Below are positions 1 through 47,732 of a stretch of DNA of 47,732 nt, one piece after another. The notes under the pieces were generated by a model that was given only the letters and a program-made list of their open reading frames with translations, did no database searches and had not been told where the DNA came from. The translations under genes were made by a program, and so were the position numbers. The first letter of the stretch is position 1. Every line of letters begins with the position of its first letter. The stretch comes from Methyloprofundus sp. (GTDB taxonomy: Bacteria; Pseudomonadota; Gammaproteobacteria; Methylococcales; Methylomonadaceae): NCBI GenBank assembly GCA_014859465.1, contig JACUUF010000015.1, forward strand, positions 1 through 47,732. The letters run 5' to 3'.

Positions 1-72
1 CAGATGCAAACACAAAAACAGATGAGAGATAAAACACCGCTGTTTTTTGCCATTTAACTTAGAGCTTACGAT

Positions 73-900
73 ATGCCACAAAGTCAAATTATGCCGGGGT
101 TTCGCCCGGCTTTGGGTTTTACCCTGTTTTACCTAGCACTGATCGTGTTAATTCCGCTCAGCGCGTTAATCTTAAAGTCATGGGAGTTGAGCTTAGATCA
201 GTACTGGGACATATTTAGCAGCCAACGCGTACAAGCCTCGTTTAGGGTTAGCTTTGTTTCCGCGCTGATTGCCGCGAGTTTTGCCGCACTGTTTGGCTTT
301 ATTATTGCTTGGACTTTGGTGCGCTACCCTTTTCCTGGGAAACGTTTTTTTGATGCCTTAATCGATTTACCGTTTGCTTTACCGACCGCCGTTGCCGGTA
401 TTGTGCTGGCCGCGCTTTATGAGCCGCGTGGCTGGATTGGTGGAATTATTATCAACACCATAGGGGTGCAAGTGGCTTATAAGCCCATAGGTATCGTGTT
501 TGCACTGATTTTTATCGGCCTGCCTTTTGTTGTGCGTACCGTTGAACCCGTGTTGCAAGAATTTGATACCGCAATAGAAGAAGCGGCAGCGAGTCTTGGC
601 GCCAATCGCTTGCAAACCTTTATAAGAATTATTTTGCCGAATATTTTACCGGCCATGCTGACAGGTTTCGCGTTGGCCTTTGCTCGTGGCGTTGGTGAAT
701 ATGGCTCCGTTATCTTTATTGCCGGCAATATGCCCTATATCTCGGAAATTGTCCCGCTGCTGATTATCACTAAACTCGAGCAATACGACTATGCAGGCGC
801 GACTGCTATTGGCTTGACCATGCTTATTATCTCGTTTTTATTATTACTTATCATCAATCTCCTGCAATGGTGGATTCGCCGCCGTAACGGACAACTTTAA
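73..900 (+). CDS. cysT: Sulfate/thiosulfate ABC transporter permease CysT (CysU)
   Basis: One of the two inner-membrane permeases of the CysTWA-Sbp sulfate/thiosulfate importer. The 275-residue protein has about six hydrophobic segments and the EAA loop that contacts the ATPase (EEAAASLG, residues 169-176, followed by a conserved ILPNI). Length matches the family (about 275). It heads a run of same-strand genes and is followed 11 bp later by cysW. The start has only a weak ribosome site. No periplasmic sulfate-binding protein gene is visible, so sbp/cysP probably lies upstream of the window or elsewhere. The CysT assignment over other molybdate/sulfate permeases rests on family resemblance and the cysW-cysA-cysB context. 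Confidence 0.95.
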
Positions 901-911
901 GAGGCACTATC

Positions 912-1787
912 ATGAGCATACACGCTGCAACCCTTAGCGTTGGTCCAGAGCCTGTTGCTTTAGCCGATGCCCGCTGGGTACGCTATACGCTAGTTGGTTT
1001 AACTTTGGCCATTATTACGCTATTTTTAATTTTGCCGCTGGCAACCGTTTTAATTGAAGCCTTTAGCAAAGGCTGGCGTGTTTATAGTGCCAGTATTACC
1101 CATCCTGATACCTTATCTGCGATTGGTTTAACCTTACTCACTGCAGCCATTTGCGTACCGCTGACCACTTTTTTTGGTGTCTGTGCTGCGTGGGCGGTCG
1201 CGCGGTTTGATTTTCGGGGCAAGAGTCTGCTGCTGACGCTGATTGATTTACCTTTTTCAGTGTCACCGGTCATTGCTGGTTTGATTTATGTGCTGATGTT
1301 CGGTGCTCAGGGCTGGTTTGGTCCATTACTTGAAGCCTATGATATAAAAATCGTTTTTGCTATCCCAGGCATTATTTTAGCCACTTTATTTGTCACCTTT
1401 CCTTTTGTGGCACGCGAATTGATTCCCATGATGCAGGAAATGGGTCACGAAGAAGAGGAGGCCGCCTTATCATTGGGGGCGAGTGGTTGGCAAATGTTCT
1501 TTAAAATTACCTTGCCGAATATTAAATGGGGTTTATTGTATGGCGTCTTACTGTGTAATGCTCGGGCGATGGGCGAATTTGGTGCCGTGTCGGTGGTTTC
1601 AGGACATATTCGCGGACTGACCAATACCCTGCCACTGCATGTAGAAATTACTTATAACGAATATGACTTTGTCGGCGCCTTCGCCAGTGCTTCGTTATTA
1701 GCCGCCTTAGCGGTCGTTACGCTGGTGGTGAAAAGCTATTTAGAATGGCGTCAATATCAAGAACGGCAAGCAGCAAACCGCGCATAA
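912..1787 (+). CDS. cysW: Sulfate ABC transporter permease CysW
   Basis: Second membrane permease of the sulfate importer, forming the translocation channel with CysT. The 291-residue protein has about six hydrophobic segments and the EAA loop starting at E180 ([10 protein letters not shown], then KITLPNI). The motif [20 protein letters not shown] near residues 217-236 is typical of CysW. It lies 11 bp after cysT, with a GAGG ribosome site just after the cysT stop, and 25 bp before the cysA start, so the three are almost certainly one transcript. Confidence 0.95.
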
Positions 1788-1812
1788 TTCCCCTTATTTG
1801 AAGAGAAATAGC

Positions 1813-2856
1813 ATGAGTATTAACCTAAAAAATATAAGCAAGCATTTTGGCAGCTTTAGTGCCTTAGATAATATTAGCCTAGATATTCCCGAGGGCGAAC
1901 TGGTCGCCTTACTCGGTCCTTCAGGCTGTGGCAAAACCACCTTATTGCGTATCATCGCCGGTTTAGAGCAGGCTGATCAAGGTCAAGTTTTTTTAAACAA
2001 CGATGATGTCACGCATAAATCCGTTAAAAACCGGCAAATCGGCTTTGTATTTCAGCATTACGCTTTATTCCGGCACATGACTGTGTTTGATAATGTTGCC
2101 TTCGGTCTGCGCGTTAAAGATAGAAAACAGCGGCCCACAGAAACGCAAATCAAAGAAAAAGTCCATGCGCTACTCGATTTAGTACAACTCGATTGGCTTG
2201 CTGAGCGCTTCCCAGATCAACTCTCCGGCGGCCAGCGTCAGCGTATCGCTTTAGCTCGAGCCTTAGCCGTCGAGCCTTCGGTTTTATTGCTGGATAAACC
2301 TTTTGGCGCACTCGATGCCAGTGTGCGTAAAGATTTACGCCTTTGGCTGCGGCATTTGCATCATGAGCTCCATGTCACCAGCATCTTCGTCACCCACGAT
2401 CAAGAAGAGGCAATGGAGGTCGCCAGCCAGATTGTCGTCTTAAATAAAGGGATTATTGAACAAAAAGGCTCACCCAGCGAGATTTACGACTATCCGAGCA
2501 GTGATTTTGTCTCTAGGTTTATCGGCCATACCAATATCTTCCATGTTGAACAAGAAGAAACTCACTGGCTACAAAGCACCGGTATTATTGATGGTCAAGC
2601 GCAAGGCAGCAGCGCCCATGTACGTCCACACGATATTCGCATTGCAAAAGCAAGCAAGCCTGAAGACGCTCATGTGTATCTAAAAGACTGGCAGCATTTA
2701 GGTTCCACTATCCGCTTGGAATTAGCTAGACATAATGCGCCAGCGAATAGCACACCGATTTATGTGGAAATGCTCAATGAGCAATTTAGCCAATTGGATT
2801 TAAAAAAAGAAGACCCCGTTGCTTTGCGTGTTAAACAAGCGCATTGGTTTAGCTAG
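1813..2856 (+). CDS. cysA: Sulfate ABC transporter ATP-binding protein CysA, Walker B glutamate replaced by lysine
   Basis: ATPase that powers sulfate import through CysTW. I chose the ATG at 1813 (347 residues, [13 protein letters not shown]), which matches the usual CysA N-terminus, over a TTG five codons upstream. Visible motifs are Walker [10 protein letters not shown], a Q-loop FVFQHYALF, the signature LSGGQRQR, the D-loop GALD and the switch histidine in [12 protein letters not shown]. The odd feature is the Walker B segment, which reads [11 protein letters not shown]: the catalytic glutamate is lysine (K162, codon AAA at 2296-2298) where CysA proteins have LLLDEPFGALD. That is one G-to-A change from GAA. 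All else looks intact, so this is either a recent inactivating mutation, a sequencing error or a real variant. Confidence 0.94.
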
Positions 2857-2857
2857 C

Positions 2858-3757
2858 ATGAATTTAAATCAAATAGAATTGCTGCGTGTGCTGCAAGACA
2901 CCAATTTAAATCTGTCAAAAGCGGCGGACAAAATGCACATTGTGCAGTCCGCTGTGAGTCGGCAATTGCAACTTTTTGAGGCTGAATTAGGCTCGCCTTT
3001 ATTTGAAAGGCAGGGTAAAAAACTAATCGGCATGACCACCTTAGGCAGGCGCATCATGGAAGAGGTGAGTGTCATTCACTGTGCCAAAACTAATATTCAA
3101 CAGATAGCCGCCGATTATCTGGACAGTCATCACGGTATTCTGCACCTTGCGACTACGCATACCCAGGCCAAATATTTTTTGCCGATACCGATTCAACGGT
3201 TTAGAAAAAAATATCCGGGGGTCAAAATCTATATGCTGCAATCGTCACCGGAACAACTGATTGATCAATTGCACTCGCGTAAAGCCGATATTGCTATTTG
3301 TACTGAGAAAGTCGATCAAGAGACGGATCTTATTATTGAGTTCTGTTATCAATGGCATCATGCATTAGTAGTACCGCAGCAGCATCCGTTAAGCACTGGA
3401 GAGGTGTCCCTTGAACGTCTGGCCGCTTTTTCTATACTAACGTATAGTCCTGGTTTTACCGGCCGATCAAATATTGAGGCTGCATTTAAACAGGCAGGTA
3501 TTGAGCTGGATATTACCCTAGCTGCTGCTGATACCGATGTGATAAAAACCTATGTTCGCTTGGGTATGGGGGTCGGGCTTATTGCGCGAATAGCCTATGA
3601 TCCAATCATAGATAAGGATTTAGTTGTCCGGGATTTATCTCACCTGATTCCCAGTTCAAGAACCAAAATAGCCCATTTGAAACACAATTATTTGCCCTTA
3701 TATAGCCAACATTTTATTGATGAATTATTAATTGCAGCCAAAGAAATTGAATGTTGA
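2858..3757 (+). CDS. cysB: LysR-type regulator of sulfur assimilation, CysB-like
   Basis: Transcriptional activator of the LysR family, CysB/Cbl branch. The 300-residue protein has an N-terminal winged helix-turn-helix (about residues 1-60, NLSKAADKMHIVQSAVSRQL) and a C-terminal effector domain with the CysB signature ATTHTQAKYFLP near residue 100, a loop that in CysB binds sulfate or N-acetylserine. The ATG at 2858 begins one base after the cysA stop, so the regulator is translationally coupled to the transporter. A longer frame starting inside cysA is possible but would add 13 unlikely residues. In enterobacteria CysB activates sulfate-uptake genes when O/N-acetylserine accumulates. CysB rather than Cbl is my best reading. 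Confidence 0.9.
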   Translation: MNLNQIELLRVLQDTNLNLSKAADKMHIVQSAVSRQLQLFEAELGSPLFERQGKKLIGMTTLGRRIMEEVSVIHCAKTNIQQIAADYLDSHHGILHLATTHTQAKYFLPIPIQRFRKKYPGVKIYMLQSSPEQLIDQLHSRKADIAICTEKVDQETDLIIEFCYQWHHALVVPQQHPLSTGEVSLERLAAFSILTYSPGFTGRSNIEAAFKQAGIELDITLAAADTDVIKTYVRLGMGVGLIARIAYDPIIDKDLVVRDLSHLIPSSRTKIAHLKHNYLPLYSQHFIDELLIAAKEIEC

Positions 3758-3860
3758 GATTAAGCTCATCTGTTAGGATTCGTTCCTCGCTCTCCGCCTA
3801 AAAGCCGCTTCCTAAGCTGGCATTAGGAATCAAGGTTGTCACCAGTGATTAAATTGTTCG

Positions 3861-3884
3861 GCTTGCGCACCAAGGTGCGCAAGC
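3861..3884. terminator. Stem-loop between convergent cysB and porin genes
   Basis: A perfect 10-bp inverted repeat, GCTTGCGCAC and GTGCGCAAGC, with a 4-base CAAG loop, lies in the 185-bp space between the convergent cysB and porin stop codons. No run of T follows on either strand, so it is at best a weak bidirectional terminator. It could instead be a REP-like hairpin; the flanking 3770-3840 contains fragments resembling the dispersed repeats at 9800-10000. Confidence 0.45.
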
Positions 3885-3942
3885 GATGCCAATCAGATAT
3901 TTATGAGCAAGCGCCTTAAGCCAGATTACAAGCGCCCGACTA

Positions 3943-5445
3943 TTAATAGTTCCATTGTAGCTGAGTACGGATCATATCGCCCTCAGCCTGACCAGAACGG
4001 CTGCTGGAAATTTCTTTTCTGGACATGTTGGCGTAGGCGAAGGTCAGTTCCAGTTCTTTCATTATCTGCCATTCCACCCCAACTTCAAGCTCATCGGTCT
4101 CGGCTCTTGGCGCATTAGTTGAGGATTTCCAGCCGCCACGGAATGTTTGCCATTTCACGTAGGGCATCCAGTCTCCGTAAAAATCCTGAATACGATACAT
4201 GGCCTGTACATAACCACCATGGGATTTTTTCTCTTCGGTTTGCTGGTTGGCAACATCCCATTCAGGGCCTTTACCCCAACTCCATTCCGTTTGGAAACCG
4301 AACGGTTGCGGATATTTGATGACATGGAAAGCAATGCGATTCTCGCCAAATTGTTTAGCCGTGGTGCCGCCTCCGCTTTTTTCCACGTTGATGCGGTTGT
4401 GTATGCCGGAAATACCTGCTTCGATCACCTGTCCTTTAAATAGGTCACCCAGCGCGTCCATTTCAAACGGGTAGGTGGCCATACCAGCATACATGAATTC
4501 ATCGTTCTTCTCGGTTCGATTCACGCCTTGGCCATTGAACACACCAAAGCCGAGCATGCCGTAATTGCCGAACAGTTTTTGCTTGTCGTCTTTCAGACGT
4601 TGCCATATCTCTTGAACATGGCTTGGGCTGTAGTAACCGATGACACCTAAATCGCGCTCACTGGGCACGGCAGCGTTGACTACGTCGGCCCGATCTAGTG
4701 CTAGGCGGTTTTGCGATGATTGCAGGTTTTCCCAGCCGAATGGCACCTTCGATTGGCCAACACGTAGGCGAAATTCATGCGCCTTGTCGAAGAAAACATC
4801 CACATAAGCGTCACGCAGTTGGACGAAATTTTCGCGACGTTCGTTGTTACTTTGATTGCTGATGCCGCTGGCAAAATCCGGTTGCAGATAAAAAGAGATA
4901 TAATCGTTCAGATCGCCTTGAAATACCAAGCGAACACGTCTGAGTGAGAAGCTGGTGTTATCGCCGATGGAGCGGTCATGCACCGAACGTAGCCTTGATT
5001 CTCCAGATTCAGCAGTACGGTCGCCAGATAGAATTTGGTTATAGCGTACTTGGGTGTAACCGCGCACTCGAATTTTGTCATACCACTTTTTCTCGCCGTC
5101 CGCCTTGGCTTGTTTTTGCTCCGATTCCTCGTGTGTTTTTTCTTGCGCCTCGACTTTATCGTCTAACTGGCTCAGCTTGTTATCCAGCTCTTTCTCCTTG
5201 GCTGCCAGACGTTGTTCTATTTCTGCTAGTTGCGCAGTGTTCGGTGCATCTTCGCTTTCCTTGCGGAAGCGCCCTAGTTTGATGCGATTTTCACCGGGTG
5301 TGGTGTAAACCTGTCCGCTGTTCTGATCAACATAAAGTTCAAGCGTCATTGTCTCATCTGCAAGCACTGGAGCCGTTAAGATTGTCGCTAGGAGGGTTAC
5401 AGGGAATAGCCGAGTGACTCCCTTTATCTTATGATATGCTTTCAT
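3943..5445 (-). CDS. Phosphate-selective porin (OprO/OprP family)
   Basis: Outer-membrane anion channel. The 500-residue protein begins with a signal peptide (MKAYHKIKGVTRLFPVTLLATILTAPVLA, cleaved before DETM), then a charged predicted coiled coil at about residues 68-115 rich in E, K and Q, as in trimeric porins of this family. A beta-barrel domain from about 130 to the end follows, with RVRGYTQVRYNQ at the barrel start and a terminal aromatic residue (QWNY). The start ATG is preceded by a Pho box, so regulation by phosphate starvation is likely. Its position beside the sulfate operon could suggest a sulfate channel, but the Pho box argues for phosphate or polyphosphate. It is convergent with cysB. 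Confidence 0.85.
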   Translation of the reverse strand: MKAYHKIKGVTRLFPVTLLATILTAPVLADETMTLELYVDQNSGQVYTTPGENRIKLGRFRKESEDAPNTAQLAEIEQRLAAKEKELDNKLSQLDDKVEAQEKTHEESEQKQAKADGEKKWYDKIRVRGYTQVRYNQILSGDRTAESGESRLRSVHDRSIGDNTSFSLRRVRLVFQGDLNDYISFYLQPDFASGISNQSNNERRENFVQLRDAYVDVFFDKAHEFRLRVGQSKVPFGWENLQSSQNRLALDRADVVNAAVPSERDLGVIGYYSPSHVQEIWQRLKDDKQKLFGNYGMLGFGVFNGQGVNRTEKNDEFMYAGMATYPFEMDALGDLFKGQVIEAGISGIHNRINVEKSGGGTTAKQFGENRIAFHVIKYPQPFGFQTEWSWGKGPEWDVANQQTEEKKSHGGYVQAMYRIQDFYGDWMPYVKWQTFRGGWKSSTNAPRAETDELEVGVEWQIMKELELTFAYANMSRKEISSSRSGQAEGDMIRTQLQWNY

Positions 5446-5474
5446 TAATTTTTTTATAGTCTAAAAATAAATAA

Positions 5475-5508
5475 AGCATAACAAAGAAATATGACAGAAA
5501 TGTGACAA
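5475..5508 (-). promoter_or_regulatory. Pho box and -10 element upstream of the porin gene
   Basis: Read on the minus strand, 5508-5491 is TTGTCACATTTCTGTCAT. It matches the enterobacterial PhoB consensus CTGTCATAWAWCTGTCAY at 15 of 18 positions, including both CTGTCA-type half-sites 11 bp apart. Ten bases downstream (5480-5475) is TATGCT, a good -10, at the spacing expected when the Pho box replaces the -35. The start codon of the porin is at 5445. Confidence 0.75.
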
Positions 5509-5640
5509 TTTAATTATCTCGCAGTCATTGGTTAATGGTTATTTTTTCCTTTGATCCGAGGTTATGCCAACCTGCGATCTTGTTCACAAAAAGCGATTTG
5601 ATGCTTAAAATCGCTTTTCATCTAAGCGCGTACACCTACT

Positions 5641-5714
5641 GATTTCAAGGGTTCAAGAACCCGCTTAGATCGAACTTTTCAGTCAACTGTAGGGCGCGGC
5701 TTTAGACGGGAAGC
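5641..5714 (+). repeat. Dispersed repeat, copy A
   Basis: About 74 bp sharing long identical blocks with the reverse complement of 10040-10113: TTTCAAGGGTTC near the left end, and CTGTAGGGCGCGGCTTTAGA at the right end. The middle is less conserved. A fragment TGTAGGGCGTGGCT recurs at 24412. No open frame is present. It looks like a REP- or MITE-type intergenic repeat. Confidence 0.6.
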
Positions 5715-5725
5715 TAAGATCGTTG

Positions 5726-5762
5726 ATACTGCTTGACAGCCTAAAGCCGATAGCAGTATGCT
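5726..5762 (+). promoter_or_regulatory. Promoter with overlapping inverted repeat, upstream of the serine acetyltransferase gene
   Basis: A perfect -35 TTGACA (5733-5738), an 18-bp spacer and a -10 TATGCT (5757-5762) form a good sigma70 promoter. A perfect 8-bp inverted repeat, ATACTGCT (5726-5733) and AGCAGTAT (5752-5759), touches both boxes and could be an operator. Predicted transcription would begin near 5769, about 130 bp before the 5899 start codon. Confidence 0.6.
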
Positions 5763-5793
5763 ACTTGGCAACACAAGCTGACTGGACAACCGG

Positions 5794-5834
5794 AAGCCGA
5801 CGTGCCTTTACCAAAAGGCCGTCGGCTTTTTTTT
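5794..5834 (+). terminator. Rho-independent terminator or attenuator in the leader of the encapsulin cassette
   Basis: A two-tier hairpin: AAGCCGACG pairs with CGTCGGCTT, and inside it GCCTTT pairs with AAAGGC around an ACCA loop. The stem is followed by eight T residues (5827-5834). It lies about 25 bases after the predicted start of the promoter at 5733-5762 and ahead of the acetyltransferase gene, so it may act as an attenuator or end a short RNA. Confidence 0.8.
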
Positions 5835-5898
5835 GGCCTAAATTTTGGTAAGGCTCGAGCTCTCCATGTTAGTTAAGCAATGCAGAAGGCACCTTTTG

Positions 5899-6912
5899 AT
5901 GAACGACAACAACCAGATTTTGCCCGCCGGGAACACCTCAGTCTCGGCTCATGACCAAGCTGAGCAATCATCTAACAAAGCGAAAGCGTTTGGCTTAAAA
6001 GACTGCGCTCAGTCTTTGTCCGAACATTCGCTCGGTATAGAAACCATCGTCGCTCGCTTGCGGGAAATTCGCTTGCAATCGCTTGAAATCCGTCAACGCC
6101 GCAACTTGCCGCCCAAATTGCCGTCAAGAAAAACCTTGTCGGCCATTATCGACGGACTGAGCGCGGCATTATTTCCAAACCGTTTAGGCCTACCTGACCT
6201 GAACGACGAGGGTATCGATTGCTATGTTGGACATACACTCGACACCACGCTGCGCGAGCTGAACAAACAAATCTGCCGTGAACTGCAATTCATTTCCCGT
6301 GATAACGGCTACAACGCAAACTTGCAGCAGCAAGCGGAAACCATCACGCGAGCGTTCGCAAGCCAATTACCTGCGGTTCGTAGTTTGCTCGATACCGACA
6401 TTCAGGCGGCTTATGAAGGCGACCCCGCTGCCGGCAGCATCGATGAAGTTTTAGTATGCTACCCCGGCATCACGGCGATGATTAATCACCGCATCGCTCA
6501 TATTCTTTACCGCCTTGGCGTGCCCTTGCTTGCTCGAATGGTTGCGGAGATCGCGCATTCGGCAACCGGTATCGATATTCACCCTGGCGCCCAGATCGGT
6601 GAGGGCTTTTTTATCGATCACGGGACGGGTGTGGTGATTGGTGAGACCGCGATCATCGGTCAGCATGTGCGTTTATACCAAGCTGTGACGCTCGGTGCGA
6701 AACGCTTTGCAAAAAATGCCGACGGCACTCTGGTCAAAGGCAATGAACGGCATCCCATTGTCGAAGACTACGTGGTCATCTATGCGGGTGCAACGATACT
6801 CGGCAGAATTACGATAGGCCGGGGATCGACGATTGGCGGTAACGTCTGGCTGACTGAGAGCGTAGCGCCGGACAGCATGATCACCCAGCACCGTATGCAG
6901 CATGAAACTTAA
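5899..6912 (+). CDS. Serine O-acetyltransferase (EpsC/CysE type) of the encapsulin cassette
   Basis: Makes O-acetylserine from serine and acetyl-CoA, the committed step of cysteine synthesis. I chose the ATG at 5899 (337 residues) because AGAAGG lies nine bases upstream; in-frame ATG 5866 and TTG 5845 are weaker. An N-terminal extension (residues 1-50, polar) precedes a helical SAT domain (about 60-220) and a C-terminal left-handed beta-helix of hexapeptide repeats with the catalytic GIDIHPGAQIG and FIDHGTGVVIGETA motifs. This longer SAT form is known to accompany family 2A encapsulins. The gene ends 69 bp before the shell gene on the same strand. Codon use is visibly richer in G+C than in the housekeeping genes further right. 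Confidence 0.92.
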   Translation: MNDNNQILPAGNTSVSAHDQAEQSSNKAKAFGLKDCAQSLSEHSLGIETIVARLREIRLQSLEIRQRRNLPPKLPSRKTLSAIIDGLSAALFPNRLGLPDLNDEGIDCYVGHTLDTTLRELNKQICRELQFISRDNGYNANLQQQAETITRAFASQLPAVRSLLDTDIQAAYEGDPAAGSIDEVLVCYPGITAMINHRIAHILYRLGVPLLARMVAEIAHSATGIDIHPGAQIGEGFFIDHGTGVVIGETAIIGQHVRLYQAVTLGAKRFAKNADGTLVKGNERHPIVEDYVVIYAGATILGRITIGRGSTIGGNVWLTESVAPDSMITQHRMQHET

Positions 6913-6981
6913 AGTAAAAAAATAGTCCCAATTTCAATCCGAAAAACACAATTGTAATTTACCCAACCCAGGAGAATAACC

Positions 6982-7899
6982 ATGGCAGATATCCATGAAG
7001 CCCATACCGCACTCGGCGACGTAGCCGCCCGTACCCTGTCGAATGCGACCAAAACCGTCCCTATGATGGGAGCGATCACACCGCGTTGGCTCGTTCATTT
7101 GTTGCCTTGGGTGTCGGTCGAAGCCGGTATCTACCGTGTTAACAAGGTCAAGAGCGAAACCAGTATCTCGGTCGATTGCTCCAACCTTGACGAAAGAGTG
7201 TTGCCACAGACCTATGTCGATTATGAGGAATGGGGCCGTGAATACCGCTTAAACGCGGTCAATACGGTACTCGACGTTCACACCCGTGTTGCTGATTTAT
7301 ACAGCAGCCCGCATAATCAAATCCAAGAACAATTAAGACTGACCATTGAAACCATCAAAGAAAGGCAGGAAAGTGAATTAATCAACAACGCCGAATACGG
7401 CCTGCTGAACAATGTTGCCCCCTCGCAAAAGGTGCAAACCCGTAATGGCGCACCAACCCCTGACGACCTTGATGAATTGATCGCAAAAGTGTGGAAAGAA
7501 CCTGCGTTTTTCCTCGCGCATCCGCGCGCAATCGCCGCCTTTGGCCGGGAAGCGACCCGCCGTGGTACACCGCCGCCTACCTTAAGTTTATTCGGCTCGC
7601 AATTTATCACTTGGCGCGGTATTCCACTGATTCCAACGGATAAACTCAAAGTCACCAATGAAACCACCAACATCCTGCTGCTGCGCACCGGTGAAAGTCG
7701 CCAGGGTGTCGTCGGTTTGTATCAACCCAACCTGACTGACGAGCTGAGCATGGGTCTGTCGGTACGCTTTATGGGCATCAATCATAAAGCCATCGCTTCA
7801 TACCTGGTATCACTTTATTGTTCGCTGGCCGTTTTGACTGAAGACGCCATCGGCGTACTTGAAAATGTTGCCGTGGACCAATACTATGACTACAAGTAA
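6982..7899 (+). CDS. Family 2A encapsulin shell protein (SrpI-like)
   Basis: Self-assembling HK97-fold protein that forms a closed protein nanocompartment in the cytoplasm. The 305-residue length and sequence (MADIHEAHTALGDVAARTLSNATKT at the start, then PRWLVHLLPWVSVEAGIYRVN, later HPRAIAAFGREATRRG and the C-terminal GVLENVAVDQYYDYK) match the SrpI/family 2A shell proteins, which carry an N-terminal arm unlike family 1. A good AGGAGA ribosome site lies eight bases before the ATG. It sits between the acetyltransferase and a cysteine desulfurase whose N-terminal domain is the expected cargo tag; that desulfurase starts 14 bases before this gene ends, so shell and cargo are translationally coupled. 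There is no cyclic-nucleotide-binding domain, which places it in 2A, not 2B. Confidence 0.93.
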   Translation: MADIHEAHTALGDVAARTLSNATKTVPMMGAITPRWLVHLLPWVSVEAGIYRVNKVKSETSISVDCSNLDERVLPQTYVDYEEWGREYRLNAVNTVLDVHTRVADLYSSPHNQIQEQLRLTIETIKERQESELINNAEYGLLNNVAPSQKVQTRNGAPTPDDLDELIAKVWKEPAFFLAHPRAIAAFGREATRRGTPPPTLSLFGSQFITWRGIPLIPTDKLKVTNETTNILLLRTGESRQGVVGLYQPNLTDELSMGLSVRFMGINHKAIASYLVSLYCSLAVLTEDAIGVLENVAVDQYYDYK

Positions 7900-9673
7900 T
7901 TCAACACACATCGATCCAAGCGCTTTAGGCCTACCTGATGAATGCCAGTTAACGCAGTGGGCTAACGCGCTATTTGCTGCCTCGCCGGTTACGGAGGCTG
8001 ATTTCGGCGTACCGGGTTCGGCCGCCACGCATAATCCGGTTCAGCCGATTCTGGCAGGGGAACAAGCGATTCTTGGCGGTCATTCCTTGCAATCGAGCGG
8101 TTTGCCGCTGGAAGCCGATCTCAAGGCACAACTTGGCGATTATTTACAACGTTCCGCCAAAGCGCCCGCCAGTTCAGAAACGCAAATTTTGGACTTCGGC
8201 ATTCCAGGCTCGGCGGCGACCCACGATTCGATTCCGGCTGCCGAGCAATCGTTAATCGGTCGGCAGCCGCTTCAGCCCAGCGGCTTGCCTTTGCAAGCAG
8301 ATCTAAAAGCTTTACTGGCGCAACATCTGACGGCTCCGGCAAATACGCTGGCAGCGCCACAGTCGGTGGGCGGTTATTATTTTCTCAATGAAGTAGCGCA
8401 ATTGGGTCGTGTGGCTCAAGAAGCAGGATTAGGTTCGTCTCATCCGCCGTTCGACGTTCATGCTTTTCGCCGTGATTTTCCGATATTGCGCGAATTAGTT
8501 AATGGCCGGCTTTTGGTATGGTTTGACAATGCCGCGACAACACAAAAGCCACAGGTCGTGATCGACCGGTTGAGCGAGTTTTACACTCACGAAAACTCGA
8601 ACATCCACCGCGCAGCCCATGAATTGGCGGCGCGTGCCACCGATGCCTATGAAAACGCTCGCGAGATCGTCAGACGCTTTCTCAATGCCTCATCGCCGAA
8701 TGAGATCGTGTTTGTGCGCGGCTCCACCGAAGCTATCAATTTGGTGGCACAGAGTTACGGCAGACAACATATCGGCGCAGGTGATGAAATCGTTATCAGT
8801 TGGTTGGAACATCACGCCAACATCGTCCCGTGGCAACAGCTTTGTGCCGAGACCGGCGCGGTGCTGCGCGTGATTCCGGTCGATGACAGCGGTCAGGTCA
8901 TTTTGAGCGAGTATCAGAAATTGCTAAGTGCCAAAACCAAACTGGTTTCCTTTACGCACGTTTCCAACGCTTTGGGTACGATTACTCCTGCTGAGGAAAT
9001 GATCGCGTTGGCGCAACAGGTCGGCGCAAAGGTGTTATTGGATGCGGCGCAATCGGTATCGCATCTCGGTGTTGACGTTCAGCAACTAAATTGCGATTGG
9101 CTGGTCTTTTCCGGCCACAAAATATTCGGTCCTACCGGTATCGGCGTGTTATATGGCAAGGAGGAATTGCTCAATTCAATGGCGCCGTGGCAAGGCGGCG
9201 GCAACATGATCGAAGATGTCACGTTTGAAAACATCGTTTACCAAGCCGCACCCGCGCGTTTCGAAGCCGGTACTGGCAATATCGCCGATGCGGTCGGTCT
9301 TGGCGCTGCGCTTGAATATTTGCAAAGCATCGGCATCGAAAATGTTGCCCGTTACGAGCACGAGCTGCTCGAATACGCGACTGAACAGCTCAAGTGTATC
9401 CAAGGATTACGCCCGATCGGCACCGCGCAAAACAAAACCAGCGTGTTGTCGTTCGTGTTAAAAGGGCACAGTACTGCAGACGTCGGCAAAGCACTCAGTG
9501 AGAACGGCATCGCAGTTCGTTCTGGGCATCACTGTGCGCAACCGATCTTGCGTCGTTTTGGTCTGGAAAGCACGGTACGTCCGTCGCTAGCCTTTTACAA
9601 CACTTTTGCCGAGGTTGATCTGCTTGCTGCTACTTTGCGTCAGCTGCAAAGCGGTAAAACTTTCTTTGGCTAA
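7886..9673 (+). CDS. Cysteine desulfurase (SufS-like) encapsulin cargo with repeated N-terminal loading domain
   Basis: PLP enzyme that removes sulfur from cysteine, giving alanine and an enzyme persulfide. The ATG at 7886 (595 residues) overlaps the shell gene by 14 bases. Residues 180-595 are a type II (SufS/CsdA) desulfurase with HH in ISWLEHHANIVPW, the PLP lysine K412 in FSGHKIFGPTG and the catalytic cysteine C550 in RSGHHCAQP. The first 180 residues are low-complexity and contain two copies of a module, DFG-V/I-PGSAATH then GLPL-E/Q-ADLKA-Q/L-L, starting near D39 and D103, after a LPDECQLTQWANALF segment. N-terminal extensions with such motifs are the known encapsulation tag of family 2A cargo. 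It probably loads sulfur into the shell as persulfide or elemental sulfur. Confidence 0.95.
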   Translation: MTTSNSTHIDPSALGLPDECQLTQWANALFAASPVTEADFGVPGSAATHNPVQPILAGEQAILGGHSLQSSGLPLEADLKAQLGDYLQRSAKAPASSETQILDFGIPGSAATHDSIPAAEQSLIGRQPLQPSGLPLQADLKALLAQHLTAPANTLAAPQSVGGYYFLNEVAQLGRVAQEAGLGSSHPPFDVHAFRRDFPILRELVNGRLLVWFDNAATTQKPQVVIDRLSEFYTHENSNIHRAAHELAARATDAYENAREIVRRFLNASSPNEIVFVRGSTEAINLVAQSYGRQHIGAGDEIVISWLEHHANIVPWQQLCAETGAVLRVIPVDDSGQVILSEYQKLLSAKTKLVSFTHVSNALGTITPAEEMIALAQQVGAKVLLDAAQSVSHLGVDVQQLNCDWLVFSGHKIFGPTGIGVLYGKEELLNSMAPWQGGGNMIEDVTFENIVYQAAPARFEAGTGNIADAVGLGAALEYLQSIGIENVARYEHELLEYATEQLKCIQGLRPIGTAQNKTSVLSFVLKGHSTADVGKALSENGIAVRSGHHCAQPILRRFGLESTVRPSLAFYNTFAEVDLLAATLRQLQSGKTFFG

Positions 9674-9719
9674 GTTCATTGGTTGGGCTTTGTTCCTTGC
9701 CCGCTATAACACGTAAGCC

Positions 9720-9801
9720 GGAATAGCGTAGCCTTTTCCGGCATATTGCTTGCTTGATATGCTGGTTTGTTAGCGATGGTGGAAAACGCTAACGCTATTC
9801 C
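9720..9801. repeat. 82-bp palindromic element with ~20-bp arms
   Basis: The left arm GGAATAGCGTAGCCTTTTCC (9720-9739) pairs with 9781-9801, matching 19 of 21 aligned positions, around a 41-base loop. It lies just after the cysteine desulfurase gene. There is no open frame. It resembles intergenic palindromic elements (REP or MITE type) but could also act as a 3'-end hairpin for the cassette transcript. Confidence 0.6.
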
Positions 9802-10039
9802 AACCCTACTGTCATCTTGACGTAGAGATCTTACGCTTCATGCTAACACTAAGTTTATTTCTTGAGGTTCGTTCCTCTCTAACTTAAAGATTTAAGATTC
9901 CTCCTATGCTTGGCATGACAATGCACTGTCATATCGTCGCAGCAGATATCTTGTGCTTTATGCTAACACTGTTGGAATTCGCTCCTCTCCAAAACTCACA
10001 ACTCTTTCGCTCAGCGAACAATTGTCACTGGCGAACGGG

Positions 10040-10113
10040 GCTTTCCCTCTAAAGCCGCGCCCTACAGCCTTTAGAAAAAGTCCGATTAAGTAAGTTCGTG
10101 AACCCTTGAAATT
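10040..10113 (-). repeat. Dispersed repeat, copy B (inverted relative to 5641-5714)
   Basis: Contains TCTAAAGCCGCGCCCTACAG and GAACCCTTGAAAT, which are the reverse complement of the conserved ends of copy A, in matching order and spacing. Copies A and B therefore bracket the serine acetyltransferase-encapsulin-desulfurase cassette in opposite orientations. Confidence 0.6.
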
Positions 10114-10322
10114 ACCGATTTTCTGGACTTAGACGGGAAGTCGCGAACAGTAAACAGCCACACTGGATTCATTATCTAAATTTTAGATTTAAAGTTCTAA
10201 TTATATCGTTTTTATAAAAGCGTTAACTTCGTTAAGCTATAGCCATATTATGAAGATTATTTCAGTAGCATTGCTTGAAGGAATGAGTGATGTCGTCCTC
10301 CTCAAAATAGGGATATTCTTCA

Positions 10323-10348
10323 GGCGGAGTTTATTCTCCGCCCTTTTT
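10323..10348 (+). terminator. Rho-independent terminator-like hairpin before the EAL-like gene
   Basis: Stem GGCGGAG (10323-10329) and CTCCGCC (10336-10342), six-base loop, then C and five T. It lies only 45 bp before the next start codon and follows a 200-bp region with no visible gene, so it could be an attenuator in that gene's leader or the end of a small RNA. Confidence 0.7.
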
Positions 10349-10392
10349 AAACACGAAGCACAAATCCAGATAGTAACGACAAGGAGCAAGCA

Positions 10393-11262
10393 ATGCCATT
10401 GCAACAATTGGTTGAATATTTTAATGATCGCTTGGAATGGGAGCATCATACCCGTTTGCGGCCTTTTCTATTAAAAGAGGGGTTGGTGCAGGGTTTATTC
10501 GGCCCCATTCGAACCGGCACCCATTTGGAGGCGGTCAGGGAAACACAGAATTCTGCACGAATTCTAGGCTATGCGGCGAGTCTGCAAGTGGCGACTAACG
10601 AAATTCCACATCTGCAAAATCATGAGCTTGAATTGATTCTGTCACTGCCCTCGCAGCCGGCCATTAATCCCGATTCCATCATCAATTTCGACCGCTTGGC
10701 GCGCACCGTGCACATGCTCAATTTTCTACCGCATGCGCATGAACCGGTTTTTTTGCAATTGGAAGTTGATCCCCGACATGTTCTTGGTGTTAAAAAAGAT
10801 CACGGTGCTTATTTTCAGGAAGTCATCACTAAATGCGGTCTGGAAACGGGCAATATCGTGATCGCCTTGCGGCTCAGCTCGGATTATGCGCAATATTACC
10901 AAGCGTTAATCGCCGGACTAGAAAACTACCGTAAACGTGGCTACCGTCTGACCTTACAGTTCGATTATCCGGTCTTGAGCAGCGGTTCGGCACAGGCTTT
11001 AATCAGCGCGCTGTCTCCTGACTGGGTTGAGGTCTCTGCCAAGGGGTTCAGCGCAACAAAAGACTCGGTATTGCTGCAAAAATTGCAACAGACGCAACGG
11101 CTGGCGGCTTCCGCTGGGGCGCAATCTTTGTTGTCGGACATTAATCATCAAGAGCTCGATAGCTTAGCCTACGCTAGCGGGTTTGAAGCGGTGGCAGGCA
11201 GCTATTACCAAGCAAACGTCTCAGCCTGGACGGATGACGTGGCTCGTTTGGCGCAGGCCTGA
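10393..11262 (+). CDS. Degenerate EAL-domain protein, probably catalytically inactive
   Basis: A 289-residue protein whose second half follows the course of an EAL (cyclic-di-GMP phosphodiesterase) domain: FLQLEVDP, then RKRGYRLTLQFDYPVLSSGSAQALISALSPDWVEVS, then GFEAVAGSYYQ at the end. The residues needed for metal binding and catalysis are missing: there is no EAL triad, DDFG is replaced by QFDYP, and the usual EGVE is replaced by LSDINHQE. It is therefore likely a binding or scaffold protein, not an enzyme. A start with a good AAGGAG site lies at 10393. It is 49 bp ahead of the start of a hydrolase gene's longer frame and probably shares its transcript. Why it sits beside the sulfur cassette is unknown. 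Confidence 0.65.
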   Translation: MPLQQLVEYFNDRLEWEHHTRLRPFLLKEGLVQGLFGPIRTGTHLEAVRETQNSARILGYAASLQVATNEIPHLQNHELELILSLPSQPAINPDSIINFDRLARTVHMLNFLPHAHEPVFLQLEVDPRHVLGVKKDHGAYFQEVITKCGLETGNIVIALRLSSDYAQYYQALIAGLENYRKRGYRLTLQFDYPVLSSGSAQALISALSPDWVEVSAKGFSATKDSVLLQKLQQTQRLAASAGAQSLLSDINHQELDSLAYASGFEAVAGSYYQANVSAWTDDVARLAQA

Positions 11263-11310
11263 TGAGCTAATATTGCACAGAGAATAAACAGACAGAAAGT
11301 GGAGCAAGCG

Positions 11311-11889
11311 ATGAACGCTAAAATTCTTATAGTACCTGGCTATCATGGTAGCGATGAAAATCATTGGCAAACCTCGCTGGAACAAGGTTTGCCCAACTGC
11401 GAGCGTGTCAAAGGCATCGATTGGGAGTCTCCTAAACTTTTCAGCTGGGCCGAGGCTATTGATAACCATATCGAAAAAATTGGCCATCCGGTCACTCTGG
11501 TCGCGCACAGTTTCGGTTGTCTCGCTAGTAGTCTGGTCGCATCACGCCGACCAGATAGCATAAGCCAGTTGATTATGGTGGCACCGGCTACGCCGATGCG
11601 CTTCTCCTTGGAAGGTCTGAGCGGGCATGCATCTGCTGCTAGCAACACGATTGCCGCTCATTTGCCCCAGCAAAAACTAGAAACCACCGGTTTGTTGGTG
11701 GCGAGTGAGAATGACCCGTGGATGAGATTCGCAGAAGCACAGCGACTCAGCAGACGCTGGGGGCTGGCGTTTTATAATGCCGGACGTGCGGGCCATATCA
11801 ATAGCGAATCTGGCCATGGCGAATGGCCGTTAATTCGGGAACTGGTGCTAAAATGGCAGAAAAAAACAGCACGGAAAACTCGTGTATAA
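11311..11889 (+). CDS. RBBP9/YdeN-family alpha/beta hydrolase
   Basis: Small serine hydrolase. I chose the ATG at 11311 (192 residues, MNAKILIVPGYHGSDENHWQ), with GGAGCAAGCG upstream, over a TTG-led frame four codons earlier. The family-typical GYHGSDENHWQ start, the nucleophile elbow VAHSFGC (Ser in the GxSxG-like turn), an acidic residue in SENDPW and the histidine in GRAGHINSESGHGEWP are all present. Substrates of this family are mostly unknown. It follows the degenerate EAL gene by 48 bp on the same strand, suggesting a two-gene operon. Confidence 0.88.
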   Translation: MNAKILIVPGYHGSDENHWQTSLEQGLPNCERVKGIDWESPKLFSWAEAIDNHIEKIGHPVTLVAHSFGCLASSLVASRRPDSISQLIMVAPATPMRFSLEGLSGHASAASNTIAAHLPQQKLETTGLLVASENDPWMRFAEAQRLSRRWGLAFYNAGRAGHINSESGHGEWPLIRELVLKWQKKTARKTRV

Positions 11890-12387
11890 AAATGCGTTCG
11901 CTACCTCCTTGGCACAGCTATCTACACAAGTCTTAAAGCCTTCTCCAGAGGGAGAAGGTTGGATGAGGAGAAATCAATTCCCCCTCTGTTTAACAACGCT
12001 GTTTAAACTCCATACGCTCAACAAAAAGCATGAATATTAATCTCCCCACCCAACCCTCCCCAGCAAGGGAGGGCTTTGTTTGTATATTCACTACGTTACC
12101 AATCACTACAGCAGACATTTGCCATAAGCATAGCCCTCTCCAGCAGGAGAGGGAGCAACTTCACTTTTTAATTCATGGCATTTAAAAGTATAAAAGTTGC
12201 GTAGATACCTATGCCGCAAGGCCGGATATGTGCCAGCAATCTTTTATGGTACCAACAAATTTTACTTGCAATACGGGTCGCCATATATGCCTCTTAACCT
12301 TAAGTCTCTGAGTATTAGCCGTTGGCATGACAAGGAAAGAAGCATACAGAGGTTATATTATGCTTGTTTTTATTGATCCGTCGGTTA
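11890..12387. other. Gene-free region mostly occupied by a MITE-like element
   Basis: 498 bp with no credible gene. Most of it is the element at 11911-12215, with terminal inverted repeats and three internal GGAGAGGG-type hairpins. The remainder (12216-12387), downstream of the minus-strand GlcG-like gene, shows nothing I recognise. Confidence 0.6.
11911..12215. mobile_element. MITE-like non-coding element, about 305 bp
   Basis: Terminal inverted repeats of 19 bp: GGCACAGCTATCTACACAA at 11911-11929, and on the other strand GGCATAGGTATCTACGCAA at 12215-12197, 16 of 19 matching. Inside are three short hairpins of one kind: CCTTCTCC/GGAGAAGG with TTGGATGAGG (near 11939), CCCTCCC/GGGAGGG preceded by CCCACCCAA (near 12048-12072, opposite orientation) and CCCTCTCC/GGAGAGGG (near 12133). 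No open frame and no obvious target duplication. Confidence 0.55.
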
Positions 12388-12822
12388 TCAGGTTCGCCAT
12401 GGGTGCGAAGGTAAATCCGCAAGGCCAATGACATCGACTGCAGCTTTAGCGACTTGATGATCATTTTCTACTGAGCTGCCGCTTACACCGATGGCGCCGA
12501 TTAGAATGCCGTCATTATCAACGATAGGAATACCTCCGGGGAAGGTAATTAAGCCTTCATTAGAATGTTCAATGCCATAAAGTGGGGCACCTGGTTGGGA
12601 TAGTTCGCCGATAGCACCGGTGTTCATGCCAAAAAAACAAGCGGTTTTGGCTTTTTTAATGGCAATGTCAGAACTACCAAGCCAGGCTCCGTCCATTCTG
12701 ATGAACGATTTTAAATCAGCACCGGAATCAACAACGGCGATACACATTTGGACGCCAATCTTTTGCGATTCGACAATCGCTGCGGCAATGGCTTTCTCTG
12801 CTTGTTCATGGCTTACATGCAT
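12388..12822 (-). CDS. GlcG/HbpS-like (DUF336) protein
   Basis: A 144-residue protein of the GlcG/HbpS family, which includes haem-binding and redox-sensing members as well as many of unknown role. Visible family features are [33 protein letters not shown] and [22 protein letters not shown] chose the ATG at 12822 because GAGGAG lies seven bases upstream; an alternative five codons earlier lacks this. No signal peptide is evident, so the protein is probably cytoplasmic. It stands alone on the minus strand. Function beyond the family is not clear. Confidence 0.85.
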
Positions 12823-13143
12823 GGTTTTTCTCCTCAAATTTATAGTGATTAAAATAGTAGGTATGCCAAAATTTGCTGTATAAGAAAACTTATAGAACGA
12901 CTACTAGTAAGCTAATTGTACGCTCTACAGTGGATTGATTGTCAATATGGCTAGATTTTGGGCGATTTGACCGGTCATTTAGGTAATGATTTGTGCTAAG
13001 GCTTCTGTTTTGTGAGGATCTATGCGAGAGTTATAATGTCTGTTTTTAGGCATGCTTTTTGCTAAAAAATGACTACTTTACTCATCGCTTACGGTAGTCG
13101 TTCTAGTCTATTGGGTTTAAATAATATGCTGAATTTTTGTAGC
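12823..13143. other. Gene-free region between two minus-strand genes
   Basis: 321 bp. I see no gene. A 7-bp inverted repeat TTTTTAG/CTAAAAA occurs near 13040-13065, and on the minus strand GACTAC/GTAGTC is followed by ATTTTTT (about 13100-13066), a poor terminator candidate for the small gene ending at 13144. Confidence 0.4.
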
Positions 13144-13338
13144 TTATTCGAAAGTGTTTTTAGAGGTTATTCTCTTTTGATTAGCCGCTTCAAAAGCTTG
13201 TTGTGAGACGTGTGACCCTGCTGATTTGTCTAAGTGCTCAGTTTCTCTGCCTTTTAGGATAAATACACCCATAATGGCAACTAAAATGATACCGCCGATA
13301 TAAAGGTTTGAATAATCTTTGGTTTGTTCTTCAGCCAT
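13144..13338 (-). CDS. Small single-span membrane protein of unknown function
   Basis: A 64-residue protein with one hydrophobic segment (about residues 13-29, LYIGGIILVAIMGVFIL), a short charged N-terminus (MAEEQTKDYSN) and a polar C-terminal tail. The ATG follows a weak ribosome site. No family is recognised. It stands alone, convergent with nothing and divergent from the glycogen phosphorylase gene. The single clear membrane span and coding-like residue use make it more likely real than chance. Confidence 0.6.
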   Translation of the reverse strand: MAEEQTKDYSNLYIGGIILVAIMGVFILKGRETEHLDKSAGSHVSQQAFEAANQKRITSKNTFE

Positions 13339-13705
13339 TTGAATTTCCGCGTTATTATTTTATAAAAAACTATGCAATGCATAGTTGAGGCATTATTTAT
13401 TATTATTTTTATGCCTCATCTTGTGTCGGTGAGTAAGCTACTCAAAAGCGACGAAGGTATTTTTATTATAAATAAAGGTTTCGCATCAAAACTATTATTA
13501 TATTGTGGGTATTATTATTTGTATTTTATACAGTGAATAAAATTTCGCGTGCTTTAATTATTGATTTATAAGGTTTTTATGGTTTTTAGTGCTTTTTAAT
13601 TTTATTAAAGTCTTATATTTGTTGTGGCGCTGACATAATACTGTCACCAATTTTTAGTAAAACTAGAATAATTCATCATTAAAAATGCCTATACTTGGAG
13701 CGTTT
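13339..13705. other. AT-rich divergent promoter region
   Basis: 367 very AT-rich bases between the small membrane protein (minus) and glycogen phosphorylase (plus). It presumably holds both promoters, but no -35/-10 pair is good enough to name. The ribosome site TTGGAG at 13694-13699 serves the ATG at 13706. Confidence 0.4.
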
Positions 13706-16207
13706 ATGTCAAATCAAGAATTCATCAGCAGTAAACCGAGTGAATCCATTACCGAATTACCCAGTAAAGGGTTAACAAAAGAAGATTTTGTGCATAGTTT
13801 TAAAGAATATTATGTGCATTTGCTGGGGCGTGATGAAGATAGTCATCAAGCTCATTATGCTTATGAAGCGCTGGGTTTAACCATTCGTGATCGTTTGATG
13901 GAGCGCTGGAAGGAAACGCATCGCACCTATAAGCAGGCAAGATGTAAACGCACCTTTTATTTGTCTATGGAATATCTGATGGGGCGTTCATTAAGCAATG
14001 CAATGCTGAACTTGGGTGTTACCGATGTTGCTACTCAAGCAATGTATGATTTAGGTATAGAAATCGAAGAATTAATTACCAGTGAGCTCGATGCAGGCTT
14101 AGGTAATGGTGGCCTAGGTAGGCTGGCGGCTTGTTTTATTGATAGCTGTGCGACCTTGCAATTGCCGGTGATTGGTTATGGTTTGCGCTATGAATATGGC
14201 ATGTTTACCCAAGTAATTGTTAATGGTGAGCAACAAGAAAAGCCAGACCGCTGGTTAAGACTACGTAATGTATGGGAAATAAAAAGGCATGAATATGCGC
14301 ATCGTATTAGCTTTGGCGGTCGTACTGAGGTACAAACGGATATAAAGGGTGTGCAGCGATTGCTTTGGGTAGATACGCATGATGTATTGGCCGTGCCTTA
14401 TGATACGCCTGTTCCTGGCTACCAAAATAATACAGTTAATACACTGCGTTTGTGGAAGGCTGAAGCGACTGAAGAATTTAATTTAGATGAATTTAATTCT
14501 GGTGATTATGCCGAGGCAGTGGCTGAAAAAATTGGCGCTGAAAATATTACCATGGTGCTGTATCCCAACGATGCGAATGAAAATGGCAAATCTTTGCGCT
14601 TGCGCCAACAATATTTTATGGCGTCAGCCAGCTTGCAGGATGTCATTGCTCACTGGGTTGGCTTATATGGTGAAGATTTTAGCTTATTTGCAGAAAAAAA
14701 CTGTTTTCAGTTGAATGATACGCATCCTAGTATTGCAGTCGCGGAATTAATGCGCTTATTAATTGATAGGCATGATTTGCCTTGGGCCAAGGCTTGGGAA
14801 ATTACCCAGAAAACCATGGCCTATACTAATCACACTTTACTGCCTGAAGCATTAGAAAAGTGGCCGGTGCCTCTTATGCGGTCTTTATTGCCACGCTTAA
14901 TGGAAATTATTTTTGAAATTAATGCCCACTTTGTTTGCGAAATATCGGCTAAATGGCCGGGAGATACCGATAAACTGGCGCGTATGTCGATTATAGAGGA
15001 GGGCGAGCAAAAACAGGTACGCATGGCCTATCTGGCGATTGTTGGTAGCTTTTCCGTTAACGGTGTTGCTGAACTGCACTCTAAGCTATTACAGCAGGAT
15101 TTATTCGCTGACTTTTATGATTTATGGCCTGATAAATTTAATAACAAAACTAATGGTGTCACACCGCGCCGCTGGCTAGCGGGTTGTAATCCTGAATTAG
15201 CAGCACTCATTACTCAAACGATTGGTTCAGAGTGGGTGACTGATTTATCACTACTCAAACAGTTAGTGCCTTATGCAGATGATGCAAGTTTTAGAGAGCA
15301 ATGGCGGGCTATTAAACAAGCAGCGAAACAGCGCTTGGCTGATTATAAAAAGCAAGAGCATGATATGGACATTAATGTTAATGCTATTTTTGATGTACAG
15401 GTGAAGCGTATTCATGAATACAAACGTCAGGTACTCAACGTGCTGCATGTGATTCATTTATATAATCGTATTAAACACGGTGAGGGTGAGCAGTTGGTAT
15501 CTCGCTGTGTATTAATTGGCGGTAAAGCCGCTCCCGGCTATCAGATGGCAAAAACTATCATTAAACTGATTAATAATGTTGCCGCTGTGATTAATGGTGA
15601 TCCAGAAATTCAAGGCAAGCTAAGCCTGCTATTTTTACCCGATTATAATGTTTCTGCCATGGAAAAAATCTGCCCAGGGGCTGATTTATCCGAACAAATT
15701 TCTACCGCAGGCAAGGAAGCGTCTGGTACGGGTAATATGAAATTAATGATGAATGGCGCGTTAACGATTGGTACTTTGGATGGCGCGAATATCGAAATTC
15801 GTGAAGAGGTGGGTGATGAAAACTTCTTTTTATTTGGCCTGACTGAAGAGCAAATTGTCGCGCGACGAGAGCATTATAATCCCGAATCACTTATTGATCA
15901 GGACGAAGATTTACGGCGGGTTATGAAGCTGCTGGAGTGTGCTCATTTCAATCAACTTGAGCCAGGTATTTTTAATGATTTGATTGGAGCGCTTAAAAAT
16001 CCTGCCGATCCCTGGATGACTTTAGCCGATTTTCGCAGTTATATTGATGCTCAAAAACGTGTTGAAGATGCCTATCGTGATCAGCAGCACTGGACGCGCA
16101 TGAGTATTATGAATGTCGCCCATAGCGGTAAATTTTCCTCTGAGCGTACCATCAATGAATACAATCAGGATATTTGGAGATTGCAAAAACTGCCGGTTAA
16201 GTTCTAA
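13706..16207 (+). CDS. glgP: Glycogen/starch phosphorylase
   Basis: Cytoplasmic PLP enzyme that splits alpha-1,4-glucan with phosphate to give glucose 1-phosphate. The ATG at 13706 (833 residues) has TTGGAG six bases upstream; an ATG seven codons earlier lacks this. Family landmarks are FYLSMEYLMGRSL (near 95), DAGLGNGGLGRLAACFIDS, TNHTLLPEALEKWP, KRIHEYKRQ and the PLP-binding lysine K679 in GTGNMKLMMNGALTIGTLDGANIEI. Length is normal for the family (about 815-840). It is monocistronic as far as can be seen; no glycogen synthesis genes are adjacent. Confidence 0.97.
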   Translation: MSNQEFISSKPSESITELPSKGLTKEDFVHSFKEYYVHLLGRDEDSHQAHYAYEALGLTIRDRLMERWKETHRTYKQARCKRTFYLSMEYLMGRSLSNAMLNLGVTDVATQAMYDLGIEIEELITSELDAGLGNGGLGRLAACFIDSCATLQLPVIGYGLRYEYGMFTQVIVNGEQQEKPDRWLRLRNVWEIKRHEYAHRISFGGRTEVQTDIKGVQRLLWVDTHDVLAVPYDTPVPGYQNNTVNTLRLWKAEATEEFNLDEFNSGDYAEAVAEKIGAENITMVLYPNDANENGKSLRLRQQYFMASASLQDVIAHWVGLYGEDFSLFAEKNCFQLNDTHPSIAVAELMRLLIDRHDLPWAKAWEITQKTMAYTNHTLLPEALEKWPVPLMRSLLPRLMEIIFEINAHFVCEISAKWPGDTDKLARMSIIEEGEQKQVRMAYLAIVGSFSVNGVAELHSKLLQQDLFADFYDLWPDKFNNKTNGVTPRRWLAGCNPELAALITQTIGSEWVTDLSLLKQLVPYADDASFREQWRAIKQAAKQRLADYKKQEHDMDINVNAIFDVQVKRIHEYKRQVLNVLHVIHLYNRIKHGEGEQLVSRCVLIGGKAAPGYQMAKTIIKLINNVAAVINGDPEIQGKLSLLFLPDYNVSAMEKICPGADLSEQISTAGKEASGTGNMKLMMNGALTIGTLDGANIEIREEVGDENFFLFGLTEEQIVARREHYNPESLIDQDEDLRRVMKLLECAHFNQLEPGIFNDLIGALKNPADPWMTLADFRSYIDAQKRVEDAYRDQQHWTRMSIMNVAHSGKFSSERTINEYNQDIWRLQKLPVKF

Positions 16208-16578
16208 GAGATTTGGGTTAATAAGCCTTAAGCTTTGTTTTTACTGTTCTTATTGCTTTAGTTTTACTGGGTTTAAATAAGAAAAAGAACTTTTTGCAAA
16301 AAGAAGTTTCAACAAAGCGGCTTGAAAAAGATACTTAATATCTGATACTTAGACAATTTGATTTGCGGCATTTACAAACGCGACTTTCTCAAGCAGGATT
16401 ATTTTCACTCGGTCGCGCAGAAGCTTCAGTTATGCTAACCTTGGACTCCGTGAGCTATTTGCTTAAAAGAGCAACAGATAAGCAAACTATTCCAGTAGGT
16501 AAAAAACCGCATGGATTAACCTTGGAGAAGCGAGCTTTTAGCGGCATGACAGTAAGTATAAGCCCCCTAGCAATCCAG
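16208..16578. other. Intergenic region without recognised content
   Basis: 371 bp between convergent glgP and the phosphoesterase gene. An open frame runs through much of it on the plus strand but has no ribosome site, no family resemblance and overlaps the end of the opposite gene. A small imperfect palindrome, CTTTTTGCAAAAAG, lies near 16290. No clear terminator is seen. Confidence 0.4.
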
Positions 16579-17376
16579 TTAATTGGCTTGGTTGAGTGCG
16601 TTAAGACTTACCGTATCATTAAGCGTTGCTTCTGATTCTGTGATGGACCATTTTATCAGCTCTAGGGAGCCATCATTGTGCTCTACAATCGCACTACAAC
16701 TTTCCACGAAATCTCCGGTGTTAATATATAAAAAACCATCCATGTCTTTAATTTCTGCATGATGTATATGGCCGCAAATAACACCATCGAGATTTTGATC
16801 TTTAAGTGTGTTGACGATACTTGCTTCATAATCAGAAATAAATTGCACCGCATTCTTCACTTTAAACTTCACATAAGCTGCGAGAGAGAAATTTGATTGT
16901 ATGTTAAGCCTCCTTCTAACAGTACGAATAATCCTGTTGACCCAGAGCAGGAAGTCATAGCCATCATTGCCTATCTTGGCAATCCACTTGTGACATTGGG
17001 CAATTGTGTCGTATTCATCACCATGGACAATGAGGAATCTTTTTCCTGAGGCGGTGGTATGTACGGCTGTTTTTTTAACCGTGATATCACCAAAAACATA
17101 GTTATCGTATTCTCTGACATTTTCGTCATGATTGCCGGGTATATAGATGACTTGCGTACCATGCCGCGCTTTACGCAAAATCTTTTGAATGACTGTATTA
17201 TGGGCGGTAGGCCAATACATTTTCTTGGCAAGAGACCAAAAATCGATAATATCGCCGACTAAATAAAGGGTTTCACTTTCATTGTATTTTAAAAAATCAA
17301 GAAGCACATCAGCTTGGCACTGAGTGGAACCTAAATGTAAATCTGAAATCCAGATGGTTCGATAGGTATTATTCAT
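16579..17376 (-). CDS. UDP-2,3-diacylglucosamine diphosphatase-like metallophosphoesterase
   Basis: Calcineurin-type metallophosphoesterase of the LpxH superfamily, 265 residues from the ATG at 17376 (a TTG two codons upstream is less likely). Metal-binding motifs appear in order: SDLHLGS, GDIIDFW, PGNHDE, HGDEYD and CGHIHHAE. LpxH removes UMP from UDP-diacylglucosamine in lipid A synthesis. This protein belongs to a related, somewhat longer group often annotated with the same name, and its substrate is not certain from sequence. It stands alone on the minus strand. Confidence 0.82.
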   Translation of the reverse strand: MNNTYRTIWISDLHLGSTQCQADVLLDFLKYNESETLYLVGDIIDFWSLAKKMYWPTAHNTVIQKILRKARHGTQVIYIPGNHDENVREYDNYVFGDITVKKTAVHTTASGKRFLIVHGDEYDTIAQCHKWIAKIGNDGYDFLLWVNRIIRTVRRRLNIQSNFSLAAYVKFKVKNAVQFISDYEASIVNTLKDQNLDGVICGHIHHAEIKDMDGFLYINTGDFVESCSAIVEHNDGSLELIKWSITESEATLNDTVSLNALNQAN

Positions 17377-17595
17377 AATCAAACTCTTGGTATTTTAATG
17401 GACGAAAAATTTTATTAGTTGCCACTGTGGCTACTGAAACAGTTTGAATACTATCAGAGATAGATGAAATTTATGTTACAGCGTGTAAATAGTTAATCCT
17501 TCATAATAATGTCAAGAAAATTGCTTACCATTGATGTCTAGTTAAACATAAGACTAAGAAAATATGGAACTTTCTCTCCTGACATTAGCGATTGT

Positions 17596-20500
17596 TCATT
17601 TAGATAGTGTTGGTAAAACCTTAAATTTACCATAGCGTAATAACATCAGCGGTAATAAGAGTAAATTAAGTAAAGTCGATGAAGCAAGCCCGCCGATAAT
17701 AATGGCCGCCATTGGCCCCATGATTTCTAAGCCCGGATTATCACTATTAAAAGCAATAGGAGACATCGCTAATGCAGTCACTAAGGCGGTCATGAGAATA
17801 GAGGGCAAGCGTTCCTGAGCGCCTTTTAGCATAGTGTCTAAATGCCACTCTAAACCCTCATCTTCGACCAGATGTTGATAGTGTGATAGCAGCATAATGC
17901 TGTTCCGCACGGTAATACCAAATAAAGTAATAAAGCCAATCATAGAACCAACGGATAAGGTGGCATCAGTTAGAATAACAGCGACTATACCGCCGATAAG
18001 TGAAAAAGGAATATTGATTAAAGTAATGCCTACATGGCGCAGATTATTAATGGCGATATAAATAAAAATAAGCACTCCAACACTGGCCAGTAGTGCATGC
18101 AATATTAACTCTTGTTTGGCTTGCGCTTGTTCAATAGCGGCCCCGGTATATTCTGGGTAAGTGCTATCTTCAAAGCTAATATTACTGCTGACTTTTGCTT
18201 TTAGTTCTTGCATAAACGACGCGACATCACGCCCTGTGACATTGCAGGTAATGCTTTGTCTTCTTTGTGCATTTTGATGCAGAATATTGTAACGCCCTTC
18301 ATTATGTTTAATATCTGCGACTTCATCGAGAGTAATCAGTTTGCCGCTCAGCGTGCGCAGTGGTAATTGTTCGATAAGATCGGGTTGCTGGCGCCATTCA
18401 GGCTTTAAGGTCAGCGCTATATTGTAACTCCGGTTACCTTGTAAGTGCGTGCCGACCACTTGCCCTTCATAAGCGGCTTGGACAGTTTGTAAGACTTGTT
18501 GGGCTTGTACGCCCCAGAATTTGAGTTTATCTTGATTGAGATGGATTTGAATGAATGGCGTGCCGGGAGGAGAGCGTAATTGTATGTCAGTCGCGCCTGA
18601 AATTTCTTGCATTAATGCCGCGACTTCTTGGGCTTTTTTATCTAGCTGATTTAAGTCATTGCCATAAATATTAACCACAACAGGCGAAGTGTAGCCGGAA
18701 ATAGTTTCATCTATCCGCTCGGTTAAAAAGGTATTGGCTTCAAATAATAGCCCTGGGAAATCGGCTAGAATTTCGCGTAATTGTTCTAATACATCGTGTT
18801 GATCTGCACCAGAAACAGGTTTTAGGCGTATTTCATATTCGCTGTAATGACTGCCATAGGTATCAGCGCCCCGCTCAGCACGGCCTGTCCATTGAGAAAC
18901 AGACTCGATTTGCGGGATGTCTTGCAGTCGTGCAGTAATTTGTTTGCCCTGACGAATCGATTCTTGTAACGACGTACCCGGAATGCTGGTGGTGTGAACG
19001 ATATAATGACCTTCGCGCAATTCAGGTAAAAACTTATTACCCAAGGTAAAAAATTGGCTCAGCATAAAAACAGACAAAATCAAACTAATCAGGGCAATCA
19101 GCTTGAAATGTGTGGCAATAGCGCTGAGCAAACGCGTGTAAAGTGGATTTAATAAACGAATCAGCGGCGGCGTGGTATTCAACTGTATATTGTTACTTAA
19201 AAATACAAAACAAAGCGCGGGCGTGAGCGTTAGAGCAACGATTAGTGACATTAAAATTGCTAGAATGTAGGCGTACCCGAGTGGCGCAAATAGCCGCCCA
19301 GCAACGCCTTCTAAGGTTAATAGTGGCACAAACACTAACGCCACAATAAAGCTGGCATAAACCACCGAGCTCCGTACTTCAATCGAAGCGGCATAAACGA
19401 CGTGTTGCGTGGCGAGTGGTTTAGCTAATGCGCGGTTTTCGCGTAAACGGCGGAAAATATTTTCGGTATCAATAATGGCATCATCAACCACTTCGCCTAA
19501 AGCAATGGCTAGGCCGCCTAACACCATGATATTAAGATTAACACCAAATTCGAGCAAAACCGCAGCAGCACTGATTAAAGAAATGGGAATGGCAGCAGCG
19601 ACAATAAACGCGGTGCGTAGATTATATAAGAAGGCATATAAAATAAGCACGACAAATAAGCCACCTAAAAGCAAATGGCTGGACAGGTTGCTGACTGAGT
19701 TTTGTATATAATCGGCGGGGCGAAATAAGTGACTATAGAAATTAATCTGCTGATCGGCAAACAAAGGTTCAAAGGCGGTTAACGCTTGTTCGACGGCATT
19801 GGAAACGGTTAATGTATTAGCATCAAATTGACCAATAACCATCATTACGATCCCTGATTCACCCATAATTTGTGCGGCACCAATTGCAGGCTCTGGCGCA
19901 TATTGAATGTCCGCTATATCGCCTAAGAGTAAAGTGTTGTTATCGCTATATCTTATAATGCTTTGGCCTAATTGTTCTGGCGTCGTTGCTAAACCAGTGA
20001 CTTGTAGCGTAAAGCGTTGATTACTGTTTTCTATAAACCCACCCCCTTGTATCTTGCCTATGTGCGTGGCAGCTTCGATGACTTCATTGATGGATAAATT
20101 GAAGTGTTGTAATTTTATGGGATCGAGTTGGATTTGAACTTGTCTAATATCCCCACCAAAAATATTGACATCGGCAACGCCATGTACCGCTAGCAAACGC
20201 GGCACAAGCAAGGTATCCACTAGATCCCGTAATTGCATCAGGTTTTTATGTTTGGAGTTGAGGCCAATGGTGAGTACGGTTGCCGAAGAAGAAGTCAGCG
20301 GAACGGGGGTTGGTGTATGTACACCTTCAGGAAGTTGTGTACTCAAACTAGATAGGCGCTCAGTGACTAATTGGCGGTTACGATAAATATCACTGTGTTC
20401 ATCGAAAATCGCGGTGACGATTGAAAGTCCTTGTATCGATTCAGAGCGTAAGGTGTTTAAGCCGAGTAAACCACTGAGTGAGGATTCGATTCTTTGCGAC

Positions 20501-20733
20501 ACTAAGATCTCGACTTGTTCGGCTGAAAATCCAGGGGACTCTGTTTGAATAATAATTTGTTTGGGCGAAAACTCAGGAAAAACATCTAAGCCTGCGTTGG
20601 CAAAGCGATAGCTCCCGTAGCATAAAATCAATAAGGCTATAGTTATGACAATGCCGTAAAAGCGAATCGAGAATCGCATGAGATGTGCAAGCATAGGTGT
20701 TGGGTTAATGTATGGATTTAAGGTAACAGGCAA
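17596..20733 (-). CDS. Heavy-metal-efflux (HME) type RND transporter permease, CusA/CzcA family
   Basis: Proton-driven inner-membrane pump of a tripartite efflux system, 1045 residues with the two-fold RND layout: TM1 near 20-40, a periplasmic loop to about 345, six TMs, then a second half. The HME-like signatures are DVFPEFSPKQIIIQTESPGFSAEQVE and, in TM4, ALGEVVDDAIIDTENIFRRLRE, carrying the proton-relay aspartates. The TTG at 20733 is preferred because GGAG lies six bases upstream, while the in-frame ATG at 20694 has no ribosome site. The adaptor gene lies upstream on the same strand; no outer-membrane channel gene is adjacent. Substrate, whether metal or other, is not determinable. Confidence 0.88.
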   Translation of the reverse strand: MPVTLNPYINPTPMLAHLMRFSIRFYGIVITIALLILCYGSYRFANAGLDVFPEFSPKQIIIQTESPGFSAEQVEILVSQRIESSLSGLLGLNTLRSESIQGLSIVTAIFDEHSDIYRNRQLVTERLSSLSTQLPEGVHTPTPVPLTSSSATVLTIGLNSKHKNLMQLRDLVDTLLVPRLLAVHGVADVNIFGGDIRQVQIQLDPIKLQHFNLSINEVIEAATHIGKIQGGGFIENSNQRFTLQVTGLATTPEQLGQSIIRYSDNNTLLLGDIADIQYAPEPAIGAAQIMGESGIVMMVIGQFDANTLTVSNAVEQALTAFEPLFADQQINFYSHLFRPADYIQNSVSNLSSHLLLGGLFVVLILYAFLYNLRTAFIVAAAIPISLISAAAVLLEFGVNLNIMVLGGLAIALGEVVDDAIIDTENIFRRLRENRALAKPLATQHVVYAASIEVRSSVVYASFIVALVFVPLLTLEGVAGRLFAPLGYAYILAILMSLIVALTLTPALCFVFLSNNIQLNTTPPLIRLLNPLYTRLLSAIATHFKLIALISLILSVFMLSQFFTLGNKFLPELREGHYIVHTTSIPGTSLQESIRQGKQITARLQDIPQIESVSQWTGRAERGADTYGSHYSEYEIRLKPVSGADQHDVLEQLREILADFPGLLFEANTFLTERIDETISGYTSPVVVNIYGNDLNQLDKKAQEVAALMQEISGATDIQLRSPPGTPFIQIHLNQDKLKFWGVQAQQVLQTVQAAYEGQVVGTHLQGNRSYNIALTLKPEWRQQPDLIEQLPLRTLSGKLITLDEVADIKHNEGRYNILHQNAQRRQSITCNVTGRDVASFMQELKAKVSSNISFEDSTYPEYTGAAIEQAQAKQELILHALLASVGVLIFIYIAINNLRHVGITLINIPFSLIGGIVAVILTDATLSVGSMIGFITLFGITVRNSIMLLSHYQHLVEDEGLEWHLDTMLKGAQERLPSILMTALVTALAMSPIAFNSDNPGLEIMGPMAAIIIGGLASSTLLNLLLLPLMLLRYGKFKVLPTLSK

Positions 20734-20902
20734 TAAATACTCCGCTAACTATCCTTGATAGTTGCCATGCTCTGGCCTGGGAACTTAAAGGCAATACTTC
20801 AGCGTTACCTGACATTGTGCAGTGTCACAGGCGCTATTAGGAGCGTAGGAATGATTGGCAGAGGGGGGTATTTATTACGGTTTGGAAGCTGCTATGTTGT
20901 TT

Positions 20903-21883
20903 TTAATCATCATCGTCATTAGCAGGAATTTGACCGCGAAATTCTTCCGATAAGAGCATTTGTACGCCATTAATCACCAGTATGTCATCTTGTTGTAACG
21001 CCTGCTGGATAAAGTAATTGCCTGAATTTATCAGTTTTTTCTGATCGATTTGCATACGTTTAAAGTGTTGGTCATCGATTTGCGTGTAAACAAAGGCTTG
21101 ACCTAAGTGCCAGACTAAAGCAGATGCTGGAATAATCACGCCAGATAGGGGAGTTTCTTGCGTTGGAATTTGAGCCTTGACACGTCGATGATGTCCGTCA
21201 AATGCACTATCAGTCAGGTAAAAATAGGGCGTGCCCGCTTGTTGGCTTATGCCGGAGATAGGGGCATAAGAAATTAACTGTGCCGATTGTTCGGATTCAT
21301 TTTGATTGGCGTTTTGTAGGGTAACAGTAGTTGGTGGCGTTGCTAATTGCGTAGGGAGATAAAGCAAGTAAAGCTGTTGCTGACCTTGACTGAGGTTAAG
21401 AAAGTGAGGGTCTTGATCGCTTAAAAACCAGTGGCTGACGGTTTTCCCCCATTGCGCTTCTGATTGTAGGCGTAGTGTCGCGCTTTGATATTGAGTCGTT
21501 TGAACATTGACTTTGGCAATATCTAGCAGGTTTTTTTGTTCGCGTAATTTGCGTGTGGAAAGCGCATTTTCATGTTGTAAATTTTGTGCGAGTAGCATAT
21601 TGCGTTGCGCTTGCTCTAGTTGTAAGAGCGCCGTTTGTTGTTCTGCCGAAGCTTTAAAATAATTAGCACGCGCTTGGAGTAATGGGACTAAGTCGACTAA
21701 GCTCGCAAAAGTTTCAATTTTGGGATTAAAGAAAGTGTTATGTAATTTTATGGTCGTTATGCCACTTACTCGTTGTATCGACTTTTCAATGGCGAGATTA
21801 TGCTCAGTCATGCTGTCGTCGGCATGACTCGTAAAGCTCAATAGGAGGAGGCATGAAATAACTAAGCAGTGTAGTAGTGACAT
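20903..21883 (-). CDS. Periplasmic adaptor subunit of the RND pump
   Basis: Membrane-fusion (HlyD/CusB-like) protein, 326 residues with a signal peptide (MSLLHCLVISCLLLLSFTSHA). A helical hairpin region of about 70-150 is rich in Q, L and A (ASAEQQTALLQLEQAQRNMLLAQNLQ). A beta domain follows with PLSGVIIPASALVWHLGQAFVYTQIDDQHFKRMQI, typical of the family, and the protein ends in ANDDDD, an unusual acidic tail that might bind cations. It is shorter than most CusB/CzcB proteins. It lies 169 bp upstream of the permease gene on the same strand and is almost certainly its partner. Confidence 0.8.
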   Translation of the reverse strand: MSLLHCLVISCLLLLSFTSHADDSMTEHNLAIEKSIQRVSGITTIKLHNTFFNPKIETFASLVDLVPLLQARANYFKASAEQQTALLQLEQAQRNMLLAQNLQHENALSTRKLREQKNLLDIAKVNVQTTQYQSATLRLQSEAQWGKTVSHWFLSDQDPHFLNLSQGQQQLYLLYLPTQLATPPTTVTLQNANQNESEQSAQLISYAPISGISQQAGTPYFYLTDSAFDGHHRRVKAQIPTQETPLSGVIIPASALVWHLGQAFVYTQIDDQHFKRMQIDQKKLINSGNYFIQQALQQDDILVINGVQMLLSEEFRGQIPANDDDD

Positions 21884-22125
21884 ATAAATTCTGTGTATTG
21901 GCAGGTCTTGGCGTGTGGCCTTAATCTATGACAGCTAGATGGGGGGCTGTATAAAGCTAAGGCTTATATCTGATTAGTGAATCGCTAACTCAAGTATAGA
22001 GATTAAGTTTTAGTATTATAAGATATTCAAGGTAAAGCGCTGGGGGAAAACCAGCTTTATAGTAAAATAATATTCAAGCAAAGGAATTGTAATCTGTTTT
22101 TAAACCTTAACAAAGTGAGAGAAAA

Positions 22126-22506
22126 ATGAGTGAACTTGCTAAACAATTAAAATATGCCGCGACTCATGAGTGGGTAAAGTTAGAGGGCGATCTTGTCGTT
22201 AAAGTCGGTATTACCGATTTTGCTCAAGAAGAGCTAGGGGATTTAGTTTATATAGAGTTACCGGAAGTAGGGCGGCAACTAGCAGCAAAAGAACAATGCG
22301 CAGTCGTAGAGTCAGTTAAAACGGCTTCTGATTTATTCAGCCCTGTTGCGGGTGAAGTGATCGCCATTAATGAACAGCTAGTAGATGCTCCTGAATTGGT
22401 TAATGAAGATGCTTACGGCACTTGGTTATTTAGTTTAAAAATAGACAGTGCTGCTGATTTAGATGTGCTTTTAGATGCGGATGCTTATGCTGAGTCGATT
22501 GCTTAG
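22126..22506 (+). CDS. gcvH: Glycine cleavage system H protein
   Basis: Lipoyl carrier of the glycine cleavage complex, 126 residues. The lipoylated lysine is K65 in [13 protein letters not shown]. The rest ([35 protein letters not shown] and [27 protein letters not shown]) is standard. It stands alone, without gcvT or gcvP nearby. A small hairpin (about 22033-22059, TAAAG..CTGG/CCAGCTTTA) lies 70 bp upstream; no glycine riboswitch is recognisable. Confidence 0.97.
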
Positions 22507-22548
22507 ATTTATTCGGTAACAGTCTCAGTGGTAAAAATGCTGGGCAGT

Positions 22549-22742
22549 ATAAAGTTATCCACAAAAGCTGTGGATAACTTTGTGGGTAATTTGCAAGTAG
22601 TAATGCTAAATGGCTGTAATTATTATGCTTTTGTTAAATTGTTTGAAAACTATACGGTATTATAAATCAGTAACTTACGTGTGATTTTATGAGTGTCATT
22701 GTTTTGGCGTTGCTTTTATTTAGCTTGACAGGATTTTGTGTA
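22549..22742. repeat. Duplicated leader unit 1 with paired DnaA-box-like sequences
   Basis: Hairpin stem AAAGTTATCCACA/TGTGGATAACTTT (22551-22581), 13 bp, loop AAAGC. TTATCCACA is a perfect DnaA-box match (TTATNCACA) and occurs here on both strands. TGTGGGTAA, a one-mismatch form, follows. The hairpin could also serve as a gcvH terminator, although only three T residues close its stem. Confidence 0.65.
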
Positions 22743-22874
22743 CAAGAATAAATAAAAAGGCAAAGGCTGCGGTGAACCTTATGACCGTATTTAGTTGAGG
22801 GTCGTTTGTGTTCAACTTGATAAAGGCACTAAAAATATTTGTAGGTGTTTGGTTTTTAAGTCTTTATGGCTTAA

Positions 22875-23068
22875 ATAAAGTTACCCACAAAAGCTGTGGA
22901 TAACTTTGTGGGTAATTTGCAAGTAGTAATGCTAAATGGCTGTAATTATTACAGTTTTGTTACATTGTCTAAAAAGTATACATCTTTATATATCAATAGC
23001 TTAGAGTGTCTTACGGCGTTTTGCCGAGACTAATTAAAACTATATTTTACTTGACAGGATTTTGTGGA
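22875..23068. repeat. Duplicated leader unit 2, adjacent to dgkA
   Basis: Copy of 22549-22742 at offset 326. The hairpin 22877-22907 has TTACCCACA on the left (one change from unit 1) and TGTGGATAA on the right, followed by TGTGGGTAA. It ends in CTTGACAGGATTTTGTG directly before the dgkA start, so unit 2 is the native leader or promoter of dgkA. Confidence 0.65.
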
Positions 23069-23070
23069 AA

Positions 23071-23430
23071 ATGGCAAATCAAAATGCAAAAGGTATAAAG
23101 CGCATCGTGAATGCGTTCTTTTTTTCAGTAGCCGGTTTTAAGGCGGTATGGAAACATGAAGAGGCTTTTAGACAAGAAATTTATTTATTGATAGTCGCTG
23201 CTCCTTTAGCACTTTGGTTGACCGAAAATAATATCGAAAGGATATTATTGATTGGTAGTTTGGTGGGGGTATTGCTCGTTGAATTATTAAATTCAGCGGT
23301 TGAAGCGGCTATTGATAGGATAGGATTTGAGCATCATGAGCTGTCAGGTAGAGCAAAAGATATAGGTTCTGCTGCAGTTATGTTATCGTTGGCATTAGCC
23401 GCGTTAACGTGGGCGTTGATTTTAATTTAA
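23071..23430 (+). CDS. dgkA: Diacylglycerol kinase DgkA
   Basis: Small trimeric inner-membrane kinase that recycles diacylglycerol to phosphatidic acid. The ATG at 23071 gives 119 residues (MANQNAKGIKRIVNAFFFS), like the E. coli protein (122). Three membrane spans and the family motif ELLNSAVEAAIDRIGFEHHELSGRAKDIGSAAVM are present, with catalytic glutamate and conserved FRQEIY. A TTG three codons upstream is possible but too close to the only AGGA. It is followed 15 bp later by a kinase gene on the same strand. Confidence 0.95.
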   Translation: MANQNAKGIKRIVNAFFFSVAGFKAVWKHEEAFRQEIYLLIVAAPLALWLTENNIERILLIGSLVGVLLVELLNSAVEAAIDRIGFEHHELSGRAKDIGSAAVMLSLALAALTWALILI

Positions 23431-23445
23431 GAGGAAAAGAAATAA

Positions 23446-24378
23446 ATGAGTGCATTGATTTGTGGATCTATGGCTTACGACACGATTATGGTGTTTCATG
23501 ACCAATTTAAAAACCATATTCTGCCTGATAAAGTACATATGCTGAATGTGTCTTTTTTGGTGCCTGTGATTCGTAGAGAGTTTGGTGGTTGTGCCGGCAA
23601 TATCGCGTATAACTTAAAATTATTGGGTGAAACACCTAAAATTATGGCCACTGTGGGTCATGATTTTGAGCCGTATGCACAGTGGTTGAGTCAATGTAAA
23701 ATTTCCAGTGATTACATTAGTAAGTTAGATGATCATTACACTGGACAGGCTTATATCACGACTGATCAAGATGATAATCAGATTACCGCTTTTCATCCAG
23801 GGGCAATGAATGAATCGCATCTTAATTCGGTAGCACAAGCCTCTGGTATCGAAATAGGAATTGTTTCTCCTGATGGTAAATTAGGTATGCAGCAGCATGC
23901 TAAAGAGTTTGTTCAGGCAGGAATTCCCTTTATTTTTGATCCAGGTCAAGGTATGCCGATGTTTAGTGGTGAGGAATTACTGGAATTATTAGAGTTGGCG
24001 ACTTGGGCAACTTTTAATGATTATGAGTCGGAATTAATGCAAGAGCGTACGGGTTTAACTTTAGAGCAAATGGCTGAAAAAGTTGACGCTTTAGTGATTA
24101 CTTTAGGTGGAGAGGGTTCAAAGATTTATAGTAATGGTGAATGTATTGATATTCCATCGGTTAAAGCGAAAGAATTAAAAGATCCAACAGGCTGTGGTGA
24201 TGCCTTCCGCGCAGGTTTATTGTTTGGTATTTTGAGTGAATATGATTGGCCAACGACGGGGCGTATTGCGTCGTTATTGGGTGCGATAAAAATTGAACAT
24301 AATGGCACACAAAACCATAGCTTTACGATGACGCAATTTAAGCAACGTTACCAAGAGAGTTTTGGCATGTCGTTTTAG
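23446..24378 (+). CDS. PfkB-family carbohydrate/nucleoside kinase
   Basis: Ribokinase-fold kinase of 310 residues. The N-terminal family signature is EFGGCAGNIAYNLKLLG (near residues 45-61). The C-terminal signature DPTGCGDAFRAGLLFGIL (near 245-262) contains the catalytic aspartate in GCGDA and the anion hole. Proteins this close to it are often labelled adenosine kinase or sugar kinase, but the substrate cannot be fixed by eye. An AGAGGAAAAG ribosome site lies upstream and it probably shares the dgkA transcript (15-bp gap). Confidence 0.88.
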   Translation: MSALICGSMAYDTIMVFHDQFKNHILPDKVHMLNVSFLVPVIRREFGGCAGNIAYNLKLLGETPKIMATVGHDFEPYAQWLSQCKISSDYISKLDDHYTGQAYITTDQDDNQITAFHPGAMNESHLNSVAQASGIEIGIVSPDGKLGMQQHAKEFVQAGIPFIFDPGQGMPMFSGEELLELLELATWATFNDYESELMQERTGLTLEQMAEKVDALVITLGGEGSKIYSNGECIDIPSVKAKELKDPTGCGDAFRAGLLFGILSEYDWPTTGRIASLLGAIKIEHNGTQNHSFTMTQFKQRYQESFGMSF

Positions 24379-24698
24379 GCTGACTTTTTAACGAGACATT
24401 AATGAATGACTTGTAGGGCGTGGCTCAGTGTTTTCTAAATACGTGTGCATAAAACTGCGCCCGACAGTGTTTTAATCTATCTTTGTCTTATGAGCTTTGT
24501 GGGAAATTAAGCGAATGCTTGGAAATCAGCCTTAGCGTATTAGCTGGCAGTGAATCTACTGTGTTATTCGTTGAATATGCCTGAGCATCAAAAAATACCT
24601 GAACAAAAGTATTGTAGATCAACTTTTCTGACAAAAAGCTCAGTTTAATCAGTTTTTGTTACAATGCAACACCCGTTACCCTTGTTTTGCTTGGTTGT
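24379..24698. other. Intergenic region with a dispersed-repeat fragment
   Basis: 320 bp. TGTAGGGCGTGGCT near 24412-24425 matches the conserved core of the dispersed repeats at 5689 and 10051, with GCGCCCGACAG 36 bases further on. The rest is AT-rich and presumably holds the promoter of the HupE-like gene; no clear boxes are seen. Confidence 0.45.
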
Positions 24699-25400
24699 AT
24701 GTATTCTATAAAAAAAATTAGTTTTAACGCTTTATTGCTGCTGCTATTAACGATCTTATTCATACCGGTTGCCTTTGCGCACGGTGTTGATGTGAATACT
24801 AAACAGTTTTTATTGGCTAATCAGGGGGTTGCTATTGGACCTTTTTTATATATAGGTGCGAAGCATATGGTTACTGGCTATGATCATTTGTTATTTTTGC
24901 TTGGGGTTGTTTTCTTTTTGTTCCGTACGCGCGATATTGTTCGTTATGTTAGTCTGTTTACTTTGGGTCATAGTTTAACCTTGTTTTTTGGTGTGTTAGG
25001 TGATGTGGCAGTTAATGCTTATTTAATTGATGCCATTATCGGTTTATCAGTTGTTTATAAAGGCTTTGATAATCTAGGTGGCTTTCAGCGGCTGTTTGCT
25101 TATCAGCCAAATACTCAGGTGGCCGTGTTGGTGTTTGGTTTATTTCATGGCTTGGGCTTGGCGACAAAATTACAGGATTTTGCCTTACCGCAACAAGATT
25201 TATGGAAAAATCTGTTGGCTTTTAATGTCGGAGTTGAGCTGGGGCAAATTTTTGCCTTATTGTTTATTTTACTGGCTTTGAATATTTGGCGGCGGTTTGC
25301 CAGTTATTATGGTTTTGCAGTGCTAGTGAATACTTTATTAATGAGTGGCGGTTTAATTTTATTTGGTTATCAAATGGTTGGCTTTATCTTGATGGTGTAA
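24699..25400 (+). CDS. HupE/UreJ-like membrane protein
   Basis: Integral membrane protein of the HupE/UreJ-2 family, members of which take up or move nickel or related metals. The ATG at 24699 (233 residues) is preferred over a TTG four codons earlier. A signal-like segment ends in PVAFAHGVD. The family signature HMVTGYDHLLFLLGVVFF follows, with LFTLGHSLTL, LIDAIIGLSVVYKG, GLFHGLGLA and FNVGVELGQ in later spans carrying conserved His, Asp and Glu. There are about seven membrane spans. The next gene overlaps its stop (TAATG), implying co-translation. Metal specificity is inferred only from family; no hydrogenase or urease genes are near. Confidence 0.85.
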   Translation: MYSIKKISFNALLLLLLTILFIPVAFAHGVDVNTKQFLLANQGVAIGPFLYIGAKHMVTGYDHLLFLLGVVFFLFRTRDIVRYVSLFTLGHSLTLFFGVLGDVAVNAYLIDAIIGLSVVYKGFDNLGGFQRLFAYQPNTQVAVLVFGLFHGLGLATKLQDFALPQQDLWKNLLAFNVGVELGQIFALLFILLALNIWRRFASYYGFAVLVNTLLMSGGLILFGYQMVGFILMV

Positions 25401-25951
25401 TGTTGATGAATGAAACAAATATCCCAGTGCAATCTTTACAAGCGCTGATTATTAGTATAGTGAGTGCCGCATGTCTTGCATTTTTTGTTTTAATTGCGTT
25501 TGTTGGGCCAGCTGAATATGCGATTGATCCAACAGGTCTGGGTAAGGCGCTGGGTTTGACTGTATTGGCTAAACCAGTCGCACAAAGTGAAAAAGCGGTG
25601 CTTGCCTGTCCGACAGGTAATGCCCTGCTAGATTGGCAGGATATAGTGATGATTACTATTCCAGCAGCTTCAGAGTTAGAATATAAGTTTTATCTGGATC
25701 AGCAGGCTGAAATGGCCTATGCATGGGCAAGTGATGGCGCGCAATTATATTTTGATTTTCATGGCGAACCAGCCGGTAATAAAACAGGCTATTTTAAAAG
25801 CTACCAAGAAACCACAGCGAATAAAGCTGAAGGTCTCCTGGTTGCGCCATTTACCGGCACACATGGCTGGTATTGGCAAAATGCAAGCTCAAAACCCGTC
25901 ACTGTGACTTTAAAAACCAAAGGACAGTATCGGATTAAGGGCTTGATTTAA
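25400..25951 (+). CDS. Membrane-anchored extracytoplasmic protein coupled to the HupE-like gene
   Basis: 183 residues from the ATG at 25400, which overlaps the upstream TAA (TAATG). An ATG two codons on is an alternative. One N-terminal membrane span (about residues 14-36, ALIISIVSAACLAFFVLIAFVG) is followed by a soluble domain with MAYAWASDGAQLYFDFHGEP and a C-terminal GTHGWYWQNASSKPVTVTLKTKGQYRI, which reads as a beta-sandwich. The protein is of a conserved anchor type found beside HupE-like genes. Function is unknown; a role in metal delivery or sensing is only a guess from context. Confidence 0.7.
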   Translation: MLMNETNIPVQSLQALIISIVSAACLAFFVLIAFVGPAEYAIDPTGLGKALGLTVLAKPVAQSEKAVLACPTGNALLDWQDIVMITIPAASELEYKFYLDQQAEMAYAWASDGAQLYFDFHGEPAGNKTGYFKSYQETTANKAEGLLVAPFTGTHGWYWQNASSKPVTVTLKTKGQYRIKGLI

Positions 25952-25968
25952 TGCAATCTCAGTGCAAC

Positions 25969-27471
25969 TTATGTTCTGGCCGCACGCGAGACTTTATCAA
26001 ATGGCTCTGGAAAAGCTTTGGTTGCTCCCGTTTGCTCGCGTAATTTATCCAGTAAGGTATGGTCAAACATCTCGCGTAATTCTTCGCGAGTTTGGTAGGT
26101 GTCCGCGTATAAAGCTTGAAAACCACCTATTTCACGCATAAAGGCTTCCAATTTACGCGTTGTCTCTTTGGCATTAAAATGCGCAACATTAGGTTCACCA
26201 TAAATACCAACATCAACAAACATTTGTTCTTCTGCTAACGGATTAACCATACCGCGTATCGGGGTTTCGAAGACGCGCATAGGACACAGCCATAAAGGAT
26301 AGAAATCAACTTCCTGATGAAAATAAGCGAGTGATTTATCTAGTGTGCTTAAGGGCAATAAGAAATCCTGATCCATATGATGAGTGTCATAAAGTTCATG
26401 TATTGCTTCCGTTTCTGTCAATTTTATTAAAGAGATTTCGGGCGGTGACATCCAGCCTAGTAAGTAGCGAAACCAGGCGCTATTGCCAAAAGGAATAATT
26501 TGCGCCATTTCCCAGAAAAAAGAGCGGGTATGGCGATGGTAATAGTGACGTAACGGGATGTATTCTTCTCGCGCTTGTCCTTGGTTTAATATCTTACGTA
26601 CATGTTCATAAAACCACGGTTTCCAGAAATTATTCAATGCATTTCGAGTTTTTCCCGCAGGTACTGTGTCGGCAAAGTTACCCAGCATCAATACGCCTTC
26701 CTGTTCCGAATACATAAGTCCTTCAATAAAATCATAAGCTTGGTCAAATGGTTTTAAAGATTCCTCTGAAAAGCGCTCAATTAATGCTTGTTTGTTTTTA
26801 TAAGGAATATAGCTGATATGAACATAATCCTTGCTAGGGACAATTTTAATTTCTGCACAGACTAAAAAGCCAAGTGAGCCATAAGACCAGGGAATAGCGT
26901 AATATAGCTCACTATTTTCCTCTTTGGAGCATGTGATTAATTCACCGTCAGCGGTCACTATTTCCAGACTTTCACATATATGCTGAAACAGTCCATATTT
27001 GTGTGAGCTGGATTCAATACCAAAACCATTAATTAAGCCGCCGACGGTTAAAGCATCTAATTCAGGTACCACAGCTAAAGACCAACCGAGCGGTTTTAAA
27101 GTTGCCGAAATTTGCCCCATATTAGCCATTGGCTCAACACGTACAGTGCCTTTTTCTGCATTAATCTCCAGTACGTCCATTAAACTGACATCCACTTGAT
27201 AGTGAGTTTTTTTGTAGTTACCTTGCTTGAGTGACATCGCTTGCCAGCCGGGACGAGCAGTACACATGGGGATTGCACCGCCGGTTTTTTGTTGCCAGGC
27301 TTTGACTTGTTGTTGTACTTTTTTAACTTTATCGTTGTGTTTTTCGGGCGCGCTATGCAGCCAGAAAACCAGACGATTGCGAGTAGTCATATAGGCTTTA
27401 AAAATCATAGAGGCCGGTAAGACAAATAAAACCACAAATATCCCACGATATTTAATTAGAAAATTTAACAT
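25969..27471 (-). CDS. Sterol C-24 reductase homologue (DHCR24/DWARF1-like FAD oxidoreductase)
   Basis: 500 residues, close in length to human DHCR24 (516). A hydrophobic N-terminal anchor (residues about 8-27) precedes an FAD-binding PCMH domain (about 55-230) with TARPGW, RVEPMANMGQ, VPELDALTVGGLI and GIESSSHKYGLFQHIC, then a C-terminal domain with EYIPLRHYYHRHTRSFFWE, IIPFGN, YLLGWMSPP and LREMFDHTLLDKLRE. These blocks are near-identical to the vertebrate and plant enzymes, which reduce the C24(25) double bond of sterols. Sterol-making methanotrophs have side-chain-saturated sterols and so need this activity. The gene stands alone; no other sterol gene is in the window. Confidence 0.88.
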   Translation of the reverse strand: MLNFLIKYRGIFVVLFVLPASMIFKAYMTTRNRLVFWLHSAPEKHNDKVKKVQQQVKAWQQKTGGAIPMCTARPGWQAMSLKQGNYKKTHYQVDVSLMDVLEINAEKGTVRVEPMANMGQISATLKPLGWSLAVVPELDALTVGGLINGFGIESSSHKYGLFQHICESLEIVTADGELITCSKEENSELYYAIPWSYGSLGFLVCAEIKIVPSKDYVHISYIPYKNKQALIERFSEESLKPFDQAYDFIEGLMYSEQEGVLMLGNFADTVPAGKTRNALNNFWKPWFYEHVRKILNQGQAREEYIPLRHYYHRHTRSFFWEMAQIIPFGNSAWFRYLLGWMSPPEISLIKLTETEAIHELYDTHHMDQDFLLPLSTLDKSLAYFHQEVDFYPLWLCPMRVFETPIRGMVNPLAEEQMFVDVGIYGEPNVAHFNAKETTRKLEAFMREIGGFQALYADTYQTREELREMFDHTLLDKLREQTGATKAFPEPFDKVSRAART

Positions 27472-27594
27472 GGAGTTGTTTTTCCCTAGAAATAAGATAG
27501 AAGCGAGTGCGCTTGATGCGTAATTTTATCTTAAAAATACAGCTACTTTCAAATGTTAGCTTGCTGGCAGGCAGCTTGATAGGCGAGAGATATG

Positions 27595-29577
27595 CTATTT
27601 GATTTTAATACAATTGCGGCCATCACTTTTTGCGCTATACATAGCAGTATCAGCGACTTCGACCATTTCTTGATAAGTGCTGAAATTAGGGCTATATAAA
27701 CTAACTCCTATACTCACGGTGAGGGCATGACCTTGAAAACGTTGACTCAGAATAATACCTTTGCGCTCAATTTCTTGGCGGATACGCTCAGCGTAACTAT
27801 AAGCGCCTTGTTTATCGGTATTACGTAGGATAAAAACAAATTCCTCACCGCCATAACGGCCAATAAAATCACTAGGGCGTGTCAGCGTGAGCATAATTTG
27901 GGCGACGATTTTAAGTGCATCATCACCCGCTTGATGGCCGCAGGTGTCATTAAATTTTTTAAAATAATCAATATCAATAAAGCCAATAGCAACTTTACTG
28001 AGTTGTTCAGGCTTTAATGCAAAGGTCTGAGTTAAGAAGTCGGTGACCATGCGTTTATTTAATAATCCTGTTAATGGGTCAAGCTCCGCTCTTTTCTTTT
28101 CTAGTTCAAAGCGTTTAGCATTAGCCAAGGCGACGCCTAATTCATGAATTATGGGATTGATTTGTTCTATGCAATTATCTGTTATTGGTGTCTTTGTTTT
28201 GTGCTTATCTGCATATAGAAGCGCTACGAGTCGGTTGAGACTTAATACGGGGATAATAAGAAATTCTTCTACATCAAATTGCCTGAGAATTGTCCTGTTT
28301 TTGTCGTTATTAGTATTGATAATGATGGCGTTACGTTCGCGTAAGCTATTTAAGATAGTGCTGGGTAGCTCATCAAGTTTGATATTGAATGCTTGTAAGC
28401 TATTTTTATCAACTGACTCTGGCCATGTATAAGTTGTTGTTAAACTGCGTTGTTTGGGGTTAATGTCAAGCATTACCAAGCGTTCAAAAGCAAAATCTTT
28501 TTGCATGACAGCTAATGTCCACGGCACTATTTCGCTGGAGATCAGACTCTTGTGGGGCGTAGTTAGGCTGGTAATGGAAATATTATCAGTGCGTCTCTCG
28601 GCAATGCTATTGCGTTTATTATGGGTGCTTAGCAGTAAGGTTGTTTGCACTAATGCGGCGCGCAAACGATTAATATTAGGGAACTGTATGCCATAAAATT
28701 CACGCGTATGCTGCATCTCTTGATCAACATGATTGAGTAAACTTTCCAAATCTGGTTTTTCAATAGCAAGGTATTTGGAAGTTTCAGCATGCAATTCAGG
28801 TGAGTTATTAAGAGCAATAGAGCCTATGCCTTGCATCCAGGCAATATAGTTAGCGAAGTGAACAATCGCAATATCGCGCTTATAAATGGCAAAAGGACTA
28901 TTGTCATCGGGTAATTCGTGGTGACAATAGACGATTGCACTAATTTGCTCAGGAATATCCCATTGCTGACAGAATGTATAGCCCATTTCGGCGTGGTTTA
29001 AGCCAAAGAGGTCATGCTCGCCTAATAAAGTAGGTTGTTCGTCATTTTTACAGGCAAGAATAAAGTCGCTGTAACTGACTTTACCGTGGGTTTCTAAGAC
29101 TATTTTGCCTATATCATGCATCAGGCCAGCAGTATAAATAAGGTCAACGTCAGGGTGTTTTAAGGCGGTTGCTATGGCGCGACTGAGTGAGGCTACAAAT
29201 AAGCAATGTTGCCAGAAAAAAAGCTGGTCAAATTGTTGCTTAGATTTGTGGTCTATAAGCTTGTTATAAAATAATTGATTTAACGCAAGTTGGCGTACCG
29301 CAGAAAAACCTAAAATACTTACCGCCTGCTTAATTGAGGTAATTTTATGCGCGAGAGCAAAGGCAGCCGAATTTACGTTGCGCAATACTTTTGCGGTTAA
29401 GGTTGGCTCGGTTTCTATCAGCATTGATAAGTCACCAACATCGGTATTTTCATCATGCGTTAACCGTAACAGTTTAATAGCGACGGCAGGAATGACCTGT
29501 AGGCTATTAACTTTATGTTTCAGTATTGCGTCAGCCGCTTGGTTAATGGCTAAAGCCTGATGAGAAAAATCGGTCAT
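27595..29577 (-). CDS. HDOD-GAF-GGDEF signalling protein (probable diguanylate cyclase)
   Basis: 660 residues. An N-terminal HDOD domain (about 20-230; TLTAKVLRNVNSAAFALAHKITSIKQAVSILGF and an intact HD in AGLMHDIGKIVLE) precedes a GAF-like sensor region (about 345-480). The C-terminal GGDEF domain (about 490-660) has an intact active site GGEEF at 576-580 and a product-inhibition site RPSD five residues before it. It therefore probably makes cyclic di-GMP and is feedback-inhibited. It is soluble, with no membrane span. It is transcribed alone on the minus strand; the signal sensed is unknown. Confidence 0.92.
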   Translation of the reverse strand: MTDFSHQALAINQAADAILKHKVNSLQVIPAVAIKLLRLTHDENTDVGDLSMLIETEPTLTAKVLRNVNSAAFALAHKITSIKQAVSILGFSAVRQLALNQLFYNKLIDHKSKQQFDQLFFWQHCLFVASLSRAIATALKHPDVDLIYTAGLMHDIGKIVLETHGKVSYSDFILACKNDEQPTLLGEHDLFGLNHAEMGYTFCQQWDIPEQISAIVYCHHELPDDNSPFAIYKRDIAIVHFANYIAWMQGIGSIALNNSPELHAETSKYLAIEKPDLESLLNHVDQEMQHTREFYGIQFPNINRLRAALVQTTLLLSTHNKRNSIAERRTDNISITSLTTPHKSLISSEIVPWTLAVMQKDFAFERLVMLDINPKQRSLTTTYTWPESVDKNSLQAFNIKLDELPSTILNSLRERNAIIINTNNDKNRTILRQFDVEEFLIIPVLSLNRLVALLYADKHKTKTPITDNCIEQINPIIHELGVALANAKRFELEKKRAELDPLTGLLNKRMVTDFLTQTFALKPEQLSKVAIGFIDIDYFKKFNDTCGHQAGDDALKIVAQIMLTLTRPSDFIGRYGGEEFVFILRNTDKQGAYSYAERIRQEIERKGIILSQRFQGHALTVSIGVSLYSPNFSTYQEMVEVADTAMYSAKSDGRNCIKIK

Positions 29578-29779
29578 GATTAATGAAAGCGTGGCGAAAT
29601 AAGAAGAGTTTGAAGTTTAGCAGGAAATAGCTAATTTGTTTTGAATATGTGTATTATTATGGCTTAATTAAAGCCGGGTAACGATGTGCATGATAATCCG
29701 ATATATAAAGTACCAGGTGGGATTTAAACTTTTGCTGTGCAATAATAATCCTGAAAAACTGTTGTTAAAGGATATTTAT

Positions 29780-30661
29780 ATGATGCGTATATTTTTGTTT
29801 GCTGTGCTTATGTTTTCTAGCTTGAATTTATTGGCTAAAGAAGTGACTTTTACCACGGTTGATAATGCCAGTATTCAAGCTGACTTTGTTTTACGAGGTT
29901 CAGACGCTGTTATTTTAGCTCATGGTGCGGCATTTGATAAAGATAGTTGGGGGGCTATTCAGACGCGCTTACTTGATAAAGATTTTACTGTTTTAGCAAT
30001 TAATTTTAGAGGCTATGGACAATCCACTTTAGGGGATAAACCGGGCGCTTTATATGAAGATATTTTAGCTGCACTGCAATTTTTAAAAGAGCAGGGCATG
30101 ACTAAAATTTCAATATTAGCTGCAAGTATGGGAGCGAGCGCTGCGGCTCAAGCGAGTACGGAGGCGGAACCAAAAGAAATCAATCGGATGATTTTATTAT
30201 CACCTGCTTTTATTGCAGAGCCAGAGAAATTAACAGGTTATTTATTGTTTATTGCTAGCGAGAACGAGCCCTCTATAGATGCGATTAAAGCTAATTTTGA
30301 TAAAGCACCTAATAACCCGAAAATTCTTGAAATATTAAGTGGTAAAGAGCATGCGCAATATATTTTTACCACTAAGCAAGAAAGTGCTCTGACGCATCTT
30401 ATTCTGACTTTTTTTAGGCAAGATGGCTTTGTTAAGAAAGAAATAGTTAAAACGCCTGAAGAGCTCAAGCGCGAAGAGACTTTGAAGCAAGAGGAGATTC
30501 TGAAACAAGAGGAGATTCTGAAACAAGAGGAGATTCTGAAACAAGAGCAAGCTTTAAGACAAGAACAAGCCTTGAAAAATGCAAAAGCCTTACAGCGTGA
30601 ACTAGATTTAAAACGTGGCTATACGCTTAAAAAACCATCAGGATGGAATCAAAGTGAATAG
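29780..30661 (+). CDS. Secreted alpha/beta hydrolase with a Lys/Glu/Gln repeat tail
   Basis: 293 residues from the ATG at 29780, chosen for the AAGGA seven bases upstream; a frame open 32 codons further up adds no sensible sequence. A signal peptide (MMRIFLFAVLMFSSLNLLA) is followed by an alpha/beta-hydrolase domain with HGAAFDKDSWG, the nucleophile elbow AASMGAS and LLSPAF. Its usual C-terminal histidine may be in GKEHAQYIF. The last ~65 residues are a charged helical tail with tandem KQEEIL copies from residue 236, encoded by 18-bp repeats at 30485-30538 and then diverging. The next gene overlaps its end by eight bases. Substrate is unknown. Confidence 0.8.
   Translation: MMRIFLFAVLMFSSLNLLAKEVTFTTVDNASIQADFVLRGSDAVILAHGAAFDKDSWGAIQTRLLDKDFTVLAINFRGYGQSTLGDKPGALYEDILAALQFLKEQGMTKISILAASMGASAAAQASTEAEPKEINRMILLSPAFIAEPEKLTGYLLFIASENEPSIDAIKANFDKAPNNPKILEILSGKEHAQYIFTTKQESALTHLILTFFRQDGFVKKEIVKTPEELKREETLKQEEILKQEEILKQEEILKQEQALRQEQALKNAKALQRELDLKRGYTLKKPSGWNQSE
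30485..30538 (+). repeat. Three tandem 18-bp repeats inside the hydrolase gene
   Basis: AAACAAGAGGAGATTCTG occurs three times in a row (the first copy has AAG in place of AAA), encoding KQEEIL each time. Further diverged units follow (KQEQAL, RQEQAL). The near-identity at DNA level points to recent slippage and likely length variation between strains. Confidence 0.9.
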
Positions 30662-31049
30662 TTTTATTGTCGTTATTTTTAAGCGATTTGTACCGCTGTT
30701 TATTTTGATGATCAATAGTTGTGCGATTGATTTAAATGAGGGAGCTGGGACTGTACAGCTTATTTATACGCAACCTAAAAAAGAAGCCTGCGAGTTTATA
30801 GGACAGGCTTCAGCTTCTGATGGGGGCATGGTTTCAGGTGATTTTATGTCAGATGCCAATATTCATAAAGGCGCTGCTAATCAAATGAAGAATAAAGCCT
30901 ATGAAATGGGCGGTAATCTTGTCTATATACAGCAGCAATTTGATGAAAATGCCAAGTTAACCAGCACTAAAACTAAGCAAACGATGATCGGCTTTGTTTA
31001 TCGGTGTGATGGTCTTAAGCAAGCTCAGCCAAAAGATACTTCGGAGTAA
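30654..31049 (+). CDS. DUF4156-type lipoprotein
   Basis: 131 residues from the GTG at 30654, which has AGGA ten bases upstream and overlaps the previous stop by eight bases. The N-terminus (VNSFIVVIFKRFVPLFILMINSC) is a lipoprotein-type signal, with the cysteine in INSCAID. The rest (EACEFIGQASASDGGMVSGDFMSDANIHKGAANQMKNKAYEMGGNLVYIQQQ, later FVYRCDG) matches small envelope proteins of the DUF4156 kind with two conserved cysteines. It likely shares a transcript with the hydrolase. Its 3' end overlaps the opposite mtaB gene by 35 bases. Confidence 0.75.
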   Translation: MNSFIVVIFKRFVPLFILMINSCAIDLNEGAGTVQLIYTQPKKEACEFIGQASASDGGMVSGDFMSDANIHKGAANQMKNKAYEMGGNLVYIQQQFDENAKLTSTKTKQTMIGFVYRCDGLKQAQPKDTSE

Positions 31050-32301
31050 TTGCAGTGATTTTAGCTTCAAGTATTTGGTTTTCTAATGACTGGCTATTAT
31101 CTATAATGGTCGCAACGCGCAAATAATTGGGGGTGTAACCAAACACTTTATGAGTTTGTGCGTTGATCTGTTCTTTTTGACCTTCCCATAAAACCTCAAA
31201 GGATTGATCTTGGTTTTGGCGGAAAAATTCCTGTTTCATTGCTTCTGCGAGTTTATGCAATTGCTGACTGCGTTGCTTTTTAAGCGCATTAGGGACTTGC
31301 TCGGCTAATGTTGCCGCTTTGGTATCGGCGCGTGTCGAGTAAGTGAAAATGTGAATATGTCCAAAGCCGATACTTTGAATATAGGCAAAGCTATCTTGCC
31401 ATTCTTGTGCTGTTTCACCCGGAAAACCAACAATAATATCGGTCGTGATATTGATATGCGGTACTTGAGCGCGTGCAGCAGCAACAATTTGAGTAAATTC
31501 TTCCGTTTTACAGCGTCGTGCCATACGTTTTAACACACTGTCTGAACCGCTTTGCAACGGTAAATGTAAGTGTGGCATAAGGCGTGGATTGTTAAATAAA
31601 GTAAAGAAGTTATCTGGTAAATCCCACGGCTCTAAAGAACCTAAACGCAAACGTGGAACGCTTGTTTGTTCCAAAATAGCGCTAATTAAATGGCCTAAGT
31701 TTTGCTCTATATCTGAACCATAACCGCCTAAATGTACGCCAGTTAAAATAACTTCATTGATACCTTGTTCAACCAGTCGGTTTACCTCCTGAACAATCTG
31801 TTCTATTGGTGTACTTTTTTCTTCACCGCGCGCGACAGTCACAATACAGAAAGTACAACGATAACGACAGCCATCTTGCACTTTAACAAAGGCACGTTGA
31901 CGACCACGGCTAAATAAAGAAATTTCACCGGGCTCGGTAGACATTGCCGGCATGGTCGGAATGTCTAGTTCTTGAATGGCAAGCTCCACTAGACGGTCTT
32001 TATCCTGATTGCTAACGATTAAATCAACACCTAATAATTCCGCCGCTTCATCAGAATTAAGGGTGACATAACAACCACTGGCAATAATTTTTGCGCTGGG
32101 GTTATCTCTATGAATACGGCGAATAAGCTGACGTGATTTGCGTACGGCATCTTGTGTAACGGCGCAGGAATTAACAATAATCAGCTGAGCTTCATTTTGT
32201 TCGCGGGTAATTTGGTGGCCTTTTTTTTGAAAAGCTTGCGCCCAACTTTCCAATTCTGCTTCATTAAGGCGACAACCGAGGGTTCTAAGGTGAACTAACA
32301 T
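31015..32301 (-). CDS. mtaB: tRNA (N6-L-threonylcarbamoyladenosine(37)-C2)-methylthiotransferase MtaB
   Basis: Radical SAM enzyme that adds a methylthio group to t6A37 of tRNA. The ATG at 32301 (428 residues, MLVHLRTLGCRLNEAELE) overlaps the stop of the upstream gene (TAATG). An N-terminal UPF0004 domain with three cysteines (TLGCRLN, NSCAVT, SGCYV) precedes the radical SAM domain with CRYRCTFC (the CxxxCxxC cluster ligands) and a C-terminal TRAM-like domain. The NSCAVT and GCR pattern places it in MtaB (e-MtaB type) and not MiaB or RimO. Its end overlaps the convergent DUF4156 gene. Confidence 0.92.
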   Translation of the reverse strand: MLVHLRTLGCRLNEAELESWAQAFQKKGHQITREQNEAQLIIVNSCAVTQDAVRKSRQLIRRIHRDNPSAKIIASGCYVTLNSDEAAELLGVDLIVSNQDKDRLVELAIQELDIPTMPAMSTEPGEISLFSRGRQRAFVKVQDGCRYRCTFCIVTVARGEEKSTPIEQIVQEVNRLVEQGINEVILTGVHLGGYGSDIEQNLGHLISAILEQTSVPRLRLGSLEPWDLPDNFFTLFNNPRLMPHLHLPLQSGSDSVLKRMARRCKTEEFTQIVAAARAQVPHINITTDIIVGFPGETAQEWQDSFAYIQSIGFGHIHIFTYSTRADTKAATLAEQVPNALKKQRSQQLHKLAEAMKQEFFRQNQDQSFEVLWEGQKEQINAQTHKVFGYTPNYLRVATIIDNSQSLENQILEAKITAITPKYLLAELA

Positions 32302-33530
32302 TATGCAAAAAACCAATAGGCGATAAAGATTGCGGAAACAATCCCCGCAAAATCGGCTATTATCCCACAAGCCAGCGCATGACGAATATTTTTAATGCCA
32401 ACCGCACCGAAGTACACCGCTAAAACATAAAAGGTGGTTTCGGTACTGCCTTGCACAATAGAGGATAAGCGCCCAGCAAAAGAGTCGGCACCAAAATTTT
32501 GCATGGTATCGACCATCATTGCGCGTGCACCGCTGCCGCTAAAGGGTTTCATTAAAGCGGTTGGCATGGCATCAATAAAACGCGGATCTAAATTGGCGTG
32601 AATCACGGCAAAGCGTACTCCATTCATTAGTAGCTCCAATGCGCCACTAGCACGGAAAACACCAATGGCAACTAGCATGGCAACTAAATAGGGAATGATG
32701 ACAACAGCGGTTTGAAAGCCTTCTTTCGCACCGTCAATAAAGGCTTGATAGGCATCTATTTTTTTGTAAGCTGCGGTAGCAATAAAAATAATAATCAGCG
32801 TAAATAAAATCAGGTTGCTAATCAGTGCCGATTGTAACAGCATGTCAGCCTGACCGAGCTGTGCGAAATAATAAATAATGCCAGCGACTAATACACTAAA
32901 ACCGCCTAAATAAGAAAGGATAGTTTTATCCCATAAATTCAATTTTTGTACCCAAGCCACGGCTAATAAACCACAAAGCGTAGACATATAAGTGGCTAAT
33001 AAAATAGGAATAAATACGTCAGTGGGATGCGCTGCACCTAATTGAGCGCGATAAGTAAAAATAGTGACGGGAAATAAGGTGACCGCTGAGGTATTAATGA
33101 CCAGAAATAAAATTTGCGCATTACTGGCCGTCTCTTTATTGGGGTTTAAGGTTTGCAATTCCTGCATGGCTTTAATGCCTAAAGGCGTAGCGGCATTATC
33201 TAGGCCTAAGGCGTTAGCGGATATATTCATGACCATGGCGCCAAGCACTGGATGATGCGCAGGTACTTCGGGCATTAATTTACTAAATAAGGGCGTCAAT
33301 CCGCGCGTTAGTAAGTCGATAAAACCACTGCGTTCACCAATGCGCATAATGCCTAGCCATAAAGCCAGGACACCGGTTAAACCTAAGGAAATTTCAAAAG
33401 CGGTTTTTGACATGGCAAATAAGGCAGCCATTAATTCAGTAAATATGGCCTGTTCGCCCAAATAGAGTAATTTGAATAAGGCGGTAATAAAAGCGCTGAT
33501 AAAAAAGAAAATCCAGATAATATTGAGCAT
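32301..33530 (-). CDS. Fused SpmA-SpmB-like membrane protein (nucleoside-recognition/Gate domains)
   Basis: 409 residues with about eight or more membrane spans. The first half resembles SpmA (GIMRIGERSGFIDLLTRGLTPLFSKLMPEVP, NISANALGLDNAATPLGIKAMQELQ, INTSAVTLFPVTI) and the second SpmB (DGAKEGFQTAVVIIPYLVAMLVAIGVFRASGAL, GSGARAMMVDTMQNFGADSFAGRLSSIVQGSTETTFYVLAVYFGAVGI). In Bacillus these are separate spore maturation proteins; in non-spore-formers the fused form is widespread and of unclear role, perhaps transport. It is translationally coupled to mtaB through the TAATG overlap. Confidence 0.88.
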   Translation of the reverse strand: MLNIIWIFFFISAFITALFKLLYLGEQAIFTELMAALFAMSKTAFEISLGLTGVLALWLGIMRIGERSGFIDLLTRGLTPLFSKLMPEVPAHHPVLGAMVMNISANALGLDNAATPLGIKAMQELQTLNPNKETASNAQILFLVINTSAVTLFPVTIFTYRAQLGAAHPTDVFIPILLATYMSTLCGLLAVAWVQKLNLWDKTILSYLGGFSVLVAGIIYYFAQLGQADMLLQSALISNLILFTLIIIFIATAAYKKIDAYQAFIDGAKEGFQTAVVIIPYLVAMLVAIGVFRASGALELLMNGVRFAVIHANLDPRFIDAMPTALMKPFSGSGARAMMVDTMQNFGADSFAGRLSSIVQGSTETTFYVLAVYFGAVGIKNIRHALACGIIADFAGIVSAIFIAYWFFA

Positions 33531-33662
33531 GTATGGTGCTTGAGCCTTAATGTAGGGTAGGGTTGGCGAGCAGTTTGGCAGCTAAAAAAACCTGAACTAT
33601 TTAGTGCAAGCGCAAGAAATATTGTTTCATTTTTGGAAACAAACTAATGATATTTAAGTATA

Positions 33663-33690
33663 TTGTCGGATTTCTGTGTTGCTGTATAGT
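33663..33690 (+). promoter_or_regulatory. Sigma70-like promoter of the 50-residue membrane protein
   Basis: TTGTCG (33663-33668), a 16-bp spacer and TATAGT (33685-33690). It is about 50 bp ahead of the start codon at 33740, which has a good AAGGGA ribosome site. Confidence 0.6.
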
Positions 33691-33739
33691 AGCTATCAGT
33701 TACTTAAATTAATTACTTTTTACCGTTAAGGGAAATACC

Positions 33740-33892
33740 ATGACTGATTTACAAAAAGATATCTTAGTTGGTTTATTATTTGTTACTGGAATTTTTGGTT
33801 TTATCTCAGGCGATTTTATTGTTTCAGCGGTCGTGTTCGCTGCTGCTGCTATTTTTAGCAATGTGCATTTAACGAGTCGTATAAAAAATTAA
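33740..33892 (+). CDS. Small hydrophobic protein (50 residues) of unknown function
   Basis: ATG at 33740 with AAGGGA seven bases upstream; the protein is MTDLQKDILVGLLFVTGIFG at its start and ends in HLTSRIKN. Two hydrophobic stretches (about residues 8-22 and 26-40) suggest a membrane hairpin. No family is recognised. A promoter upstream and a strong terminator downstream frame it as an independent transcript, which makes it credible despite its size. Confidence 0.72.
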   Translation: MTDLQKDILVGLLFVTGIFGFISGDFIVSAVVFAAAAIFSNVHLTSRIKN

Positions 33893-33972
33893 GTTAAAGT
33901 TTTTATGTAGTTTATTCTCCTTGTTGTACCAATAAATTATGATTCCTCCTCGTTATCATAGTTATACTTTAT

Positions 33973-34010
33973 AACGCCGAATGCATTATCTGCATTCGGC
34001 GTTTTTTTTT
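33973..34010 (+). terminator. Strong Rho-independent terminator
   Basis: Stem AACGCCGAATGCA and TGCATTCGGCGTT (13 bp, perfect), loop TTATC, then nine T in total from the stem end. It lies 80 bp after the small membrane protein gene, whose transcript it should end. On the minus strand the same stem is preceded by A residues, so it is mainly one-directional. Confidence 0.93.
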
Positions 34011-34109
34011 GCGGCTAATAATATGCAAGCTTTTAACCTCGGAGCATATAGATAAAAGCTTTAAAAAACTATCTTCCAAAACGGGCTCCTATAAGAGGTT
34101 TTTTATCAG

Positions 34110-34550
34110 CTACCAGACGCCTGTATTTTGCATGGAGGCCCAAGGCTCAGCGGGCGGTAGTTGCTTGCCTTTTTGTAATAACTCAATGGAAATTTCATCT
34201 GGCGAGCGAATGAATGCCATATGACCATCGCGCGGTGGTCGGTTAATAGTGACGCCTTTATCGCGCAAATCTTGGCAAAAGCTGTAAATATTATCTACTT
34301 CAAAAGCTAAATGACCGAAGTTGCGCCCGCCTGTGTAGTCTTCAGTATCCCAGTTATAGGTTAATTCCAATAAAGGCGAGTGAGTGTTTTTGGCTAGTTC
34401 TGCATCAGCGGGTGCATTTAAGTAAACTAAAGTATAGCGACCTGCTCCATCTTCTATGCGATGTGATTCTTGTAAACCTAAAAGATTGCAATAAAAATGC
34501 AGTGAGGCGGCTAAGTCTTTTACTCTGACCATGGTGTGTAAATAGCGCAT
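34110..34550 (-). CDS. gloA: Lactoylglutathione lyase (glyoxalase I)
   Basis: Converts the methylglyoxal-glutathione hemithioacetal to S-lactoylglutathione. 146 residues. Metal ligands by position are H5 ([10 protein letters not shown]), the glutamate in LLELTYNW, the histidine in GHLAFEVDN and the glutamate in ISIELLQ. Two betaalphabetabetabeta repeats are of normal length, with a short C-terminal tail longer than E. coli GloA (135). AAGGA lies upstream of the ATG. It is downstream of ubiC by 11 bp, and the order recG-ubiC-gloA looks like one transcript. Confidence 0.95.
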
Positions 34551-34561
34551 ACTGTTTTTCC

Positions 34562-35122
34562 TTAATGATTTAAAATTTCGGGTAAAAAGAATTCACTAAC
34601 GAGCATTGGCTGGTGGTGAATAGCGTAAATCGTTCTTCGCCCCCACAAAGGCTGGCGTATTTGAGTTAATTGTTGTATTTCAGGGCGCCATGCATGATGC
34701 GAAACATGACTGATTTCTAGTGCTAAGCGTTCTAATTTAGGGTAAGAGAAAATAACTTCACCTAAAGGACGCGAACCTAAATGCGCTAAATTGTATTGCA
34801 CACTTTTAATGGTTTGCTCAGGCAAGATAGTGCGCGCTAGCACTAATGGGGTGTCATCAATAGATAGTAATACTTCACGCGCCAGTGAGTATTTTGACTG
34901 TGGTAATTTTAATAACCGACTTTCTGATATAAAAGTGCGCTGCCAAGTATTGTTCAATACTTGTACTTGTACACGGGGACCGTAGTAGTTTCGCAGACGC
35001 TGAGTAATCGAGCCCGCTTCAAAAATCCATGAAGCAGCCTTGTCGGGAATAGTTAAACGACTTTTTAAGCGACTACAAAACCAGGTGGGTTCTTTGCTGT
35101 ATAAACTACTTGTATGGCGCAA
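34562..35122 (-). CDS. ubiC: Chorismate lyase UbiC
   Basis: Splits chorismate to 4-hydroxybenzoate and pyruvate, the first step of ubiquinone synthesis. 186 residues with the family blocks [30 protein letters not shown] and [12 protein letters not shown]; the arginine in LARTI and the glutamate in GEVIF are the conserved active-site residues. No in-frame ATG exists near the start; the only plausible initiator is TTG at 35122, with AGAGG about eleven bases upstream inside the end of recG. The recG stop lies five bases ahead, so translational coupling is likely. Confidence 0.88.
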
Positions 35123-35127
35123 TCGAG

Positions 35128-37218
35128 TTAAACCTCTGCATATTTGGTGGTTGTGCCAAGCCAGCGCTCAATCAGAAGCTGAATGTTTTCTGGGCAAGTT
35201 TCTTGAATGATTTCGACCGCTGCACTCACGTGCTCTAATAAAGCGGCATCACGCTCTAAATTGGCTATTTTAAATTGCAGTTGTCCGGTTTGCTTGGTGC
35301 CCATCAGTTCTCCGGGGCCGCGTAATTCTAGGTCTTTTTCAGCAATAATAAAACCATCACTGGTTTCTCTTAGGATATTAAGGCGTTCACCGGCCGTCTT
35401 GGATAGCGGGGATTGATACATCAGAATGCAAAAGCTGTCTTCAGTACCCCGTCCGACACGGCCGCGTAATTGGTGCAGTTGGGATAAGCCCAAGCGCTCA
35501 GGGTTTTCAATAATCATTAATCCCGCATTGGGTACATCAACACCTACTTCAATAACCGTTGTGGCAACTAATAAATCTAGCTCGTGCGCTTTAAAAGCTT
35601 GCATTACTTGGTCTTTTTCAGCAGCTTTCATGCGTCCATGTACTAAACCGATGCGTACATCAGGGAGCATTTCAGCCAGTAGGGTCACGGTATTTTCGGC
35701 GGCTTCACATTGCAATACTTCGGATTCTTCAATTAAAGTACAAACCCAGTAGGCTTGCCGACCTTGTTTAACCCAGTTGGTGATTTTGGCAATAATTTCT
35801 GCTCGACGTTCAGAAGGAATGGCGCGTGTCACTACGGGAATTCTACCTGGCGGTAATTCATCAATAATCGAAATATCCAGATCCGCATAATTAAGCATTG
35901 CTAAGGTTCTGGGGATTGGCGTTGCCGTCATAATTAATTGGTGTGGCTTGCTATTGTTATTGTGACCTTTATCTCTTAAGGCCATGCGTTGATTGACACC
36001 AAAACGATGTTGCTCATCAATAATAACGAGTCCTAAACGGGCGAAATTGACTGCATCTTGAAATAAAGCATGCGTGCCAATAATCAGGCCGGCACTGCCA
36101 TCAGCAATTGCAGCTAAAGCATGCTCGCGTTTTTTGCCTTTAAGTTGGCCAGTTAGGTAGATAATTTGGGTATTAAACCCTTTAAACCATAGACTGAAAT
36201 TACGTAAATGTTGTTCAGCGAGTAGCTCGGTGGGTGCCATTATAGCTACTTGATAATCACTGCTGAGTGCCAGTAAGGCCGCATAAGCAGAAACCACCGT
36301 TTTTCCAGAGCCAACGTCGCCTTGAACTAGGCGTAGCATGGGCCTGTTTTTGCAGCAATCGGCTTTTATTTCTTGTATGACGCGCTGTTGTGCTTTAGTT
36401 AGCTGGAACGGTAAACCATCCAAAAACTGCTGACTGAGTTGCTGTGTGCTTTTTAATAAGGGAGCTTGCCAATGTTGCTCGCTGTTTTTTTTATGTAACT
36501 GACTGAGTTGGTGGGCGATAAACTCTTCAAAAGCTAGGCGTGTTAAAGCAGGGTTTTGATTGTTTTGTAGTGCATTAACAGAAACTCCCGCTGCGGGTGT
36601 ATGTAATTTATTTAAAGCTTGCTCAAGACTGGGGTAACGATAACGCTTTAATAAAACGCTGGGCAGTAAGTCCGGTAAAGCTTCAGGGCTATTGTTATAT
36701 AGAGTTAATGCCTGCTGTACAGCCTTTCTAATGCTGGATTGACGTAGTCCTTCGGTCAGCGGATAGATGGCGCTTAAAGTATCGTTGGTAATGCAATCTT
36801 CGGGGCTTTGGATGATTTTGTATTCGGGGTGAATCATTTCATAACCCGAATAGTTATCTTTTATTTCCCCGAAACAGCTAAGCAATGTTCCTGGGCTGAG
36901 ATTATTATGTTGGCTAGCAGTAAAATGAAAAAATCTCAGGCTCAGGTAGCCGCTATCATCGGTAATTTGACAAATCAAGGTGCGTCGCCCACGGTCGAGA
37001 ATAGTACTGGAAACAACGCGGGCGCAGATTAATGCGCAGGAGCCGGGAGTGAGAGTATTGATCGCTTGAATATGAGTCCGATCTTCGTAGCGTAAGGGTA
37101 GGTGAAAAATTAAATCGCGGATACGGCGTATGTCTAATTTTTCTAAACGAACCACAGTTTGTCCGCCGATGCCTTTTAATGTTACGACTGACTGATTTAG
37201 AATGCCCTGTGAGTCCAT
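35128..37218 (-). CDS. recG: ATP-dependent DNA helicase RecG
   Basis: Branch-migrating helicase that remodels stalled replication forks and recombination intermediates. 696 residues, like E. coli RecG (693). An OB-fold wedge domain (about 60-170) precedes the helicase motifs: Walker A GDVGSGKT, DEQHRFGV (motif II), TATPIPRTLAM (motif III), and the C-terminal QLRGRVGRG (motif VI) and LELRGPGELMGTKQTG. It lies between ridA and ubiC, 64 bp downstream of the ridA stop. Confidence 0.97.
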   Translation of the reverse strand: MDSQGILNQSVVTLKGIGGQTVVRLEKLDIRRIRDLIFHLPLRYEDRTHIQAINTLTPGSCALICARVVSSTILDRGRRTLICQITDDSGYLSLRFFHFTASQHNNLSPGTLLSCFGEIKDNYSGYEMIHPEYKIIQSPEDCITNDTLSAIYPLTEGLRQSSIRKAVQQALTLYNNSPEALPDLLPSVLLKRYRYPSLEQALNKLHTPAAGVSVNALQNNQNPALTRLAFEEFIAHQLSQLHKKNSEQHWQAPLLKSTQQLSQQFLDGLPFQLTKAQQRVIQEIKADCCKNRPMLRLVQGDVGSGKTVVSAYAALLALSSDYQVAIMAPTELLAEQHLRNFSLWFKGFNTQIIYLTGQLKGKKREHALAAIADGSAGLIIGTHALFQDAVNFARLGLVIIDEQHRFGVNQRMALRDKGHNNNSKPHQLIMTATPIPRTLAMLNYADLDISIIDELPPGRIPVVTRAIPSERRAEIIAKITNWVKQGRQAYWVCTLIEESEVLQCEAAENTVTLLAEMLPDVRIGLVHGRMKAAEKDQVMQAFKAHELDLLVATTVIEVGVDVPNAGLMIIENPERLGLSQLHQLRGRVGRGTEDSFCILMYQSPLSKTAGERLNILRETSDGFIIAEKDLELRGPGELMGTKQTGQLQFKIANLERDAALLEHVSAAVEIIQETCPENIQLLIERWLGTTTKYAEV

Positions 37219-37282
37219 ATTAATAGGGTAAATAGGTGGGGTATTGTTAGCAGCGGGCTAGCTGAGTCCGCTGCATAAATAT

Positions 37283-37681
37283 TTAATGGTACTCTGGTGC
37301 TCTTAAAACCATGATGGCATCCATTTCTACGCCAACACCTTTAGGTAAGGCGGCAACGCCAACCGCTGCGCGCGCTGGGTAAGGTTGGCTGAAATATTGC
37401 TCCATGATTTCATTAACAATAGGGAAGTGTCCTAAATCAGTTAAAAAAACATTGAGTTTAACTATGTCCTGCAACTCTCCGCCTGCGGCTTGTGCGACGG
37501 CTTGTAGGTTATCAAAAACGCGTCGGATGTGCACGCTAATATCACCATCAACTATTTGCATGGTTGCTGGGTCTAGTGGAATTTGACCCGATAAATAAAC
37601 AGTATTATCAATTTTAATGGCTTGTGAGTAGGTGCCTATTGCTTGTGGTGCCGCATCTGTTTGAATGATTTCTTTTTCCAT
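37283..37681 (-). CDS. ridA: RidA-family enamine/imine deaminase
   Basis: Hydrolyses reactive 2-aminoacrylate-type enamines. 132 residues with family blocks [48 protein letters not shown] and [15 protein letters not shown] (the arginine of PARAAV binds substrate carboxylate). AAGGAG lies ahead of the ATG. It follows spoT by 10 bp on the same strand. The rpoZ-spoT-ridA-recG order is common in Gammaproteobacteria other than enterics, which have trmH between spoT and recG. Confidence 0.95.
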
Positions 37682-37691
37682 GAGTAACTCC

Positions 37692-39860
37692 TTAGGCTTT
37701 TGTTCGAGTGATTTTTAAGACGATAGGTAATTTTTTTAATTGACGCATGATGTTGGCTAAATGCACTCTATCCTTTACTGTTAAAGTAACAATATCAACG
37801 GAGACGCGAGCGTCTTGGTCGGCAATGTAGACGTTTTCTATATTCGAGTCCATTTGGGATATTGTCGAGGCAATGGTAGCTAATGTGCCGCGTCTGTTTT
37901 CGAGTTCGATGCGTATTTCTGCCGGGTAGTCGCCTGAGGCTTCTGGGCACCATTCAACTTCTAGCCAATCGGTTGGTCTTTTGCGGCCATCGGGCGTGTT
38001 GCGGCATTCATGATTATGCACAACAATGCCTTTTCCGGGGTTAAAGTAACCAATGATTGGGTCGCCAGGAATAGGTCGGCAACATTTGGCTAAAGTAACA
38101 ATCATGCCTTCAGTGCCCTTGATAATAAGCGGGCTTTTCTTGCGTTTTTCGTTATCGTTTAGTTTTATTTGGGCGTGGATATCTTCTTGATTGAGCTGCT
38201 TTGCGACCAAAAATGGCATTTTATTACCTAAGCCTATGTCGCTTAGTAAATCATCCATCGTTGTGTATTTCAGTGCAGTCAGTAGCTGGGCTTGCATCTC
38301 TTCGGTTATGTCGTCGGCGTGCCTGCCAAGGTCGGCTAGTTCTTTTTCTAATAAGCGACGACCTAAATTAATCGCTTCCTGCTGTTTGAAGTGCTTGAGA
38401 TAGGAGCGAATGCCTGTGCGTGCTTTGGTGGTTATTACATAATTAAGCCACAGCGGATTGGGGCGCGCCCACGACGCTGTAATGACTTCTACTGTTATGC
38501 CATTATCTAGTTGGGATTGTAGTGGAACTAAGCGTTTATCAATACGCGCGGAAACACAGGAGTTACCGATATCGGTATGCACGGCGTAAGCAAAGTCAAC
38601 AATGCTCGCTTTACGTGGTAATTTGATGATATTGCCTTGAGGGGTAAAAACAAAAATTTCTTGGGGAAATAAGTCTATTTTTAAGCTATCGATGAAATCG
38701 AGAGAGTTCCCGGCTGTTTTTTGGATTTCTAGTAAATCATGCACCCATTCGGCTGCGCGTGTTTTGGAATTTGAGTTCGCGTTTTTTTCCGACTTGTATA
38801 GCCAGTGTGCAGCGATACCGGATTCTGACATGCGGTGCATTTGATGGGTACGGATTTGTATTTCAATAGGTACGCCATAAGGGCCTATTAAAACAGTATG
38901 TAAGGATTGATAGCCATTTGCTTTAGGTAAGGCAATATAATCTTTAAATTTTCCTGGAATAGGATTGAATAGGTTATGTACGATACCTAAAACACGGTAA
39001 CAAGTATCTACATCTTCGCAGTGAATCCTAAAAGCGTAGACATCAAAAATGTCTGAGAAAGAAAGTTTTTTCAGGTGCATTTTTTTATAAATGCTATAGA
39101 GGTGCTTTTCTCGGCCGTGTACTTCGCAAATAACGTCGGCTTGATCTAGGCGATTTCTTATTGAATTGTTAATCGTTTCAATAATTTCTTTGCGATGACC
39201 CCGTGCTTTTTTAATCGCTTGTTTTAGAATGCGGTGACGCATAGGGTACATCGCTTCAAAGCATAATGATTCTAACTGATGGCGAATTTTATTCATGCCT
39301 AGTCGATTAGCAATAGGCGTGTAAATATCTAATGTTTCTTTGGCGATGCGAAATTTTTTATCAGGGCGCATCACTCCTAGTGTTTTCATGTTATGTAAGC
39401 GGTCAGCAAGTTTGACCATAATAACGCGTAGATCTTTAGCCATTGCTAAGCACATTTTGCGCACGTTTTCTGCTTGTGCTTCTGCTTTAGTGATGCTATT
39501 TAATTGAGTTAGTTTGGTGACACCATCGACTAATTCGGCAACTTCTTCCCCAAATAATTCTTTGATATCTTGTTTACTGACATCGGTATCTTCAATGACG
39601 TCATGCAAAATCGCCGCCATAATGCCGTGCGCATCCATACGCATTTGTGCGAGAGAAATTGCAACGGCAAGAGGGTGGCAGATATAAGCTTCGCCACTTT
39701 TTCGGAATTGGCCTAAGTGATGTTGCTCACTAAATTGGTAGGCTTGATGGACTTGTTCAAGCTGGGTAGGCTCTAAATACTCACTGAGTAGAGTATTTAG
39801 TTGAGCAAGCAGAATGTGCTCAGGACTATTTGCACTAGATGGAGTGGCCTGAGCGTTCAT
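37692..39860 (-). CDS. spoT: Bifunctional (p)ppGpp synthetase/hydrolase SpoT
   Basis: Stringent-response enzyme. 722 residues (E. coli SpoT 702). An N-terminal HD hydrolase domain (HDVIEDTD near residue 86, RLHNMKTLG near 157) precedes the synthetase domain ([50 protein letters not shown]), the TGS domain ([32 protein letters not shown]), a zinc-finger/helical region with [12 protein letters not shown] and a C-terminal ACT domain. The intact HD makes it SpoT and not RelA. It begins three bases after the rpoZ stop. Confidence 0.96.
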
Positions 39861-39863
39861 TGA

Positions 39864-40106
39864 TTAGATGGATGTGAAGTAATTGTCGGAAGGCTCGCCA
39901 ACTTGATGTAACATATCAATATTTTCATTAGTGACATGCCCTTCAGCAATTTCACGTAGCGCGATAACGGTTACTTTATCTTTGCCGCGCGGAACAAATT
40001 CTTCAGCTCCTTTTTCTAGCTGACGCGCTCTTTTTGCAGCTAGTAAAACTAACTCAAAACGGTTTTCAACATTATCTAAACAATCTTCGACGGTAACTCT
40101 TGCCAT
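39864..40106 (-). CDS. rpoZ: RNA polymerase omega subunit
   Basis: 80 residues, slightly shorter than E. coli RpoZ (91). Starts [33 protein letters not shown], the full family signature. Immediately upstream of spoT as in many Gammaproteobacteria. gmk, its usual upstream neighbour, is absent here; a 243-bp intergenic region and pgk precede it. Confidence 0.96.
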
Positions 40107-40349
40107 TTTTAAGCCTTTATATGGATTTAATAAAATTCAGCTGGTCATTATAAGATATTTTTTAGTTCTTAGGGAGTGTAATTTGTGTTAAGGGCTATAA
40201 GTGTGCGGGTTTATTTTGGTGCAAATGATTATTTTATGCTGAAAAAATATAAGTGAGTGTGAAATTAGCATTAGCAATATGCGTTGGCTCTTAGCGGGGA
40301 AGCGTAAAAGTTAATCGCTCTAATTTCACACGGCTTATTTATAGTATTT

Positions 40350-41522
40350 CTAGCTTTTTGCTTCGAGTGCGGTAATGGCTGGTAATTCTTTACCTTCTAG
40401 GAATTCTAAGAATGCACCGCCCCCTGTCGAAGTATAAGAAATTTTATCGTTAATCGCATATTTATCAATAGCAGCTAAGGTGTCGCCGCCGCCAGCAATA
40501 GAGAATGCGCGGCTATCAGCAATGGCATGTGCCAATACTTTTGTGCCATTAGCAAATTGTTCAATTTCAAAGACGCCAACAGGACCATTCCAAACAATTG
40601 TTTTTGCTGTTGCTAATTTTTCAGCATACAATTTTGCTGTTTCGGGTCCAATATCTAAAATCATATCGTCATCGGCAATATCACTCACGTTCTTGATAGT
40701 GGCTACTGCAGTGTCAGCAAATTCTTTAGCACAGACAACATCAACTGGAATAGGAATTTCTGAGTTGTTGGCTTTTGCATTAGCGATTAATGCTTTTGCA
40801 GCATCAATCAAGTCTGCTTCATAAAGTGATTTTCCTACTGAATAACCGGCCGCTGCGATAAAGGTATTGGCAATTCCGCCACCGACGATAAGCTGATCTA
40901 CCTTTTCTGAAAGCGTTTTTAAAACGGTTAATTTGGTGGAAACTTTAGATCCGCCAACGATTGCCATAACTGGTTTTTCGGGGTGATTTAATGATTTACC
41001 TAAGGCATCCAGTTCGGCCGATAATAGAGGTCCTGCGCAGGCAATTTTGGCATATTTGATGACGCTATGTGTAGATGCCTGGGCTCTATGAGCAGTACCA
41101 AAAGCATCCATCACGAAAATATCACATAAAGCCGCCATTTTCTTGCCTAATTCAGCACTATCTTTAGCTTCGCCAACATTAAAGCGGACGTTTTCGCATA
41201 AAACGACTTCGCCGGGCAGGATATCTACGCCATCGATCCAGTCTTTTTCTAAGCGCACTGGTTTATTTAAAAGTTGAGATAAGCAGGCTGCAACCGGTTG
41301 TAAGGAGGCATTGATATCAAATTCGCCTTCTGTTGGGCGACCTAAGTGAGACATTAGCATAACTGCAGCATTGGCTTTTAAGGCTAATTCAATCGCGGGG
41401 ATACTGGCGCGAATACGAATATCACTGGTCACTTTTCCGTTTTTAATGGGTACGTTAAGATCCTGACGAATTAAAATGCGTTTACCCTTTAAATCTAAAT
41501 CAGCCATTTTCTTTATGGTCAT
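40350..41522 (-). CDS. pgk: Phosphoglycerate kinase
   Basis: Glycolysis/gluconeogenesis enzyme interconverting 1,3-bisphosphoglycerate and 3-phosphoglycerate. 390 residues from the ATG at 41522. This start has GGAG six bases upstream, while the ATG two codons earlier directly abuts that GGAG. Landmarks are [55 protein letters not shown] and [13 protein letters not shown]. It stands apart from other glycolytic genes here. Confidence 0.97.
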
Positions 41523-41736
41523 AAACATCTCCGAGTCTATTTGTTTGTAAGTGGAATGGGTCGTTTGTTAATAAGGTCATAGTCGCCGATCAATTTGTAA
41601 AATGATTATACCTTAAGTCTGTCTTGTGATTAAATTATGCAATCAGAATAAAGCAGTAACATGGGTTTATTCGCGAGTAAGTGTTAGTTTTGCACTTAGA
41701 GCTTATAAATAACAAATTTTAAAAAAGAGGTGAATT

Positions 41737-42216
41737 ATGGCGATTAATAATCAAGAATTTAAAGACGCACTTAAACTTTGGGCAAGTGGTGTTTCGGTTG
41801 TGACTGCCAATTCTCCGAAAGGAGAGCAGGGCATGACAGCAACGTCGTTTGCCAGTGTATCAATGGATCCACCACAAATCTTGGTGTGTATCAATGAAGC
41901 AGCAGAAACTGGCGTTGCTATTTTAGCAAGCAAAAAATTTGCTGTGAATATTCTAGCCGCAGACCAAGAGCAAGTATCCAATCAATTTGCCGGTGGCAGT
42001 AGTATGGAAGAGCGCTTTGCCAATACTGCTTGGTATGAAGGAGAGTTAGGTCAGCCAGTTTTTGAAAACTGTTTAGCAAGCGTTGAATGTACTGTAGTAC
42101 AACAAGTTAAGGCAGGTACGCATTGGGTGATTATCGGCGAAATCCAAAGTAAGCAGTGTAATGAAGGAGATCCTTTGTTATATTTCAACTCAGCCTATCG
42201 AGCTATTGCTAGTTAG
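41737..42216 (+). CDS. Flavin reductase family (FMN-binding split-barrel) protein
   Basis: 159 residues of the HpaC/flavin-reductase-like family: FKDALKLWASGVSVVTAN, GMTATSFASVSMDPPQILVCIN, FAVNILAADQEQVSNQFAG and HWVIIGEIQS. Members reduce FMN or FAD with NAD(P)H, usually for a partner monooxygenase. No such partner is adjacent. A strong AAGAGGTGA ribosome site lies upstream. It stands alone. Confidence 0.9.
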   Translation: MAINNQEFKDALKLWASGVSVVTANSPKGEQGMTATSFASVSMDPPQILVCINEAAETGVAILASKKFAVNILAADQEQVSNQFAGGSSMEERFANTAWYEGELGQPVFENCLASVECTVVQQVKAGTHWVIIGEIQSKQCNEGDPLLYFNSAYRAIAS

Positions 42217-42373
42217 TGATAGTCATTTGAATACAGTAAGTTGAATGTTTTTATTATTCCTCTTCTAATGTAAAAGCCTTCTGCTGCGAGCATGATTGAT
42301 CAGTCTAAGTCTTATTTATTTTTAATACTTACTTAGAAAAGTGCAATTAAATAATATCGGAATACAAGCATTT

Positions 42374-42414
42374 TGTCGGAGTAGCTTTGCTAGCATAGCT
42401 AAGCTACTCCGACA
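42374..42414. repeat. 14-bp perfect stem-loop
   Basis: TGTCGGAGTAGCTT (42374-42387) and AAGCTACTCCGACA (42401-42414) around a 13-base loop that contains TGCTAGCA. It lies between the flavin reductase and DedA genes, and no T run follows. It could be a REP-like palindrome or a processed 3'-end hairpin. Confidence 0.65.
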
Positions 42415-42493
42415 GCATCCGAGATTTGCTATATTATTGTTTATTATTCCTTACTGCGTCCTTTATCTACCCTAAATTTAATAGAGAAAACCA

Positions 42494-43081
42494 ATGGAAG
42501 AATTGCTTCAAATTATTCAGGCTAACATTCAATATGCGCATTTTATTATTTTTGGTGCTTTGCTTTTGGCGGGTTTTAATATTCCGGTGTCAGAGGATGC
42601 CATGCTATTTATCTCTGCTATTTTGGCGAGCAGTCATCCTGAATACTTAGTGCAATTATTTTTTGGTGTTTATTTGGGGGCTTATTTTTCTGATTTGATT
42701 TGTTATAGCCTGGGGCGAAAGTTTGGTCCTAAGTTATTTGAAATTAAATTTTTTGCGGGTATGGTGCCAGCTGAGAGAGTTGCTAAAATTTCAGCCTATT
42801 ATCATAAATATGGCGTAATGACATTAATTCTCGGGCGATTTATTCCCTTTGGTGTCAGGAATGGCTTATTCTTAACGGCTGGCCTAGGTAGAATGAATTT
42901 CACAAAATTCGCCTTATCTGATTTGCTCGCTTGTACTATCTCTAGCCTTAGCTTCTTCAGTCTATATTATTATTACGGTGAAACAGTGATTGACTATATC
43001 AAGCAAGGCAATATAGTCATTTTTAGCTTGGTATTAATTTTATTGGCTATTTTTTGGTATAAAAATAAGCGCGTTGCTTAA
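42494..43081 (+). CDS. DedA/VTT-domain membrane protein
   Basis: 195 residues of the DedA family (undecaprenyl-phosphate or phospholipid translocases and related proteins). Hydrophobic spans occur throughout. The family features are NIPVSEDAMLFISAILASS, YLGAYFSDLICYSLGRKFG, and FIPFGVRNGLFLTAGLGRM with the conserved F-x-P-x-x-R pattern. It stands alone, separated by a hairpin from the flavin reductase. Confidence 0.85.
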   Translation: MEELLQIIQANIQYAHFIIFGALLLAGFNIPVSEDAMLFISAILASSHPEYLVQLFFGVYLGAYFSDLICYSLGRKFGPKLFEIKFFAGMVPAERVAKISAYYHKYGVMTLILGRFIPFGVRNGLFLTAGLGRMNFTKFALSDLLACTISSLSFFSLYYYYGETVIDYIKQGNIVIFSLVLILLAIFWYKNKRVA

Positions 43082-43266
43082 TTTAGGGCGTTTTGGGTTT
43101 ATTAGAAATCAAAGTTACATAATATGCGCAAGCGCGGCCAGTTGTTTGGAGACTGGCCGTGCTGCATAACTTAACAATGGGATTTTATTGAATGCGCCCG
43201 CCCAAGCCTAATGATGGTATTTGAGTGCTTGGGCCAAGACTTGCATGTCTGCCGCTATAGATCTTG

Positions 43267-43677
43267 TTATTTTACAAAGCAACTGCTTTCGGCATAAGCT
43301 TCAGCTTCTTTTAAGCGTGTGCGTAAATCTTTAGATTGCGCTGGGTCACGAAAAACAGCACCATTTTCGCCTGGAGTGCTGCGTAACATAGTGAAGGTTG
43401 ATGCGGCTTCGTATTCTGCGAAAGTTAATTTCTCAGCAATCTTATCGATCTTGCAGCCACAAGCATATTGCGCAATATAATCTAATTTACCGCCATGTTT
43501 AGCGATGCAATTAAATACATATTCAACACGGTCACGAGTTGGGTAATTGTTCATAACCACAGTGTTTGTATCTGTAGCTAGGTTATTTGCTACTGATTTT
43601 TCTGATAAAGTTGAGCAAGCAGTTAATAGTGTACTGCTAAGTAGTATCGTGCTTAATAGGGCAATTTTTTTATTCAT
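43267..43677 (-). CDS. Lipoprotein with conserved cysteines, unknown function
   Basis: 136 residues from the ATG at 43677 (a GTG four codons up is less likely). The N-terminus MNKKIALLSTILLSSTLLTACS is a lipoprotein signal with lipobox LTAC. The mature part has a patterned cysteine set: FNCIAKHGGK, YACGCKIDKIAEK and SSCFVK, plus TFTMLRSTPGENGAVFRDP. The CxC pair and flanking cysteines could form disulfides or bind a metal or haem-free cofactor. I do not recognise the family. It is divergent from uppP, 86 bp away. Confidence 0.8.
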   Translation of the reverse strand: MNKKIALLSTILLSSTLLTACSTLSEKSVANNLATDTNTVVMNNYPTRDRVEYVFNCIAKHGGKLDYIAQYACGCKIDKIAEKLTFAEYEAASTFTMLRSTPGENGAVFRDPAQSKDLRTRLKEAEAYAESSCFVK

Positions 43678-43763
43678 AATGTTAATCACTGAGAAGTAAT
43701 AAAGGTAAAATAGTTGGCTATTTTAGCACTATTTTTTATGATTATTCTATCAGGGCATTTTTA

Positions 43764-44564
43764 ATGGATATTTTTCAAGCACTTGCTTTAGCTGTTTTAC
43801 AGGGACTGACGGAGTTCTTACCGATTTCAAGTTCGGCACATTTAATTTTATTACCCGTATTGCTTGGGTGGGAAGATCAAGGCCTGGCATTTGATGTGGC
43901 GGTACATGTCGGAACTTTGACGGCGGTTGTGGTTTATTATCGAAAAGATTTAGCTAAGATTATTAGCGCGTGGCTGGGGTCTTTAATAGGTAAAGGTTTT
44001 ACTGATGATGCTAAATTGGCATGGTATGTGGGTTTAGGCACAATTCCTGTCGGTTTGGTGGGGATAGGTTTATCAGATGCAGTGCAGGAGGCATTACGTT
44101 CGCCTTTGGTTATTGCGGGTGCGACCATGGTCTTTGCGCTATTGTTGTGGTGGGCAGAAAAACGCGCTACAGAAGAGCGAACTACGGTGACTTTAATGGA
44201 TGCGATTGTGGTTGGTTTATTTCAGGCAATTGCTTTAATTCCTGGGACATCGCGTTCGGGCATTACTATTACCGCAGGCTTATTATTAGGTTTAACGCGC
44301 GACAATGCGGCTAAATTTTCTTTTTTATTGTCTATTCCGGTGATTGCTTTAGCAGGCTCTTTAAAAGCCTTAGAGTTATATCAGTCAGATGTGCTTGTCA
44401 GTTGGGATTTTATGTCGATTGGCGCGGTGATTTCTGCGCTCGTTGCTTATCTGAGTATTTCTTGGTTTATAAGCTTGCTTAATAAAATTGGCATGATGCC
44501 TTTCGTTTGGTACCGCTTAGTATTGGGTGTCGTCTTGATCGCCGTATTTGTCGGACAAGCGTAG
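43764..44564 (+). CDS. uppP: Undecaprenyl-diphosphatase UppP (BacA)
   Basis: Inner-membrane enzyme that dephosphorylates undecaprenyl diphosphate to recycle the carrier lipid for peptidoglycan and other glycans. 266 residues, about eight membrane spans. Active-site motifs are LQGLTEFLPISSSAHLIL near the N-terminus and PGTSRSGITITAGLLLG near residues 160-176. Its last 48 bases overlap the 3' end of the convergent Smr gene. Confidence 0.96.
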   Translation: MDIFQALALAVLQGLTEFLPISSSAHLILLPVLLGWEDQGLAFDVAVHVGTLTAVVVYYRKDLAKIISAWLGSLIGKGFTDDAKLAWYVGLGTIPVGLVGIGLSDAVQEALRSPLVIAGATMVFALLLWWAEKRATEERTTVTLMDAIVVGLFQAIALIPGTSRSGITITAGLLLGLTRDNAAKFSFLLSIPVIALAGSLKALELYQSDVLVSWDFMSIGAVISALVAYLSISWFISLLNKIGMMPFVWYRLVLGVVLIAVFVGQA

Positions 44565-45086
44565 TAATAAAAAGACAGCGCCAGCACCGCCATCTTTTTG
44601 TGCGGTCGAGCAAAAGGCTTGTACTTCTTGGTGCTGTCTTAGCCAGACATTGAGGTCATTTTTTAGTACCGGTAAATTATTTTCTGAGCGGTAGCCCTTG
44701 CCGTGAATAATGCGTACGCAGCGACAGCCATCTTGTTCACAAAAATGTAGGAATTTGATGAACTCTCGTTTAGCTTCGGCGCTGGTTAAGCCATGTAGGT
44801 CTAATTCAGCATCTAGGCCATAGTGTCCACGGCGCATTTTTTTTAAGACATTCTTTTGTACTCCAGGCGCGGTATAGCTTAAGGTGTCTTCAGCGTGCAA
44901 GGCATTCACCGGCTCTGTGGGTTGAAGGGTTAATTTATCGGCAATTTGGTGCTTTTTTTTATTAGGGTAGGGTTTGGGTTTTTGTGTCGGTGTTAGGGCA
45001 TGTTTATCCGCTTTAATCGGGTTTACTTTTCCGATTGCTTCAAGAAACAAATGACTATCTTCTTTTTTTATAGTTTTATTGGTCAC
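44517..45086 (-). CDS. Smr-domain protein
   Basis: 189 residues. A polar N-terminal half (about 1-90) is followed by a C-terminal Smr domain with LDLHGLTSAEAKREFIKFLHFCEQDGCRCVRIIHGKGYRSENNLPVLKNDLNVWL and AGAVFLLLR. The LDLHGL and HGKG motifs are those of MutS2-type endonuclease domains found alone in SmrA/SmrB-like proteins, which cut nucleic acid; SmrB acts on mRNA at collided ribosomes. Which of these activities applies is not clear. It is divergent from surE and overlaps uppP. Confidence 0.9.
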   Translation of the reverse strand: MTNKTIKKEDSHLFLEAIGKVNPIKADKHALTPTQKPKPYPNKKKHQIADKLTLQPTEPVNALHAEDTLSYTAPGVQKNVLKKMRRGHYGLDAELDLHGLTSAEAKREFIKFLHFCEQDGCRCVRIIHGKGYRSENNLPVLKNDLNVWLRQHQEVQAFCSTAQKDGGAGAVFLLLRLSDKYGDQDDTQY

Positions 45087-45148
45087 GCGAGCTGTTTTTT
45101 GTCAGTTTAATTGCTAATATGATTAATTTTATAGAGTTTAATGAATAA

Positions 45149-45892
45149 ATGCATATTCTGTTAAGTAATGATGATGGATATTTGGCGCAAGGCTTAATTG
45201 CGCTGGCGGATGGCTTGCAGTCATTTGCCGAGATTTCTGTAGTAGCCCCGGATAAAAATCGTAGTGCTGCGAGTAATTCTTTAACGCTGGAAATGCCTTT
45301 ACGTGCGCATGAAATGGCTAATGGTTTTATTAAAGTCGATGGCACACCTACCGATTGCGTGCATTTAGCGATTACTGGCTTGTTAAAAGATGAGCCTGAT
45401 ATGGTGTTTGCAGGTATTAATCATGGTGCCAATTTAGGTGATGATGTGCTCTATTCGGGCACCGTTGCAGCGGCAACGGAAGGGCGGTTTTTAGGTTTGC
45501 CAGCTGTGGCTATGTCTATGCTTGGTAGTGATCCACAGCATTTTGAATCAGCGGTTAAAGTAGCGCAGATTATTTTACAGCGCTTATTAGAACAGCCTTT
45601 GGCAAAAGATATTTTGTTAAATGTCAATGTACCTGATTTACCTTGGTCCGAGATAAAGGGCTTTCAATCAACGCGGTTAGGTCAAAGGCATAAAGCAGAG
45701 CCCGTGATTAAAAGCCAAGACCCGAGAGGACGCACTATTTATTGGGTTGGCCCTCCCGGAGCGGAACAAGATGCGGGCCCAGGGACAGATTTTTATGCGG
45801 TTAGTCAGGGTTACGTATCTGTCACACCCTTACAATTAGATTTAACGCGTTATGACGCACTAGATAGGCTTAAGGATTGGTTACCTGTATGA
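45149..45892 (+). CDS. surE: 5'/3'-nucleotidase SurE
   Basis: Metal-dependent nucleoside monophosphatase, 247 residues (family about 250). Metal ligands are in LSNDDGY (D8, D9), the serine/asparagine in ASNSLT and the asparagine in [17 protein letters not shown]. It overlaps the downstream pcm start by ATGA, giving the conserved surE-pcm pair linked to stationary-phase survival and damaged-protein repair. Confidence 0.96.
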
Positions 45893-46557
45893 GGGCCTTA
45901 TTACAAACAGAAGGGATTGGTATGACCTCGCGCCGAACGCGCGAGCGCATGATTGATCGTTTGATTGAACAGGGAATTAGTAGTCATAAAATTTTGGATG
46001 CGATGCGTAATGTGCCAAGGCATTTATTTATGGATGATGCCTTAGCGAGTCGAGCGTATGAAGATACCTCTTTACCTATAGGTCACGGGCAAACTATTTC
46101 GCAGCCTTATATTGTTGCCAAAATGACTGAGTTATTAGTTGATCATCAGCACATGAAAAATGTTTTGGAAATCGGCACCGGCTGTGGCTATCAGACAGCT
46201 GTTTTGGCGCAGTTAGTGGATTATGTCTATTCAGTTGAGCGCATCGAATCTTTGCATAAGCAAGCAAAAAATAGGTTGTGGGATTTACACATTCGTAATG
46301 TCAGTTATTTACACAGTGATGGCGGCTGGGGTTGGCCGGAAAAAGCACCGTATGATGGTATTTTAGTGGCAGCAGCGCCACCAGAAATTCCGCAGGCTTT
46401 GTTGGATCAAATGGCTGTCGGTGGAATTATGCTGATTCCTATTGGCAAGGAGCGAGGCGTGCAAGAGTTACAGCGGGTTATTCGTACTGAAACGGGATAT
46501 GAAATAGAGTCTTTAGAACCGGTGAGTTTTGTGCCTTTTTTGTCGGGTAAGCAATAA
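45889..46557 (+). CDS. pcm: Protein-L-isoaspartate O-methyltransferase
   Basis: Repairs isoaspartyl residues by methylation from S-adenosylmethionine. 222 residues from the ATG at 45889, which overlaps the surE stop (ATGA). An ATG at 45922 with AAGGG upstream is an equally good start and gives [13 protein letters not shown]. Landmarks are [22 protein letters not shown], the SAM loop [16 protein letters not shown], and [25 protein letters not shown]. Its stop overlaps the next ATG by one base (TAATG). Confidence 0.94.
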
Positions 46558-47135
46558 TGTTCAAAAAATTATACGATAAAGTTATTCAGCTTGCTAAGCA
46601 TCGTCACGCTACTAAATATTTAGCTGCTTTAAGTTTTGCCGAGTCTTCTTTTTTTCCGGTGCCACCTGATGTGATGTTAGCGCCTATGGTTTTAGCGCAA
46701 CAAGAAAAAGCATGGCATTTAGCGTTGATTACCACTATCGCCTCTGTTTTAGGGGGAATGCTAGGTTATGCCATCGGTTTCTTTGCATTTGAGATGATTC
46801 AGCCTTGGTTAGAGGGTTCGCATTATTGGTCTAAATATCAATTAGCGGAGCAATGGTTCAAACACTGGGGTTTTGCGGCAATATTTATTGCCGGTTTTTC
46901 CCCTATCCCTTATAAAGTATTTACCATTGCCGCCGGTGCTTTATCTATGCTGTTTCTGCCGTTTGTCTTGGCTTCTTTTTTTGGACGTGGTGCTCGATTT
47001 TTTCTGGTTGCAGGGCTGCTAGCTTGGGGTGGTGAGCGTTTTGAGTCAAAATTACGTCAATATATGGATGTTATTGGCTGGTCTGTTGTGGTTTTATTGC
47101 TTATCGCCTTGGGTGTTTACAAGTATTTAAATTGA
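46557..47135 (+). CDS. YqaA-family VTT/DedA-like membrane protein
   Basis: 192 residues with four or five hydrophobic spans. Signatures are FAESSFFPVPPDVMLAPMVLAQ and GFSPIPYKVFTIAAGAL, the second matching the conserved SPIPYK loop of the YqaA branch of the VTT superfamily. Its ATG overlaps the pcm stop by one base, so surE-pcm-yqaA form one coupled operon, an arrangement usually followed by a lipoprotein nlpD, which lies outside the window if present. Confidence 0.9.
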   Translation: MFKKLYDKVIQLAKHRHATKYLAALSFAESSFFPVPPDVMLAPMVLAQQEKAWHLALITTIASVLGGMLGYAIGFFAFEMIQPWLEGSHYWSKYQLAEQWFKHWGFAAIFIAGFSPIPYKVFTIAAGALSMLFLPFVLASFFGRGARFFLVAGLLAWGGERFESKLRQYMDVIGWSVVVLLLIALGVYKYLN

Positions 47136-47144
47136 TTCGTGCTA

Positions 47145-47573
47145 TTAATCCAGCCACTCAATAATATGATCTTCTAAATCATCGACTTGAGATTCTTTCA
47201 TGGCAAAGCTGCTAATCGAAACGCCGGCATCTTGGACGCTTTCTTGTGTGCCAGAAATTAATGGATGCCAATGAGGCAGTTTTTTGCCGTCAGTGAGTAG
47301 CCGATAAGCGCAGGTCGCAGGTAGCCAAGTATATTCAGCAAAATCATGCTGTTTTAAATCGATACATTCAGGGACTAAGCTTGTGCGCTCAGAATAACGT
47401 GTGCATCGACAAGTCTCTAAATCGATTAAGTCGCACACCGCACTGGTGAAAAAGATCTCTCCACTGTCTTCATCTTCGAGTTTATTCAGGCAGCATTTGC
47501 CGCAGCCATCGCATAAAGATTCCCACTCTTTTGTGGTCATTTCTGATAATTTTTTTGTTTCCCAAAAATTCAT
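47145..47573 (-). CDS. YcgN-like cysteine-cluster protein
   Basis: 142 residues from the ATG at 47573 (a TTG five codons earlier is less likely). The cysteine-cluster signature CDGCGKCCLNKLEDEDSGEIFFTSAVCDLIDLETCRCTRY, with PECIDL and LPATCAYR following, matches the YcgN/YkgJ zinc- or iron-chelating family (UPF0260). Function is not established. It is convergent with the surE operon, ending nine bases after it. Confidence 0.92.
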   Translation of the reverse strand: MNFWETKKLSEMTTKEWESLCDGCGKCCLNKLEDEDSGEIFFTSAVCDLIDLETCRCTRYSERTSLVPECIDLKQHDFAEYTWLPATCAYRLLTDGKKLPHWHPLISGTQESVQDAGVSISSFAMKESQVDDLEDHIIEWLD

Positions 47574-47732
47574 AAGTGTGTATTTCAAATAATTGATAGA
47601 TTGGATGGTAAAATCATTGTTTTTAATGACTTATCTTCTGTGTAGCTGGATTAATTTGTATAGTATCATAACAATTAGTGGTAGTGGGTGAAATCTGTGA
47701 TTTTCAATATAATTGAAGTTACGACATTTCGA

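Follow-up and report, generated by a model that had tools for sequence, protein, structure and literature searches.

A conserved hairpin and terminator upstream of a family 2A encapsulin operon in Methyloprofundus: a candidate sulfur-linked conditional terminator

Within bacterial cells, protein shells of encapsulin family 2A enclose a cysteine desulfurase and take part in the handling of sulfur. When such compartments are made is still a question, because knockouts in Synechococcus elongatus showed no growth defect (PMC8049743). A cassette of this type lies in a 47,732-nucleotide contig of Methyloprofundus sp. (the window, taken at its full length), and it raises the question of what controls its expression. 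We propose that the operon, consisting of a serine O-acetyltransferase (SAT), the shell and the desulfurase cargo, is governed by a sulfur-linked conditional terminator, with a probability of roughly 0.6. The gene identities, the leader and its conservation, the overlap of its hairpin with a terminator and its placement before sulfur genes can be read directly from the sequence.

The cassette, its neighbours and its setting in the genome

Three intact open reading frames follow one another on the plus strand. The first gene 3' of the leader (5899..6912, +) encodes a SAT of the EpsC type, matching NF041874 with 161.8 bits (cut-off 150), while its 170.6 bits with the cysE model are under the cut-off of 210.65. 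The shell gene (6982..7899, +) encodes a protein of 305 residues that scores 528 bits with the NCBIfam model encap_f2a (NF041162, cut-off 380) and 356 bits with the SrpI-like Pfam family PF19307. Its closest solved structures are SrpI (6x8m, 486 bits over residues 8-305) and 8t6r (474 bits), which we take to be an Acinetobacter shell, and these matches settle the shell fold. The cyclic-nucleotide-binding domain that is a trait of family 2B is absent from this single-family protein; the 2B model gives 433 bits, compared with 528 for 2A, and nonetheless passes its own cut-off of 400, its best match being its shell part (208-449 of 450). The cargo gene (7886..9673, +) begins with an ATG that overlaps the end of the shell gene by 14 bases. 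Its product of 595 residues scores 873 bits with NF041166, 'family 2A encapsulin nanocompartment cargo protein cysteine desulfurase' (cut-off 800); about 190 extra residues at its N-terminus precede a SufS-type domain, the SufS-family match starting at residue 193. A shell above the curated cut-off beside a SufS-type desulfurase with such an extension is a trait by which family 2A is recognized in sequence. A sequence-only reading of this DNA had named a SAT, an SrpI-like encapsulin and a tagged desulfurase in a row at 5899-9673, with shell and cargo overlapping by 14 bases, and had proposed comparing the 305-residue protein with known family 2A shells; the models, the coordinates and the alignments bear it out on each point. 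Judged by these matches, the cassette itself is a known type of sulfur-handling protein shell and mostly known biology.

The N-terminal regions of the cargo proteins are enriched in the motif LPx1-3(E/D)(L/I), with a mean of 0.93 compared with 0.03 in shuffled sequences (76 proteins). A block within this region is present as two near-copies in the window protein. The motif FG(V/I)PG was tried as a cargo repeat and rejected, since only the window's protein has two copies (1 of 75 scored cargo proteins) and the others have none or one. The locus resembles the SrpI/CyD system of S. elongatus (6x8m) and that of 8t6r in a shell aligned over nearly its whole length, in the family of the cargo and in the extra N-terminal region; it differs from them in its conserved hairpin-terminator leader and in the near-copies of the cargo block. 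A further difference lies in cysK, which sits upstream within the cluster at 24 of the 80 loci found by their shell gene and is missing from the window.

Genes for sulfate import lie upstream (73..3757, +), separated from the cassette by a porin gene on the minus strand (3943-5445). Profile matches identify cysT (385 bits, cut-off 246), cysW (407, cut-off 329) and cysA (sulfate ATPase family, 381, cut-off 343). The earlier assignment of cysTWA is thus upheld, and that of cysB only to the level of family, the regulator hitting CysB-family models with scores that stay below every cut-off (305 of 402 at best). Linkage between cassette and uptake genes, also claimed earlier, recurs: cysTWA is near the cassette in 45 of the 80 loci, whose flanking DNA varies in extent; among the 37 that extend for 9 kb or more in both directions the count is 26. 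The complete route from sulfate through cysteine to the shell, which the same reading drew, is incomplete in the window. Neither a cysteine synthase nor a sulfite reductase was found in its 47,732 nucleotides, searches with references from relatives gave no match for cysK, cysJ or cysI, and ten other open reading frames that were scanned belong to no sulfur-assimilation family. A sulfate-binding protein was not seen by eye in the window's lists of open reading frames; the contig begins just before cysT.

Nor is the system as little noted as that reading held. According to PMC8346489, no accessory genes are more enriched in 2A desulfurase operons than those for SAT and rhodanese, and Nichols et al. 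(PMC8049743) describe co-occurrence with sulfur genes and induction of the S. elongatus system by sulfate starvation; the present locus shares with these systems its sulfur-gene neighbourhood and its SAT. As fits a methanotroph, the genome contains a single hit to the CH4/NH3 monooxygenase A family (356 bits over 318). Downstream of the cassette lies a gene for a degenerate EAL-domain-like protein (10393..11262, +) that recurs beside the cassette or cysTWA, with relatives in 29 of the 80 loci at E 1e-10 (two loci overlap, and one gene is counted in both). Of five relatives scanned, four exceed the Pfam cut-off for EAL, and the window copy has no Pfam match. Both this gene and the conserved leader were absent from the sequence-only reading.

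Leader and cassette are bracketed by an imperfect inverted repeat, whose left arm (5642..5714) is 75% complementary to its right arm (10040..10112; blastn E 9e-11). Seventeen congeners are without the shell, a close cysW and the EAL-like gene, and in the window these three lie within a block of raised G + C content that looks acquired. A clean empty site was not found in the two congeners whose glgP (94 and 81% identical) could be compared; the window's left-hand genes do not adjoin it there, and the right-hand neighbour of the window glgP was also not found within 1.7 and 3.5 kb. The assembly is 7% contaminated, and the suggestion that the contig comes from another genus is rejected by its RecG (at 35-37 kb), which is 75-93% identical to that of 13 of the 17 congeners, with weaker matches in the other four, and at most 67% identical to those of other genera among the matches listed.

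A conserved leader with two overlapping structures

Just upstream of the SAT gene lies a conserved element (5777-5834, +) that reads GCUGA-CCGG-ACAA-CCGG-A-AGCC and runs into an intrinsic terminator. In alignments A1 and A2 its first part (5777..5797, +) forms a 5' hairpin, GCU / GA / CUGG - ACAA - CCGG / A / AGC, in which most sequences have CCGG in place of CUGG. The predicted terminator fold (5795..5834, +) begins with the last bases of this hairpin, so that AGC is common to the hairpin and the terminator base, and is much stronger (mean -20.2 compared with -7.5 kcal/mol). A promoter-like site, TTGACA-18-TATGCT (5733..5762, +; 10 of 12 matches), would let transcription begin a few bases ahead of the element; across the whole region such sites are not above chance (9 found, 7.4 expected).

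Patterns of change within the leader support both structures. Pairs of the 5' hairpin are kept in 99.7% of cells in 49 sequences and 98.3% in 41 (A1 and A2), and 10 cells are changed on both sides compared with 1.1 in shuffles, in a hairpin that is short and nearly invariant, with double changes in three of seven pairs and among sequences related by ancestry. In the terminator 99.0% of cells are paired and five of eight pairs have changes on both sides; the leader model contains the U tract, and terminator conservation among its matches is partly built in. Hairpin core and terminator together hold 36 both-side changes compared with 7.0 in shuffles. In two elements (L012 and L041:3676) a shared base and both of its partners change together, from U-A-U to C-G-C. 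There are exceptions: in L033 C5 is changed and its partner is not, and the wider sequence set has five unpaired cells in the 5' hairpin. Mutually exclusive structures, one of them an intrinsic terminator, together with compensatory change, are at this level the marks of a conditional terminator. A further hairpin upstream, GUUAGC/GCUGAC, was considered as a third state and rejected, as it looks confined to one lineage: it has six pairs in 10 of 71 elements (0.6 expected) and at least five in 14 (4.7 expected), and the ten comprise eight with betaproteobacterial titles and two named 'uncultured proteobacterium'.

The leader model matches the window and 48 of the 80 loci at E <1e-7; five of these 49 sources did not contribute to the model, which was built from the other 44. 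A whole-genome search of 151 genomes of the family gave 97 places, 64 of them strong (at least 40 bits). Downstream of the strong places, in related consumers of methane and methanol, are a shell gene (45, within 2.5 kb on the same strand), an SfnR-like sigma-54 activator (7), cysJI (4) and cysK or cysK-cysE (5, one an 83-residue fragment), with cysJ and cysK identified by curated models; at the other three, one of them examined in its own sequence, the contig ends. Counting the activator, the element thus stands before genes of one pathway at 61 of 64 strong places. Five of the 33 weaker places were read: two have a shell gene about 2.1 kb downstream, one stands before cysJI, and those at 29 and 34 bits in the window's own genus have no reference gene downstream. 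Beyond these, the element precedes FadL-type outer-membrane channels at two places, one in a betaproteobacterium and one in a different family of the same order. The spread is narrow: of 369 genomes searched across the class, three carry the element; one 39-bit place in that search has no reference gene within the 443 bases to the contig end. In 29 of 71 shell-bearing genomes the shell has no strong element upstream, and in two of the 29 a weak element is present.

SfnR has a sigma-54 interaction domain near its N-terminus and a Fis-type HTH, and lacks a receiver domain. The leader-linked activator has the same layout, with a weak Fis-type match and no receiver domain found, a likeness in architecture; unlike SfnR, it has the leader element in front of its gene. 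Titles cited in PMC8234197 describe SfnR of Pseudomonas putida as a CysB-regulated sigma-54 activator for use of dimethyl sulfone, and the suggested sulfur role of the leader-linked activator rests on this likeness, without a curated-model match.

In antiterminator/terminator attenuators, such as the RAT sites of BglG/LicT and small terminator riboswitches, the 5' arm of a terminator has bases in common with a small hairpin located 5' of it. By this general description the leader resembles them, and it differs in sequence, in its sulfur-assimilation genes and in its host lineages. Rfam gave no match in the window at the gathering score. No paper on this leader is among those listed by searches of open-licence literature for leaders, riboswitches or attenuators of sulfur or encapsulin genes, or for encapsulin neighbours, methanotrophs and storage. 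As far as these searches reach, the element is so far uncatalogued and a new feature of the locus.

How the leader may act

These observations make the leader a promising candidate switch by which sulfur could turn expression on or off. Transcription would start a few bases before GCUGAC and, by default, the strong terminator would form and yield a short leader only. During sulfur shortage a protein or metabolite may stabilize the 5' hairpin, GCU-GA-CCGG-ACAA-CCGG-A-AGC, sequestering the AGC at the terminator base and allowing the polymerase to read through. SAT would then supply O-acetylserine, with cysteine produced elsewhere, and the packaged desulfurase would remove sulfur from cysteine, most likely to retain it within the shell, a role reported for family 2A.

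The storage step has a competitor that leaves the reading of the leader untouched: the compartment may deliver sulfur to one partner or moderate free cysteine. Excerpts of PMC8346489 suggest channelling to rhodanese and those of PMC8049743 describe an approximately sevenfold increase in desulfurase rate on encapsulation in S. elongatus, whereas storage of sulfur by desulfurase encapsulins is cited in PMC12407261. Nothing in the present data separates the two, and we regard delivery or moderation as possible, at somewhat long odds.

A bolder form of the proposal is rather unlikely: that the leader founds a new and very small class of sulfur-sensing RNA. About 22 bases would then serve as an aptamer to which a sulfur-assimilation metabolite, such as O-acetylserine or a thiol, binds directly. 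In methane and methanol oxidizers its regulon would comprise cysJI, cysK-cysE-encapsulin-desulfurase, the SfnR-like activator and FadL channels, and it would move with the cassette between genera free of any partner. The window leader is the sole copy found in its genome, and on this view its survival there suggests that no partner is needed.

Alternatively, a transcription factor could bind the core as its DNA operator, the terminator behind it being an ordinary one that ends an upstream transcript, with no switching of RNA. CCGG-N4-CCGG is a palindrome in DNA as well, several of its changes are symmetric and a CysB-family gene is nearby. Such an operator is distinctly unlikely, as some G-U pairs in the core preserve pairing in RNA and break the symmetry of the DNA, the outer helix has bases in common with the terminator and a T run follows 50 of 52 core matches (81 sources). 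Moreover, the best upstream promoter-like site scores at least 9 in 39 of 71 aligned leaders, compared with 6.5% of shuffled upstream sequences.

The promoter-like site, structure and terminator would also suit a stand-alone sRNA of about 60 bases acting in trans. At a relaxed threshold the matches to Rfam near the leader are all sub-threshold, the best being a weak match over the whole length to the enterobacterial sRNA STnc240 (RF02074; 24 bits, cut-off 55), which is alike in length and in a terminator with a similar CCGACG stem, the agreement lying mostly in the terminator. We consider this very unlikely: the same few gene classes lie downstream on the same strand at 61 of 61 readable strong places, and several genomes hold copies before different operons, as suits an element acting in cis. 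Classical attenuation by a translated leader peptide sensing cysteine can be dismissed, since the core, readable as L-T-G-Q-P-E-A and directly preceded by ATG in 7 of 71 elements, has no cysteine codon in that frame and no conserved start, with 34 ATGs scattered over the 71 leaders.

If the leader acts as a conditional terminator, one shared control element would connect encapsulins that handle sulfur with the other steps of sulfate assimilation and offer a direct handle on when the compartments are made. For methanotrophs, which matter to climate and industry, it would also provide a candidate regulatory RNA that is short and open to experiment.

The sulfur cassette and its recurrent neighbours

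The three genes proposed by the sequence-only reading are present on the plus strand (5899–9673) in the order serine acetyltransferase (SAT, 5899–6912), encapsulin shell (6982–7899) and desulfurase cargo (7886–9673), and the 14-base overlap between shell and cargo was confirmed. Pfam, NCBIfam and comparison with solved shell sequences all place the shell in family 2A, and the cargo protein scores above the cut-off of the curated model for encapsulin-borne desulfurases, with an extra N-terminal region followed by a SufS-type match from residue 193 onward. Within this N-terminal region (7886–8440), two near-copies of a block of ~50 residues, DFG(V/I)PGSAATH ... SGLPL.ADLKA.L, can be seen by eye, and the window's cargo is the only one among 75 scored cargo proteins to carry two FG(V/I)PG motifs. 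The genes cysT, cysW and cysA and a CysB-family regulator do lie upstream, but a porin gene on the opposite strand separates them from the cassette. The suggestion of a complete route from sulfate import to stored sulfur did not hold within the window, where references for cysK, cysJ and cysI had no match. An imperfect 73-nt inverted repeat, with arms at 5642–5714 and 10040–10112, brackets the cassette and the leader described below. For the methane/ammonia monooxygenase A family, a single match was found in the genome.

Published work (PMC8346489, PMC8049743) already describes family 2A shells that carry desulfurase cargo, the SAT and rhodanese genes beside them and the induction of such a system by sulfate starvation, so the cassette is an ordinary member of a known group, correctly read at the level of its genes. 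Among the best 80 of 592 relatives from a scan with the shell, SAT lies at most 2.5 kb upstream in 65 loci, a desulfurase downstream in 78 and cysK upstream in 24. The proposed association with cysTWA is recurrent, being found in 45 of the 80 loci within the flanking DNA covered and in 26 of the 37 flanked by 9 kb or more on each side, although these loci are related and hence not independent counts. The cluster occurs upstream on the same (15) or opposite (14) strand, and downstream on the same (14) or opposite (2) strand, which argues that the association has survived rearrangement; with one cysTWA cluster per ~4 Mb genome, proximity within 10 kb would seldom be expected by chance. Two family 2A shells sometimes share a genome, either ~12 kb apart on one contig (L021/L028) or far apart with identical scores (genome G055, C1:1890765 and C1:3131627).

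A conserved leader upstream of the cassette

Comparison of the 450 bases before SAT with other loci revealed a single short conserved stretch, at 5777–5834. In most copies its consensus is GCUGA-CCGG-ACAA-CCGG-A-AGCC, followed by an intrinsic terminator whose 5′ arm opens with the same AGCC that closes the consensus. In a first alignment of 49 distinct copies, the 5′ hairpin is paired in 99.7% of alignment cells, with changes on both sides in 10 cells vs 1.1 in shuffles, and shifting the partners by 1–3 columns reduced pairing to 57% or less. Hairpin core and terminator together are 99.3% paired, with 36 both-side changes vs 7.0 in shuffles, and hairpin pairing was 98.3% in a second set of 41 leaders, 13 of them from places that the first set lacked. 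Two copies, from a gamma- and a betaproteobacterium respectively, have G in place of the shared A21, together with C for both its hairpin partner U5 and its terminator partner U61; these three-way changes, though few, are as would be expected of two mutually exclusive structures. Elsewhere in the alignment of 49, two copies place G21 opposite U5 as a G-U pair and one has C5 unpaired opposite A21. A promoter-like site precedes the leader in 39 of 71 copies vs 6.5% of shuffles. No Rfam family matched the leader at its gathering score.

Some copies have further features. Four loci (L036, L040, L044, L047) share AGTA(C/A)TTTA ~20 bases before the leader, partly as the palindrome TAAAGTACTTTA (by eye), a candidate −10 box or operator. 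In L034, L042, L055, L069, L073–L077 and L079, GUUAGC (or GUUGGC/GUUAGU) lies just 5′ of the leader and can pair with GCUGAC, possibly giving a lineage-specific third state. At L017:7881 (+), a decayed-looking leader has a near-intact core and a broken terminator, with a shell ~2.1 kb downstream.

Genes behind the leader

A covariance model of the leader, run over the 151 genomes of the family at an E-value cut-off of 0.01, matched 97 places in 60 genomes, of which 64 reached at least 40 bits (strong places). Most of the strong places (45/64) have a shell gene on the same strand 96–2456 bases downstream. For 17 of the remaining 19 the downstream DNA was examined: an SfnR-like sigma-54 activator gene follows in 7, cysJI in 4, cysK or cysK-cysE in 5 (one a fragment) and a contig end in 1 (L160); by coordinates, the other two run into contig ends with 173 and 192 bases left. 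Five of the 33 weaker places were also examined, two having a shell 2.1 kb downstream, one lying before cysJI and two having no reference gene. M. tundripaludum SV96 carries two copies, one ahead of cysK-SAT-shell-desulfurase and one ahead of cysJI. In a genome from another family of the order (G348), one leader precedes cysK-SAT-shell-desulfurase and one an OMPP1/FadL/TodX-type outer-membrane channel (L201:361–416, plus strand), and in Methylobacillus arboreus a second copy also stands before such a channel (L041:3676–3731, minus strand).

A strong element precedes the shell in 42 of the 71 family genomes with a shell over the cut-off, and occurs in 3 of the 80 without one. Across the class the leader is rare (3/369 genomes, our own included and one of the three weak). 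Among 36 genomes reached through named loci, it was found in 24 at E 1e-4; those in which it was not found at this threshold include all four labelled Nitrosomonas, Crenothrix sp. D3, Methylovulum psychrotolerans and Methylobacter sp. BlB1.

Origin of the block and a possible mechanism

The contig belongs to its genus, since its RecG is 92–93% identical to those of the two nearest congeners. The shell is found in 1 of 18 genomes of the genus, the present one; the EAL-like gene 3′ of the cassette (10393–11262) has no match at E 0.001 in the other 17, and their CysW matches reach at most 39% identity, which we take for other transporters. The G+C content is 45–51% in the block at 1–11.9 kb and 41% in the rest of the window, and in a tree built from the shell, SAT and desulfurase-domain sequences of 67 loci the window groups with L002 (support 0.999), whose genome encodes a RecG that is just 63% identical. 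From these absences, the shift in G+C content and the grouping with L002, we read the sulfur block as probably acquired as one unit that included the leader. A possible alternative is loss in the 17 congeners; no clean empty site was found. No second leader copy was found in the window's own genome at E 0.01.

The terminator is a far more stable fold than the 5′ hairpin, so the default state should be off, with the terminator forming, and read-through would require some factor that stabilizes the hairpin. Our first guess, which we put at about even odds, is a protein of the LicT kind; a metabolite is the second and appreciably less probable guess. The leader has retained its form although its genome has no other copies, which slightly favours a self-contained RNA.

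One lead to the missing partner is the EAL-like protein itself (289 residues), which has no Pfam or PDB match. Relatives occur in 29 of the 80 shell loci, with one gene common to two of these loci. In ten loci (six labelled Nitrosomonas, four labelled only as proteobacteria) the gene shares the strand of the shell and ends 87–124 bases ahead of it, and in four loci of betaproteobacterial methylotrophs it lies beside cysT. Of five relatives scanned, four scored above the Pfam EAL cut-off and one, from a Methylomonas, below it; the EAL signature is worn in the methanotroph proteins. We regard this protein, sulfur-linked and probably non-catalytic, as a candidate for the partner of the leader. 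The conserved leader raises the interest of this locus, as a candidate regulatory RNA that would govern a protein organelle along with sulfur assimilation.
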